The position numbers were made by a program, and so were the translations under genes. From Verrucomicrobiota bacterium (lineage in GTDB: Bacteria; Verrucomicrobiota; Verrucomicrobiia; Limisphaerales; Fontisphaeraceae), in the NCBI GenBank assembly GCA_037139415.1, contig JBAXGN010000033.1:1-49497 (forward strand): a stretch of DNA of 49,497 nucleotides, in the 5' to 3' direction. Of the stretch, positions 1 to 49,497 are shown piece by piece. Each line of letters starts with the position of its first letter. Within the stretch, counting starts at the first letter, position 1. The notes beneath the pieces are model-generated. The model was given only the letters and a program-made list of their open reading frames with translations, was not told where the DNA came from and made no database searches.

Positions 1-285
1 ATGCACATATTGTTTTTTGGTTAGCATGTAAAATCTCGATAAACGGTCATATCCAATATTCAATATAGGCAAATATCATGATTTATGGTCATATACGATT
101 TACTTGTATTATGAATATCTCGATATACTGTCGTATCCAATATTGAATATGACCAGAAATACAAATATTCGTTAGTATACAATTTTGTATCAGACCAAAT
201 ATGTCTGTGAACTATGATATGCAATATTGATGTATATCAAATATCATGATATACATGCATATATAATATTGGATAGCCATGTTTC
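1..285. repeat. Degenerate AT-rich tandem repeat, 84-base period
   Basis: Three units can be laid out without gaps at 34-117, 118-201 and 202-285, with part of a fourth at 1-33. The core caatatt recurs at 54, 138 and 222, exactly 84 bases apart. Units 1 and 2 share 29 of their first 33 bases. Units 1 and 3 share caaatatcatgat at 70-82 and 238-250, which is 168 bases or two periods. The motif tatccaatatt at 50-60 and 134-144 also appears inverted at 265-275. The segment is far more AT-rich than the rest of the window and has no open frame. It is truncated by the window edge. Function is unknown; a decayed satellite, a protein-binding array or a mobile-element remnant are all possible. Confidence 0.65.
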
Positions 286-421
286 CGAATTTGACAGGCC
301 GGTTTGGGTTTGGCAGAGTGGCTTCCGAGACTTAGTTAACGGCAGTAACTTTTCCGGTCAGGGCTGCGTGACAGTAGTTTGCCCGGTTAGCGGGCGGTGA
401 TGGGCGGCCAATTGACCGGAT

Positions 422-1177
422 ATGATATGGATGTTTATGAAAGACTTGTCCCGTTTGTTTGAAGTGCCATTTGACGATCCGTACCTCAGTTTGGGCCATT
501 TGTTGGCCTTTGCCACGGATCATTTGCAGCGGATGATTGCCAATAACCCGGCCTCAGCGCTGGATGCGCGCATCGCAGCCACCCAAGACGCGTTGGCGCA
601 AGTGAACACGTTCTTCAGCGAAGACAACACCAGCCTTGGCCTCCGCAAGGGGCAAAAAATGGCCAAGCGGAAGTTCCGCGCCGGTCTGCGGGCCAAAATC
701 GCCAAACTTGCCGGGGCCGTGATGGCTCGGTACGGCCTGCGCACCGCGCTTTACCTGGAATGCTTTCCGCATGGCCGGCGAAACTTCAACAGGTGTACGG
801 ATGACCAATTGGGAACCCATCTGGTGGTGCTTCGGGACCGCATCGCGGCCCACGGAACGGACCTCGGCGCGACGGCGGTGGCGGAGGCGGCGGCGCTGGT
901 CGAGGGCTGGGCGTCCATCCATGCGGCCAGCGAACGTGCCACGGGCGCAAAGACCGCGACGCAAGAGGCGAAAAAACTGGCCCGCGAACATCTCCAACTG
1001 ATGCTGTACCTGAACGTGGTGAAGCTGATGGAGCTGTTCCCCCGCCAGCCGGAGCGCTGCGGGCTCTACCTGCAACAAAGCTTGCTGCATCCGCGCCCGC
1101 GCCGGCCCACGTCCGACGCGCCCGCCGCCGCCACGGTGCCGGAGACCATGCCCCTTTCCCCTCAGAACTCCGGCTAG
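422..1177 (+). CDS. Hypothetical protein, helical, unrecognised
   Basis: This 251-residue protein belongs to no family I can name. It appears mostly alpha-helical and Ala/Leu/Arg-rich: residues about 10-110 are amphipathic helices, with a basic Lys/Arg patch around GQKMAKRKFRAGLRAKIAK. A helix-rich second half ends in a low-complexity Pro/Ala tail (PRPRRPTSDAPAAA). No signal peptide or membrane segment is seen. In-frame ATG codons lie at 422, 431 and 437; none has a clear ribosome site, so the start is open. It stands alone, flanked by the AT-rich repeat upstream and a palindromic GC-rich stretch downstream. Codon use is like a real gene, but two antisense frames of 178 and 74 residues overlap it, so confidence is moderate. 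Confidence 0.6.
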   Translation: MIWMFMKDLSRLFEVPFDDPYLSLGHLLAFATDHLQRMIANNPASALDARIAATQDALAQVNTFFSEDNTSLGLRKGQKMAKRKFRAGLRAKIAKLAGAVMARYGLRTALYLECFPHGRRNFNRCTDDQLGTHLVVLRDRIAAHGTDLGATAVAEAAALVEGWASIHAASERATGAKTATQEAKKLAREHLQLMLYLNVVKLMELFPRQPERCGLYLQQSLLHPRPRRPTSDAPAAATVPETMPLSPQNSG

Positions 1178-1184
1178 CTATCTT

Positions 1185-1202
1185 TCATCCCGCGCGGGAT
1201 GA
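1185..1202. repeat. Perfect 18-base palindrome downstream of the first gene
   Basis: The 18-base sequence tcatcccgcgcgggatga is a perfect palindrome beginning 8 bases after the stop at 1177. It would form a GC-rich stem with essentially no loop and is not followed by a T run, so it is not a classical terminator. Further dyads follow: arms ggtcgcg (1265-1271) and cgcgacc (1284-1290), and an accccgc/gcgggt pair near 1318-1331. The cluster looks like a dispersed REP-type intergenic element rather than coding DNA. Confidence 0.45.
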
Positions 1203-1420
1203 GCGAAGACGCCCAAAGCCCGCCCGAGCCGGAACCCGGAGGGTTCAAAGAGTGTAGCCGGTTCGGTCGCGAGGGGCACGGGGCGCGACCACCGGAAAAC
1301 CGCAGAAAAGAAGATGCACCCCGCAGCGGGTGCCAGAGAGGTAGTACAGATAATCCAAGCTCAGCGATGGCGCAGAGCGTCATTCTGGAGCGTGGTTTTG
1401 GCCCGGACTGAGTCTTCTCA

Positions 1421-1969
1421 TCAAAGGCACTTTTCCCAGCCCTCGGAATCTTCGCTCCCGAAACTCCCTCCGGTTGATCTTCCAGTGCCAAGATCAACAC
1501 AGAATGGGTGCCACTGGTCATCGGGGGACCATGCGAGTCCCTTCACCTCGCCCTGATCGACGCGGAGTTGATCGAACCCGTCCCACGAAAGCCGCCGCGT
1601 ATGCCAGACGATTCCCAGTGAACCCAACCGCACAAGAGCGAGGCCTTGCCAACTGAAGATCCAGCCAGTGGGCTCCTGTACTTCCATTGCTGCGTCAATC
1701 GCGGGCAGCAACAGTTGCCCAACCCTTGTGTCTGGATTGACGACCCAAAGATCACCAGCAGCAATGATGACTGCGTCCCGCCCGTTCGGATGCATCCCAG
1801 CGAGATTAATTCCTCCAAGCCCCGGCTTGAAGTTGCCGACCCAGGTCCCCACGTCGGTCTTGAACTCCACAACCTTGCCTTCACGTCCAAGTCGCCCCCA
1901 TTCGACGGGGAATGCCGTTGGCATAGGACCGTAAGCGGGTAAACCGGGAAGTAATGTCAAATGGAACAT
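1421..1969 (-). CDS. Hypothetical protein, WG-rich, unrecognised
   Basis: This is a 182-residue protein read from an ATG at 1969. The frame is open 69 codons further, to 2176, but that extension is Arg/Pro-rich, crosses the hairpin at 2103-2125 and looks non-coding, so I prefer the internal start MFHLTLLPGLPAYGP. The body is protein-like, with Gly/Trp-rich strands such as GTWVGNF, HPNGRDAVIIAAGDLWVVNP, RRLSWDGFD and GLAWSPDDQW, then a terminal GRSTGGSFGSE. The pattern suggests a small beta-rich fold; the HPNGRD and WSPDDQW phrases recall beta-propeller-like strands, but I cannot assign a family. No signal peptide is seen. It lies on the strand of the rsmD operon but is separated from rsmD by 167 bases and a hairpin. 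Confidence 0.6.
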   Translation of the reverse strand: MFHLTLLPGLPAYGPMPTAFPVEWGRLGREGKVVEFKTDVGTWVGNFKPGLGGINLAGMHPNGRDAVIIAAGDLWVVNPDTRVGQLLLPAIDAAMEVQEPTGWIFSWQGLALVRLGSLGIVWHTRRLSWDGFDQLRVDQGEVKGLAWSPDDQWHPFCVDLGTGRSTGGSFGSEDSEGWEKCL

Positions 1970-2102
1970 GGCATTTAAGGCCGACACTCTTCCTGAACGA
2001 ACCTTTCTTTCCTTCTTCCCGCTGGCGGGTTGGTTATCATGCTGCCGATCATCGGCGGGATGGCCCCGCCGGTCAATGGGAAAACTGCGCAACGGGCCGC
2101 CG

Positions 2103-2125
2103 CCACCTATATATATATTAGGTGG
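2103..2125 (-). terminator. Hairpin just downstream of rsmD
   Basis: Arms ccaccta (2103-2109) and taggtgg (2119-2125) are complementary around an alternating TA core. The dyad starts 11 bases past the rsmD stop, reading on the minus strand. It could end the four-gene transcript that begins at 9094. There is no U run after it, so intrinsic termination is uncertain; it may instead stabilise the 3' end. Confidence 0.35.
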
Positions 2126-2136
2126 AGCCGCCCAGG

Positions 2137-2742
2137 TTACGGCTGGGGTTCGGCGGCGGGCGCGGGGGCTGGGCATTCGAGGAAGCGCATCCAGGAGTCG
2201 CCGTGGGTCAGGCGCTTGCGCTCGTGCCAGGGCGGGACGAGGGTGAGGGTGTCGCGCTTGGCGTGGCCCAGGACGAACAGGCCGCCGGGGGCCAGGAGGC
2301 GCGGGAGGTCGGGATGGTCGAGCGTTTTTTGCGCGAGGGAGCGGGAACGGCTGCCGATGTTTTTCTCGCCGTAAGGCGGATCGGCCATGATGAGGTCAAA
2401 CTGCACCGCCGAGGCGGCGAGCTGGGGGATGGCGGTGAAGACGTCCTGCACGCGCACTTGCAGGGAGCCGACCGGGAGCCGGGCGGCGTGAAAGTTGTCG
2501 CCAATGAACCGGGCGTGCCGGCTGGAGAGTTCGATGCAGAGCGCGTAGCTGGCCCCGCGGCTCAGGCATTCCAGGCTCAGCGCGCCGGTGCCGCCAAAGA
2601 GTTCCAGGACGCGCGCGTCGAGCACGCGCCCGCCGAGGCTGTTGAAGACGGCCTGCCGCACGAGGTCGGGCGTGGGGCGGACGTCCAGCCCCTTGGGGAC
2701 TTTCAAAATGGTGTTGCCCGCGGTGCCGCCAATGATTCGCAT
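2137..2742 (-). CDS. rsmD: 16S rRNA (guanine966-N2)-methyltransferase RsmD
   Basis: This 201-residue protein has the usual length for RsmD, which methylates G966 of 16S rRNA in the assembled 30S subunit using S-adenosylmethionine. It opens with MRIIGGTAGNTILKVPKG and then RPTPDLVRQAVFNSL, both typical of the family. The SAM-binding loop is LELFGGTGALSLECLSRGA (about residues 46-64). The catalytic DPPY motif lies in IMADPPYGEKN near residue 121. The ATG at 2742 lies 3 bases after the stop of the upstream alcohol dehydrogenase, so the two are almost certainly cotranscribed. A Pro/Ala-rich tail (PAPAPAAEPQP) closes the protein. A functional link to the lipid genes upstream is not obvious; it may simply be carried on the operon. 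Confidence 0.9.
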   Translation of the reverse strand: MRIIGGTAGNTILKVPKGLDVRPTPDLVRQAVFNSLGGRVLDARVLELFGGTGALSLECLSRGASYALCIELSSRHARFIGDNFHAARLPVGSLQVRVQDVFTAIPQLAASAVQFDLIMADPPYGEKNIGSRSRSLAQKTLDHPDLPRLLAPGGLFVLGHAKRDTLTLVPPWHERKRLTHGDSWMRFLECPAPAPAAEPQP

Positions 2743-2745
2743 AGT

Positions 2746-4008
2746 TCAGTCGTGCAGGTTGAATACGGTCTTGAAGTTGCCGGGCCGGTCGGTGCGGAAG
2801 GCGTGCTCGATGGCGGCGCGGTAGTCGGCCAGGGGGAATTGGCGGCTGACGAGGGGCTTGAGCACCCCCTGCCCGGCGCGCAGGTATTCCAGCGCGAGTT
2901 CGATGGTCTTGAGGCGGCGGCCGTCGGGCAGGTTTTCGTAGGCGTAGGCGTAGGTGCTCTGGTGGTGGAGTTCCTTGTACCAGAGGCTCGTCCAATCCAC
3001 GCCGCTGGGCACGCCCGGCATGCCCACCAGCAGGATCATGCCGCCGGGGCGGGCCAGGCGCATGGCATCGTCGAGGGTGGCGCTCAGGCCGACGCAATCC
3101 ACGACGACATCCACGCCGCCGAGGACGACGGGTTTGCCGAGTTCGGGCTGGTAGATGCCGCCGGAGCCGCGCAGGTCGCCGGTTTGTTCGAGGACCCATT
3201 GGTAGGTCTCGCGCGGGCCGCGCAGGCCAAAGCAGAGGTCGGCGCCCAGGGTGCGGGCCATCTCCGCCTGGTGCGGGAATCGGGCGGTCGCCAGGATGCG
3301 CCCGCGCCCGCCGGCCATGCGGTAGGCGTGGATGAGCAGGAGGCCGATGGTGCCGCAGCCCATGACGAGCAGGGTCTGGTCTTCCTGGCGCGGGAGTTTG
3401 AGCGCGGCGTGCAGGGAGCAGGCCAGCGGTTCGGCCAGCACGGCTTCCTCATCGCTCAGCCCCTCCGGCACGGCCTGCAATTGGGTGTGATGAGCCACGA
3501 CGCTGGCGCGGCTCCAGCCGCCGCCGGTGCCGGCGCAAAAGCCGGTCTGGAACCCGGCGGTCATGCTGCCTTTGAGGATGTTCTCGCAGTTGGCGTATTG
3601 CCCGCGCGCGCACGGGCGGCAGAGCGGCTTCATCCCGCGCACGGCGCAGCCCAGCGCCGGTTCCAGCACGACGGTCCGGCCCGGCTTCCATTGGGCGGGG
3701 ACGTCGGGCCCGGCCTCGACGATTTCGGCGACCAGCTCGTGCCCGAGCACGAACGGGGTGGAGACGAAGGGGGAAAAGTAGGGGGTGCCCTTGCAGGCGA
3801 TGGTGGAGAGGTCCGAGCCGCAGATGCCGCTGAGGCGCGGTTGCAGGCGGACCCATTCACCGTTGGGCAGCGGCGGCGGCGCGAGCCGGGTGAGCCGGAT
3901 GCAGGAGAGCGCGCCCGTGACTACCGAGGGCCAGCGGCCGGAGGTGTTGCGCACCAGCAGCCAGCGCGGCACGGAACGGATGTATTGAACGGAATCGGCT
4001 AGGTCCAT
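2746..4008 (-). CDS. Zinc-dependent medium-chain alcohol dehydrogenase
   Basis: This 420-residue protein belongs to the medium-chain, zinc-dependent alcohol dehydrogenase superfamily, which oxidises alcohols or reduces carbonyls with NAD(P). Catalytic-zinc ligands are visible as Cys63 in GICGSD and the GHE motif at His90-Glu91. Four cysteines at 121, 130, 133 and 141 fit a structural zinc lobe. The nucleotide-binding glycine motif is VMGCGTIGLL. The frame is open to 4089, but the ATG at 4008 is preferred: the extension is Arg/Pro-rich, and this start overlaps the HAD stop (3999-4001) by 10 bases. The length is above the usual 340-380 residues because of an N-terminal extension and an insert after the cysteine cluster. 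The substrate is unknown; its position suggests a long-chain alcohol, aldehyde or a glycerol-type compound. Confidence 0.85.
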   Translation of the reverse strand: MDLADSVQYIRSVPRWLLVRNTSGRWPSVVTGALSCIRLTRLAPPPLPNGEWVRLQPRLSGICGSDLSTIACKGTPYFSPFVSTPFVLGHELVAEIVEAGPDVPAQWKPGRTVVLEPALGCAVRGMKPLCRPCARGQYANCENILKGSMTAGFQTGFCAGTGGGWSRASVVAHHTQLQAVPEGLSDEEAVLAEPLACSLHAALKLPRQEDQTLLVMGCGTIGLLLIHAYRMAGGRGRILATARFPHQAEMARTLGADLCFGLRGPRETYQWVLEQTGDLRGSGGIYQPELGKPVVLGGVDVVVDCVGLSATLDDAMRLARPGGMILLVGMPGVPSGVDWTSLWYKELHHQSTYAYAYENLPDGRRLKTIELALEYLRAGQGVLKPLVSRQFPLADYRAAIEHAFRTDRPGNFKTVFNLHD

Positions 4009-4709
4009 GTTTCGGTTTTCCAATTGCGTTGCGCGGCGACGCGCAGCAGGCGGCGGTCCGGGTTCACGGCCACGGGATTCCCGGCGCATTCCATCATGGC
4101 CAGGTCGCCAATCGCATCGCCCAGGGCAAACGACTGGGCCAGGTCCATGCCGTTGGCCCGGGCGTGCTGGCGCACGGCGGCGGCCTTTTGCGCGCCGGTG
4201 AACGGCTCGCCTTGCAGGCGGCCGGTGAAGCAGCCGTCCTGTTCTTCAAGGGCCGGGGCGAGGCAGTCCGCCTGGAAATCGCGGGCCATCGGTTCCATGA
4301 ACAGATCGAGGCCGCCGGTGACGAGCACGAGTTTGACGCCCTCGCTTTGCCGCGCGCGAATCCAATCCAGCGCGTGGGGGAACAGCTTGGGCTTGATGCG
4401 TTGCTGGTAATAATCCGAGGCCAAGCTGCGGACCTTGGCCACGGAGACGCCGCGATAGTTGGAGTAGATGGCGACGTTGGAGGCGCGGCGGCTGAATTGA
4501 TCCACGCACCACCACCAGGGAGCGCGCCCGGCCAGGCTGGCCAGCCAGAGCCAATTCCACGGCGGCGCGAGCGTGTGTACCTTCATCCAGACAAGCGGCG
4601 TGACGATGGTGGTATCCGTCAAGGTCCCGTCCACATCGCAATACGCGGCGCGGTACACGGAAGAAGAGGATGCATTCACAGCCATAAAAGACGTTGCCGG
4701 GCTTGCCAT
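3999..4709 (-). CDS. HAD-superfamily phosphatase (SerB-like, subfamily IB)
   Basis: This 236-residue HAD hydrolase is predicted to dephosphorylate a small phosphoester or phospholipid intermediate. Motif I is CDVDGTLTDT, with the nucleophile Asp25 and acid/base Asp27. Motif II is LVLVTGGLD. A lysine follows in TGAQKAAAV, and motif III is ALGDAIGDLAMM. The Trp-rich segment WNWLWLASLAGRAPWWW between motifs I and II is hydrophobic and could touch the membrane or a lipid substrate. The ATG at 4709 shares its A with the TGA of the upstream megasynthase (1-base overlap), implying translational coupling. The open frame extends upstream to 4916, but that part lies inside the acyltransferase coding region. 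A role next to a PlsC-type domain, such as making a diacyl- or alkylacylglycerol, is inference. Confidence 0.85.
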   Translation of the reverse strand: MASPATSFMAVNASSSSVYRAAYCDVDGTLTDTTIVTPLVWMKVHTLAPPWNWLWLASLAGRAPWWWCVDQFSRRASNVAIYSNYRGVSVAKVRSLASDYYQQRIKPKLFPHALDWIRARQSEGVKLVLVTGGLDLFMEPMARDFQADCLAPALEEQDGCFTGRLQGEPFTGAQKAAAVRQHARANGMDLAQSFALGDAIGDLAMMECAGNPVAVNPDRRLLRVAAQRNWKTETWT

Positions 4710-7700
4710 CAGCGGATGGGCGGCAAGTCCGCCAAAGCTTCCACCCGTTCGCGCAGCAACGCGGCTGAACGGCGGTAGAGTTCGGAAGCCGCGACCGTCT
4801 CCCGCGCCGACTTGAGCGGCGCAAGGTCCACCGGGGGACCAATCCGTACTTCCACCCGCCCTGGACGCGGAAAACGCCGTCCTTTGGGCCATGCAGCATA
4901 GGTGCCCTGCAACCACACCGGCACCAACGGCACATCCAATTCCATCGCCAGCACGCCGATGCCCGGCTTGAACGGCTGTAATTCGCCGGTGATGGTGCGC
5001 GTGCCTTCCGGGAAGATCAATAAGGCGCGCCCGCTATCCAAGACCGTCTTGCACACGGCCAGGCTTTCCGCCGCGTTCGCTTCGCGGTCCAGCGGCAGCG
5101 CGTTCAGGAAGGTGGTGAAGAACCAGGCTTTGATGCTGGAGTCGAAGAAATAGTCCTTGGCCGCCATGGCGTGCAGCTTCTCGGCGTGCGGCCCGAGCAC
5201 CTTGCGGATGGCGGGCAAATCCAGGTGGCTGGAGTGGTTGGCGACGATGATGTAGGGGCCGGTCTTGGGCAGGTTTTCGAGCCCGCCGCCGCGCACCCGC
5301 ACGTGAACATCCATGACCAAGTTGAGGACGGTGTCCCAGGACTTGCGCAATACACGGCGCCCGGCCGTTTGCTGCATGCCCGCCTCCAACACGTCCTTCC
5401 GCACATGGGCGCGCTCCCACAGGGCACGTCGGCGTTGCGATTTTGTCTTCAACGCATCACTGCCTACGGCCTCCTTGACGAGCGCGGTGACGTCCTGCAC
5501 CGTGAAAATACGTGCCTCAGCCTCGCCGGGGAACGTGACGCCAAAACGGACTTCGATCATTTGCAGCAAGTCCACGCGCCCGATGGAATCAATGCCCAGG
5601 TCCATCTGCAACTTGTGCGCGGGCGAGATATCGGCGGGAGCAAGGTTGCCGGCCACCCGAGCCACGAGGCGTGCGACTTCAATCTCCACCGCGTTTAAGT
5701 CTGTAATCACCTCGGGGGCAGCTACCGTTAAAGCGGCGGTGGCGGGGGCGGTGAATTTCTCCACGACTGCACCGGTATAACGCGCCCGGACTTTGCCGCG
5801 CTGCACCTTGAGCGTGGACGTCTTCGGCAACTCTTCGGTTTGAAATTCGACGCGGGCAATCCGCTGGTGGCTTGGCAAATCCCGAGTGCGATGCGCGACT
5901 TCGGCAACGATGTTTTCCTTGTTTGCCCCGGCATCCAACACCAGCACGGCGGTCACCTCTTCCCCCTGGCCGTTGCGTCCCGGCAAGCCGACGACGCATA
6001 GTTCCTTCACGCCAGAAAGGTTCTTGAGATAATACTCCACATCATCCGGATACACGTTCTTGCCTGCACTGGTGACAATAATATCCTTGAGCCGTCCGGT
6101 AATGTGCAAGTAGCCCTCGTGGTCCAGGCGCCCGAGGTCGCCGGTCTTGAACCAGCCGTTTTCCATGACCGCCGCCGTGGCGGCGGGATTGCGCCAATAC
6201 CCGTGCATGATCGAGGGACCGCGCGCGAGCACCTCGCCGACGTTTTCCTCGTCGCCCAGGTTCTGAATGCTGATCTCCATGCCGGGAATCACTGAGCCAA
6301 CCGAGCCGGCCTTGGCTCCCACCATGGGATTGACGGTAAGCACCGGCGACGTTTCCGTAAGGCCGTAGCCTTCGCAGATGGTGATGCCGAACCGGCGGAA
6401 AAAATGAAATATTTCCGGATCCAACGCCGCCCCGCCGGAAACAAACGCACGCACATGACCGCCGAAGGCATCATGCACTTTGCGAAACATTTTCGGGCGC
6501 ATCGTGTTGCACCCCACGACTTCGCCAAGCAGGCAGGCCATCTCCCCCGCCTCCAGCGCCACCCGTCCCTTCACCCCCGCTTGCTCAATGCGTAGGCGGA
6601 TGCCATCCATGAACAGCTTGAAGAGGCGCGGGACGCCGATCATCACCGTGATTTCATTCAGCTTCATGGTGTCCAGGATTTCCTGGCCGCGCAGCACCTC
6701 GAGGTGATGCACGGTGGAACCGCCATACATCGGAATAAGGAAACCCGCCGTGAACTCAAACGCATGATGCATGGGCAGGACCGAGAGAAAACGATCACTC
6801 TCCAGCGGTTCGAGCACTTCCGCCACCGCCATGGCGTTGGCAATGAAGTTGGAGTGATGCAGCATTACCCCCTTGGGATCGAGGGTGGTCCCGCTGGTGA
6901 ACAGGATCGAAGCCAGGGTCTCCGCCGATGGTTCCCGCAATGTTCGGTTCGCAACGTCCGCGGCAGTGCCGGGCACCGGCCACTTCTGGCCATCAAACGG
7001 GGTTAATCCCGCGAGCAGATTCAGGCATGGCGGCAGACCGTTCCCTTGCCCCAGATGTCCCGCTCCCTGCTTGAAAAGATTAGGTGAAATGAGGATCGCC
7101 TTAGCCTCGGTGAACTTGAGAATACGCGCGATCTCGGCGGGTGGCATGGTGCGATCCAATGGCACCACCGTGGCTCCGGCACGGGAAACCGACAAATAGC
7201 CGAGCGCCCATTCTGGGCAGTTTTCACCCAGCAACGCCACACGATCCCCGGCGTGCAGATTCAATCGCGCTGCCAGCAGTCTGGCCTGATCTGTGGCACG
7301 ATCATACATTTCCGCGTAGCTCAACCGCACATGAGCGGGCCCATTCTCGGGATTGGAACGCCGAATCTCAGCCATCGGCTTGTTTCCAAATCGTTCCTTG
7401 CCGCGCAACGCCAGTTCCACAATGGTTTGCGGTACACCCCGCACACTCACAATGGCACGCCGCTTTTGTCCCGCCTCCTGCTCTTCCTCCAGCAACTTGC
7501 CCTGACCGGCCCCAGTGCGCGGCACCTCTTCCATGCGCAGGATATTCCGCTTGAGACCGGGAATATGCACATCCTGCAAATAATTGCGCCAATGGAACCG
7601 GCGGGGGTCAAAATTGAATGCCTCGCGTTCCTCAGGCACCAACGACTGCAGCAGTTCGGCGGCGTGTTCGGTTTCAAACCGGCAATCCAGATTCACATAC

Positions 7701-9094
7701 GGTCCGTAAATATCCACGTAATAGATCAACTGCTCAATCTTGGAGATAATATTCTTCAAGCGAGGCCGCCACTTGCGGGAGCCGGGAACGGGGACGCGAT
7801 TGACAATGGCCAGCGCCAGTTTGGCCGGGCGTAAATAACGGTTCAGCATCATGCGCCGATAATCGGGCACGCTGCGAAACTTCCATTCCCCAAGGATAAT
7901 GGGCTTGCCGGCACGATCCGTGAACGGGTGTTTAACAAAGTAATCCCGGACGTTTTCGTAAAGGCTTTCAAACCAAAGCGGATTCTTGCTGGAACTGGCA
8001 ACCGTGAACAGATCGAAGCCACCCGGTATCCGGGCGATATGCGCGCTGGCGGCGAGGATACCATTTACCACGAAATCCGCCGGGATAATGTCCAACACGA
8101 TCTTAAGACTGGCGGGAAAATCGGGCAACCGCCCTTTGCCAAAGCCGATGATGATCGGGTCCGCCATGCGCAAACCATCCAGCCAGCCAGGTTCTGGCTC
8201 GCGCAGCGAGGATTCGATGATGGAAGGGCGTACGATGACCGTCGGGATACGGCCATGATTCTGGTAAATCAACTGTTCGCCGAGGAACTTGGTGAACGTA
8301 TAAGTGTCATTCCAGCCAAACTGCTGAGAACGTTTCATGCCGGCGACCACCAAGCGGGCATTGAGCAAATCGCGCGATTCATCGCTCTTGACCTCCCATC
8401 CCTGGCGTTTGATTTCCTGCTGGCACTCGGCTTTGACTTCCTCGACCAACCGGTTCAAGTACGCAATTTCCTCGACGACCTCAAAGCGCTCCGGGCGTGG
8501 TGAGCCAGGGGGCATTTGTGCGTGGATGGCCTCCAATGGGGTGAGCAATTTTTCCGGCACATTGCCGGTTCGCATACCACTTACATACGCGGTGGAGACG
8601 TGAACGTAGATGGCATTGGCTGCCCTGGCCAATTCCAGGAGCCGCATGGGGCCCATGGTATTCAGGCTTAACGCCAAATCCAGCCGCTCATCAAATACCA
8701 CCGTGGCCGCACTGTTAATGATGACGTGAATCTTCCCGGCCAACTCGGCATAGGCCTTTTCATCGAGCCCCAGTCGCTCCATGGTCAGGTCGCCCGTGAT
8801 GCACGTGATCTTCTCTTCACAAAAACGCTCAAAATCTTCGCCGAACTTCTCGCGCAGCCGGCCAAAAGCACTATTGCGCAGGATTTCCTCATGCAACCGT
8901 TCACGCGCGTCCACGCGTGAACCGTCAGGCTTGAGGCGCGGGCGGATAAGCAGGTGGATGCCGCCAATATCCGGCAGGTCATGGAGCACTTTTTCCATGA
9001 CAGCCTTGGCCAAAAAGCCGGTCGAGCCGGTGAGCAATACATGCTTGCCGGCAAAAAATCGGCGAATGGATAGCGGTTCGTTAATGTTGTTCAC
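4709..9094 (-). CDS. Four-domain lipid megasynthase: acyl reductase-AMP ligase-ACP-PlsC
   Basis: This 1461-residue protein fuses four lipid-enzyme domains. Residues about 10-530 form a fatty acyl reductase: nucleotide loop LLTGSTGFLAK, active-site YTFTK (about residue 262), and a FAR-type C-terminal part with NRYLRPAKLALAIVNRVP. Residues about 560-1100 are an acyl-AMP ligase, with P-loop ILFTSGTTLDPKGVM and the WFKTGDLG motif. Residues about 1140-1210 are an acyl carrier domain with the phosphopantetheine serine in GIDSIGRVDL. Residues about 1270-1461 are a PlsC-type acyltransferase with NHSSHLD (HX4D) and FPEGTR. The start is GTG at 9094; an in-frame TGA lies two codons upstream. The order recalls ElbD of Myxococcus xanthus, which makes ether lipids. 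The likely chemistry is to activate a fatty acid, hold it on the carrier, reduce it to an alcohol and acylate a glycerophosphate. Confidence 0.9.
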   Translation of the reverse strand: MNNINEPLSIRRFFAGKHVLLTGSTGFLAKAVMEKVLHDLPDIGGIHLLIRPRLKPDGSRVDARERLHEEILRNSAFGRLREKFGEDFERFCEEKITCITGDLTMERLGLDEKAYAELAGKIHVIINSAATVVFDERLDLALSLNTMGPMRLLELARAANAIYVHVSTAYVSGMRTGNVPEKLLTPLEAIHAQMPPGSPRPERFEVVEEIAYLNRLVEEVKAECQQEIKRQGWEVKSDESRDLLNARLVVAGMKRSQQFGWNDTYTFTKFLGEQLIYQNHGRIPTVIVRPSIIESSLREPEPGWLDGLRMADPIIIGFGKGRLPDFPASLKIVLDIIPADFVVNGILAASAHIARIPGGFDLFTVASSSKNPLWFESLYENVRDYFVKHPFTDRAGKPIILGEWKFRSVPDYRRMMLNRYLRPAKLALAIVNRVPVPGSRKWRPRLKNIISKIEQLIYYVDIYGPYVNLDCRFETEHAAELLQSLVPEEREAFNFDPRRFHWRNYLQDVHIPGLKRNILRMEEVPRTGAGQGKLLEEEQEAGQKRRAIVSVRGVPQTIVELALRGKERFGNKPMAEIRRSNPENGPAHVRLSYAEMYDRATDQARLLAARLNLHAGDRVALLGENCPEWALGYLSVSRAGATVVPLDRTMPPAEIARILKFTEAKAILISPNLFKQGAGHLGQGNGLPPCLNLLAGLTPFDGQKWPVPGTAADVANRTLREPSAETLASILFTSGTTLDPKGVMLHHSNFIANAMAVAEVLEPLESDRFLSVLPMHHAFEFTAGFLIPMYGGSTVHHLEVLRGQEILDTMKLNEITVMIGVPRLFKLFMDGIRLRIEQAGVKGRVALEAGEMACLLGEVVGCNTMRPKMFRKVHDAFGGHVRAFVSGGAALDPEIFHFFRRFGITICEGYGLTETSPVLTVNPMVGAKAGSVGSVIPGMEISIQNLGDEENVGEVLARGPSIMHGYWRNPAATAAVMENGWFKTGDLGRLDHEGYLHITGRLKDIIVTSAGKNVYPDDVEYYLKNLSGVKELCVVGLPGRNGQGEEVTAVLVLDAGANKENIVAEVAHRTRDLPSHQRIARVEFQTEELPKTSTLKVQRGKVRARYTGAVVEKFTAPATAALTVAAPEVITDLNAVEIEVARLVARVAGNLAPADISPAHKLQMDLGIDSIGRVDLLQMIEVRFGVTFPGEAEARIFTVQDVTALVKEAVGSDALKTKSQRRRALWERAHVRKDVLEAGMQQTAGRRVLRKSWDTVLNLVMDVHVRVRGGGLENLPKTGPYIIVANHSSHLDLPAIRKVLGPHAEKLHAMAAKDYFFDSSIKAWFFTTFLNALPLDREANAAESLAVCKTVLDSGRALLIFPEGTRTITGELQPFKPGIGVLAMELDVPLVPVWLQGTYAAWPKGRRFPRPGRVEVRIGPPVDLAPLKSARETVAASELYRRSAALLRERVEALADLPPIR

Positions 9095-9219
9095 AACTCA
9101 CGTACTCCAATGGTGCCACAAACAACCCATCCATGGCAACATCGGCAACTGCTTCAAGACTAGGTTCATTCGGGAAATAAATGCAAGCCGAGTAATGGGA
9201 AAAAATGCCATGTCACTAA

Positions 9220-9897
9220 TCACAGGGTTGCGTCCAAGCTGGCGCGGAAGCGACGACACGCCACAGTAATATCGTCGGCGTTCAAGATGGCCGAAACGAC
9301 GCAGATTCGACGCGCTCCGGCAGCCAGAACTTCGGGCAGATTGGTCAATTGAATGCCGCCGATGGCAAACCATGGAATGGGAACCTGCTTGGCCGCCCAA
9401 CGTACATAATCCAACGTCACTGGTTTCGCGGCAGGCTTGGTGCCGGTGGCGTAAACCGGACCAATGGCGATATAATCCGGTGCGGCCTGCAAGGCGCGGA
9501 GCGCCTGGTCCGGCTGATGGGTACTCAAGCCCAGCCTAAAATGTGAGGGGGAAGGCAATGCTTGAAGTAAGTCATGTTTGTGCCGGTAGCCGGTATCGAA
9601 GAAATCTTCCTGTCCCAGATGGCAGCACTCGGCACCCAATTCGGCGGCGAGCTGAGGGTAGTCGTTGATGACCAGGGGCACACCGGCAGCGCGGGTTACC
9701 GGCAGAATTGCCTCCGCCAACCGGCGCACCTGGTCTGCCGTTTCATTCTTTGCCCGCAATTGGATGATATCCGAGCCGCCCTCGCATAATTGCCGGGCAA
9801 CGTCCACCGGAGTGCGACCATGCAGAAAGGCCGTATCCACAAAGGTGTAGAGATGACATTCGTGAATGGCTTTCATGAGCGCAAGGGAGGTGGCCAT
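9220..9897 (-). CDS. thiE: Thiamine-phosphate synthase ThiE
   Basis: This 225-residue protein is a TIM-barrel thiamine-phosphate synthase, which joins HMP pyrophosphate and thiazole phosphate to give thiamine phosphate in the cytoplasm. Family features visible are GGSDIIQLRAKN near residues 40-51, VPLVINDYPQLAAELGAEC, the CHLGQEDF segment, and YIAIGPVYATGTKP, which binds phosphate. The final WFAIGGIQLTNLPEVLAAGA and VVSAIL complete the barrel. The annotated start is ATG 9897, which follows GGGGGA directly; a second in-frame ATG at 9876 (MKAIHECHLYTF) is also plausible. The gene begins 12 bases after the accC stop, so it is probably the last member of the accB-accC transcript. No THI-box riboswitch was recognised upstream. 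Confidence 0.9.
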   Translation of the reverse strand: MATSLALMKAIHECHLYTFVDTAFLHGRTPVDVARQLCEGGSDIIQLRAKNETADQVRRLAEAILPVTRAAGVPLVINDYPQLAAELGAECCHLGQEDFFDTGYRHKHDLLQALPSPSHFRLGLSTHQPDQALRALQAAPDYIAIGPVYATGTKPAAKPVTLDYVRWAAKQVPIPWFAIGGIQLTNLPEVLAAGARRICVVSAILNADDITVACRRFRASLDATL

Positions 9898-9909
9898 TCC
9901 CCCATCACT

Positions 9910-11286
9910 TCAGGCTTGTTCTTCCAACAAGTCCCGACGGGCGCCATTCAGCAGTTGCTCAATGAAACTGGTGGTATAAACCCCGCGACGGAAATTCGGA
10001 TCCTGCAAAATAGCCTGCTCAAAGGGGATCGTCGTCTTGATGCCGGTAATCATGAATTCACTTAGGGCACGGCTCATCCGATCCATGGCTTCACGGCGGT
10101 CCTTGCCGTAAGTAATCAGTTTACCGATCATGGAATCATAATGCGGCGGGATCGTATAGCCGGCATAAGCATGACTATCCAAACGGACCCCGCGTCCACC
10201 CGGAGAATAGTACATTTCAATCCGGCCCGGAGAAGGACGGAAGTCATCAAACGGGTCCTCGGCATTAATGCGGCATTCGATCGAATGACCATGCATGGTC
10301 ACGTCCGAAATTTTCAGCGGCTCACCCAAGGCCAGCAAAATTTGCTGTCGAACGAGATCCACGCCCGTGACTTCCTCGGTAATCGGGTGTTCCACCTGGA
10401 TGCGTTTATTAACCTCCAGAAAGTAAAAACTGCCATCCTCCGCCACCACGAATTCAACCGTGCCAGCATTGGTATAACCAGCAGCCTCCCCAATCTTGAT
10501 GGCGGCTTTGCAGAGTTTTTTCCGTAAATCCTTAAACTTATTTTCGATAAAAGGGGAAGGGGTTTCCTCAATTAATTTCTGGTTACGCCGTTGAATGGAA
10601 CAATCCCGCTCTCCCAGATGAATCACTTTACCTCGGTTATCGCCCAAAATCTGAATCTCAATATGGCGGGGATTATCAATAAACTTCTCAATATAGACAC
10701 CGCCATTGCCAAAAGCTTTTTCCGCCTCCACTTTCGCCGTGTGAAACCCTTTGATCAAGGTCATGTCATTGTGGACCAACCGCATGCCACGTCCGCCTCC
10801 GCCAGCGATGGCCTTGATCAGAACCGGGTAGCCGATCTTCTGCGCAATATGAATTGCCTCTTGCTCCGTTTCCACCAAACCTTCTGATCCAGGCGGAATT
10901 GGAACCCCAACCTTTTTCGCCAATGCCCGGCTTACCGCCTTATCGCTCAAGGCATTAAGTGCTTTTGAACTGGGGCCGATAAACCGGATATTGCAGTTTT
11001 CGCAGACATCCGCAAAGTGTGCATTTTCAGATAAAAATCCATAACCGGGGTGAATGGCATCCACATCGGTAATTTCAGCGGCGGAAATAAGGCGGTCTAC
11101 GCGCAAATAACTCTCACTGGAAGCACCTTTGCCAATGCAGATCGCCTCGTCCGCAAGTTGCACATGCATGGAGTTGGCGTCTGGTTCGGAATAGACCGCG
11201 ACCGTGCGCACGTTCAGTTCTTTGCAGGCGCGAATGATGCGGACCGCAATTTCACCGCGATTGGCGATTAAAATCTTCTCAAACAT
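9910..11286 (-). CDS. accC: Acetyl-CoA carboxylase, biotin carboxylase subunit AccC
   Basis: This 458-residue protein is the biotin carboxylase of acetyl-CoA carboxylase; it carboxylates the biotin on AccB with ATP and bicarbonate, the first step of fatty acid synthesis. The family start [20 protein letters not shown] is intact. The ATP-grasp glycine loop is [10 protein letters not shown] (about residue 163) and the catalytic segment is [27 protein letters not shown] and the C-terminal [18 protein letters not shown] also match the family. The length fits E. coli AccC (449). It sits 80 bases downstream of accB and 12 bases upstream of thiE on the same strand. Genes for the carboxyltransferase subunits (accA, accD) are not in the window. 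Confidence 0.96.
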
Positions 11287-11366
11287 GATGTGAAAGGCAT
11301 TACTACGCTACAGCCAATCCCCAGTCCAATACCGAATGGAATGGCAAACGACTTATGATAAACGAT

Positions 11367-11840
11367 TTATAAAGGGCGAATCTTAAACAGCGGTTGCCCG
11401 AATTCAACCGGCTTGGAATTCTCCACCAGCACGGCGGTGATCACTCCGCGCACTTCCGCCTTAATCTCATTCATAACCTTCATGGCCTCAATAATGCACA
11501 CGACGGTGTCAGGGTTGACTTCGGAGCCGATATCCACGTAAGAAGAGGACTCTGGTGAAGGAGCACGATATAGGGTGCCAATCATCGGCGATTTGATTTC
11601 TGTTTCATTGGCATTAGCTGCTCCCGATGCGGGAGCCGAGGTGGCAGGTGAAGCCAGCGGAGCTACATTCTGAGGAGCCGGTGCATAAACCGTCATTCCC
11701 TGCCCGTCATCCATGACCGTCGTCCCCCCATTGCCTCGTTTCAGTTTAATTTTAAATTCCTGACCTTTTTCCAACTCGAACTCGCTAATTGAGTTCTTTT
11801 TCATCAGGTCAATAATTGCTTTTATGTCTTTTAGGTCCAC
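11367..11840 (-). CDS. accB: Biotin carboxyl carrier protein AccB
   Basis: This 157-residue protein is the biotin carboxyl carrier of acetyl-CoA carboxylase. The N-terminal helix (DLKDIKAIIDLMKKN) is followed by an Ala/Pro-rich linker at residues about 52-78. The C-terminal biotinyl domain carries EAMKVMNEI with biotin-accepting Lys121; IKSPMIGTLYRAPSPES is the typical lead-in. The start is GTG at 11840, supported by a strong GGAGGG 4 bases upstream (11845-11850). The gene heads the accB-accC-thiE unit and is preceded by a 301-base gap to aroQ containing a small hairpin, where a promoter would be expected. Confidence 0.95.
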   Translation of the reverse strand: MDLKDIKAIIDLMKKNSISEFELEKGQEFKIKLKRGNGGTTVMDDGQGMTVYAPAPQNVAPLASPATSAPASGAANANETEIKSPMIGTLYRAPSPESSSYVDIGSEVNPDTVVCIIEAMKVMNEIKAEVRGVITAVLVENSKPVEFGQPLFKIRPL

Positions 11841-12141
11841 AGAGCCCTCCAGGTGGTGATTATGGTTTTAGATGGAATCCGAGCTAACAAACGAGGTTAT
11901 GTCCCTTGCCATCACAAGGGCCACTTGCTGATAAAAACACGCCAAAAAAAATCTCAAACTATGCACTTTGTTGCTCAATCGTAATATACAGTTTTCAATA
12001 CACTACCGCTCACGGTTCACCAACACTACGAATGGGAGAATATCGGGTGTTTACCAAACCGTCAAGCTAGTTTTTTTCTTAAAAAAATGCCAGTTATCAC
12101 CGAATGGAAGCCAAATAATCTGAAAAAAAGCCTAAAAATGA
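11841..12141. other. 301-base intergenic region between aroQ and accB
   Basis: No gene is seen. The segment is AT-rich. It holds a perfect 6-base-pair hairpin with arms cccttg (11903-11908) and caaggg (11915-11920) and a 6-base loop, about 65 bases upstream of the accB start on the minus strand, plus poly-T/poly-A tracts at about 12070-12087. The hairpin could sit in the accB leader; the tracts may end aroQ transcription. No convincing -35/-10 pair was fixed. Confidence 0.4.
11845..11850 (-). promoter_or_regulatory. Strong ribosome binding site of accB
   Basis: The minus strand reads GGAGGG, then four bases (ctct), then the GTG at 11840. It is one of the few strong Shine-Dalgarno sites in the window and decides the choice of a GTG start for accB. 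Confidence 0.7.
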
Positions 12142-12573
12142 CTAAGCTTTAACATTAACGGCGGCTTCCAATGCTAAAACATACGAAAATGCCCCAAAAC
12201 CGCTAATTTGCCCCTTGCAGACGGGTGCTATCAGGGAGCGATGACGAAACTCTTCACGGGAATAAACGTTTGAAAGATGAATTTCAATGGTGGTTATACC
12301 CACGGCTGCGATAGCGTCCCTCAATGCAACGCTGGTGTGAGTATAGGCGGCAGCATTTAATACGATGACATCAAAATTACCCTTGGCCTCCTGTATCCAA
12401 GTGACCAGCTCGCCTTCCAGATTGGATTGCCTGAAATCAATTTCCATCTTAAGCGCTTTGGCTCGTTTACGGACCATGGCTTCAATATCCGCCAGTGTCG
12501 TCTGGCCGTAGATTTGGGGTTCCCGGCTACCCAGCAGATTCAAGTTTGGTCCATTTAGGAATAATGCTTTCAT
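12142..12573 (-). CDS. aroQ: 3-dehydroquinate dehydratase, type II
   Basis: This 143-residue enzyme removes water from 3-dehydroquinate to give 3-dehydroshikimate, the third step of the shikimate pathway. It has the usual length of the small dodecameric type II family. Signature segments are LNGPNLNLLGSREPQIYG, with the catalytic Tyr of the flexible loop, RQSNLEGELVTWIQEA, VLNAAAYTHTSVALRDA and the substrate-binding EIHLSNVYSREEFRHRS. The ATG at 12573 begins exactly at the conserved MKALFLNGP start. It is transcribed away from the DUF58 gene. In many bacteria aroQ precedes accB-accC, and the same order is seen here, but the 301-base gap suggests separate promoters. Confidence 0.96.
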   Translation of the reverse strand: MKALFLNGPNLNLLGSREPQIYGQTTLADIEAMVRKRAKALKMEIDFRQSNLEGELVTWIQEAKGNFDVIVLNAAAYTHTSVALRDAIAAVGITTIEIHLSNVYSREEFRHRSLIAPVCKGQISGFGAFSYVLALEAAVNVKA

Positions 12574-12696
12574 GAATGGGGGGGTAATTTAATAGATTTT
12601 CCCTGATTTGTCACGCAGAATTCACAAAAAACAGGAAAATTGTGGTAACGACTTGTATTTTTTCAAGGTTTGTCGAGACTTGCGCAAACATGATTT

Positions 12697-13578
12697 ATGA
12701 TTCCCAAGGAATGGCTGCGAAAAATTCGCCGACTTGAGCTGCGCACCACGCTGTTGGTGGAAACCCTGATGGCTGGCCAATACCGGTCGGCATTCAAAGG
12801 GCGCGGCATGGACTTTGACGAGGTGCGACCATACGAACCGGGCGATGATGTACGCCGGATAGACTGGAACGTCACGGCCCGAACGGGGGTGGTTCACATA
12901 AAAAAGTACGTCGAAGAGCGTGCTTTGACCGTGCTGCTGTTGGTGGACGTCAGTGCCTCCGGCCAAACCGGGTCCCTCAGGCAGAGCAAACGGGAAACGG
13001 CGGCGGAATTGGCAGCGATTTTGGGGTTTAGCGCGGTGCTCAACAATGACCGGGTTGGCCTGCTGCTATTCACGGAGCAGACCGAGCGCTATTTGAGCCC
13101 GCGAAAAAGCCGTCAGCACGTCCTGGCCATCATTGACTTGATCCTGACCCACCAACCCAAACGGCGCGGGACGAATCTAACTGGCGCCCTTAACCGTGTC
13201 TATCATGCGCATTCGCGTAAAGCGGTCATCTTTTTGCTTTCCGACTTTATGGATCAAGGGTACGAACGCGCCTTGAAAGTGGTGGGGCGCAAACACGATT
13301 TGATCGGCGTCCCCATCATTGACCCCAGCGAGGAGGCATTGCCAAATGTTGGTTGGATTGCCTTTGAAGATTCTGAAACCGGTGAAGTGGTGGAAATCAA
13401 CACAGCGGACCCCAAAGCCCGCGCCATCTTCGCCGAAAACGCCGGTCGCCGACGGGAGAGCATTCGCCAGGCGTTGCAGCGAGCGGGGCTGGATCAAATC
13501 GTCGTAGAATTGGATCAGCCATACCTGCAAGCACTGGCCCGTTTTTTCCATCTGCGCCATCACCGCCTGCATCCATGA
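12697..13578 (+). CDS. DUF58-domain protein (vWA-like fold)
   Basis: This 293-residue protein belongs to the DUF58 family, whose members usually partner with MoxR-type AAA ATPases and may act in assembly or activation of other proteins. The family hallmark is visible: GRGMDFDEVRPYEPGDDVRRIDWNVTARTG. A von Willebrand A-like core follows, with the metal-site-like LLVDVSASG and a second acidic strand VIFLLSDFMDQG. No signal peptide or membrane segment is present. No MoxR ATPase lies next to it in this window, which is unusual for the family. Its TGA overlaps the ATG of the next gene by four bases (ATGA at 13575-13578), so the two are coupled. Exact role unknown. Confidence 0.85.
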   Translation: MIPKEWLRKIRRLELRTTLLVETLMAGQYRSAFKGRGMDFDEVRPYEPGDDVRRIDWNVTARTGVVHIKKYVEERALTVLLLVDVSASGQTGSLRQSKRETAAELAAILGFSAVLNNDRVGLLLFTEQTERYLSPRKSRQHVLAIIDLILTHQPKRRGTNLTGALNRVYHAHSRKAVIFLLSDFMDQGYERALKVVGRKHDLIGVPIIDPSEEALPNVGWIAFEDSETGEVVEINTADPKARAIFAENAGRRRESIRQALQRAGLDQIVVELDQPYLQALARFFHLRHHRLHP

Positions 13579-14465
13579 AGACGCCCGGTTCAAGATTTGG
13601 AAAGAAAGCTCTCATCAAAGCCATGTTCACCACTGTTGGGATCGCGTTATTCGTCATCCTCCTGCTATTAGCTGGCTGCCAGCGGCGTCTGATTTACCAT
13701 CCGCGTGCATACCCGACGGATTTTCGCGCCCACCTTCCGAATGGCATGGTGGAACTTGCGTTTGAAACCGCTTCAGGCCGGCAGACCGCGTTTTACCTGG
13801 CCGCCAATGGCAACCCTTCAAAGATGCCGGCGAATGTTTGGGTGTGTTTTCATGGCAATGCCGCCACAGCACTGCACTGGCTGAATACGGTGGGCAAAGT
13901 CCGTTCGCGGGACGTGGGTTTTCTGCTTGTGGACTACCCTGGTTATGGTGTCAGCGCCGGACATCCCACCCGTGACTCAATCGCTGAAGCAGCGGAGGGA
14001 GCATATCAAGCGTTGGCACGCCACTATCAGGTTCCCAGCGCAGAACTCGACAAAGGCGTCAGTGTTTTGGCGTTTTCGATTGGCACGGCAGCCGGGTTGG
14101 ATTTTGCTGGGCATCATCCGGTCAAGCAGGTGGTCTTGCTTGCCCCCTTCACCAGCTTGATGGACATGGCTCGACGCATTATTGGTTGGCCACTTTGCCT
14201 CGCGTTATTAGACCGGTTTGACAATAGTGCCCGATTAGACGAGCTTGCTGCTCGAACCACACCTCCCCGACTCCATCTATTCCATGGCGGGGAGGACGAG
14301 GTGGTGCCAGTCAGCATGGGAAAGTCGCTGGCCAAGAAGCATCCGACAATGATAGAGTTTCATGCCTATTCTGGCACTGGACACAATACCCTGCTGGAAA
14401 CCGTGGAAAGTGACCTGCTACCGGTGTTGTCGGGAGAGGGGCACACCCTTCCGCCATCTAAATAA
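13575..14465 (+). CDS. Lipoprotein alpha/beta hydrolase
   Basis: This 296-residue protein is a predicted serine hydrolase of the alpha/beta fold, similar in layout to the BEM46/YfhR group. A hydrophobic segment ends in a lipobox with Cys35 (LLLLAGC), so it is probably a membrane-anchored lipoprotein facing the periplasm. The oxyanion region is VCFHGNAAT, the nucleophile is Ser168 in LAFSIGTAAG, and Asp241 (HGGEDEVVP) and His270 (GTGHN) complete the triad. DYPGYGVSAGHPT is a typical family loop. The substrate is not deducible. An in-frame ATG at 13623 would also leave a short signal sequence. Coupling with the DUF58 gene by a 4-base overlap suggests a shared process. Confidence 0.8.
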   Translation: MKTPGSRFGKKALIKAMFTTVGIALFVILLLLAGCQRRLIYHPRAYPTDFRAHLPNGMVELAFETASGRQTAFYLAANGNPSKMPANVWVCFHGNAATALHWLNTVGKVRSRDVGFLLVDYPGYGVSAGHPTRDSIAEAAEGAYQALARHYQVPSAELDKGVSVLAFSIGTAAGLDFAGHHPVKQVVLLAPFTSLMDMARRIIGWPLCLALLDRFDNSARLDELAARTTPPRLHLFHGGEDEVVPVSMGKSLAKKHPTMIEFHAYSGTGHNTLLETVESDLLPVLSGEGHTLPPSK

Positions 14466-14601
14466 TCACAGCCCGTAAGGATTGAGATTTGGTCGCCCGA
14501 TGGACGACGTGTCGGTGGTGGATAACTTTTGTAAAATATTCGTTCACGCCTATTGCATTCTGGTCTGGCATTTTTTATTGTGCGGCTGGTTTAATCGTAA
14601 C

Positions 14602-16542
14602 ATGAGTGAACAGAATACAACCGCGAACGGCTGGGACGTCCAAGCCGCCCGCAATTTGTACAATATCCAACGCTGGGGCATTAAGTATTATGACATCAAT
14701 GATGAGGGTCATGTGGTGGCCATGCCTCTGCATGAGGCTGGCGCGCGGGTGGATTTGACCGATGTGGTCGAAGAAGCCAAAGGGCGCGGGCTGCGTTTTC
14801 CGCTATTGATCCGCTTCCAGGACATTCTGCGACACCGGGTGGAGACGTTAAATGAGGCGTTTCGCGCTTCCATCAGGGAATTTAATTACGAGGGACATTA
14901 TCGGGGCGTATTTCCCATCAAGGTGAATCAGTTGCGCGAGGTGGTCGAGGAAATCCTGGATGCCGGCAAGCCATACCAGTTTGGCTTGGAAGTGGGTAGC
15001 AAGCCGGAGTTGTATGCGGGTCTGGCGCTGCAAAGCCAACCCGGTAATTTGATCATCTGCAATGGGTATAAAGATCCCGGTGTCATCCGGATGGCACTGT
15101 TGGGGACCAAACTGGGCAAGACCATCATTCTGGTGGTGGAAAAGTTGGAAGAACTCCGGCAGATCATCACCGTGTCCAAGCAATTCGGGGTGGAACCACT
15201 GATTGGTATCCGGGCACGGCTTTCCGCCAAAGGGGCGGGGAAGTGGGCAGACAGCGGCGGCGAGAACGCCAAGTTTGGTCTCAGCACCGCCGAGATTCTG
15301 GCCGCCACGGATATGTTGAAAGCGGAAAACTTGCAGCATTGCCTCAAATTAATCCATTTTCACATTGGCTCACAAGTACCCGATATTATCACGGTGAAAA
15401 AGGCGGTGCAGGAGGCATCCCGGTTCTACGGCAAACTTTATAAAATGGGGTTCCCCATCCAGTATCTGGATGTGGGTGGCGGGTTGGGGGTGGATTATGA
15501 CGGTAGCCGCTCCGTTTTTGACAGTTCCACCAACTATACGCTCCTGGAATACACCAACGACGTGGTCTATTATATAGCCGACGTATGCAGTATCGAGGGG
15601 GTGCCGCACCCGGATATCGTGAGTGAGAGCGGACGTGCCATTGTCGCGCATCACAGCGTGCTGATTGTGGAAGTTTTTGGCGCGATTGAAAAAGTAAGGA
15701 GCGGCAGCCAGTTCATCTACGAGGAGGATGAACATCCTTTGGTCAAAGAACTTCTGGATATCCGGCAAAATTTCACCAAATTGAACAAGTTGGAAGTCTT
15801 TCACGACGCGCTCGAACGCAAAGAAGACGCGCATCACATGTTCACCCTCGGTCTGCTGGATTTGCAGGATAAGGCGAAAATCGAAAGTCTCTACTGGGAA
15901 ATCAGCACTGGAGTGGTGCAGAGTTTTCGCGGCCAAGCCTATATTCCAGAGGAAATCCGCAAATTGGGAGACAGCCTGGCTGACCAGTATCTTTGCAACT
16001 TTTCCGTATTCCAATCTCTGCTGGATCACTGGGCCTTGGGTCAGCTATTCCCCATCATGCCCATCAGCCGGCTGCTGGAAAGGCCAACGCGGGAGGCTAC
16101 CCTCGTGGATATCACGTGCGACTCAGACGGCCAGATTAACAAATTCATTGATCTGCGTGATGTGCGGGAAACTCTGCCTCTACACCCGCTCCTCACCAAT
16201 GGCAATGGCGCACAGGAGCCATATTATCTGGGCTTTTTCCTCATGGGCGCTTACCAGGACATTATGGGGGATTTGCATAACTTGTTTGGACGTGTAAACG
16301 AAGTGCATGTCTTTCTCGATCCTGATGAGCCGGCTGGCTACTACATTGAGGAAATCATCGAAGGCAATACCATTGTCCAAGCGCTGTCCGCTGTTCAATA
16401 CGATGAACACGAACTGAAACGCCGGATGAAAGCGCAGATGGATGAGGCGATCAAATCCGACCGGCTGAAACCATCCGAAGCCATGCGCCTCTTGGATGAA
16501 TACGAACGCGGCTTAAAAGAATACACCTATCTGACATTTTAA
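14602..16542 (+). CDS. speA: Biosynthetic arginine decarboxylase SpeA
   Basis: This 646-residue PLP enzyme decarboxylates arginine to agmatine, the first step of polyamine synthesis through agmatine. The PLP-binding Lys107 lies in the family motif FPIKVNQ. IHFHIGSQVPDI, LDVGGGLGVDYDGS and SESGRAIVAHHSVL are the typical barrel segments; the C-terminal half with VDITCDSDGQINKFID carries the Cys-Asp motif of the active site. The frame is open from 14482, but the first 40 residues are hydrophobic and unlike the family, so ATG 14602 (MSEQNTTANGWDV) is chosen. Length fits the 630-660 residue family. It is 136 bases from the hydrolase gene and probably has its own promoter. No agmatinase is seen here. 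Confidence 0.95.
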   Translation: MSEQNTTANGWDVQAARNLYNIQRWGIKYYDINDEGHVVAMPLHEAGARVDLTDVVEEAKGRGLRFPLLIRFQDILRHRVETLNEAFRASIREFNYEGHYRGVFPIKVNQLREVVEEILDAGKPYQFGLEVGSKPELYAGLALQSQPGNLIICNGYKDPGVIRMALLGTKLGKTIILVVEKLEELRQIITVSKQFGVEPLIGIRARLSAKGAGKWADSGGENAKFGLSTAEILAATDMLKAENLQHCLKLIHFHIGSQVPDIITVKKAVQEASRFYGKLYKMGFPIQYLDVGGGLGVDYDGSRSVFDSSTNYTLLEYTNDVVYYIADVCSIEGVPHPDIVSESGRAIVAHHSVLIVEVFGAIEKVRSGSQFIYEEDEHPLVKELLDIRQNFTKLNKLEVFHDALERKEDAHHMFTLGLLDLQDKAKIESLYWEISTGVVQSFRGQAYIPEEIRKLGDSLADQYLCNFSVFQSLLDHWALGQLFPIMPISRLLERPTREATLVDITCDSDGQINKFIDLRDVRETLPLHPLLTNGNGAQEPYYLGFFLMGAYQDIMGDLHNLFGRVNEVHVFLDPDEPAGYYIEEIIEGNTIVQALSAVQYDEHELKRRMKAQMDEAIKSDRLKPSEAMRLLDEYERGLKEYTYLTF

Positions 16543-16595
16543 GTGGTCGTCGCGTACTGACCAATACCGCTTTTACAACTCACGCTTTATGGACC

Positions 16596-17294
16596 ATGCC
16601 GGAACCCGCTCCTTCACCTGAATTGCTGCGCGATCTGGGCCGGTTATTGCGAGGGCTCTCAGCGCTGTTCTGGGGATTGCCGGTTTCGCTCGTGACCTGC
16701 GTGCATGTGGCGTTAAAAAACCGGTTGGAGGCACAAACCTCTGATTTTATCCTGCCGATCATCGTCAACGGGGTATTGTTGTATGGCACCTGGCAAATTG
16801 GGTATTTTCACCGGCAAGAACGCATCTGGTTGGCGAGTGTGGATCGCGTCCGCATGTTGGCAATGGTGCTGACTGGCTTGTCGCCTTTCCTTTTCTGGCA
16901 CACCGAAGTGCCTGATGCCAATGTGTTCTATCTCGCCACCTTGCTGCTGGCGGCGTTTGGGCTGCTGTTTCTATATTATTTAAACCATGTGATGCTGCGC
17001 CTGGCCATGATGCTGCCCGATCAAGGGTTACAGCAGGAAACCCGCTTGTTCACCCAATTGAATCAATACTTGCTCGTAGCCATTCCCTTCAGCCTTTCGC
17101 TACTCTCCATGGTGGTCGCGTTGGTTCAATCTGGTCAACTGCCATCCCACTGGATGCGAGTGCTACAACAACCCCAGTCTGCCAATCAATGGTTTTTTTT
17201 GCTCCTTACCCTGTTGCCAGTCGCCACCACCATGGCCATCCTTTGGAAAATCAAAGAGGTCGTATTTCAGAGCATATTCGGCTCAAAGTCCTGA
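16596..17294 (+). CDS. Hypothetical integral membrane protein
   Basis: This 232-residue protein of unknown function has about five hydrophobic segments: roughly residues 20-40, 50-70, 85-105, 112-132 and 155-180, with a final one near 198-218. No catalytic motif or known family was recognised. The first 19 residues are soluble and helical. It begins 53 bases after speA on the same strand and may be cotranscribed. It runs convergently with nuoN, leaving only four bases between the two stops. A role tied to polyamines or to respiration would be speculation. Confidence 0.7.
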   Translation: MPEPAPSPELLRDLGRLLRGLSALFWGLPVSLVTCVHVALKNRLEAQTSDFILPIIVNGVLLYGTWQIGYFHRQERIWLASVDRVRMLAMVLTGLSPFLFWHTEVPDANVFYLATLLLAAFGLLFLYYLNHVMLRLAMMLPDQGLQQETRLFTQLNQYLLVAIPFSLSLLSMVVALVQSGQLPSHWMRVLQQPQSANQWFFLLLTLLPVATTMAILWKIKEVVFQSIFGSKS

Positions 17295-17298
17295 CCGG

Positions 17299-18762
17299 TT
17301 ACCGCAAACCCGCCGTGCCTTGTTCCGCTAAACCGAGCGGAAGATTGGGCATCAAACCGAGATAGAGCATGCCGATAATGCATACGACCAACGCCATCCG
17401 CATGGGAAATGAAATTTCGACTGGAGAAAGGTCAGTGGCATCCTTGGCCCAATAAATGGCGCGAATCACGCCGAAATAGTACCAGAACGACATGACGACG
17501 CCGGCCACCGCAATCCCCGCGAGCCAATAAAATGCACTATTCGTTGCCCCTTGTTGCAAGACGGCTTTGATAAGCAAGAACTTGCCAAAGAAGCCGGCCA
17601 ACGGTGGTATTCCGGCCAGCGAAATCATTGCCAGCGTCATCGTCGCTGCCAGGAATGGTGAGCGTTGATGCAACCCAGCCAGGCCGCCAATATCCTCGGA
17701 TTCCAGTTGCCGCAGCACGATGGTAATGACCGCGAACGCGGCCAGCACCGTGAACAAGTATGCTTGCAGGTAAAATAACATGGCGACAATACCCGCTTGA
17801 TTCCCCGCTTGGTTCAAGGTGGAAAACCCCATCAGTAAGTACCCGGCATGGGCGATGCCCGAATAGGCCAGCAAGCGTTTAAGATTGCGTTGCGGCAAGG
17901 CACACAGATTACCGTATAAAATCGTCAACGCCGACAACCCAATGAGCAGGTGCAGCCAACTGCATGCGAATTTGGGGATGACCCCATAGAGCAGGCGCAC
18001 TAAAAGCGCAAACCCAGCCGCCTTGGAACCAATGGCCAGAAAGGCGGTGACTGGAGTGGGTGCCCCCTGATAGACATCCGGCACCCAGAATTGGAACGGG
18101 AAAACGGCGATTTTGAACCCCAACCCCGCCAGGATCAGCAACATGCCCAAATTAAACAGGATAGGTTGCGCCAATGGAGTTTTGCTGGTCAGCTTGACGG
18201 ATAGTTCACCAAAATCCAAGGTGCCCGTAGTCCCAAAGACCATGGCGATGCCAAAAACCATGAACGCCGATGCCAACGCACCTAGAATCAAGTATTTGAC
18301 GCTGGCCTCCAGCGATTGCACCCGACTGCGCAGAAAACCGGTAAGGACATAGAAGGTGATGGTAATCAACTCCAAGGAGACAAAGAGCATGACAAAACTG
18401 TTAGCGGAGGCGGCGAACATCATGCCTGACAAAGCCAATAGGACCAATGCGTAAAACTCTGTAATGCCGGTCTGTATCTGGTCCGAAAACTCCACCGACA
18501 TGATTAGAACAACGGCCCCCGCCAACAAAAATAGCCGCTTGAAAAACAAGGCAAAGTCATCCATCACGTAGGCGGTGCCGAAAGCGTGTTCCGGGGCACT
18601 GGTATCCATGGTAAACGTGAAGGCCCAGACCATAAACAGCACTGCCGCCCCGACATACCCAAGCCAGCGCCGATAGGCTGGCGCGATCCACAAATCCACC
18701 AGCAGCAACGCCAGCGCCAGCGTCACCACGATGATTTCCAAGCTAAGTAAAGTTGCGTTCAT
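17299..18762 (-). CDS. nuoN: NADH-quinone oxidoreductase subunit N
   Basis: This 487-residue, about 14-helix protein is the NuoN antiporter-like subunit of complex I, part of the proton-pumping membrane arm. Hallmarks include VSLELITITFYVLTGF, the discontinuous-helix region FPFQFWVPDVYQGAPTPVTAF and NLCALPQRNLKRLLAYSGIAHAGY. SLAGIPPLAGFFGKFLL is the typical late motif. It starts at ATG 18762, nine bases after nuoM. It is the last gene of the nuo run and ends four bases from the convergent membrane-protein gene, with no obvious terminator in between. Confidence 0.96.
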   Translation of the reverse strand: MNATLLSLEIIVVTLALALLLVDLWIAPAYRRWLGYVGAAVLFMVWAFTFTMDTSAPEHAFGTAYVMDDFALFFKRLFLLAGAVVLIMSVEFSDQIQTGITEFYALVLLALSGMMFAASANSFVMLFVSLELITITFYVLTGFLRSRVQSLEASVKYLILGALASAFMVFGIAMVFGTTGTLDFGELSVKLTSKTPLAQPILFNLGMLLILAGLGFKIAVFPFQFWVPDVYQGAPTPVTAFLAIGSKAAGFALLVRLLYGVIPKFACSWLHLLIGLSALTILYGNLCALPQRNLKRLLAYSGIAHAGYLLMGFSTLNQAGNQAGIVAMLFYLQAYLFTVLAAFAVITIVLRQLESEDIGGLAGLHQRSPFLAATMTLAMISLAGIPPLAGFFGKFLLIKAVLQQGATNSAFYWLAGIAVAGVVMSFWYYFGVIRAIYWAKDATDLSPVEISFPMRMALVVCIIGMLYLGLMPNLPLGLAEQGTAGLR

Positions 18763-18771
18763 CCCGTTCGG

Positions 18772-20382
18772 CTATTTTTCAAGTTGGCTGCGGGCTTTTT
18801 TGCCCGATGTTTTCAAAGAAGTTTTTTCCATCTTTTTGACCGGTTTTGCGGTCCATTCATTATTGGACCTATTCACGATTTGGCGCGCCGCTGGTTCGAT
18901 GGCTTTCGTCAATAATGGCGGATAAACTCCCAATGCCAGCAAGGCCGCAAGCAGTAAACCATAAGGCAATTTTCGCCATAGCCCGAGCGGCATAGCCATG
19001 GCTGAAGGCATGTCGGGCTCGGTGTAACCGGCGTCCCTAACTTTGTTCCAAGCTTCTGGTAATGGACCGTGCAATACGTTACGCACCGCCCGCAACATAT
19101 ACACTGCACCAATAATCAGCGCGCCCCATGCTGCGAAGACGACGATATATGATAGGCCACTCCAAGCGCCAAACAGGACCAGTATCTCGCCCGCAAAATT
19201 GCCAAACCCTGGTAAACCGCAACCCGCCATCATGGCCATGACCAGCAAGGCACCCGCAAAGGGCATGCGTTGCAACAGCCCACCCAGAGTGTTGATCTCC
19301 AAGGTGCCGGTTTCCTGCCGGATATGACCGCTCAACGCAAACGTCAGGGCGGCCAATAACCCATGGGCCACCATGACCATCACGCAACCGGTCACCCCGA
19401 TCAAGGTCAAGCTGGCTATCCCAAGGAAACAAAAGCCCATGTGCGCCACGCTGGAATTACCAATAAGCAGATTCAAGTCGCGCTGGCGCATCGCCACCCA
19501 ACCGTTGTAAAGAATATTGCCCAGCGCCAAAACAGCCAGCCATTGCATCCAATACTGCGCCGCCTGCGGCATCAAGGGTAACGCCACCCGCAACAAACCG
19601 TACAAGCCGAATTTTTTCAGTACTCCGGCATGAAGCATGGCGGTGGCAGGCGGAGCGCTGGCATAACCCAGCGGAGCCCAGGAATGGAACGGCCAAAGCG
19701 AAACCAGAATACCAAAACCAAACAAGAGCCACGGGAATATGAGTTCTTGATCGGCAATGGATAACGGGCGGGCTTGAATGTTTTTCGCCAGTTCCACCAT
19801 GTCAAAGGTGCGCGCCCCGCCCTTCAGGTAGAGCAAGATCAACCCGACCAAGGCAATCAGCGCACCCAAGCTCAGGTAAAGGGTAATCTGAAAGGTGGCG
19901 TAATTTTTCCGTTCGCCATGTCCCCATACGCCGATCATGATGAAGGTAGGCACCAACGCCAGTTCGTGGAAGAAATAGAAGAAAAAGAGGTCAAGCGACG
20001 CAAATGCACCCAAGATGCCACCGGTCATGACCAGCAAAAGGAAATAAAATTCTTTCTCCCGGGTTTTAATATCACGGCTGATGCAGGCGGCGGCAAACGC
20101 GACCAAAGCGCCCATCAGGATCAATCCCAAGTTAATGCCGTCAACGCCGACGTGATAGCTGATTCCCAGTGACGGGACCCACGGTATTTTCTGGATGAAT
20201 TGGAAGCCATCCAGCTTGGGGTTGAACTGAACAAAAAGAAAAACCGCCGCAATCAGGGTCAGGGCCGTAAATGCCACGGATACCATGCGGATGACGAACC
20301 GGTAATTTCGCGGCAGTAAGGCGACCAGCAACGCGCCGAGGAAGGGCAATAAAATGATAAGCGATAAAAGCGACAGGTTCAT
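18772..20382 (-). CDS. nuoM: NADH-quinone oxidoreductase subunit M
   Basis: This 536-residue membrane protein is NuoM, a second antiporter-like proton channel of complex I. The segment FFYFFHELALVPTFIMIG holds the conserved glutamate, and WLLFGFGILVSLWPFHSWAPLGYASAPPATAMLHAGVLKKFGLYGLLR is marked by its key residues Trp, His and Lys. NLLIGNSSVAHMGF and GCGLPGFGNFAGE are also typical. The start is ATG 20382, one base after the nuoL stop (20384); an upstream alternative at 20409 would reach into nuoL. The C-terminus (about residues 500-536) is a Lys/Ser-rich tail (KPVKKMEKTSLKTSGKKARS) longer than in E. coli NuoM. Confidence 0.96.
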   Translation of the reverse strand: MNLSLLSLIILLPFLGALLVALLPRNYRFVIRMVSVAFTALTLIAAVFLFVQFNPKLDGFQFIQKIPWVPSLGISYHVGVDGINLGLILMGALVAFAAACISRDIKTREKEFYFLLLVMTGGILGAFASLDLFFFYFFHELALVPTFIMIGVWGHGERKNYATFQITLYLSLGALIALVGLILLYLKGGARTFDMVELAKNIQARPLSIADQELIFPWLLFGFGILVSLWPFHSWAPLGYASAPPATAMLHAGVLKKFGLYGLLRVALPLMPQAAQYWMQWLAVLALGNILYNGWVAMRQRDLNLLIGNSSVAHMGFCFLGIASLTLIGVTGCVMVMVAHGLLAALTFALSGHIRQETGTLEINTLGGLLQRMPFAGALLVMAMMAGCGLPGFGNFAGEILVLFGAWSGLSYIVVFAAWGALIIGAVYMLRAVRNVLHGPLPEAWNKVRDAGYTEPDMPSAMAMPLGLWRKLPYGLLLAALLALGVYPPLLTKAIEPAARQIVNRSNNEWTAKPVKKMEKTSLKTSGKKARSQLEK

Positions 20383-20383
20383 A

Positions 20384-22297
20384 TCATTTAAGCATCTTCC
20401 ACAACACAATCACCACTCCCAAGGCGAACAGAAAGACATAAGTTTGCAGGTTCCCGGTTTGCAGCAAACGCAAAGCACGTCCCGTGAACTCCGTAGAAGC
20501 ATGAACTCCACGCACACCCAGCCCGGATACGATCCAACGGTCAAACCAGTCTGCCACCGTGGCAATGGCGTCATGCGTCAAGCCAATGACGCCGGCATAC
20601 ACTTCATCAAAGTAAAACTTATCGCGCAGCCAAACCGCCACGCAGCCAAGTTTTTGGGGCAGGGGATCAACAGTCGCCTTGCCATAGAAGGCCCAAGCCA
20701 GGAGAAAACCAATGACGGCTGCGAATAGTCCTGAAACGGCAGCAACTGGTGCGTGCAAAAATGGCCCAAACAGCATGGTCACAACCGAACTGGTGTGATG
20801 TTCGATCCCAAACATCTTCACACGTCCTAGCAGCGACTCAATGCCAATGAAGGCGGCAATGGCTGAAAATAGTGCCAGAACAACCAGAGGAATCGTCATC
20901 ACTTTTGGTGATTCGTGGGCCGATTCCGCGTGCTGGTCTTTAACGGGCCCCAGAAATACCACAAATACCAGCCGGAACATGTAAAAACTGGTTAGGGCAG
21001 CCACCGTAACTCCCAAAACGAATAAAGCCCGTTGATGCTCCCAGGCTTGCGCAAGAATCGCGTCCTTGCTGTAAAAACCGCTGAACGGCCAAATACCGCA
21101 AAGCGCCAGCGTGCCGACCAGAAACGTCAACCAAGTAATCGGTAACTTGCGGCGCAGTGCCCCCATTTTCCAAATATCCTGTTCGTGATGCAGTGCATAG
21201 ATGACCGAGCCAGCGGCCAAAAACAAGAGTGCTTTAAAAAACGCGTGCGTCGTCAGGTGAAACATTGCCGGCGATGGACCGTGAAGTCCAACCGCCATAA
21301 CCATGTACCCCAATTGGGAAAGGGTGGAGTAGGCCAGGATGCGCTTAATATCGTTTTGCTGCACCGCGATGAGCGCGGCCAACAGGGCGGTGATACCGCC
21401 GATCCAGGCGATAAAATCCAGCGCGGAGAAACCATTCAAGAAAGCCAGATTTTCCGGCCACACCGGAGGGAGGTTGTACAGGAAGAATACCCGGCACAGC
21501 ATATATACGCCTGCCGCTACCATCGTGGCCGCATGAATTAGGGCGCTGACCGGTGTAGGGCCTTCCATGGCGTCCGGCAGCCACACGTGGAGTGGGAATT
21601 GGGCGGATTTTCCCATCGCCCCGCAGAAGATCAGCAGACCGGCGACACAAGTCCAGGCACCAAGCAGTTCGGGATGACGCCCGAGGTTGGCTGCTAACTC
21701 GCTAAATTTTACGGTACCGGTCAGCCCCCAAACCAACAGGATTCCCACCAGAAAGCCAAAATCACCCAACCGGTTGGTGAGGAATGCTTTTTTGGCCGCA
21801 TCTGCCGCCGAAGCTTTTTGATGCCAGAACCCAATAAGCAGGTAGCTCGATACCCCCACCAGTTCCCAAAACACAAACATCATCACCAAGTTATTGGCGA
21901 GCACAATGCCCAGCATTGAGAACGTGAACAGGCTGAGCCCGGCGAAATAGCGTCCGACCGAAGGGTCATCCTTCATGTACCCCCAGGAATAAATATGAAT
22001 GGCGCTGCCCACGCCGGTAACCACCAGCAGCATCAACACACTCAAAGGGTCAAGCAACAACCCCATTTCGATTTTCAAATCACCCACCGACAACCAAGGA
22101 AAGGAAAGGCTTTCAACAACATTTGCCTCCCGCACCAAGACAAATGGCACCAAAGTGACCAGAAACGAACTCACAATCGCCGCAATAGACAACGCCGCGC
22201 TTGTGCGACCATCGCGCAACGTAAACAGAGTGATCAGGGTTGCCGCGACCATCGGCAGCAACAAAATGACCCAAGCTATATTTTCAACAAAATTCAT
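20384..22297 (-). CDS. nuoL: NADH-quinone oxidoreductase subunit L
   Basis: This 637-residue protein is NuoL, the distal antiporter-like subunit of complex I with the long lateral helix. It shows MMFVFWELVGVSSYLLIGFWHQK with the conserved Glu, SAQFPLHVWLPDAMEGPTPVSALIHAATMVAAGVYML with the key Lys/His residues in the wider motif, and DIKRILAYSTLSQLGYMVMAVG. The C-terminal third carries the amphipathic lateral helix and final anchor. It starts at ATG 22297, four bases after the nuoK stop, and its stop is one base before nuoM. Length agrees with the family (about 610-650). Confidence 0.97.
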   Translation of the reverse strand: MNFVENIAWVILLLPMVAATLITLFTLRDGRTSAALSIAAIVSSFLVTLVPFVLVREANVVESLSFPWLSVGDLKIEMGLLLDPLSVLMLLVVTGVGSAIHIYSWGYMKDDPSVGRYFAGLSLFTFSMLGIVLANNLVMMFVFWELVGVSSYLLIGFWHQKASAADAAKKAFLTNRLGDFGFLVGILLVWGLTGTVKFSELAANLGRHPELLGAWTCVAGLLIFCGAMGKSAQFPLHVWLPDAMEGPTPVSALIHAATMVAAGVYMLCRVFFLYNLPPVWPENLAFLNGFSALDFIAWIGGITALLAALIAVQQNDIKRILAYSTLSQLGYMVMAVGLHGPSPAMFHLTTHAFFKALLFLAAGSVIYALHHEQDIWKMGALRRKLPITWLTFLVGTLALCGIWPFSGFYSKDAILAQAWEHQRALFVLGVTVAALTSFYMFRLVFVVFLGPVKDQHAESAHESPKVMTIPLVVLALFSAIAAFIGIESLLGRVKMFGIEHHTSSVVTMLFGPFLHAPVAAVSGLFAAVIGFLLAWAFYGKATVDPLPQKLGCVAVWLRDKFYFDEVYAGVIGLTHDAIATVADWFDRWIVSGLGVRGVHASTEFTGRALRLLQTGNLQTYVFLFALGVVIVLWKMLK

Positions 22298-22301
22298 CCC
22301 G

Positions 22302-22607
22302 TTATAGTTTCATGGTGGTCAAATCTTCCACGTGCGCGGATTGCCGACGCCGGTACAAGGCCACAATCAAAGCGAGTCCCACCGCGACTTCGGCAGCCGC
22401 CACCGTGATGATGAAAAACACTAGTAGTTGCCCGTTCAAATTGTTGTTAAACCGGGAGAAGGCCACCAAGGCCAGATTGGCGGCGTTCAGCATCAGTTCC
22501 AACGACATATACATGACCAGCAAGTTGCGCCGCAGGATCACCCCCAGAAGCCCCAGGCAAAACATGGCCACACTTACCGTCAAATAATGTTCGAGTCCGA
22601 TGTTCAT
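22302..22607 (-). CDS. nuoK: NADH-quinone oxidoreductase subunit K
   Basis: This 101-residue, three-helix protein matches NuoK in length and pattern. It contains conserved intramembrane glutamates in MYMSLELMLNAANLALV and VAAAEVAVGLALIV, which are needed for coupling. It starts at ATG 22607 with a 4-base gap from nuoJ and ends 4 bases before nuoL, so all three are clearly in one unit. A Lys-free basic tail (YRRRQSAHVEDLTTMKL) follows the last helix, as in other NuoK proteins. Confidence 0.96.
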   Translation of the reverse strand: MNIGLEHYLTVSVAMFCLGLLGVILRRNLLVMYMSLELMLNAANLALVAFSRFNNNLNGQLLVFFIITVAAAEVAVGLALIVALYRRRQSAHVEDLTTMKL

Positions 22608-22611
22608 GCAA

Positions 22612-23142
22612 TTATTTCAGGTCTTTCTTGCTCAATAAAATGACGCCCACCATGGCTACCAGCAAAATCAGGGAAACGATTTCAAACGGCAACAGGAATC
22701 CGGGTGACTTCAACTGGTAGTTAAACAGCATTGCGCCCAGGGCTTTCGTGCCGCCTTCGATCGCTGGCTGGGTCGCTTTGATCGGCTCGGCAAACCAAAT
22801 AGTCTTGATCAGGATGCCGGCCAATCCAAGCACCGCCACGATTCCAGACACCAGTCCATACATCTGGTTTTTACGCTGCTCTTCAGCCGGCAAATCAAGG
22901 AGCATGATGATAAACAAAAACAGCACCATCACGGCACCGGCATAGACCAGAATTTGCACTGCCGCCAGAAAGAAGGCATGCAGCAGCGCAAACAGACCAG
23001 CCATAGACACGATCGTCATCACCAGGAACATGGCACTGGCCACCGGACTGCGGCTAAATGGATTCGCCACCACCAGGAAGGCAAACAACAAGGTCAACCC
23101 TGCAAATAGGAAAAATAGCAGATCGTGCGGAGCCATGGTCAT
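22612..23142 (-). CDS. nuoJ: NADH-quinone oxidoreductase subunit J
   Basis: This 176-residue membrane protein is NuoJ, with five predicted helices. Recognisable segments are NPFSRSPVASAMFLVMTIVSMAGLFALLHAFFLAAVQILVYAGAVMVLFLFIIMLLD, marked here by its Pro-Ala-Met start and its VYAGAVMVLFLFIIML core. It overlaps the nuoI stop by four bases (ATGA at 23139-23142). A second in-frame ATG at 23136 is also possible. It is cotranscribed with nuoK and nuoL. Confidence 0.95.
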   Translation of the reverse strand: MTMAPHDLLFFLFAGLTLLFAFLVVANPFSRSPVASAMFLVMTIVSMAGLFALLHAFFLAAVQILVYAGAVMVLFLFIIMLLDLPAEEQRKNQMYGLVSGIVAVLGLAGILIKTIWFAEPIKATQPAIEGGTKALGAMLFNYQLKSPGFLLPFEIVSLILLVAMVGVILLSKKDLK

Positions 23143-23705
23143 GGTTTAAACGCCTCCTGATGCGCGGCCTCCTCGGCCTTGTTTTTCCATTTCATGATCT
23201 GGTCTTGATGCACCCCGCCAAGTTCTAAAAGTTTTTCTTTATTGTAAATCATTTCCTGACGACTCCGGCCATTGAGCGAGTAATCCTGCTTCAGAAAGAT
23301 GGCCTCTTCCGGACAGACCTCCTGGCATAAGCCGCAAAAAATGCAGCGCAGCATGTTGATCTCAAATTCCCGGGGCCTTTTTTCCACATTCCCAGTCTCC
23401 GGGTTTGCAGCAGGGCCGGGCGGGATGATCTTGATGGCCTTGGGCGGGCAAATAAATTCACAGAGTTGGCAAGAAACGCACTTGGTGCGCCCTTCCTGGT
23501 CCCTGACCAAATACGGTGCGCCACGATAACCGTCGCCCACTTTCCATTTTATCTCGGGATGATACCCGCCTGAAGTCTGTACCGCAGCGTTCTGTCCTTT
23601 AAACACCGTGGCATAGAAGTGGCGGGCCGTGACCTTAAAGCCGCCCCATACGGCGGGAAGGTACAGCCGCTCGAACCACGTCAGTTTTTTTCGTTCAACA
23701 ATCAT
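23139..23705 (-). CDS. nuoI: NADH-quinone oxidoreductase subunit I (two 4Fe-4S clusters)
   Basis: This 188-residue ferredoxin-like subunit carries clusters N6a and N6b, which pass electrons toward the quinone site. The two motifs are CVSCQLCEFICPP and CIFCGLCQEVCPEEAI. The annotated frame is open to a TTG at 23723, but the ATG at 23705 (MIVERKKLTW) is preferred because it overlaps the nuoH stop in an ATGA arrangement. The N-terminal VKVTARHFYATVF region is typical. The C-terminal segment EEAAHQEAFKP is family-specific and without known function. Confidence 0.95.
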   Translation of the reverse strand: MIVERKKLTWFERLYLPAVWGGFKVTARHFYATVFKGQNAAVQTSGGYHPEIKWKVGDGYRGAPYLVRDQEGRTKCVSCQLCEFICPPKAIKIIPPGPAANPETGNVEKRPREFEINMLRCIFCGLCQEVCPEEAIFLKQDYSLNGRSRQEMIYNKEKLLELGGVHQDQIMKWKNKAEEAAHQEAFKP

Positions 23706-24772
23706 GCCTTGAACCACAGCCAAGCGGCCGTTATCACGATGTTTGCCAGCGCCAACGGAACAAAACGACGCCAGCCCAAATTCATCAATTGATCATATCG
23801 GAACCGTGGCAACATCCAGCGGACCCAGACAAACAAAACCAAAAAAGAGAATAACTTGGCGAGGAATATCGCCACATGCAATAGGCTGAACAAAAGTGTA
23901 TCCGCTGGTTTATCCAGTCCGAAAAACGGCAGCGTCCAACCGCCAAAAAACAAAGTGACCATCATGGCAGACACTGCAATCATGTTGCCGTATTCACCCA
24001 TAAAGAAGAGCGCAAACTTCATGGAACTGTATTCCGTATTGTACCCGCCGACGAGTTCCTGTTCGGATTCCGGCATGTCAAATGGCAACCGGTTCGTTTC
24101 GGCAAATGCCGCCACCAGGAAAATGAGAAAACACAAGCAGGTCATCGGACTTTGAAACACAAACCAATTCGGCACAATTCCAAAAGAAACGCCGCTTTGG
24201 GCACTGATCACCTTGCTCAAGTTCAAATCCCGGGCCAGGAGAAAAATCGGGATAACCGACAGGCCCATCGCGATTTCATAGGAGATAAGCTGCGCACTGG
24301 ATCGGATGCCGCCCAGGAACGGATACTTGGAATTTGCCGCGTACCCCGCCAGTACGATGCCGTAAACGCCCAAGGACACGATGCCAAAGGTATAAAGAAT
24401 ACCGACATTCAGGTCGGCAATCACCATAGCTTGATTGCCCAGCTTGGAGCCAAATGGAATGACCGCTATGGTCAGCAAACTGGGGATCAATACAATGGCC
24501 GGTGCCAGCCAATAATAGACCTTGCGCACATGACCCGGCGTGAAGTCCTCTTTCAGGAAGGATTTTACGGCATCCGCCAGCGGCTGTAATAATCCGAAAG
24601 GCCCCACGCGATTGGGCCCCACGCGATCCTGCATGAACGCGCACACCCGCCGTTCCACGAGCACCACGTAGGCGATAATGCCCATCAGGACCGCAAAGGC
24701 GGCCAGGACCTTCACCCCGCTAAACAGCAGGAACTGCTGTGATTCACTCAATTTATTAATCCAATCCATCAT
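23702..24772 (-). CDS. nuoH: NADH-quinone oxidoreductase subunit H
   Basis: This 356-residue protein is NuoH, the eight-helix subunit that forms much of the quinone channel. Hallmarks are ERRVCAFMQDRVGPNRVGPFGLLQPLADAVK near residues 41-71 and AETNRLPFDMPESEQELVGGYNTEYSSMKFALFFMGEY, here identified by the ETNRxPFDxPE core. WVRWMLPRFRYDQLMNLGWR closes the protein. Two adjacent ATG codons (24772 and 24769) are possible starts. It begins 16 bases after nuoG and ends overlapping nuoI. Confidence 0.96.
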   Translation of the reverse strand: MMDWINKLSESQQFLLFSGVKVLAAFAVLMGIIAYVVLVERRVCAFMQDRVGPNRVGPFGLLQPLADAVKSFLKEDFTPGHVRKVYYWLAPAIVLIPSLLTIAVIPFGSKLGNQAMVIADLNVGILYTFGIVSLGVYGIVLAGYAANSKYPFLGGIRSSAQLISYEIAMGLSVIPIFLLARDLNLSKVISAQSGVSFGIVPNWFVFQSPMTCLCFLIFLVAAFAETNRLPFDMPESEQELVGGYNTEYSSMKFALFFMGEYGNMIAVSAMMVTLFFGGWTLPFFGLDKPADTLLFSLLHVAIFLAKLFSFLVLFVWVRWMLPRFRYDQLMNLGWRRFVPLALANIVITAAWLWFKA

Positions 24773-24788
24773 TCAAATAGTCTTCGCT

Positions 24789-26504
24789 TTATCCAATGAG
24801 GACATCGGCCCCCAAGTCGCCCACGCTCGCCCACTTCAACCCCTTCAAGGCCGGGATTTCCGCCGCCATCTGGTTGAACAATCCTTCCATGGTGGTCGGC
24901 ACGCTTTGCCCCAACACATTATGTACAATCGTGGAGAGAAACTCCACTTCCGGGCGGGCCACGCCGGGCGCATCCACCGCCGGCCAAAACTTTTGCAAAC
25001 GGCCTTTGGTGTTGATCAAGGTACCACGTTTTTCCGCAGTGGCGCACCCAGGCAACAGGTAGTGAGCCAGTTTGGTGGTTTCGTTTGGCAAAATATCGCT
25101 GACGATCAAGGTGTCCAGCTTCTTTAGTAAATTCTCGCCAATACCGTGCTTGGTCACATCCTCACCAAAGACGATCAGGGTTTTAATTTTCCCTTCACCG
25201 ATGGCCCGTGCGATATTCGGCAGTTTGATGCCCACCTCTGTGTAACTGATGCCCGTCAATCGAGCGCCAACGCTGTTGGGGTTTTTATCGAAACTGACCA
25301 GCAGGCGATCCTCATCCCCCTCCCGCGCCACCGCATCACTCATCGCCCCCAAGTGCCGGATCAGTTTGCCGAGCAGATACAATTCCTCGGTGCTCTGCCG
25401 TGCGGAAGCAACCACGGCAACCGAGCCTTTGGCCGAATTGCCCAGCAGTATGGCAATGGCCTTAGTCGCCTCATCCCACGCCAATGGTTTTCCCTGTGGA
25501 CCTAGCACCGTTTTCAAGCGGTCCGGGCATCCAATCCACTTGTAATTCAAGCGTCCGAAGTCACACATCCAGCACGAGTTGACGGCGACGTTTTCCCGGG
25601 GCGTAAAGCGGTAAATCCTGCCCTCGCGCGAACCGATGAGGATATTACAACCCGTAGCACAACTGGTGCAGATACTTTTGGTTTCTTTCAGAAACCAAAC
25701 CCGCATTTGGAATCGGAAATCCTTTGAGGTCAGCGCGCCCACAGGGCAAATATCCACTGTATTCAGCGTGTAATTATTATCAAACTGACGGCCAGGATAA
25801 GCGGCAATGGTGTTATAACTGCCCCGGTTGATGATGCCCAAGGCGTCATCTTTCACAATTTCACGGGTGAACCGGACACAGCGAGTGCAGAGCACGCAGC
25901 GCTCATCATCCAGCATGATCCGCGGACCGAGATCCACCTGCTTGGGTTTGTGTACCTTGGTTTCCACGAAACGGCTGGCGGCCTGGCCGTGTTCCACCGA
26001 GTACTCCTGCAGTTTACATTCGCCAGCTTGATCGCAAATGGGGCAATCCAACGGATGATTGATTAGCAGCGACTCCAACACCGCCTCACGCATCTGTTTG
26101 GTAGCGGGCGAATTGGGGTAAATCTCCATGCCCGGTGAGATTGGTGAGGCGCACGCTATCGCTCCACGCGGCGTGCCCGGCTCGTAGGGGAGCGTCGAGC
26201 GCTGAATGACTGGCTCGCCCTTTTCATTTAGCACCGGTTTCCGGTCTGCCCCGATGACCGGGGTGCCAAACTCGACCAGGCACATGCGACAATTGCCAGC
26301 GGCAGGCAATTGATGATGGAAGCAATAATGTGGCACCGTTACGCCCGCAAGTTCACAGGCTTGCAGCATCGTGGTGGGCGCCAGTTTGCCGGTCCAATCC
26401 GGCATCAGTTTGGGCACCGCAATGGCGCGACCATCCACCTTCACCTGGATCTTTTCGACCGGTGGCGGCGCGGGCTTGGTCTCGTTTTGATTGGGACTCG
26501 ACAT
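24789..26504 (-). CDS. nuoG: NADH-quinone oxidoreductase subunit G, short form
   Basis: This 571-residue NuoG is well below the usual length (about 780-910). The N-terminal 2Fe-2S domain shows VTVPHYCFHHQLPAAGNCRMC. Further cysteine clusters follow: CPICDQAGECKLQEYSVEHG, CVLCTRCVRF, DICPVGAL, and CTSCATGCN with a distant MCDFGR cysteine, which fits the extra N7-type cluster. The molybdopterin-like domain after residue about 330 is shortened, and the protein ends soon after LKGLKWASVGD. No frameshift or downstream remnant is visible, so the short form is probably native. It overlaps the nuoF stop by one base (TAATG at 26504). Confidence 0.93.
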   Translation of the reverse strand: MSSPNQNETKPAPPPVEKIQVKVDGRAIAVPKLMPDWTGKLAPTTMLQACELAGVTVPHYCFHHQLPAAGNCRMCLVEFGTPVIGADRKPVLNEKGEPVIQRSTLPYEPGTPRGAIACASPISPGMEIYPNSPATKQMREAVLESLLINHPLDCPICDQAGECKLQEYSVEHGQAASRFVETKVHKPKQVDLGPRIMLDDERCVLCTRCVRFTREIVKDDALGIINRGSYNTIAAYPGRQFDNNYTLNTVDICPVGALTSKDFRFQMRVWFLKETKSICTSCATGCNILIGSREGRIYRFTPRENVAVNSCWMCDFGRLNYKWIGCPDRLKTVLGPQGKPLAWDEATKAIAILLGNSAKGSVAVVASARQSTEELYLLGKLIRHLGAMSDAVAREGDEDRLLVSFDKNPNSVGARLTGISYTEVGIKLPNIARAIGEGKIKTLIVFGEDVTKHGIGENLLKKLDTLIVSDILPNETTKLAHYLLPGCATAEKRGTLINTKGRLQKFWPAVDAPGVARPEVEFLSTIVHNVLGQSVPTTMEGLFNQMAAEIPALKGLKWASVGDLGADVLIG

Positions 26505-27895
26505 TAGTTCACATGGTCCGGCGGGCGGTTTTCATCCGCCGCGCCACGGGCCTCAAATTCGTCCTTAAACTTATTTACAAAACTGATTACTGGCCAGGCG
26601 CAGGCCTCGCCGAAAGCACAAACGGTCCGGCCTTGAATATTCCTGGCAATGTGCAGCAGGTATTCCGCATCCTGCTTGCGGCCATGCCCGTGCGTCAAGC
26701 GGTGCAGCGCCTTGCTCATCCAGAGCGAACCCTCACGGCAGGGGGTGCATTGGCCGCAGCTTTCATGGGCGTAGAACTCGGCAAGGTTCGCCAGTGCTTC
26801 CACGATATCCGTGCTGTCATCCATCACAATAATGGCGCTGGAACCGGACATGGATCCCGCCGCCTGGATGGTGTCAAAATCATAAGGCAAATCCAACGGA
26901 TCCATTTCAACCATCGTCATCTGGCCATCCGGACCTTTCCGTTTGATTTTAATTTTTTCGCCCGCCTTGAAAACTTTGGCCGAGGATCCTCCGGGAATCA
27001 CCGCTTTTAACTTGCGGCCGGGGAGCAGTCCACCGCCAAAATTGGCATGGAAGATCAATTCGCCCAGGGTGGCCCGGCCCACTTCAATTTCATAATAGCC
27101 GGGGCGGTTGACGTGGCCACTTAAGCTGACGATGCGGGTGCCAGTATTATTTGGCGCGCCCAATTTGGCATAGTTGGCGCCACCCATGGCGACAATGTGT
27201 TTCACCGTACACAATGTCTCCACGTTATTCACGATCGTTGGACTCATGTAAAGACCAAGCACCGCTGGGAAGTAAGGCGGCTTGATCCGCGGATATGGGC
27301 GCTTGCCCTCCAGCGATTCAATTAACCCAGTTTCTTCGCCGCAGATATAGGCACCCGCGCCCCGATGCACGTGAATATTCAGATCATAGCCACTGCCCAG
27401 AATGTTATTGCCGAGAAAACCGCGCGCGCGCGCTTCATTCAGGGCACGATTCAAGATCTTGGCACCCTCGACAAATTCGCCTCGAATGTATATGTACGCC
27501 AACTTGACGCCATTGGCGTAACAGGAAATGATCATTCCTTCGATCAATTGATGGGGATCTTTATGAATGATCTGCCGATCCTTAAAAGTGCCCGGTTCCG
27601 ATTCATCCGCATTGCAAATCAAATAAATGGGTTTGTTAGTCCGGCGATCCACAAATGACCACTTCAACCCACAGGAGAACCCAGCACCACCACGGCCCCG
27701 CAACCCAGAAACCATCACATCCTTGCGGATTTGCTCTGGTCCGGTTTCGGTTTTTCCATCTGGTAAAGTGACCGATGGAAGGGCGAGGGCTTTTTTGAGC
27801 GATTCGTAGCCGCCATGCCGCAAATAGCAGTCCAGATCCGGGGTATAACCCGGTTGGTCCACCTGCTTTAAAATGAGGCGATATTCTTGCGGCAT
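26504..27895 (-). CDS. nuoF: NADH-quinone oxidoreductase subunit F (NADH/FMN site)
   Basis: This 463-residue protein holds the NADH- and FMN-binding site and the N3 4Fe-4S cluster. GLRGRGGAGFSCGLKW is the FMN/NADH glycine loop (most homologs have PTG rather than SCG), CNADESEPGTFKDR follows, and ESCGQCTPCREG supplies cluster cysteines. The frame is open upstream to 27931, but ATG 27895 (MPQEYRLILKQ) fits the family better; the extension would run into the tRNA region. A 299-base gap with an opposing tRNA separates it from nuoE, so it may have its own promoter. Confidence 0.95.
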   Translation of the reverse strand: MPQEYRLILKQVDQPGYTPDLDCYLRHGGYESLKKALALPSVTLPDGKTETGPEQIRKDVMVSGLRGRGGAGFSCGLKWSFVDRRTNKPIYLICNADESEPGTFKDRQIIHKDPHQLIEGMIISCYANGVKLAYIYIRGEFVEGAKILNRALNEARARGFLGNNILGSGYDLNIHVHRGAGAYICGEETGLIESLEGKRPYPRIKPPYFPAVLGLYMSPTIVNNVETLCTVKHIVAMGGANYAKLGAPNNTGTRIVSLSGHVNRPGYYEIEVGRATLGELIFHANFGGGLLPGRKLKAVIPGGSSAKVFKAGEKIKIKRKGPDGQMTMVEMDPLDLPYDFDTIQAAGSMSGSSAIIVMDDSTDIVEALANLAEFYAHESCGQCTPCREGSLWMSKALHRLTHGHGRKQDAEYLLHIARNIQGRTVCAFGEACAWPVISFVNKFKDEFEARGAADENRPPDHVN

Positions 27896-27904
27896 ATCAA
27901 CAGC

Positions 27905-27932
27905 TTGACTCCTGAATAAAAACCCGTACATT
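27905..27932 (+). promoter_or_regulatory. Candidate promoter of the tRNA-Gln gene
   Basis: A TTGACT box at 27905-27910 is followed, after 16 bases, by TACATT at 27927-27932. The tRNA 5' end is 13 bases further on. The boxes match five and four of six consensus sigma-70 positions. It fires on the plus strand, directly against nuo transcription. Confidence 0.45.
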
Positions 27933-27945
27933 CATGCCCGTGCAC

Positions 27946-28019
27946 TGCCCGATGGTGTAACGGTAGCACAGCAGACTCTGGATCTGTTTGTCATGGTTCA
28001 AATCCATGTCGGGCAGCCA
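27946..28019 (+). tRNA. tRNA-Gln (anticodon CTG), CCA encoded
   Basis: The cloverleaf folds by eye. Acceptor arms TGCCCGA (27946-27952) and TCGGGCA (28009-28015) pair fully. The D arm is GTG/CAC around TAACGGTAG. The anticodon stem GCAGA/TCTGT (27971-27975, 27983-27987, one G-T pair) encloses the loop CTCTGGA with anticodon CTG at 27978-27980, reading the Gln codon CAG. The T stem is CATGG/CCATG with loop TTCAAAT. The 3' CCA is encoded at 28017-28019. It lies on the strand opposite to the surrounding nuo genes, between nuoE and nuoF. Confidence 0.93.
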
Positions 28020-28194
28020 TTTTACATGGTTTCGACCTATCTTTCCCATCCGTCCGCCGCAATGCGCCCGTAGCCGCAGCATAGGAACACTCACGCTTGG
28101 CACAACGCGCGTATTGCCCTTCATCTGCGATCTGGCTATGGCTCGTTTTCTATGCATGCATTCTTGATTATTCCGGCGTTCGCATCTCATGGTC

Positions 28195-28680
28195 TCATTT
28201 CAAATCCGCCACAATCAGCTCCACTTTTTCCCGGTTGACACCATCATAAAACTCGTCGTTCACCATGATGGCTGGCGCGGTACCGCAACTCGCCAGGCAT
28301 TCGACAAACTCGACCGAAAATTTGCCGTCCGGGCTGGTTTGCAACCCATGCGCCATGGGATTCAATCCGAACTTCTCACACAACTGGTGGTGTAATTTTT
28401 TTGAACCACCCAAGGCACAACTCAACGTTCGGCATATTTTGAAAACGTATTTACCGGGTGGCTGCTGGAGAAACATGGGATAAAACGTCACCAATTCAAA
28501 GACATTAATCGGCTGCAACCCCAATTTTTGCGCCGTCCATTCGACGGCGTCCTTGGAAATGTAGCCGAACCGCTCCTGGATGGCGTGCAATACCATCAGC
28601 GACGCACTCCGCTTCTGCGGATAGTGCGTCAGCAGTTCTTTCACTTCAGCTTCCAATTCGGTTGGCGGACAAAAACTCAT
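28195..28680 (-). CDS. nuoE: NADH-quinone oxidoreductase subunit E (2Fe-2S)
   Basis: This 161-residue thioredoxin-like subunit binds the N1a 2Fe-2S cluster next to NuoF. The cysteines lie in ICRTLSCALGG and ECLASCGTAPAI, the normal C-x4-C and C-x3-C pair. The N-terminal helices EVKELLTHYPQKRSASLMVLHAIQERFGYIS are typical, followed by VFELVTFYPMF. It starts at ATG 28680, six bases after nuoD. Its stop is followed by the tRNA-containing gap rather than directly by nuoF, which is unusual. Confidence 0.95.
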   Translation of the reverse strand: MSFCPPTELEAEVKELLTHYPQKRSASLMVLHAIQERFGYISKDAVEWTAQKLGLQPINVFELVTFYPMFLQQPPGKYVFKICRTLSCALGGSKKLHHQLCEKFGLNPMAHGLQTSPDGKFSVEFVECLASCGTAPAIMVNDEFYDGVNREKVELIVADLK

Positions 28681-28686
28681 GTCTTA

Positions 28687-29991
28687 TTAACGATCACACT
28701 CACCCATGACAAAATCAATGGACCCTAAAATCGCCGTGGTATCACTGATCATGTGCCCCGGCAAGAGATGCGGGATGATACTCAAATTGACAAAGGATGG
28801 AGCACGGATCTTCAGCCGGTAAGGCGTGCCGCCACCGCGACTATTGATATAGAACCCCAATTCTCCCTTCGGATTTTCGGCACCAAAATAAATTTCTCCC
28901 GGCGGGGCGTTGACGCCCTCGGTGACCAACATGAAATGGTGAATCAACTCCTCCATGCTCGTCAGCACCTTTTTCTTCGGCGGCAACACCACTTTGCCAT
29001 CCGGCACATTGATCGGTTCACCCAGCGCGTTATCCGGGCCGCCCGGCAGACGATCCAGGCACTGATGGATAAGGCGCACACTCTGCCGCATTTCCTCCAT
29101 GCGCACCAAATAGCGGTCGTAACAATCCCCTACGGCACCCAACGGCACTTCAAATTCCAGTTGATCATACACTAGGTAGGGATGCGCCTTGCGCAGATCG
29201 TGATCCACTCCGCTCGCGCGCAAATTTGGCCCGCTCAAACCGTAGTCAATCGCGTCCTGTTTGCTGATCACGCCAATATCCTTGGTGCGATCCACCCAGA
29301 TGCGATTGCGCGTCAACAAGGTATCCACCTCGTTGATATTGAGCACTACTTCGCCCAGAAATTTCCGGCATTGATCCACCCAGCCGGGCGGCAGGTCACG
29401 CGATAATCCGCCAATGCGCGTGTAACTGGTGGTCAACCGCGCTCCCGTTAGAGCCTCAATCAGGTTATAAATCTTTTCGCGTTCGGTGAATGTCAGCAGG
29501 AAAACCGTCATCGCCCCGCAATCCATGGCAAAACAGCCAATCCCCAGCAGGTGCGAAGAAAGGCGCGCCAATTCGCAGCAGAGGACGCGCAGATACTGAC
29601 AGCGGGGCGGCAACTGTTTTTCAATGCCCAACAGTTTTTCCACCGCCAGTGCGTAGGCAACGTTGTTGGCCAGCGGCGCCAGATAGTCCAGCCGATCCGT
29701 GTACGGGATAAACTGGGTATAGGTCATGTTCTCGGCGATCTTTTCATCGCCGCGATGCAGATAGCCCACGTCGGGGGTAGCCTTGACAATCGTCTCGCCA
29801 TCCAACTCCAAGATGATCCGCAATACACCGTGCGTGGATGGATGGGATGGCCCCATGTTGAGGATCAATTTATCCCCCTGAATCTCTCCAAGATCCTCCG
29901 GCAACGGCCCGGCGGAGAGACGTTCGACCACCTCGGCTGCCTTGGACGCCGGATCTCTGAATTGTATGTCTTGAACTTCAGCCATGCACAT
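28687..29991 (-). CDS. nuoD: NADH-quinone oxidoreductase subunit D
   Basis: This 434-residue protein is the 49-kDa-type subunit that forms the quinone pocket with NuoB. Hallmarks are ILNMGPSHPSTHGVLRIIL, with the quinone-site His, then GYLHRGDEKIAENMTYTQFIPYTDRLDYL, marked by HRGxEK. APGGELxF-like TEGVNAPPGEIYFGAENPKGELGFYI and the C-terminal GSIDFVMGECDR also fit. The ATG at 29991 shares one base with the nuoC stop (TAATG); a second start at 29985 is possible. A separate nuoD and nuoC are seen here, not the fused form. Confidence 0.96.
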   Translation of the reverse strand: MCMAEVQDIQFRDPASKAAEVVERLSAGPLPEDLGEIQGDKLILNMGPSHPSTHGVLRIILELDGETIVKATPDVGYLHRGDEKIAENMTYTQFIPYTDRLDYLAPLANNVAYALAVEKLLGIEKQLPPRCQYLRVLCCELARLSSHLLGIGCFAMDCGAMTVFLLTFTEREKIYNLIEALTGARLTTSYTRIGGLSRDLPPGWVDQCRKFLGEVVLNINEVDTLLTRNRIWVDRTKDIGVISKQDAIDYGLSGPNLRASGVDHDLRKAHPYLVYDQLEFEVPLGAVGDCYDRYLVRMEEMRQSVRLIHQCLDRLPGGPDNALGEPINVPDGKVVLPPKKKVLTSMEELIHHFMLVTEGVNAPPGEIYFGAENPKGELGFYINSRGGGTPYRLKIRAPSFVNLSIIPHLLPGHMISDTTAILGSIDFVMGECDR

Positions 29992-30569
29992 TATTCATCA
30001 AACGTCTTTGCCCGGGGTTCACGTTCCATGGAATCCCGGCCGCCCGGCACTGTCACGAACGGGCCACCCTCCAGCGGAGCGGAGCGGCTAAATGCCACTT
30101 CAGCGGTTTCAGATGGTTTGCCGGCCAAGGGAAAATCCTTGCGCAGGGGATAAAACGGGTAGCCTTCCCACATCAATATCCGGCGCAAATCCGGGTGCCC
30201 AGTGAAACGAATACCCATCATGTCGTAAATCTCGCGCTCATGCCAGTCTGCCGTGCGCCAGATACCTGAAACCGTGGGAAGTTCGGACTTCTCTTCGCTG
30301 ACGTTAGTCTTGATCCGCAAATGGCAGCGATGGGAGAGGCCATACAACTCATAGACCACCGTCCACCGCGGATCAGCGCCATAATTATCCACGCTGCTGA
30401 TATCCACGAGGTAATCAAAGCCCAAATCACTTTTGGCAAAGCCACACACCTCACTAATACAGGCGGAATCCGTCAGTACTAGCGTGATTTCCCCACGAAA
30501 CTCGGTGGGCTCCAGCAGTAGCTTGCCGAATTTTACGTTAAATTGTTTGGCTGGTTCCAATGCCGTCAT
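29991..30569 (-). CDS. nuoC: NADH-quinone oxidoreductase subunit C
   Basis: This 192-residue protein is the 30-kDa-type subunit of the hydrophilic arm. The family signature is WHEREIYDMMGIRFTGHPDLRRILM, followed by WEGYPFYPLRKDFPL. Upstream, FDYLVDISSVDNYGADPRWTVVYELYGLSHRCHLRIKT shows the standard fold. It starts at ATG 30569, seven bases after the nuoB stop, and overlaps nuoD by one base. It has no cofactor of its own. Confidence 0.95.
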   Translation of the reverse strand: MTALEPAKQFNVKFGKLLLEPTEFRGEITLVLTDSACISEVCGFAKSDLGFDYLVDISSVDNYGADPRWTVVYELYGLSHRCHLRIKTNVSEEKSELPTVSGIWRTADWHEREIYDMMGIRFTGHPDLRRILMWEGYPFYPLRKDFPLAGKPSETAEVAFSRSAPLEGGPFVTVPGGRDSMEREPRAKTFDE

Positions 30570-30576
30570 AATCCTG

Positions 30577-31098
30577 CTACGTCGAACGTTTTCCTCCCGA
30601 GCCGATAATGTGTTCTTTACTTACCTTCGCTTGCAAACGGATCAAACCATCCAGCAACGCCTCGGGCCGGGGTGGACATCCGGCAATATAGACGTCCACC
30701 GGCAAGATTTGATCCACCCCTTGCAATACGGAGTAACTGCGATACATGCCGCCCGTGGAGGCACACGCACCCATGGCAATCACCCACTTGGGCTCGGGCA
30801 TCTGTTCATAGATGCGTTTAACGGCCATGGCCATTTTATACGTCACCGTGCCCGAAACAATCATCACATCGCTTTGCCGTGGGGAAAAGCGCATCACTTC
30901 AGCGCCAAAACGGGAAATATCAAAGCGGCTTGCCCCGGTGGCCATCAATTCAATAGCGCAACAAGCCAGTCCCATGGGCATCGGCCAGAGTGAATTTTTG
31001 CGACACCAATTCAAGGCAGCATCAAGCCGGGTAACGATTATGTCACCCTCGACCTTGGTGTTGTAGCCGATTTCGGTGCTGCGTTCCATAACATCCAT
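30577..31098 (-). CDS. nuoB: NADH-quinone oxidoreductase subunit B (cluster N2)
   Basis: This 173-residue protein binds the terminal N2 4Fe-4S cluster that reduces quinone. Cluster ligands are in [18 protein letters not shown] (adjacent Cys pair), [11 protein letters not shown] and [16 protein letters not shown]. The start is taken as ATG 31098 ([13 protein letters not shown]); a TTG at 31110 would add four residues. It is 71 bases after ribE, and in most genomes this place is filled by nuoA, which is absent. The C-terminal [20 protein letters not shown] is a family-variable tail. Confidence 0.96.
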
Positions 31099-31169
31099 GC
31101 CAAACAACAACTTCCAATGCGTTTTGGCCCAGTCAGCGTAATCGCCACGGCCTTGGTTCGCAAGTAGTT

Positions 31170-31775
31170 TTATCCACGATTGGCTAACATCTGCTCAATG
31201 TATTTGCCGAGAATGTCGGCTTCCAGGTTGACCAAGTCGCCCACTTTTCGTTCGCGCAAAGCGGTCACTTCAAACGTGTGGGGGATGATCCAAATACGGA
31301 AACTCTTTTTTGTCACCGCCGCCACCGTTAGACTGATGCCATCCACCGCCGCTGAACCTTTGAACACCATGTAACGCATCACTTCGGGCGGGGCGGAAAT
31401 TTCCAGCACATGATCCTGTCCGGCACGTTCCCAACGGATAATCCGGCCCACGCCATCAATATGACCGGTGACAAAGTGTCCGCCAAAGCGGCCATCTGCC
31501 GCCAGTGACCGTTCCAGGTTGACGAGCGAGCCCACCTTGGCCACCGACAGGTTGGTGCGATTCCAAGTTTCAAGCAATAGATCAAACTGCAAGGTGCGTT
31601 GGGCGCCTTTGCCAGCGATTTTTACAACCGTCAAGCAACAACCGTTGACGGCCAGGCTGTCGCCCAGTTTCAGCCCCTGTCCGATCTTGCCGGGCGCAAC
31701 CGTCAGTTGAATTGATTTTTCAGTCGGCTGGATTTTTTTCACCACGCCGGTACCTTCGACAATGCCAGTGAACAT
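31170..31775 (-). CDS. ribE: Riboflavin synthase alpha subunit
   Basis: This 201-residue enzyme converts two molecules of 6,7-dimethyl-8-ribityllumazine into riboflavin. It shows the two lumazine-binding repeats: [15 protein letters not shown] with [15 protein letters not shown], and [13 protein letters not shown] with [12 protein letters not shown]. Length is typical (about 200-215). The gene name ribE or ribC varies between organisms. It lies 14 bases after the protease gene and 71 bases before nuoB on the same strand. A flavin gene next to complex I, an FMN enzyme, is a sensible pairing but the link is inference. Confidence 0.93.
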
Positions 31776-31789
31776 AACAGGGAAGTCTC

Positions 31790-34036
31790 TTATTTTTTGG
31801 CGGACAAATCAATCATGTCCAGTAGAATACGTTTGGTTTCCTCTAAGGTCACATCCACGCCATTCACCGGGCTGTCATCTTTGGCATCCTCATCCAAATC
31901 CTCTCCGGTTCCGTGCGTGGGATCTTTTGGTTTGGTCGGTTCGTTTTTCTTTTCATCCTTCTTCTTGGCGGAAACCGAAGGCGGCGCATTAGTCTTAACG
32001 GTCGCCGGAGGAAGACCGGGCTTATCCACATTCTTCAGGGTGAAATCATAGATTTTGTAACTGGGTTCTGGCCGCGTGCGCAGCTCTTTCTTGCGGGCTT
32101 CGCTGCGGGCTTCGCTTTCCTTTTTCTCCTTCAACCGCTGTTGCTCATTCAACGACACGCTTTTTTCCTTCTGATTCTTCTTAAAGATTGCGATCTCCTT
32201 TTGGAGCCATTGAAAATCCTTATCGGCAGCCACCCGCGCCTCCGATCGTTTTCGCAATTCATCAAGTTGGGGGGCGACGTAATTGACGGGGTCATATTTG
32301 GCGCTGGGAATCGTATCCCACTCCAGGGCGTTGGGTAACTGGCCTTCGCCCACTTCCGCATGGTTATTAATGGACGGCAACACAACGTCAGGAGTCACGC
32401 CTTTCAACTGGGTGGAAGAGCCATTGGCTCGGTAGAATTTCCGGATGGTGAACTTGAGCGCCCCAATATCATTGGTAAGCCGGACGAAACGATTCAGCCC
32501 CTCCACGATTTGCACCGTGCCCTTGCCGTGGGTGGAAATATCCCCAACCACCAGGGCACGCCCGTAATCCTGCATGGCTCCGGCCAGAATTTCGGAGGCG
32601 GAAGCGCTAAACCGGCTGGTGAGAATGATCAGCGGCCCATTGTAACTAATGCTTGGGTCAATGTCTTTATCCACGTTGATGGTGCCGTCTGGATCGCGCA
32701 CTTGGACAATTGGGCCATCTTTGATAAACAGGCCGGACATTTTGACCGCGTCATCCAGTGCGCCACCACCGTTCCGGCGCAAGTCCAGGATCACCCCTTC
32801 CACGTTTTCAGCAACCAGTTTAAGCAAAAGTTTATTTACGTCATCCGTGCAATCCTTGCGCCCCGCTTGCCGATTTCCCAAGTCGGCATAGAATGAGGGC
32901 AGATCAATGATCCCCAGACGATGCGCTGGCTTGCCGTTTTCCGCCGGCAATTCAATGAGCTTGGCTTTGGCTTCTGCCTCATCCATTTTGATTTTTTCCC
33001 GGATGATCGTGATTTCCTTGCGGTCGCCCTCGTTGGGGGCGTCGGCTGGGATCACGCGCAGGCGCACCTCGGTGCCTTCGGGGCCGCGGATCTGTTCGAC
33101 CACCTTGTTCAACTTCATGTCCACGACATCCACCCATTCATTGGTCCCCTGGGCCACCGCCACAATGCGGTCATTGGGTTTGAATTTTTTGCTGCGGTCC
33201 GCAGGACCGCCGGGCGTTAATTCCACAATCTTGCAGAAACCATCTTCTGAGCGCAGCAACGCGCCAATGCCGAACAGCGAAAGGCGCATACTGATGTTAA
33301 AGTTTTCCAAGGCGGGCTTGCCCATGTATTCGGAATGCGGATCGTAACAATGCGTAAGCGCCGTCATGTAGATTTGCAACACTTCATCGGTGTCCAGCTC
33401 TCTCAACATGCGCAACTGCCGGGCGTACCGGCGCACAATGTTTTTTACGATTACCTCCGGCTTTTCCTTGTTCAGCTTGTCCTGCAAAAATTCAAAACGG
33501 AGACGCTCCTTCCAGAGTGCTTTGGCCGCCGTGAGGTCTTTGGGACGTGGCACATCCCGACGGTTAAAAATATACCGCTCGTCCGTATCAAAGGTAAATT
33601 TCTCGGTGGCCACCAAGTTGGTGACATAGACGGCCTGCTGGTCGCTGCGCTCCATGAAGCGCGCGAAAATAATTTCGGCGGGCAGGGTATCCCCCAACCG
33701 GCGGGTGAGATCGCCCAAGGTGGCGCGATACTTCTCAAACTCCTCCAGATCTGATTGCAGGAAAAGCATGTGCGAGGGATCCAACGCATCAAGATATTTG
33801 TCGAGAAACTTGCCGGAATACTCCGCATCCAACGGATGTTTGGTGTAGTGAACTTTTTCCAGCAGACCCGCGATGACCCGGGCAATGGCGCGGTCTTCCG
33901 GTTTGGGAATCCGTGCGGCATAGGAGCCCCCACCGTTGGCAAGCACCGCCAAATCATCCGCTGCCCGCGCTGGGTGTGCCAGTGCGAGTAACAGTCCCAA
34001 TATAACACTCAACTTAATCAAAGCCTTCATTGCCAT
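31790..34036 (-). CDS. prc: Carboxy-terminal processing protease (Prc/Tsp family, S41)
   Basis: This 748-residue periplasmic serine protease resembles E. coli Prc/Tsp, which cleaves proteins from their C-terminus. A signal peptide is seen (MAMKALIKLSVILGLLLALAHPARA). An N-terminal helical domain precedes a PDZ domain around FGIGALLRSEDGFCKIVELTPGGPADRS. The protease core has LDLRRNGGG and the catalytic Ser in SRFSASASEILAGAMQDYGRA (about residue 478), with Lys in HGKGTVQ about 25 residues later. The C-terminal 150 residues match the helical tail domain of Prc but end in a very Lys/Glu/Asp-rich stretch (KKKDEKKNEPTKPKDPTHG). The start is ATG 34036. It is followed after 14 bases by ribE. Confidence 0.92.
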   Translation of the reverse strand: MAMKALIKLSVILGLLLALAHPARAADDLAVLANGGGSYAARIPKPEDRAIARVIAGLLEKVHYTKHPLDAEYSGKFLDKYLDALDPSHMLFLQSDLEEFEKYRATLGDLTRRLGDTLPAEIIFARFMERSDQQAVYVTNLVATEKFTFDTDERYIFNRRDVPRPKDLTAAKALWKERLRFEFLQDKLNKEKPEVIVKNIVRRYARQLRMLRELDTDEVLQIYMTALTHCYDPHSEYMGKPALENFNISMRLSLFGIGALLRSEDGFCKIVELTPGGPADRSKKFKPNDRIVAVAQGTNEWVDVVDMKLNKVVEQIRGPEGTEVRLRVIPADAPNEGDRKEITIIREKIKMDEAEAKAKLIELPAENGKPAHRLGIIDLPSFYADLGNRQAGRKDCTDDVNKLLLKLVAENVEGVILDLRRNGGGALDDAVKMSGLFIKDGPIVQVRDPDGTINVDKDIDPSISYNGPLIILTSRFSASASEILAGAMQDYGRALVVGDISTHGKGTVQIVEGLNRFVRLTNDIGALKFTIRKFYRANGSSTQLKGVTPDVVLPSINNHAEVGEGQLPNALEWDTIPSAKYDPVNYVAPQLDELRKRSEARVAADKDFQWLQKEIAIFKKNQKEKSVSLNEQQRLKEKKESEARSEARKKELRTRPEPSYKIYDFTLKNVDKPGLPPATVKTNAPPSVSAKKKDEKKNEPTKPKDPTHGTGEDLDEDAKDDSPVNGVDVTLEETKRILLDMIDLSAKK

Positions 34037-34243
34037 AATGTTTCAGACTCGCATGGTGCCGGAGTCAGTTCGGCAAAGCCTATCCCGGATAAACACCGTT
34101 TGTCCAGCAGGCAAAAACTGGAATCGGCGGAAAATAGTCCACCTCCGATCATTCCAATCGGCGAAGGATAGCATGTACCCGTGATAATGCGCAATGATTT
34201 GGCGAATTATTCCGGCTTGTCAGAAGCCTTGGGTGGTCTTTTA

Positions 34244-35476
34244 ATGGAGCGCATGAAGATTAGGCTTTATAGCTGGTTGTTGTTTATGGGTGTCCTCGTG
34301 CTCATGTTGAATGGCGCGCAGGCGCAAACCACCACCAACGTGGTCGCCAAAACCGTCACGCCATTCCCTGAGTCACCCACCATGGGAAACTCGTTTGGCT
34401 TCTGGCTGGAAAATGTCCAGTGTCTCCAAACTTCGTTTTTAAACATCCCCCTCTGGCAATACCTCGCCTCCATTATCTATATCGGCCTGACTATTCTAAT
34501 GGTGATGGCAGTGGATTATCTCTTCAAGACGATTGTCGAACGGCGTGCTTTGGAAGGGCAGAATGAAGTCCGGGACCGCATGATTCACTTGCTGCGCGGC
34601 CCGATCAAGATGGTTTGTTTTATCATTCTGTTGCATGTGGGGCTGAATGTCTTCAATTATCCCCATTGGGTGGACCACTATGTCAGCGTGGGTTTGAAAA
34701 TTGTCCTGGCTTGGTCCATCACGTACATGTTCACCCGAGCGGTAGATATGTTTGTCCTGTACTTGCGCAAGAAATACCAGGGGGACGGCGACGGTTTCGA
34801 CGCCCAATTATTTCCCACCTTTGGCAAGGCCCTGAAGTGGGCCATTGTGGTCGTTGCGGTCTTGATGACGCTGCAAAACCTGGATATTAATGTAACAAGC
34901 ATCCTGGCTTCGCTATCCATTGGCGGTCTGGCGTTTGGGCTGGCCGCGCAGGACACCATCGCCAATTTGTTTGGCGCTGTGTCCATCGCTCTCGATAAAC
35001 CGTTCAAGGTGGGGGATGTGGTCAAACTTCAGGATCTGGAAGGCGTAGTCGAGCGGATTGGCCTGCGCAGCACGCGGATTCGCAATTGGGAAGGTCATCT
35101 GGTCAGCGTGCCAAACAAGACGATGATGAATGCCATCATCACCAACATCACCCGCCGCCCGAACGTCCAAAAGATCGTTACCTACGCCCTGCCGTATCAA
35201 ACGCCCTTGCTCAAGCTTAAACAGGCGATGACCATCCTCGAAGACACCTATCGTCGCTGTAACATCGTCGAAGATATGAGCATCGGATTCACTGAGTTCT
35301 CTGACTCAGCTATCATCGTCAAGGTCATTTTGAACTGCAAGGAGACGGATGGCAAAACCTTTACCGCCGCGATACACGACACCAACCTGGCGATTAAACA
35401 AAAGTTCGACCAACAAATGATCGAACTGGCCTTCCCCACCCAGATGCACTTAGTGAAGCATATCGGGGGCGCTTAA
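34244..35476 (+). CDS. MscS-family mechanosensitive channel
   Basis: This protein of about 410 residues is a small-conductance mechanosensitive channel, a safety valve against osmotic shock in the inner membrane. A signal-like segment (MKIRLYSWLLFMGVLVLMLNGAQAQ) precedes an exported linker and three to four membrane helices. The pore helix and the start of the beta domain are ASLSIGGLAFGLAAQDTIANLFG and DKPFKVGDVV, the classical MscS core. VERIGLRSTRIRNWEGHLVSVPNKTMM continues the beta domain. The open frame starts at GTG 34181 with an ATG at 34187, but the internal ATGs at 34244 and 34253 give a clean signal peptide. Its stop overlaps that of the convergent zinc-ribbon gene by four bases. 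Confidence 0.88.
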   Translation: MERMKIRLYSWLLFMGVLVLMLNGAQAQTTTNVVAKTVTPFPESPTMGNSFGFWLENVQCLQTSFLNIPLWQYLASIIYIGLTILMVMAVDYLFKTIVERRALEGQNEVRDRMIHLLRGPIKMVCFIILLHVGLNVFNYPHWVDHYVSVGLKIVLAWSITYMFTRAVDMFVLYLRKKYQGDGDGFDAQLFPTFGKALKWAIVVVAVLMTLQNLDINVTSILASLSIGGLAFGLAAQDTIANLFGAVSIALDKPFKVGDVVKLQDLEGVVERIGLRSTRIRNWEGHLVSVPNKTMMNAIITNITRRPNVQKIVTYALPYQTPLLKLKQAMTILEDTYRRCNIVEDMSIGFTEFSDSAIIVKVILNCKETDGKTFTAAIHDTNLAIKQKFDQQMIELAFPTQMHLVKHIGGA

Positions 35477-35979
35477 TAATCGTACAATCCCCCATCGTGC
35501 GCATACGGCGCGCCCGGACCGCCCTTGGCGCTTTCATCGCCCATGAAATCTCCCAGCACATCGCCCATGTCCGCCTCAATCTTCTCCGGATCTTCCCCGG
35601 CAGCGAGGCGCTTGATGGCAATATCCATTTCCTTGGGCATGGAACCGGGCGGTAACATCTCCTTCATTTTGGCCATCATCTGTGCCATGTGTTTGGGGTT
35701 ATTCTCGTCCATGTGTTCCATGTCGCTTTCCATTTGACTGAGGGCGCGCTCGATTTTTGGATCATCAAAATCCGGCATGGGCGGCCCGCCTTCGGGACCG
35801 GCGGGGTTGGGAGCAGCGGGTTCCTTCACCCCTTTGGGCGAAGCGAACTGACTCATCTGCCGGGACATTTTCTTATTTCCGCATCGCGGGCACACCGGCA
35901 GGCGCTCCGGGTTGATCCGCTTCGAGAGGAAGCTGAAGACTACCCGGCACTTGGGACACGCAAATTCGTAAATCGGCAT
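35473..35979 (-). CDS. FmdB-type zinc-ribbon protein
   Basis: This 168-residue protein starts MPIYEFACPKCRVVFSF, the hallmark of the FmdB/CxxC regulatory family, with the zinc-ribbon cysteines in CPKC and CPRCGNKKM. Family members are putative regulators or small metal-binding proteins. The rest is Met/Asp/Glu-rich and helical (MESDMEHMDENNPKHMAQMM, KMKEMLPPGSMPKEMD), which is longer than the core family of about 60-110 residues. ATG 35979 is chosen, since the frame upstream to 36033 is not family-like. It is convergent with the MscS gene and overlaps it by four bases. Function unknown. Confidence 0.82.
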   Translation of the reverse strand: MPIYEFACPKCRVVFSFLSKRINPERLPVCPRCGNKKMSRQMSQFASPKGVKEPAAPNPAGPEGGPPMPDFDDPKIERALSQMESDMEHMDENNPKHMAQMMAKMKEMLPPGSMPKEMDIAIKRLAAGEDPEKIEADMGDVLGDFMGDESAKGGPGAPYAHDGGLYDY

Positions 35980-36111
35980 AGTTTGTTTCTCATTTCTCGT
36001 TTCGCAAGGCGAAGGATAAACGCGTCCGCGCAAAAGACAATCAAAAAACGTCCAACGAAAATGTCCGTTGTTTCGCCTTTCCTTTTCGGATGGCCGTATT
36101 AGGTTGTCCCC

Positions 36112-36927
36112 ATGAATCCATGGTTGGAAACGCTTGGTGTTACCTTGTTCGCGCTGACCGGAGTGTGGCTGGGACGCTGGTTTTCCCGGTTGCCTAAATG
36201 GTATTGGGCCGTGGGATATGGCCTGCCCTTATTTTGCCTGTTTTTGCTGTGGCTGCCGCAGCAAAACAATGCGTTGTTCTTTCTGCCCCCTTTCTCCTGG
36301 CTTACCGCTGGACGCCGGGAATTTGCGCTGGGCGGCTTCATTGCCACGTTGTTGTTGACTACTCCGCTTTCGCGGGTAACCCAGCCACGCCTGCGCGGCT
36401 TGGTCATCCTGTTCATGGCGTTGATTGTCATCACCTCTTCTGTACTGCCGTTCCTTGGGCCCGCCATCAATCGCAAGCATCTGGCCAGCCTGGAAACCGA
36501 TGTGAACCGCGACGGGGTCTGCCTGCAAAAAACGGATTACACGTGTGGTCCGGCAGCGGCGGTGACGGCACTGCGCCGACTCGGTCTGAAAGCGGAGGAA
36601 GGGACCATCGCCATCCTGGCGCACACCAGCTTTGCCATCGGCACCGCCCCCGATGTGCTGGCAGAAACCCTGAGTGCGCAGTATGGGGCGCAGGGAATCA
36701 CTGCGGATTATCGGTTCTTTAAGACCATCCAGGAGTTAAGAAATGCGGGTGAGGTCCTGGCGGTGATCAAATATGGCTTGTTTGTGGATCATTATGTTGC
36801 GGTATTGGAGGTAAATGATAACGAAATTGTATTGGGTGATCCCTTGGCCGGGAAGACCGCATTGTCATACGCCGCCTTCGACGAAAAATGGCGTCATTCC
36901 GGTGTGGTTATTCAGCGACGCAAGTAA
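36112..36927 (+). CDS. Membrane-anchored C39-like cysteine peptidase
   Basis: This 271-residue protein has about four hydrophobic helices in its first 115 residues, then a C39-like peptidase domain. The likely triad is Cys145 in KTDYTCGPAAAV, His227 in FVDHYVAVL and Asp243 in LGDPLAG. In C39 enzymes such as bacteriocin-processing transporters this fold cleaves double-glycine leaders, but here there is no ABC transporter domain. The fold is also used by stand-alone peptidases of unknown substrate. The domain should face the periplasm or the cytoplasm depending on helix count, which I cannot fix. It stands alone between two divergent or convergent neighbours, and no leader peptide gene was recognised near it. 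Confidence 0.78.
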   Translation: MNPWLETLGVTLFALTGVWLGRWFSRLPKWYWAVGYGLPLFCLFLLWLPQQNNALFFLPPFSWLTAGRREFALGGFIATLLLTTPLSRVTQPRLRGLVILFMALIVITSSVLPFLGPAINRKHLASLETDVNRDGVCLQKTDYTCGPAAAVTALRRLGLKAEEGTIAILAHTSFAIGTAPDVLAETLSAQYGAQGITADYRFFKTIQELRNAGEVLAVIKYGLFVDHYVAVLEVNDNEIVLGDPLAGKTALSYAAFDEKWRHSGVVIQRRK

Positions 36928-36986
36928 GCGCCAGCCCAATCCGGCAAACAGTTTTACTCTATTTTTCAGGACAGACCTTGGCTGAG

Positions 36987-39161
36987 TCAGGGGCGGGTGA
37001 ATTTCTGGACGCGGGTTTGGTAAAGGCGGTTTCCCATCTCACGGCAGGCGGCGATGGTTTCCCAATACGGTGTGTCACCAACGTCCACGAGGCCGGTCTG
37101 GTAATTCTCGCCGTCGAAACGGCCGGTGGTGGGCTGATCGTAGAATTGAAACCAATGGGTGCCGATGACCGCCGGGTTTTGCAGGGCGCTCCGCACATAC
37201 GTCATATAGGCGCGGGCGCGGTCCGTATGGTTGGCCACAAGCACCAGGCCGGCGGGATGCATCGGTGCGTCCATCGCGTCGAAGTGAAATTCGCCAATGA
37301 GAATCGGGCGATCCAACCCAGCGGGCAGACGCAAGTCCGTGACGGAGGTGGAATAGCTGTTGATGCTGACAATGTCGCAATATTGCGCGGCAACCCGCAT
37401 CACCATGGCGTTTCCCGAACCGGCGAAGCGGCAACCGAGATACAGGTGATTGGGCGCGGCAGCCTTGATGGCATCGCGGCAGCCGCGAAAGTATGCGTCG
37501 AGGTATTGCTCGCTGAACGCTTCGAGATCCTGGCGCACCGGCGGACGCTTTTTATCCGGCAGGGAGGTGGCAGCGAGGATCGCGTCCCAAGTTGGGAACG
37601 CCGTGCCCCAGGCGGCGTTAAGCGCGGGCAGATCCGCGTATTTCTTTTGCAACCCGGCGACCAGAGCTTGTTTGGCGAATTGCCCGGCGGGCGAGGCAAG
37701 CGCGGCCTCGGCCAGATAACAGGTATCGCCCCAGTGCAGCTCGTTATCCACGAAGAACCCCAGGCACCAAGGATCGTCGAGGGAAGCCTTCAATTCGGTG
37801 CTCAGGGTGCGATCCATCAACTGCCGCCAGCCGGGATCGAAGGGATCGGGCAGCTTGCCCCAGTTGCCGCCCGAACCTTGCAGGCGGAACTCGTCGCGGC
37901 CCAGCGGCGCGGAATACACAATGGCGGTGTATGGTGTTTTGCGCTGGGTGTAAATGAGCGGGTCGGAGGAATTGGCAATGGTGTTCAACCCCCAACTGGC
38001 CAGGCGGCGCTGCGCCTGCACCGCGTACTCCTGCGACCAGTTGGTCCCGTATTTGCGGCAGAGATTCGCTTCGAGAAAATCATAGACCGCGTGATTATCC
38101 CGGCCCAGATAGTAGCCGCGCGTGGATTGCGGCTGGGTGCCGTAGAAAACGCCCAGCGGGGAGTCCTTCGCGGGTAGGCGAAAGAAGGGTTCTCGATCCG
38201 GCAACGGCGTGCCGTGGTAAATGCCGCCGACCCGAACGCGGGTGCCCACGCGCACCACGCCATGGGACCAGAAGAGGCGACCCTCGGGGTCCACCATCCA
38301 CCACGCGCCTTGATATTTCTCAGCGCGGAAGAAGCCGGTGGCACTGAGTTGGGGACCGCCCGCCCAACCGCCGTAGCGATCCCAATCCACCGGCCGCGCA
38401 TGGACGGCGAGATCGGCGGTCTCGCGTTGCCGGCACTCGGCAAAGTCGGTTTCCGTATGGATTTTCCCCGGCCAATCGCGCGGCGCGAATTGCCCGAACT
38501 CATCAATGAAGGGAAATACGCGCGCCTCCGGCCAATCCCGGAACGGCGCGGGTGTGCCCCGGGCAATCACGAGGCCCACAGCGAAGCGATGGGCGGAGGT
38601 TGGATCGGGCGTGAAGATAGAAAGACGGGTGACATTGGCGCCGTTGACACTGCCCCGGCGAATAAAATCGCGCGGCTGCCCGACCATGGAGATAAACCTG
38701 CCCGCAAGCCGGTTCGTGTGCTTATCCCCCAGCGGCACCACCAGCCACACCGGCTCCGGACCGGGCGAAATCAGCGCCTCGAAGATCCCCTTGCGGTGTT
38801 GCACGGTCGGCAGGCTCTCCGTGGCCTCATCGTCCACCCGCAAGGTAAGCCGCAGGTTTTCCGAACCCAGATTGCGGACGGGCACCGCCACTTCGGCAAA
38901 CGCTTCCAAGTCCCGGGCATCCGGCGGCATCGGGATAGACACGCCAACGCGGCCTGACTCTTTCCGCGTCTGGACCACCAACCAGCCATCCTTGTCCGGC
39001 ATGGCCTCCGCGCCTTTGGTTAGAAGATTGGTGGCAGGCCAGGCCGACCAACTGACGACCGTGCGCTCCGGCATCACTTCCGGCGCAGCGGCTTGGATCA
39101 TCGCCGACGGGATAACCAACAAGGCAGCAGCCAGTAGGCCAAACGGGTAATACATCAGCAT
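36987..39161 (-). CDS. Secreted beta-agarase-like glycoside hydrolase (GH50-like)
   Basis: This secreted protein of about 724 residues resembles GH50-type beta-agarases and related clan GH-A enzymes. A signal peptide is seen (MLMYYPFGLLAAALLVIPSAMIQAAA), followed by a beta-rich N-terminal domain to residue about 230. The catalytic barrel holds GAWWMVDPEGRLFWSHGVVRVG, the acid/base Glu in FFVDNELHWGDT (about residue 474) and the nucleophile Glu in ILIGEFHFDAMD (about 624). ATG 39161 is used; the frame continues to a GTG at 39206 with no signal-like sequence. It is divergent from the giant repeat-protein gene. The polysaccharide substrate is not proven; agarose or another galactan is an inference from the family. 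Confidence 0.78.
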   Translation of the reverse strand: MLMYYPFGLLAAALLVIPSAMIQAAAPEVMPERTVVSWSAWPATNLLTKGAEAMPDKDGWLVVQTRKESGRVGVSIPMPPDARDLEAFAEVAVPVRNLGSENLRLTLRVDDEATESLPTVQHRKGIFEALISPGPEPVWLVVPLGDKHTNRLAGRFISMVGQPRDFIRRGSVNGANVTRLSIFTPDPTSAHRFAVGLVIARGTPAPFRDWPEARVFPFIDEFGQFAPRDWPGKIHTETDFAECRQRETADLAVHARPVDWDRYGGWAGGPQLSATGFFRAEKYQGAWWMVDPEGRLFWSHGVVRVGTRVRVGGIYHGTPLPDREPFFRLPAKDSPLGVFYGTQPQSTRGYYLGRDNHAVYDFLEANLCRKYGTNWSQEYAVQAQRRLASWGLNTIANSSDPLIYTQRKTPYTAIVYSAPLGRDEFRLQGSGGNWGKLPDPFDPGWRQLMDRTLSTELKASLDDPWCLGFFVDNELHWGDTCYLAEAALASPAGQFAKQALVAGLQKKYADLPALNAAWGTAFPTWDAILAATSLPDKKRPPVRQDLEAFSEQYLDAYFRGCRDAIKAAAPNHLYLGCRFAGSGNAMVMRVAAQYCDIVSINSYSTSVTDLRLPAGLDRPILIGEFHFDAMDAPMHPAGLVLVANHTDRARAYMTYVRSALQNPAVIGTHWFQFYDQPTTGRFDGENYQTGLVDVGDTPYWETIAACREMGNRLYQTRVQKFTRP

Positions 39162-39473
39162 AATTGTTATTCGTTTCGACACGGCAAACGATAACCGTGC
39201 CTGCACAAAAGCAAATCAAAAAAACATTTTTTAAACCAGCAACCGCCCGGGCATAGTTTTCACCGATGTACGCCGATAATTTGAAAATTGCGGGGAAGTC
39301 TCACCAGCACCAATTTGTCTACCTGATTGTTTTTGCTAGGTCCGGTTTTGCTCGTTTTTGTCACATATTTTTTCTTTTTTTTTGGCACGGACGTGCTATT
39401 GGTTGGCTCAGGCTAACACGCATTCGGGTACAAGGGTTGTTCCACATGCGGTTTGTCTGTTGGAATATCAAAT
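39162..39473. other. Divergent intergenic region with T-rich tract
   Basis: About 312 bases separate the divergent hydrolase and giant repeat-protein genes. No gene is seen. It includes an A/T run near 39215-39232 and a strongly T-rich stretch at about 39345-39392. Promoters for both directions are expected here, but no -35/-10 pair is convincing. A GG/GC pair near 39391-39404 looks like sigma-54 but has the wrong spacing. Confidence 0.4.
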
Positions 39474-42400
39474 ATGAAGACCTGTTTTAGTACTCGCTGG
39501 TTGGCGTGTCATGCCAAACGTGTTGCGTTGTTACTCACGCTGATTGGCTTGGGAGTCGCCCCGGCTCGTCTGACGGCAGCGACCGTCACTTGGACTGGGC
39601 AATTTGCCACCGGCAGCAACTGGAATAACGCGGCGAACTGGTCCCCTAGTGTGCCTGTCGCCGGGGATTTTCTCGTGCTGAGCAACGCTGTGCGCCAGAC
39701 CAACTGGAACGATTTCACGGCGGGCACCTCCTTTGGCGCACTGTCCTTCAGTAATTTCAACTTCGTCCTGTGGGGAAACTGGTTCTCCCTGACCAACGGC
39801 GTCACCAACTACGTGAGCGGGGGGAACAACCTTGTCAGCAACGCGATGGCGTTTGTTGCCCCCTCGGCAGCGGGGCTTCCCCAAGCCACCCAGACCGTGT
39901 GGAATGCCGTCGCCAGTGGTAGCGGCGCGCTCGTTTTCAAGGGTAATTTGACCAACAGTGCTCCCACGGGGGCGGCGGCCGGGACCAATGTGCTGGTGTT
40001 TGGCGGCACGGGTGATTTTGGGGTGAGCAACATTATCACGGGTGTGGCGGGGCTGATCAAGAGTGGCACGGGCAACCTCACGTTGGGGGCGGCTAATACG
40101 TACAGTGGTAATACGGCTGCTGGGGCAGTGGTGGATACATTCCTGTTGGGTGGGCGGACGATTGCCACAGTGGCCAATGTCATCCCCAGCGGTAGCAGCA
40201 AAGGCAACCTGAACATGACCAATGCGGTTTTTGATCTCAATGGAACCACCGTGCAAAACCTGAATGGTTTGAATGGTGACGGCACGGCGGTGGTGAACAA
40301 CTCTTCCCTGAATACCGCCTCGTTACTCGTGCTTTGCGCCCAGAACAGTAACTCGTTCTGGGGTGGCAACATCACGGACCCCAACTGGAGCACTGGCGGC
40401 CTCATCAACGTCAGCAATAGTAACGGCGGGGTCACCATGTTCACCAATGCCAACCTGTACCACGGTTACACCCGTGTGCAGGGCGGTACGCTGATTCTGA
40501 CCAACCAGGGCAGCATCACCAATAGTTCCTTCATTATCGTGGCCAATGGCAGAACCCTCCAGATCGAGAATAATACCACCGGCGGTTTCAATAGCAACCG
40601 CATTGGGGATAATGCCACCGTCATCCTTGATAATGGCACCATTAACTTTAACGGGGCGGGAAGTGCGAATGCGGTCTTTCAAGAATACATTGGCACGCTG
40701 GTGATTTCCAACCGGAATAGTACGATCAATCTCAACGACACTACGGCGAACCAGACCAACCTGCTTTTGGTTGGCAATGTCGTCCGTTTGGGCGGCGGCA
40801 CGCTGACCGTTGGCGGTACGGGCGTGGGGCAACCGAACCAAACCTATCAGGATCGCCTGGTGTTCACCAACCAGAGTAGCCTGACCAATTTCGGAAATAC
40901 GATTGGCATCATTCCTTGGATCATAAACGGCGATGATTATATGCGTTATAGTTCCCTGAGCAACACGCCGATGAGACTTTACGGCGATCAGGATTATTGG
41001 GTCAGCCAACCGGAGACGCAGTGGAATAACCTGACCAATGCCGTCCTGCTCCGTTACGGACAAACCCTGACGGCTGATCGCACGGTGGGTCTGCTGCAAC
41101 TTGCTTATTCGCCAGCCCAGGCTTCCGGGATGGCACCGCCGTTGAACCTCGGTAACCAGACGCTTCGCCTCGCCTCCGGGTACTTGAATATGTCCGGCAG
41201 GACCTACGGAGGGCTCTGGTTGATCACCAATGGCACGCTGACTGCGGGTTTGTCGTCTGGCGCGCCGGGGGAGCTGATCATTAGAACTGGCAATGGCAAC
41301 TTTACCCAGATGAACCAACTGGGTGCCAGCGCCCCGCTCAATTTGCTGGGTAATGAAATTGCTTCCACCATTGGGGACAACTCTGGTGGTGCGGTGCAAC
41401 TGAATAAGGTGGCGGGCAATCCACTGATTCTCTCCGGCAACAATACCTACACGGGCGGCACCACTGTATCGGGGGGCGACACCCTGATGATTGGCAACGG
41501 CGGCACTATCGGCAATGTCGGCTACGGGGATATTACCAACTACGGTACGGTCCAGTTTAATCGCTCCGACGATTACTCCTTCACGAACACCATGCGTGGT
41601 TATGGCCTCTATCATAAGTATAATACCAATAATATTACGTTCACCAGCGATAGTCCCTTCACTGGCCAGGCTCTCGGGTATGGCGGCACCATCACGTTGG
41701 GCGGGACGAGCGGTCGCTTCTCCGGCGTGAGCCAATACACGATGTACGGCGGCAGCGCGTTGGCGCTTTTCAACACCAGCGCGGCAAGCCACGCTGATCG
41801 TGTGCCTACCGGTACCACCGTGATGTTGAATGGCGGCACGCTTGCGTTTACCAATGACGCCTCGGCGGCCAACTATTCCGAATACATTTCCACTTTTTAC
41901 GTGGCCAACCAGGGCAGTTGCAAAGTGTTGTTGACACCCACCCAGCCAGGCTATAGTTCGATTTTGACGGGTGCCGGGCTGAGCCGGGGTAATAATGGCA
42001 CGGTGAATATCACCGGGCCGGGATTGGGGTTGGACCGGACCAATATGCTCTTCCTTGCCACAGCGCCAACGATGCAGAACGGCACTTGGAGTCCAGCGTA
42101 CGTTATTTCTGGAACAGAATTTGCCAAGTGGACCACCAACACCAGCTTGCAGGTTACTTCGGTCACCGCGATGGTCAGCAGTGATTATTCCATTAACCCT
42201 CTCGACAGCACGGCCAACTGGATGCCCACCACCAATGTCAAGTTGACGGATGGCAGTTGGCCGATTACCGGCTTGCGTTCGAACAATACCCTAAACCTCG
42301 CGCAAACGGCGGCCTCAGTGAATCTAAACCTTGGCAGCTTGTTGGTGGTGTCGAACGGCGGCATTTTGGCCAGCGGTGATTTCGATAGCACCATTGCGGG

Positions 42401-45400
42401 CGGTAATCTTGCCAGCGGCACTACCGAACTGATCTTTCACGTGCTTATTCCTACCAACAACCTTCACGCCTTAACTGTAAGTTCGGTGATCACCAATCAG
42501 GCTGGTAACGGCGCACTGATGAATTTAACTAAGAGCGGGCCTGGCAAATTGGTATTGTCTGGAAACAATCTTTACACTGGCAGCAATTTCATCAACGAAG
42601 GTGTTCTGAGCGTTGGAGCGATCGCGGATGCAGGCTACAACAGTAACTTGGGTACCAATGGCGGCGCCACGGGAGTCTATTTGCGCGGGGGCACGCTGCA
42701 GTTCACGGGTGACAATAGTGCCAGTCCCACTGCTCGCAGGTTTGATGTGAATAACAACATTGGCGGCGGCATTGATGTGGCGTCCGTCGGCAATCTTGTC
42801 ATCACAAATACTTTTACCGGTGCCAATTCCTTCTCTGATCTGGTCAAGACTGGCTCGGGCATCCTCACGCTTGGCGGCACGGCCAACAACGCCGATCTCA
42901 AAATTAACGTCAAAGAAGGTAAACTCGTGCTGAACAAGCAAGCGGGTGGAACCGGGAAAGCAGTGTATGGGATCACCGGGGTTTCTCCCGGTGCCACCAT
43001 CGAATATGGCAACACCGCCTACGGCGATCAAATTTATGATAACGGCAGCTACTCAGTACTGAATATGAACGGGGTGTTCGACTTCAAAGGCGCTAGCGAC
43101 GGTTTCAACCTCATGACCGGTACCGGCTTGGTGACAAACAGCGCGGCGAATACCACATCCTATATGACCAACGGAGCCAATGGTTCCGGTGGTATCACCA
43201 CCGTCAACGTCGGGGATGGCGTTGGCTTCGGTGGCGGCACGAACGTACTGGTTGTCAAAGGCAACTCGCTCGGCCTGACCGGTAACAATACCTACCACGG
43301 GCAGACGATCATCAGTTCCGGCCTGCTCCTGATCAATGGCGACAACCGCTTGGGCACTCCGCCGACTTTGTACACCTCCAACCAACTGCTCTTCGCCGGC
43401 GGCAATCTTGGGGCCACTGGTGGTGGCCTCGTTGGCATTAACACGAACCAAGGCATTACGTTGACTGCCAACGCCGCCTTGGAAGCCGCGCCAAACACAA
43501 CTCTGAGTGTCACCAGCGCCATTACGGGCAACTTCTCGTTGACGAAGAATGGCGAAGGACTGTTGCTGCTTAACAATCCCAATAATAACTGGACCAACGG
43601 CCTGTATATCAATAACGGCATGGTCAGACTGGGTGCCAGCGAGGTGATCCCGGATGGGATTGGCACCAACGGTGTGACCGTCCAACCATACACCACCACC
43701 GCTGGTTACAGCTCTTATATACCGGCCGGTATTCTTGACCTGAACGGGTACAACGAAACGGTCAGTTGGTTGAATGTGAATTATACGACCGTGGCCCAAG
43801 GGCTGGTGACCAACAGTGCTGCCAATATCACTAATATACTGTCGGTGGGCAGCGGCCAGGTGCTTAACAACGCGAGTGCTGGCACGATCAACGGTACGAT
43901 TGGCGACAACCCTGCCGCCAACGGACGGTTGATCTTGCAGAAGGTGGGCCCCGGCATTTTGACGATGGGCACCACTTCCACCAATGCCTATTCCGGCGGC
44001 ACCATTATTGCGAACGGTATTCTGGGCATTAACAATGACGTCAATCTCGGTGCCACCCCGGCCACACCGACCACGAACATCACCCTCGTGGGCGGCACTC
44101 TAAAGAATACGGGGTCGGCGGTGCCATCCGTGAATGCCAACCGCATCCTTAATCTCACCGCCAGCGGCGGCTACTTGGCGGCGGGTGGTTCTCCGGGTAC
44201 CCTGACCATCAATGGCAAAATCACCGGCCCAGGTTTCCTTGGCATCGGTTTCGAGACCGGCACGAACATCATCACCAATCCTCTCAATGACTACGCTGGT
44301 AATACCATTGTGGGTGCCAATAATCCGGTGGCCTACAGCTACGGTCCTGTGGCCAAACTCAGGTTGGGTGCGTCGGAAGTCATTCCCAACGGCCCGGGTA
44401 AGGGCATCTTGATTATTACCAACGGCAGTTTTGTGGATATGTCGGGGTACACCGAAACTGTGAATGGTCTCGGTAACTCCGGGCCTTCGGTGGCGGGCAA
44501 TATTGATAATTCGGGTGGTTATGCGAACCTCATCGTGGGGGATGCTGATACCAACAGTTCCTTCAACGGTCTGCTCAAAAATACTGTCGGCACCCTTAGC
44601 CTGACCAAGATTGGTGCGGGCACGCTGACCTTGAGCGGCGCGAACACGTATGCCGGCGGCACCACCAACGCCGGCGGCATGCTGGTCATCAACGCGGATG
44701 CCGCACTGGGGGCGGCGGCACCGCTGGTATTTTCGGGCAATAGTACGCTGCAAGTGAGTGCGAACGGCGTCGCTCTGGCTGTCGGCCGTAGTTTGGTTGT
44801 CAATAATGGCGTCTCTGCCACCCTCGATAATCAGGCATACACGATGACGATCAATGGGCCGATTAGTGGCGCGGGTACCCTGACCAAGGTTGGTGCCGGT
44901 ACGCTGCTCCTGAATGGTGGCGACACCTGCGTCAGTACTGTGGTGAACGATGGCTCACTCACTTTCCTGGCCACCGCTGCAGCAGGTGGCGGTTTCACTG
45001 TGAATGACAACAAGACCCTGACGCTTGTCTTCACGGCGACCGGCCAGACCGTGCCGATGTCTTCGCTAATGCTGGGTAGCAGCCCGAGTGGCACCGCGAC
45101 GGTGCTGAACTTCAATGGATGGACGGCTGACACGGTGAATTTTTCGCCTTCCATCTGGGCGACCAACCTGACGGTGAATGGCACGGTCATTATTAATGTC
45201 AGCGGGCAACTGGTGGCTGGCGTTCGGATACCGCTCATCAAGTACCTGAATGCGACCGGGGATTTGGCAAACAATCTGCAATTGGGCGCGCTGCCGCGTG
45301 GTGTGGTGGCGCAGTTGAAGACTGAGATTCCGGGCCAAGTGGACCTTGAAGTTACCAGCGCTTCGGGAATTAGCTGGTACGGACAAAATGGGACGACTTG

Positions 45401-48400
45401 GGACATTGCCACCACCGCCAACTGGTGGTTTGAGAGCGGAGATGCCTGGTACACCAACTCTCCGGCGGATGCAGTCACGTTTGGCGATGGCGCTTGGCAA
45501 TACACGGTCAACCTGACCAACGTGGTTGCGCCGATTCAAGTGCAATTCACCAATACCATTACCCCCTATACGCTCGTGGGTACCGGCAAGGTAAGCGGTG
45601 CCGCTTTGGTTATTCAAAGTTCGCCACTGACCAATACTATCAGCACCACCAACGATTATAGTGGCGGCACCCTCATCAACGCGGGGATGCTCAAGCTCGG
45701 AACCGCTAATGCGCTCGGCACTCCTTCGGGGCCATTCCTGGCCACCGTCCAGTCTGGTACGGCGCTTGATTTGAATGGCATTGACATCCAGGCGGCCACG
45801 GGGAGCACCAAGCCGATCCTCCTCAATGGGCAGCGGGATGCCAACACCGGATCGCTAATCAACAGTGGGGGTAACTTGAATAACCAGGGGGTCAAGGCGG
45901 TGACCTTGGGCAGCGATGCGTCCGTGGGACAGAACAACACCTCCCGCTTTGATATCCGTGGTGGCATTGATGGTGGCGGGCACGTGCTCACCAAAGTGGG
46001 AATTAACCGCGTGGCGGTGACGACTGCCATGATCAATTTGGCGGGGATCATTGTGACCAACGGTGCGCTGGAGTTGCAAGCCTCCATTACCGGCACGCCG
46101 CTGGCGACGGTTTATACTAATGCCATCCTTTCCACCTATGGCGGGGTCACGGAAAATACGCCGGTGACGCTCATCGGCGGAACCCTTGCAACGGAGATAT
46201 CGGGAAATCCGAATACCTTCGCGGGGCCGGTGACGCTTACTCCTGGATTTAACACCTTCAATTCGCTGGGTGCCACGCTGATTATTTCCGGCAAGGTCAC
46301 TGGTCCTGGCACGCTCATTAAGACTGGTCCCGGACAAGTCACGCTTGGAGCGGATAACGATTGGGCAGGCGGACTTCAGCTTGCTGCGGGAATATTGGCA
46401 GTGGGCAACGGCGGGACGGTGGGTTCGCTCGGCGGCGCAACCCCGTGGTCTTCCCCAGTCACAAATAATGGTGCGCTGGCCTTTGCCCGGTCGGACACCA
46501 ATGTTTTTAGCGGGGTTATTTACGGCACGGGCAGACTAATCCAACGCGGCCCTGGCAAACTGTTCCTGGGCGCGGATAATCAATACACGGGACCGACCGT
46601 CGTTTCCGGTGGTACGCTGGTAAAGAGTTCTCAGAACGATTTGCCGGTCAATACGGCCCTGGTCCTGGGTGAGACCAACCTGACGACCGCTGGTACATTG
46701 GACCTTGGGACCTTCAGTCAGACGGTTTCTTCCTTGGCGGTAAGCAGCACCAATTCAACGGCCACGAACTCCATTATCATTGGCATTGGGCAAACCTTGG
46801 CGGTCGGTGGCAACTTTACCGTAGGCGTTGACGTCGGCACCAACGACTACACCAATCTGAGGATTTCAGGCGGGGGCTCACTGATTGTTACTAACGCCTC
46901 CCAGTACTTCACCGTCGGTACCAACGTGGCTGCTGCCAATGCGCACGGCAATAGCAGTACGCTCGACCTCTCCAAATTGGCCAGTGTCACCCTTGGCAAC
47001 AGCAGTATCCCGATCAGTGAATTCCGCGTTGCCTATGGCAATGGCAGTGGGGGAACGAGTGACACCTTGACGCTCTCGGACACCAATAACCTGATCACTG
47101 CCACCACCTTCCAGTTAGGTAATTCGCTCCAAAATAACGCCAGTTCCGGCACCAATATCCTGGGCGCCGGGACCAACGTTCTGCTTGCGGACACATTCAA
47201 TATCGCCCTGTGCAAAGCGAACGGCACGCTCAAGTTTGCGTCCCAGACCGCAGGTAGTCCCGGCACTGTAATTATCGGCGGCAAGACCGGGTCGGCAGCC
47301 AATATCTGGCTCGGCTACAAGAATAACACAGGGACAGCGGGTACTCCCACCGGCACTTTGGACCTGCGTGGCCATAACGCCACGGTCACGGCCGGGAACT
47401 TGTACATTGGGATTGAAAACGGAGCGGGTAACATTGGCGGTACGGTTGGGAATCTTTACTTCGACAGCGGTATCTTTACGGTGACGAACATTACCATGGC
47501 GGTCAAAAGCAACACCTGCACTGGTTCGGCGGTGGCCACACTGAATGTCGGCGGTGGCACGTTCACGGTGTACTCTGGCGGCTCGTTTAAACTTGCCACC
47601 CAAGGCACCAATAGTTCGGCCAGCGGAACGCTGAATATCACCGGGGGCACCTTTAATTCGCAGGCGGACATCCTCAAAGTCACCAATGCGGTGGCGGGCG
47701 GGTCCGTGGCCGCGACGGCGATGGTGGCCAACGCGACGCTGATATTGGGGGGTAAACTCGGCACCGTAGCCGTGCCTTTGGATAGTGTGCAGTTCACGAA
47801 TGCACTGCTCTCCTTGAATGTGTTTTCCGCCGTCACGAACGTGGTGACAACCACCCTCAGCGTGGGTGGAGCCAATACCATTGGCATTTCGCAGTTGCCG
47901 CCGATGTCCACCACAACGACGCAACTGACCCTCATCAAATACACCACGCTGGCGGGCGCCTATAATTTCAGTCTCGCCAGTGGCTACCGGGTGCCGGGGT
48001 ATCTTTCCAACAATATCGCCAATGCTTCCATTGACTTGGTCCTCACGAATGCGACGGATGCGCAAGGCAATTATCCCATTACTTGGACCGGTGTGAAGAA
48101 TGGGAACTGGGATATTAATACCTCGACCAATTGGGTGGATCTGTTGCCTGTCCCCACCATGTATCAGCAATCTATTCTGGGCGGTGATAATGTCCGGTTT
48201 GATGATAGTGCCTTGGGTGTTACGACGGTGAATCTGACCACCAATCTCTCGCCGACCTCGGTGACTTTCAGCAACACCAGCGTTAGCTACACCTTCACTG
48301 GTGCTGGCAAGCTCACCGGCGGAACGGGGCTGACCAAATGGAATACCGGCAGTGTGACCCTCAATCAGGCCAATGATTATACCGGTCTCACTGTCCTGAA

Positions 48401-49497
48401 TGGAGGCACCCTGTCGCTCGGTGTGAATAATGCCCTGCCCACCGGTACCACCGTCAATTTCAGCCCGACCAATGGCGGTGTGACGCTGGCCACTCTGGAT
48501 CTGCAAGGGCACAGCCAGACTATCGCCAAACTTTCCCTCAGCACCACGGGTTTGACCAATACTCTGGCCACCAATCACATCACTGCCATCATTACCGGCG
48601 GTCCGGCTTCCACTCTCACGGTCAACGGTGCCGCTGATATCAACATTGGGCCGAGCGTGCTCGCCGGCGTCAATCCGGTGATTACCAATACCTTGGACAT
48701 GTCTGGGCTGGGGAACTTTATCTACACGGCTGTCAACAACACCTTCCGCGTTGGCCCGTTAAGTTCTGGCAATTATGGTCAGTTCGCCGTCGCTACGCTG
48801 GCCGCCACGAATACCATTACGGCCATAACGTTGGCTCTTGGCGATATAACTACGGCTGGCTGTACCACCAATTTCACCAATCAACTTCACTTTGGCCAGG
48901 TGAATACGATCAATGCCAGTAACGTGTACTTGGGTTCCAGAACGGCCCACGCGACCATGGATTTTGCGGCCGGTTGGGTTTCGCCGTCGCTCACGTTGCG
49001 TGGCGCGGCGGGTGGGAGCAGTCCCGTTGCCAATATGCTGGTGGGGGCGGCCGATAATAATAATACCAACCTGTCCCTCAACCATGTGTTCGATGTGAGC
49101 GCCGGCACGCTGGATGCCCTCATCGTCAATCTGACCGTGGGGCGGAACCAGCAGCGTTGGACCATGGAAAATGGCTTCTTCCGCATGGGGGCGGGCACGC
49201 TGGTTGCCTCGAACCTGATCGTGGGCCAAGTCTTGGGAGCCAATAGCACGAATGGTGCGGGGAATGGAACTTTCTTTCTGAGCGGAGGCTCGGTGATGGC
49301 CAATATTTTGACCCTTGCCGACAATAACTCGCTTTATGGAGCAACCAGTACTGGCACGCTCGTGCTGACAAACAATGGGGCTTTCCAAGTGCGATCAATC
49401 ACCAAGGGCAACGTGGTCGGCACGTCGGCTGGCACCATCACGCTCAATGGCACCAATGCGGTGCTGGATCTGCTAGGTGGCACCATTGGGACCAATG
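39474..49497 (+). CDS. Giant secreted protein with autotransporter-associated beta-strand repeats (partial)
   Basis: One frame is open from ATG 39474 to the right edge, more than 3341 codons, with no stop seen at the points checked along it. The first 35 residues form a signal peptide (RVALLLTLIGLGVAPARLTA). The mature part begins ATVTWTG and is extremely rich in Thr, Asn, Gly and Ser, as in secreted beta-solenoid proteins. At least 15 copies of a PATR-type repeat are visible, for example LTKIGAGTLTLSGANTYAGG near 44600, LTKVGAGTLLLNGG near 44880, LIKTGPGQVTLGADNDWAGG near 46315 and LTKWNTGSVTLNQANDYTG near 48335. Such proteins are abundant in Verrucomicrobiota and are thought to be surface or adhesion factors; the C-terminal anchor or PEP-CTERM signal lies beyond the window. 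Confidence 0.92.
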   Translation, partial: MKTCFSTRWLACHAKRVALLLTLIGLGVAPARLTAATVTWTGQFATGSNWNNAANWSPSVPVAGDFLVLSNAVRQTNWNDFTAGTSFGALSFSNFNFVLWGNWFSLTNGVTNYVSGGNNLVSNAMAFVAPSAAGLPQATQTVWNAVASGSGALVFKGNLTNSAPTGAAAGTNVLVFGGTGDFGVSNIITGVAGLIKSGTGNLTLGAANTYSGNTAAGAVVDTFLLGGRTIATVANVIPSGSSKGNLNMTNAVFDLNGTTVQNLNGLNGDGTAVVNNSSLNTASLLVLCAQNSNSFWGGNITDPNWSTGGLINVSNSNGGVTMFTNANLYHGYTRVQGGTLILTNQGSITNSSFIIVANGRTLQIENNTTGGFNSNRIGDNATVILDNGTINFNGAGSANAVFQEYIGTLVISNRNSTINLNDTTANQTNLLLVGNVVRLGGGTLTVGGTGVGQPNQTYQDRLVFTNQSSLTNFGNTIGIIPWIINGDDYMRYSSLSNTPMRLYGDQDYWVSQPETQWNNLTNAVLLRYGQTLTADRTVGLLQLAYSPAQASGMAPPLNLGNQTLRLASGYLNMSGRTYGGLWLITNGTLTAGLSSGAPGELIIRTGNGNFTQMNQLGASAPLNLLGNEIASTIGDNSGGAVQLNKVAGNPLILSGNNTYTGGTTVSGGDTLMIGNGGTIGNVGYGDITNYGTVQFNRSDDYSFTNTMRGYGLYHKYNTNNITFTSDSPFTGQALGYGGTITLGGTSGRFSGVSQYTMYGGSALALFNTSAASHADRVPTGTTVMLNGGTLAFTNDASAANYSEYISTFYVANQGSCKVLLTPTQPGYSSILTGAGLSRGNNGTVNITGPGLGLDRTNMLFLATAPTMQNGTWSPAYVISGTEFAKWTTNTSLQVTSVTAMVSSDYSINPLDSTANWMPTTNVKLTDGSWPITGLRSNNTLNLAQTAASVNLNLGSLLVVSNGGILASGDFDSTIAGGNLASGTTELIFHVLIPTNNLHALTVSSVITNQAGNGALMNLTKSGPGKLVLSGNNLYTGSNFINEGVLSVGAIADAGYNSNLGTNGGATGVYLRGGTLQFTGDNSASPTARRFDVNNNIGGGIDVASVGNLVITNTFTGANSFSDLVKTGSGILTLGGTANNADLKINVKEGKLVLNKQAGGTGKAVYGITGVSPGATIEYGNTAYGDQIYDNGSYSVLNMNGVFDFKGASDGFNLMTGTGLVTNSAANTTSYMTNGANGSGGITTVNVGDGVGFGGGTNVLVVKGNSLGLTGNNTYHGQTIISSGLLLINGDNRLGTPPTLYTSNQLLFAGGNLGATGGGLVGINTNQGITLTANAALEAAPNTTLSVTSAITGNFSLTKNGEGLLLLNNPNNNWTNGLYINNGMVRLGASEVIPDGIGTNGVTVQPYTTTAGYSSYIPAGILDLNGYNETVSWLNVNYTTVAQGLVTNSAANITNILSVGSGQVLNNASAGTINGTIGDNPAANGRLILQKVGPGILTMGTTSTNAYSGGTIIANGILGINNDVNLGATPATPTTNITLVGGTLKNTGSAVPSVNANRILNLTASGGYLAAGGSPGTLTINGKITGPGFLGIGFETGTNIITNPLNDYAGNTIVGANNPVAYSYGPVAKLRLGASEVIPNGPGKGILIITNGSFVDMSGYTETVNGLGNSGPSVAGNIDNSGGYANLIVGDADTNSSFNGLLKNTVGTLSLTKIGAGTLTLSGANTYAGGTTNAGGMLVINADAALGAAAPLVFSGNSTLQVSANGVALAVGRSLVVNNGVSATLDNQAYTMTINGPISGAGTLTKVGAGTLLLNGGDTCVSTVVNDGSLTFLATAAAGGGFTVNDNKTLTLVFTATGQTVPMSSLMLGSSPSGTATVLNFNGWTADTVNFSPSIWATNLTVNGTVIINVSGQLVAGVRIPLIKYLNATGDLANNLQLGALPRGVVAQLKTEIPGQVDLEVTSASGISWYGQNGTTWDIATTANWWFESGDAWYTNSPADAVTFGDGAWQYTVNLTNVVAPIQVQFTNTITPYTLVGTGKVSGAALVIQSSPLTNTISTTNDYSGGTLINAGMLKLGTANALGTPSGPFLATVQSGTALDLNGIDIQAATGSTKPILLNGQRDANTGSLINSGGNLNNQGVKAVTLGSDASVGQNNTSRFDIRGGIDGGGHVLTKVGINRVAVTTAMINLAGIIVTNGALELQASITGTPLATVYTNAILSTYGGVTENTPVTLIGGTLATEISGNPNTFAGPVTLTPGFNTFNSLGATLIISGKVTGPGTLIKTGPGQVTLGADNDWAGGLQLAAGILAVGNGGTVGSLGGATPWSSPVTNNGALAFARSDTNVFSGVIYGTGRLIQRGPGKLFLGADNQYTGPTVVSGGTLVKSSQNDLPVNTALVLGETNLTTAGTLDLGTFSQTVSSLAVSSTNSTATNSIIIGIGQTLAVGGNFTVGVDVGTNDYTNLRISGGGSLIVTNASQYFTVGTNVAAANAHGNSSTLDLSKLASVTLGNSSIPISEFRVAYGNGSGGTSDTLTLSDTNNLITATTFQLGNSLQNNASSGTNILGAGTNVLLADTFNIALCKANGTLKFASQTAGSPGTVIIGGKTGSAANIWLGYKNNTGTAGTPTGTLDLRGHNATVTAGNLYIGIENGAGNIGGTVGNLYFDSGIFTVTNITMAVKSNTCTGSAVATLNVGGGTFTVYSGGSFKLATQGTNSSASGTLNITGGTFNSQADILKVTNAVAGGSVAATAMVANATLILGGKLGTVAVPLDSVQFTNALLSLNVFSAVTNVVTTTLSVGGANTIGISQLPPMSTTTTQLTLIKYTTLAGAYNFSLASGYRVPGYLSNNIANASIDLVLTNATDAQGNYPITWTGVKNGNWDINTSTNWVDLLPVPTMYQQSILGGDNVRFDDSALGVTTVNLTTNLSPTSVTFSNTSVSYTFTGAGKLTGGTGLTKWNTGSVTLNQANDYTGLTVLNGGTLSLGVNNALPTGTTVNFSPTNGGVTLATLDLQGHSQTIAKLSLSTTGLTNTLATNHITAIITGGPASTLTVNGAADINIGPSVLAGVNPVITNTLDMSGLGNFIYTAVNNTFRVGPLSSGNYGQFAVATLAATNTITAITLALGDITTAGCTTNFTNQLHFGQVNTINASNVYLGSRTAHATMDFAAGWVSPSLTLRGAAGGSSPVANMLVGAADNNNTNLSLNHVFDVSAGTLDALIVNLTVGRNQQRWTMENGFFRMGAGTLVASNLIVGQVLGANSTNGAGNGTFFLSGGSVMANILTLADNNSLYGATSTGTLVLTNNGAFQVRSITKGNVVGTSAGTITLNGTNAVLDLLGGTIGTN
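39582..45368 (+). repeat. First module of the giant repeat protein
   Basis: The module starts with the header TVTWTGQFATGSNWNNAANW (from 39582) and ends with a trailer starting PLIKYLNATGDL at 45231 that closes with VDLEVTSASG. Between them are about ten PATR-type repeats, spaced irregularly at 300-700 bases. The next header follows at 45369. Confidence 0.6.
45369..48077 (+). repeat. Second module of the giant repeat protein
   Basis: The header ISWYGQNGTTWDIATTANWW begins at 45369 and matches the first header in its W-x-G, N-G-x-W and A-N-W spacing. The trailer TLIKYTTLAGAYNFSLASGY begins near 47928 and ends in ASIDLVLTNATD. The middle is notable for LNVGGGTFTV and GTLNITGGTFNS strand motifs at about 47540-47660 in place of the standard PATR core. 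Confidence 0.55.
48078..49497 (+). repeat. Third module of the giant repeat protein (partial)
   Basis: The header ITWTGVKNGNWDINTSTNW begins at 48078. A PATR copy (LTKWNTGSVTLNQANDYTGL) follows near 48335. The window ends inside the module, before any trailer. Confidence 0.5.

Follow-up and report, generated by a model that had tools for sequence, protein, structure and literature searches.

The window analysed here (49,497 nucleotides, the whole of the examined stretch of contig JBAXGN010000033.1 from a Fontisphaeraceae genome of the Verrucomicrobiota, hereafter G000) encodes an ElbD-type megaenzyme that heads three overlapping genes, being followed by a HAD phosphatase and a Zn-dependent medium-chain dehydrogenase (MDR). 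We consider that this set probably belongs to a dispersed ether-lipid pathway, in which a LarA homologue (LarAH) and, in this genome, also a lipid kinase would take part. Since the literature already reports ElbD homologues from Verrucomicrobia and four-domain homologues from symbionts of sponges (PMC11868695, PMC9426513), the mere presence of the megaenzyme is not new, and it is its company (HAD, LarAH, MDR and kinase) that is.

The sequence-only reading had given the megaenzyme gene as 4709-9094, which is to be corrected to the minus strand: an ORF of 1461 codons stays open there from 9094 to 4709 and begins with GTG, while a plus-strand gene over the same interval is ruled out by many stops in the forward direction. 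The four-domain layout proposed for this 1461-residue protein was borne out by Pfam, whose six matches (all on the minus strand, every one above its cut-off) follow the predicted order: a fatty acyl reductase (FAR; NAD_binding_4, residues 21-346, 8057..9034, E 2.8e-62) with the FAR C-terminal Sterile domain (residues 442-520, 7535..7771, E 7.6e-12), an acyl ligase (AMP-binding core, residues 588-967, 6194..7333, E 9.7e-74; AMP-binding_C, residues 1019-1094, 5813..6040, E 2e-6), a PP-binding carrier (residues 1140-1192, 5519..5677, E 8.4e-7, with Ser1170 in GIDSIG) and a PlsC-type acyltransferase (residues 1268-1395, 4910..5293, E 5e-28). Among solved structures, the reductase part (residues 9-524) matched the fatty acyl-CoA reductase 7eoz best (E 1.4e-91). 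A polyketide/NRPS-type thioester reductase, which would stand C-terminally after the carrier, was rejected, as the reductase is N-terminal and followed by the Sterile domain, whose presence in itself makes a polyketide-type reductase unlikely. Alignment with five full-length homologues (58-69% identity) recovered all the motifs that had been picked out by eye, invariant apart from a few single-residue changes (such as S/A in GSTGFLAK, F/Y in YTFTK, S/C in NHSSHLD, and variation of LD in SGTTLDPKG). The label ‘acyl-AMP ligase’ is supported in the sense of an AMP-dependent acyl ligase rather than in the narrow FAAL sense, since this part matches models of long-chain acyl-CoA ligases generally.

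The suggested likeness to ElbD of Myxococcus xanthus stands at the level of description: excerpts of PMC9131029 present ElbD as an N-terminal FAR1-like domain followed by ACS, ACP and AGPAT-like domains, which is the set found here in one protein, and both clusters contain a HAD gene (elbB in M. xanthus, overlapping the megaenzyme gene in the window). We thus base the proposed ElbD orthology on published description and gene order. The four domains are likewise common, by description, to the elbD homologues known from Acidobacteriota and Poribacteria that live in sponges (PMC9426513). These belong to other phyla than the megaenzyme's and are reported to have hydrolase/dehydratase and oxidoreductase genes beside them; the text of that paper does not contain the words DUF2088, racemase or dehalogenase.

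The HAD-IB phosphatase (ElbB-like; 3999..4709, minus strand; Pfam PF12710, with TIGR01490 above cut-off, and co-occurrence) has a likely ATG that overlaps the megaenzyme stop (TGATG), and the MDR (2746..4008, minus strand; assigned by Pfam and orthologues) has a likely start that overlaps the HAD end by 10 bases. In the M. xanthus elb operon elbC and elbE flank elbD, and elbB encodes a HAD, the effect of an elbB insertion being put down to polarity (PMC9131029); unlike in that operon, the HAD comes here after the megaenzyme and is succeeded by the Zn dehydrogenase, and no elbE-type SDR was found among the eight neighbours scanned. Across the four-domain loci (duplicates L051 and L054 of G012 and G046 being counted once each) the HAD belonged to the cluster in 10 of 12 cases (5 immediately downstream, 5 one gene upstream), as against 0 of 26 reductase-less loci, a count that covers regions of 5.5 to 19 kb rather than whole genomes and that a partner farther off would escape. 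At the genome-wide level it was present in 12 of the 13 four-domain genomes, the exception (G534) being a 1.4 Mb MAG with a truncated gene. Furthermore, within the order the HAD occurred in 5 of 146 genomes. These are precisely the genomes that have the four-domain gene, and in two of them the HAD lies at a site apart from it.

A similar distribution was observed for the LarAH, which in G000 is encoded on another contig than ElbD and matches NCBIfam NF052592 (LarAH14/15/16, E 2.1e-228). Full-length LarAH was detected in 12 of 13 four-domain genomes (E 2.7e-207 to 2.8e-254) and in 0 of 67 controls, in a search of whole genomes that covers any distance from the locus. The controls comprised 40 order genomes without the four-domain gene (the first-listed of 141, some of them incomplete, 57-98%) and 27 genomes with reductase-less relatives (including G608, which was left out of the 26 neighbourhood loci); a plasmid collection gave no LarAH match either. 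As the genomes in these co-occurrence counts are related, their statistics overstate independence. The Lar_N domain is present, and the equivalents of the catalytic His108, the NPN lysine and the nickel-ligand His (mapped by eye) are kept in 12/12 proteins, while the segment of His174 is missing in 12/12, so that one of the two catalytic histidines of LarA racemases is lacking. His174 is likewise missing in LarA groups 14 and 15, and homologues without it are termed uncharacterised in the excerpts of PMC12611868; a Frankia LarAH14 was inactive in assays (PMC7583248, Table 1). The name ‘LarAH15’ is also borne by a Phytophthora enzyme that is active as a gluconate epimerase (PMC11770544), where the numbering is probably a different one.

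The partner neighbourhoods form a mosaic across genomes. ElbD-HAD-MDR are linked in the window, HAD-MDR-LarAH in G011 and in G068 (in the latter an MDR orthologue with 71% identity adjoins HAD and LarAH), MDR-LarAH-kinase in G012, MDR-LarAH in G532 and G533, and LarAH-kinase in G046 and in G000, in which a YegS/DAGK-type lipid kinase stands beside LarAH on another contig. HAD-LarAH-ElbD are linked in 5/5 loci of the phylum of MAG Centralia_MAG_33, an order equal to elbB(HAD)-elbC-elbD of M. xanthus if the gene letters in PMC9131029 are taken as order; LarAH, which occupies the elbC position in L136-L140, sits elsewhere in G000. The kinase joins partner neighbourhoods in three genomes, and the MDR was seen in 6 of 7 PVC genomes (it was not in the two G046 regions). 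Both were sought in neighbourhoods rather than genome-wide and are not universal partners; the MDR as a general partner is not supported, as it was seen in PVC genomes and in no other region searched.

The four-domain form is uncommon in its surroundings: the reductase is absent in 24 of 25 strong matches within the megaenzyme's phylum, and within its order 5 of 146 genomes have the complete form. Its ligase, carrier and PlsC parts are shared with reductase-less ACS-ACP-acyltransferase proteins (Aas-like) at 32-39% identity. These ElbD-like relatives differ from it in the missing FAR and in the company they keep (HAD in 0/26 loci, full-length LarAH in 0/27 genomes), and they are the only ones found in the phylum around G542 (6 of 118 genomes), which shares genomes with that of G531.

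With regard to the ether-forming step, M. xanthus elbD mutants are strongly reduced in ether lipids in spite of the presence of AGPS, which has a minor role, and many questions are said to remain on the exact functions and mechanism of ElbD (PMC9131029). Unlike in M. xanthus, neither an AGPS-like protein nor a CarF match was found in G000. Its two PF02913 (FAD-oxidase) loci are both closer to GlcD, and since the MAG is 98% complete a missed AGPS gene is possible. More broadly, 0 of 16 classified PF02913 loci in 7 Verrucomicrobiota/Planctomycetota genomes were AGPS-like (of 36 PF02913 rows, 6 were unplaced and unclassified, including a weak PVC row of G532 with 24.4 bits and a 547-aa row of G805). 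The CarF/PEDS1 desaturase (PF10520) matched in 1 of 13 genomes (G532), and its lack of a match in G000 makes a plasmalogen product unlikely. A different arrangement was seen in Streptomyces sp. NBC_01450, where one 960-aa ORF unites FAR and HAD; genes for an SDR, a PlsC protein and an AGPS (2uuu, E 1.6e-114) lie within about 1 to 4 kb of it, which, judged from gene content, is an ether-lipid setting. As no LarAH match was obtained in this 25-kb stretch, FAR and HAD can occur without LarAH nearby. The Streptomyces set resembles the AGPS pathway of the MXAN_1674-1676 type, which also employs a FAR and an acyltransferase for ether lipids, and from which the 7 PVC genomes differ in having no AGPS-like protein among the 16 classified loci. 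The genome comparison hints at an ether-lipid route without the usual ether-forming enzyme.

In the pathway that we propose, the ligase would load the megaenzyme's own carrier domain with a fatty acid, the FAR would reduce some of these acyl groups, still bound to the carrier, to fatty alcohol, and the PlsC domain would move acyl to a glycerol-phosphate acceptor, from which the HAD may take off the phosphate. The MDR and a hydride-transferring LarAH would act at the glycerol secondary alcohol/ketone, during or around ether formation, and the kinase may re-phosphorylate the alkyl(acyl)glycerol, allowing its entry to phospholipid synthesis. A joint pathway of these partners is a firmer claim than the order of steps or the ether product, both of which we infer; most likely, an alkyl ether glycerolipid would be the end product, with AGPS taking no part in its formation. 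We put forward only tentatively that the single-histidine LarAH14/15/16 (probably the elbC product) transfers hydride by nickel-pincer chemistry at the glycerol backbone of an acyl/alkyl intermediate, in an AGPS-independent alkyl ether route together with the HAD, the Zn dehydrogenase and the lipid kinase.

Three other explanations were weighed against this pathway. The megaenzyme might operate in an ordinary ElbD pathway, with HAD, MDR and LarAH being accessory or belonging to a co-inherited carbohydrate/hydroxyacid pathway, and any ether bonds being made by ElbD alone or by an enzyme that has so far gone unrecognised. The separate contig of LarAH in G000, the presence of MDR and kinase in part of the genomes only, and the glycolytic genes adjoining LarAHs of another single-histidine group (PMC12611868) are consistent with such a view; we nevertheless regard it as unlikely, as HAD and LarAH go with the four-domain gene in individual genomes, also where they are not linked to it, and in another phylum LarAH adjoins ElbD with the HAD one gene away. 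About equally improbable, in our judgement, is that the reductase was fused to ligase-carrier-acyltransferase proteins independently in the PVC and ElbD lineages, the megaenzyme being then ElbD-like by convergence and not a member. The reductase parts of the window and of each of five other-phylum four-domain proteins are 28.5-31.6% identical, and a single origin has a tree support of 69/36, which does not decide between one fusion and several; in the FAR tree (which covered four-domain groups other than M. xanthus ElbD) long branches meet, and therefore we draw no claim of origin from it. (G534 entered this tree as L056 and was left out of the ligase tree and the neighbourhood count; the partial reductase of G533, whose megaenzyme is split over two contigs and interrupted in frame, was left out of the FAR tree.) A single origin is compatible with these values, and convergence would have to repeat the HAD and LarAH partners common to both groups.

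Less likely still, the megaenzyme could yield fatty alcohol and acylglycerol for a neutral ester (a wax ester or an alcohol-bearing glycolipid) instead of an ether. A FAR and an acyltransferase could indeed make wax-type esters, the absence of AGPS-like proteins among the classified FAD-oxidase loci would fit, and cultured Pontiella showed no ether-bound lipids, ElbD homologues being reported from verrucomicrobial Pontiella MAGs in the same source (PMC11868695), which calls for caution about the ether product proposed above as well. Against this, the acyltransferase is of the PlsC/LPLAT type (NHxxxxD, FPEGTR) and not a wax synthase, the M. xanthus elbD phenotype concerns ether lipids even with AGPS at hand, and the Streptomyces FAR-HAD ORF lies near an AGPS.

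Taken as a whole, the co-occurrence names concrete partners for ElbD (HAD, LarAH and, in PVC, also the Zn dehydrogenase) and offers a pathway for the LarAH14/15/16 group of nickel-cofactor enzymes. If true, the LarAH route would provide a first function for a nickel-enzyme group and the missing partners for ElbD. Moreover, in searches of environmental genomes for producers of ether lipids, the partner genes may serve as markers that separate reductase-bearing ElbD from its reductase-less look-alikes.

The four-domain content that the sequence-only reading had assigned to the megaenzyme is borne out by the Pfam scan (in order NAD_binding_4, Sterile, AMP-binding, AMP-binding_C, PP-binding and Acyltransferase, all above cut-off), and its interval (4709-9094) holds one 1461-codon ORF with a GTG start, on the minus strand (left unstated there). 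Among solved structures, a fatty acyl-CoA reductase (7eoz) matches the N-terminal part (residues 9-524) best, and an alignment of five full-length homologues shows the key motifs for each of the four activities retained. The window protein is a genuine ElbD-type enzyme with four domains; homologues had already been noted in its phylum. Upstream, in the same direction (9220-11840, minus strand), we observed TMP-TENI (ThiE-like), biotin carboxylase (AccC-like) and biotinyl domain proteins, the nearest gene lying 125 bases before the megaenzyme.

Within the order, the whole-protein query matched 5/146 genomes (E <= 1e-100), the four besides the window's own being full length (58-70% identity), while across the phylum it matched 25/387 (<= 1e-90), and all 24 matches from other genomes start at query residue 571 or later (i.e. 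the reductase is unmatched). Among 63 matching loci in named genome contigs, full-length four-domain forms were present in two Verrucomicrobia(ota) MAGs (same places as the order genomes G012 and G046), in Planctomycetota MAG.432 (L052, 55% identity) and in the ‘Proteobacteria’ Centralia_MAG_33 (L055, 32-35% identity); partial matches came from a second Planctomycetota MAG (L053, genome G533: pieces on two contigs, in-frame interruption) and from Armatimonadetes (L056, genome G534: truncated gene). In the phylum of L055, 11/297 genomes matched at 1e-120 (five four-domain, six reductase-less). These counts agree in tendency with a passage of PMC9131029, by which the FAR1 domain is missing in almost all ElbD-like homologues of other phyla. 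As excerpts of PMC11868695 report ElbD homologues in 43/270 Black Sea Verrucomicrobia MAGs (blastp, E < 1e-30, identity >= 30%, which reductase-less proteins could also meet), and PMC9426513 describes elbD homologues with four domains from Acidobacteriota and Poribacteria of sponges (neighboured by hydrolases/dehydratases and oxidoreductases), a homologue in Verrucomicrobiota or a four-domain form beyond the myxobacteria is not in itself novel.

A 42-row tree built from the ligase-carrier-acyltransferase part separates, by a 99/98 branch, a set holding all 12 four-domain rows and five reductase-less rows (three acidobacterial, one chlamydial, plus G605) from the rest. If the four-domain rows are grouped, one change versus the 3D rows is needed, with 69/36 support only, and the reductase parts of the window and of the other-phylum four-domain group share 28.5-31.6% identity; on these alignments, a single origin of the four-domain form is possible.

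Downstream of the window megaenzyme lies a HAD-IB hydrolase (TIGR01490, above cut-off), whose possible ATG start shares its A with the megaenzyme stop (TGATG), followed by a Zn-dependent medium-chain dehydrogenase whose possible start overlaps the HAD gene end by 10 bases. A third co-directional gene (Cons_hypoth95, which we take to be RsmD-type) is probably unrelated. The HAD gene was within the cluster in 10/12 four-domain regions, either directly downstream (window, L043, L044, L052, L053) or one gene upstream (L136-L140, the loci of the L055 phylum), and in none of the 26 regions searched around reductase-less relatives. In the two exceptions (order genomes G011 and G068) it is encoded elsewhere (52-55% identical); genome-wide it occurs in 12/13 four-domain genomes, and was not found in G534 alone (a 1.4 Mb MAG). 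At 1e-15, precisely the five order genomes with the four-domain gene (5/146) carry it, a coincidence whose chance would be one in 5e8 were the genomes independent, but they are related.

An orthologue of the window's dehydrogenase (71-72% identical) comes after the displaced HAD of G011 and G068, with a LarA homologue (529 aa in G068) next; in the five regions of the L055 phylum, a relative of this last gene (546 aa in L136) sits between HAD and megaenzyme. The three copies scanned (L136, L209, L210) matched NF052592 (NPN-dependent hydroxyacid isomerase, LarAH14/15/16 family). In an 80-genome search, full-length LarAH (E <= 2.7e-207) was present in 12/13 four-domain genomes (nine above the curated 740-bit cut-off, three at 727.6, 726.1 and 689.6), and in none of 40 order genomes without the four-domain gene or 27 genomes with reductase-less relatives; weaker partial matches are widespread (some match in 49/80 genomes; controls' best 1.1e-25). 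Furthermore, in the regions searched, a DAGK/YegS-type lipid kinase follows LarAH in the window's genome (contig C212, 10 bases after), G012 and G046, and was not found in those of G011, G068, G532 (MAG.432) and G533; the dehydrogenase precedes LarAH in G012, G532 and G533. These overlapping pairs and triples of neighbours join ElbD, HAD, dehydrogenase, LarAH and kinase together.

In an alignment with one ordinary LarA-like protein from the window's genome, the His108 position is occupied by histidine in all 12 LarAH, which also retain the NPN lysine and the nickel-ligand histidine and have no counterpart of the stretch bearing His174 (positions presumably as named, mapped by eye from known motifs). 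Among solved structures, the two nearest (9q2u, 9q3j) are LarA-like proteins, probably those of the PMC12611868 study, whose title matches the molecule name. Sections of that paper supply the roles of these residues, place groups 14 and 15 among those without the His174 equivalent and call such homologues uncharacterised, and Table 1 of PMC7583248 lists no activity for LarAH14 of Frankia; with the His174 segment missing as well, a two-base racemase seems unlikely, and LarAH may catalyse a one-base hydride transfer with a different substrate. The label ‘orphan’ is not entirely clean, as a Phytophthora gluconate epimerase, its pocket described in PMC11770544 as resembling known epimerases, is also named LarAH15, although this is probably a different numbering. 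Our literature search (for LarA with plasmalogen, among the matches listed) found no paper linking LarA with ether lipids.

PF02913 proteins occur in 12/13 four-domain genomes. Of 30 loci classified against a single AGPS-like and a single GlcD-like reference protein (six further rows left out), four from the L055 phylum were AGPS-like, and all 16 from seven Verrucomicrobiota/Planctomycetota genomes were GlcD-like, none AGPS-like. A CarF-family desaturase was present in 1/13 four-domain genomes, the planctomycete G532 (L196:1432-2184, minus strand; PF10520 E 6.5e-53; sole NCBIfam match plasmanylethanolamine desaturase, E 1.5e-56, 191.7 bits versus a cut-off of 500); a passage of PMC9131029 restricts true CarF outside myxobacteria to Leptospira. 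In L136-L140, a DSP-type phosphatase and a CDP-alcohol phosphatidyltransferase (the L136 copy resembling phosphatidylcholine synthase, below model cut-off) follow ElbD, and perhaps serve head-group steps. FAR and HAD are independently linked in Streptomyces sp. NBC_01450, where both share a 960-aa ORF (L237:11395-14277, plus strand, NZ_CP109481.1; the collection shows no annotated feature at this place) with SDR, PlsC and AGPS some 1 to 4 kb away, likely an actinobacterial ether-lipid cluster; no LarAH match was found in this 25-kb stretch.

By domain family, the ligase would load the carrier, the reductase would convert the carrier-bound acyl to alcohol and PlsC would carry out acyl transfer; from linkage and family, HAD may dephosphorylate, the dehydrogenase oxidise the backbone, LarAH perform hydride chemistry and the kinase re-phosphorylate. 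Such a model would account for a phosphatase and a lipid kinase alongside the megaenzyme, and for the possible absence of AGPS. As the HAD-LarAH-ElbD order resembles elbB-elbC-elbD of the M. xanthus elbA-elbE operon (elbB a HAD, elbC of unknown function in the portion of PMC9131029 describing it), elbC is predicted, by analogy, to be a LarAH, which agrees with, and is not proven by, the statement of PMC11770544 that Myxococcota belong to the taxa with the most LarA homologues. We consider that the point of interest of this megaenzyme is its tightly co-occurring partner set, which includes one nickel-pincer-type enzyme.
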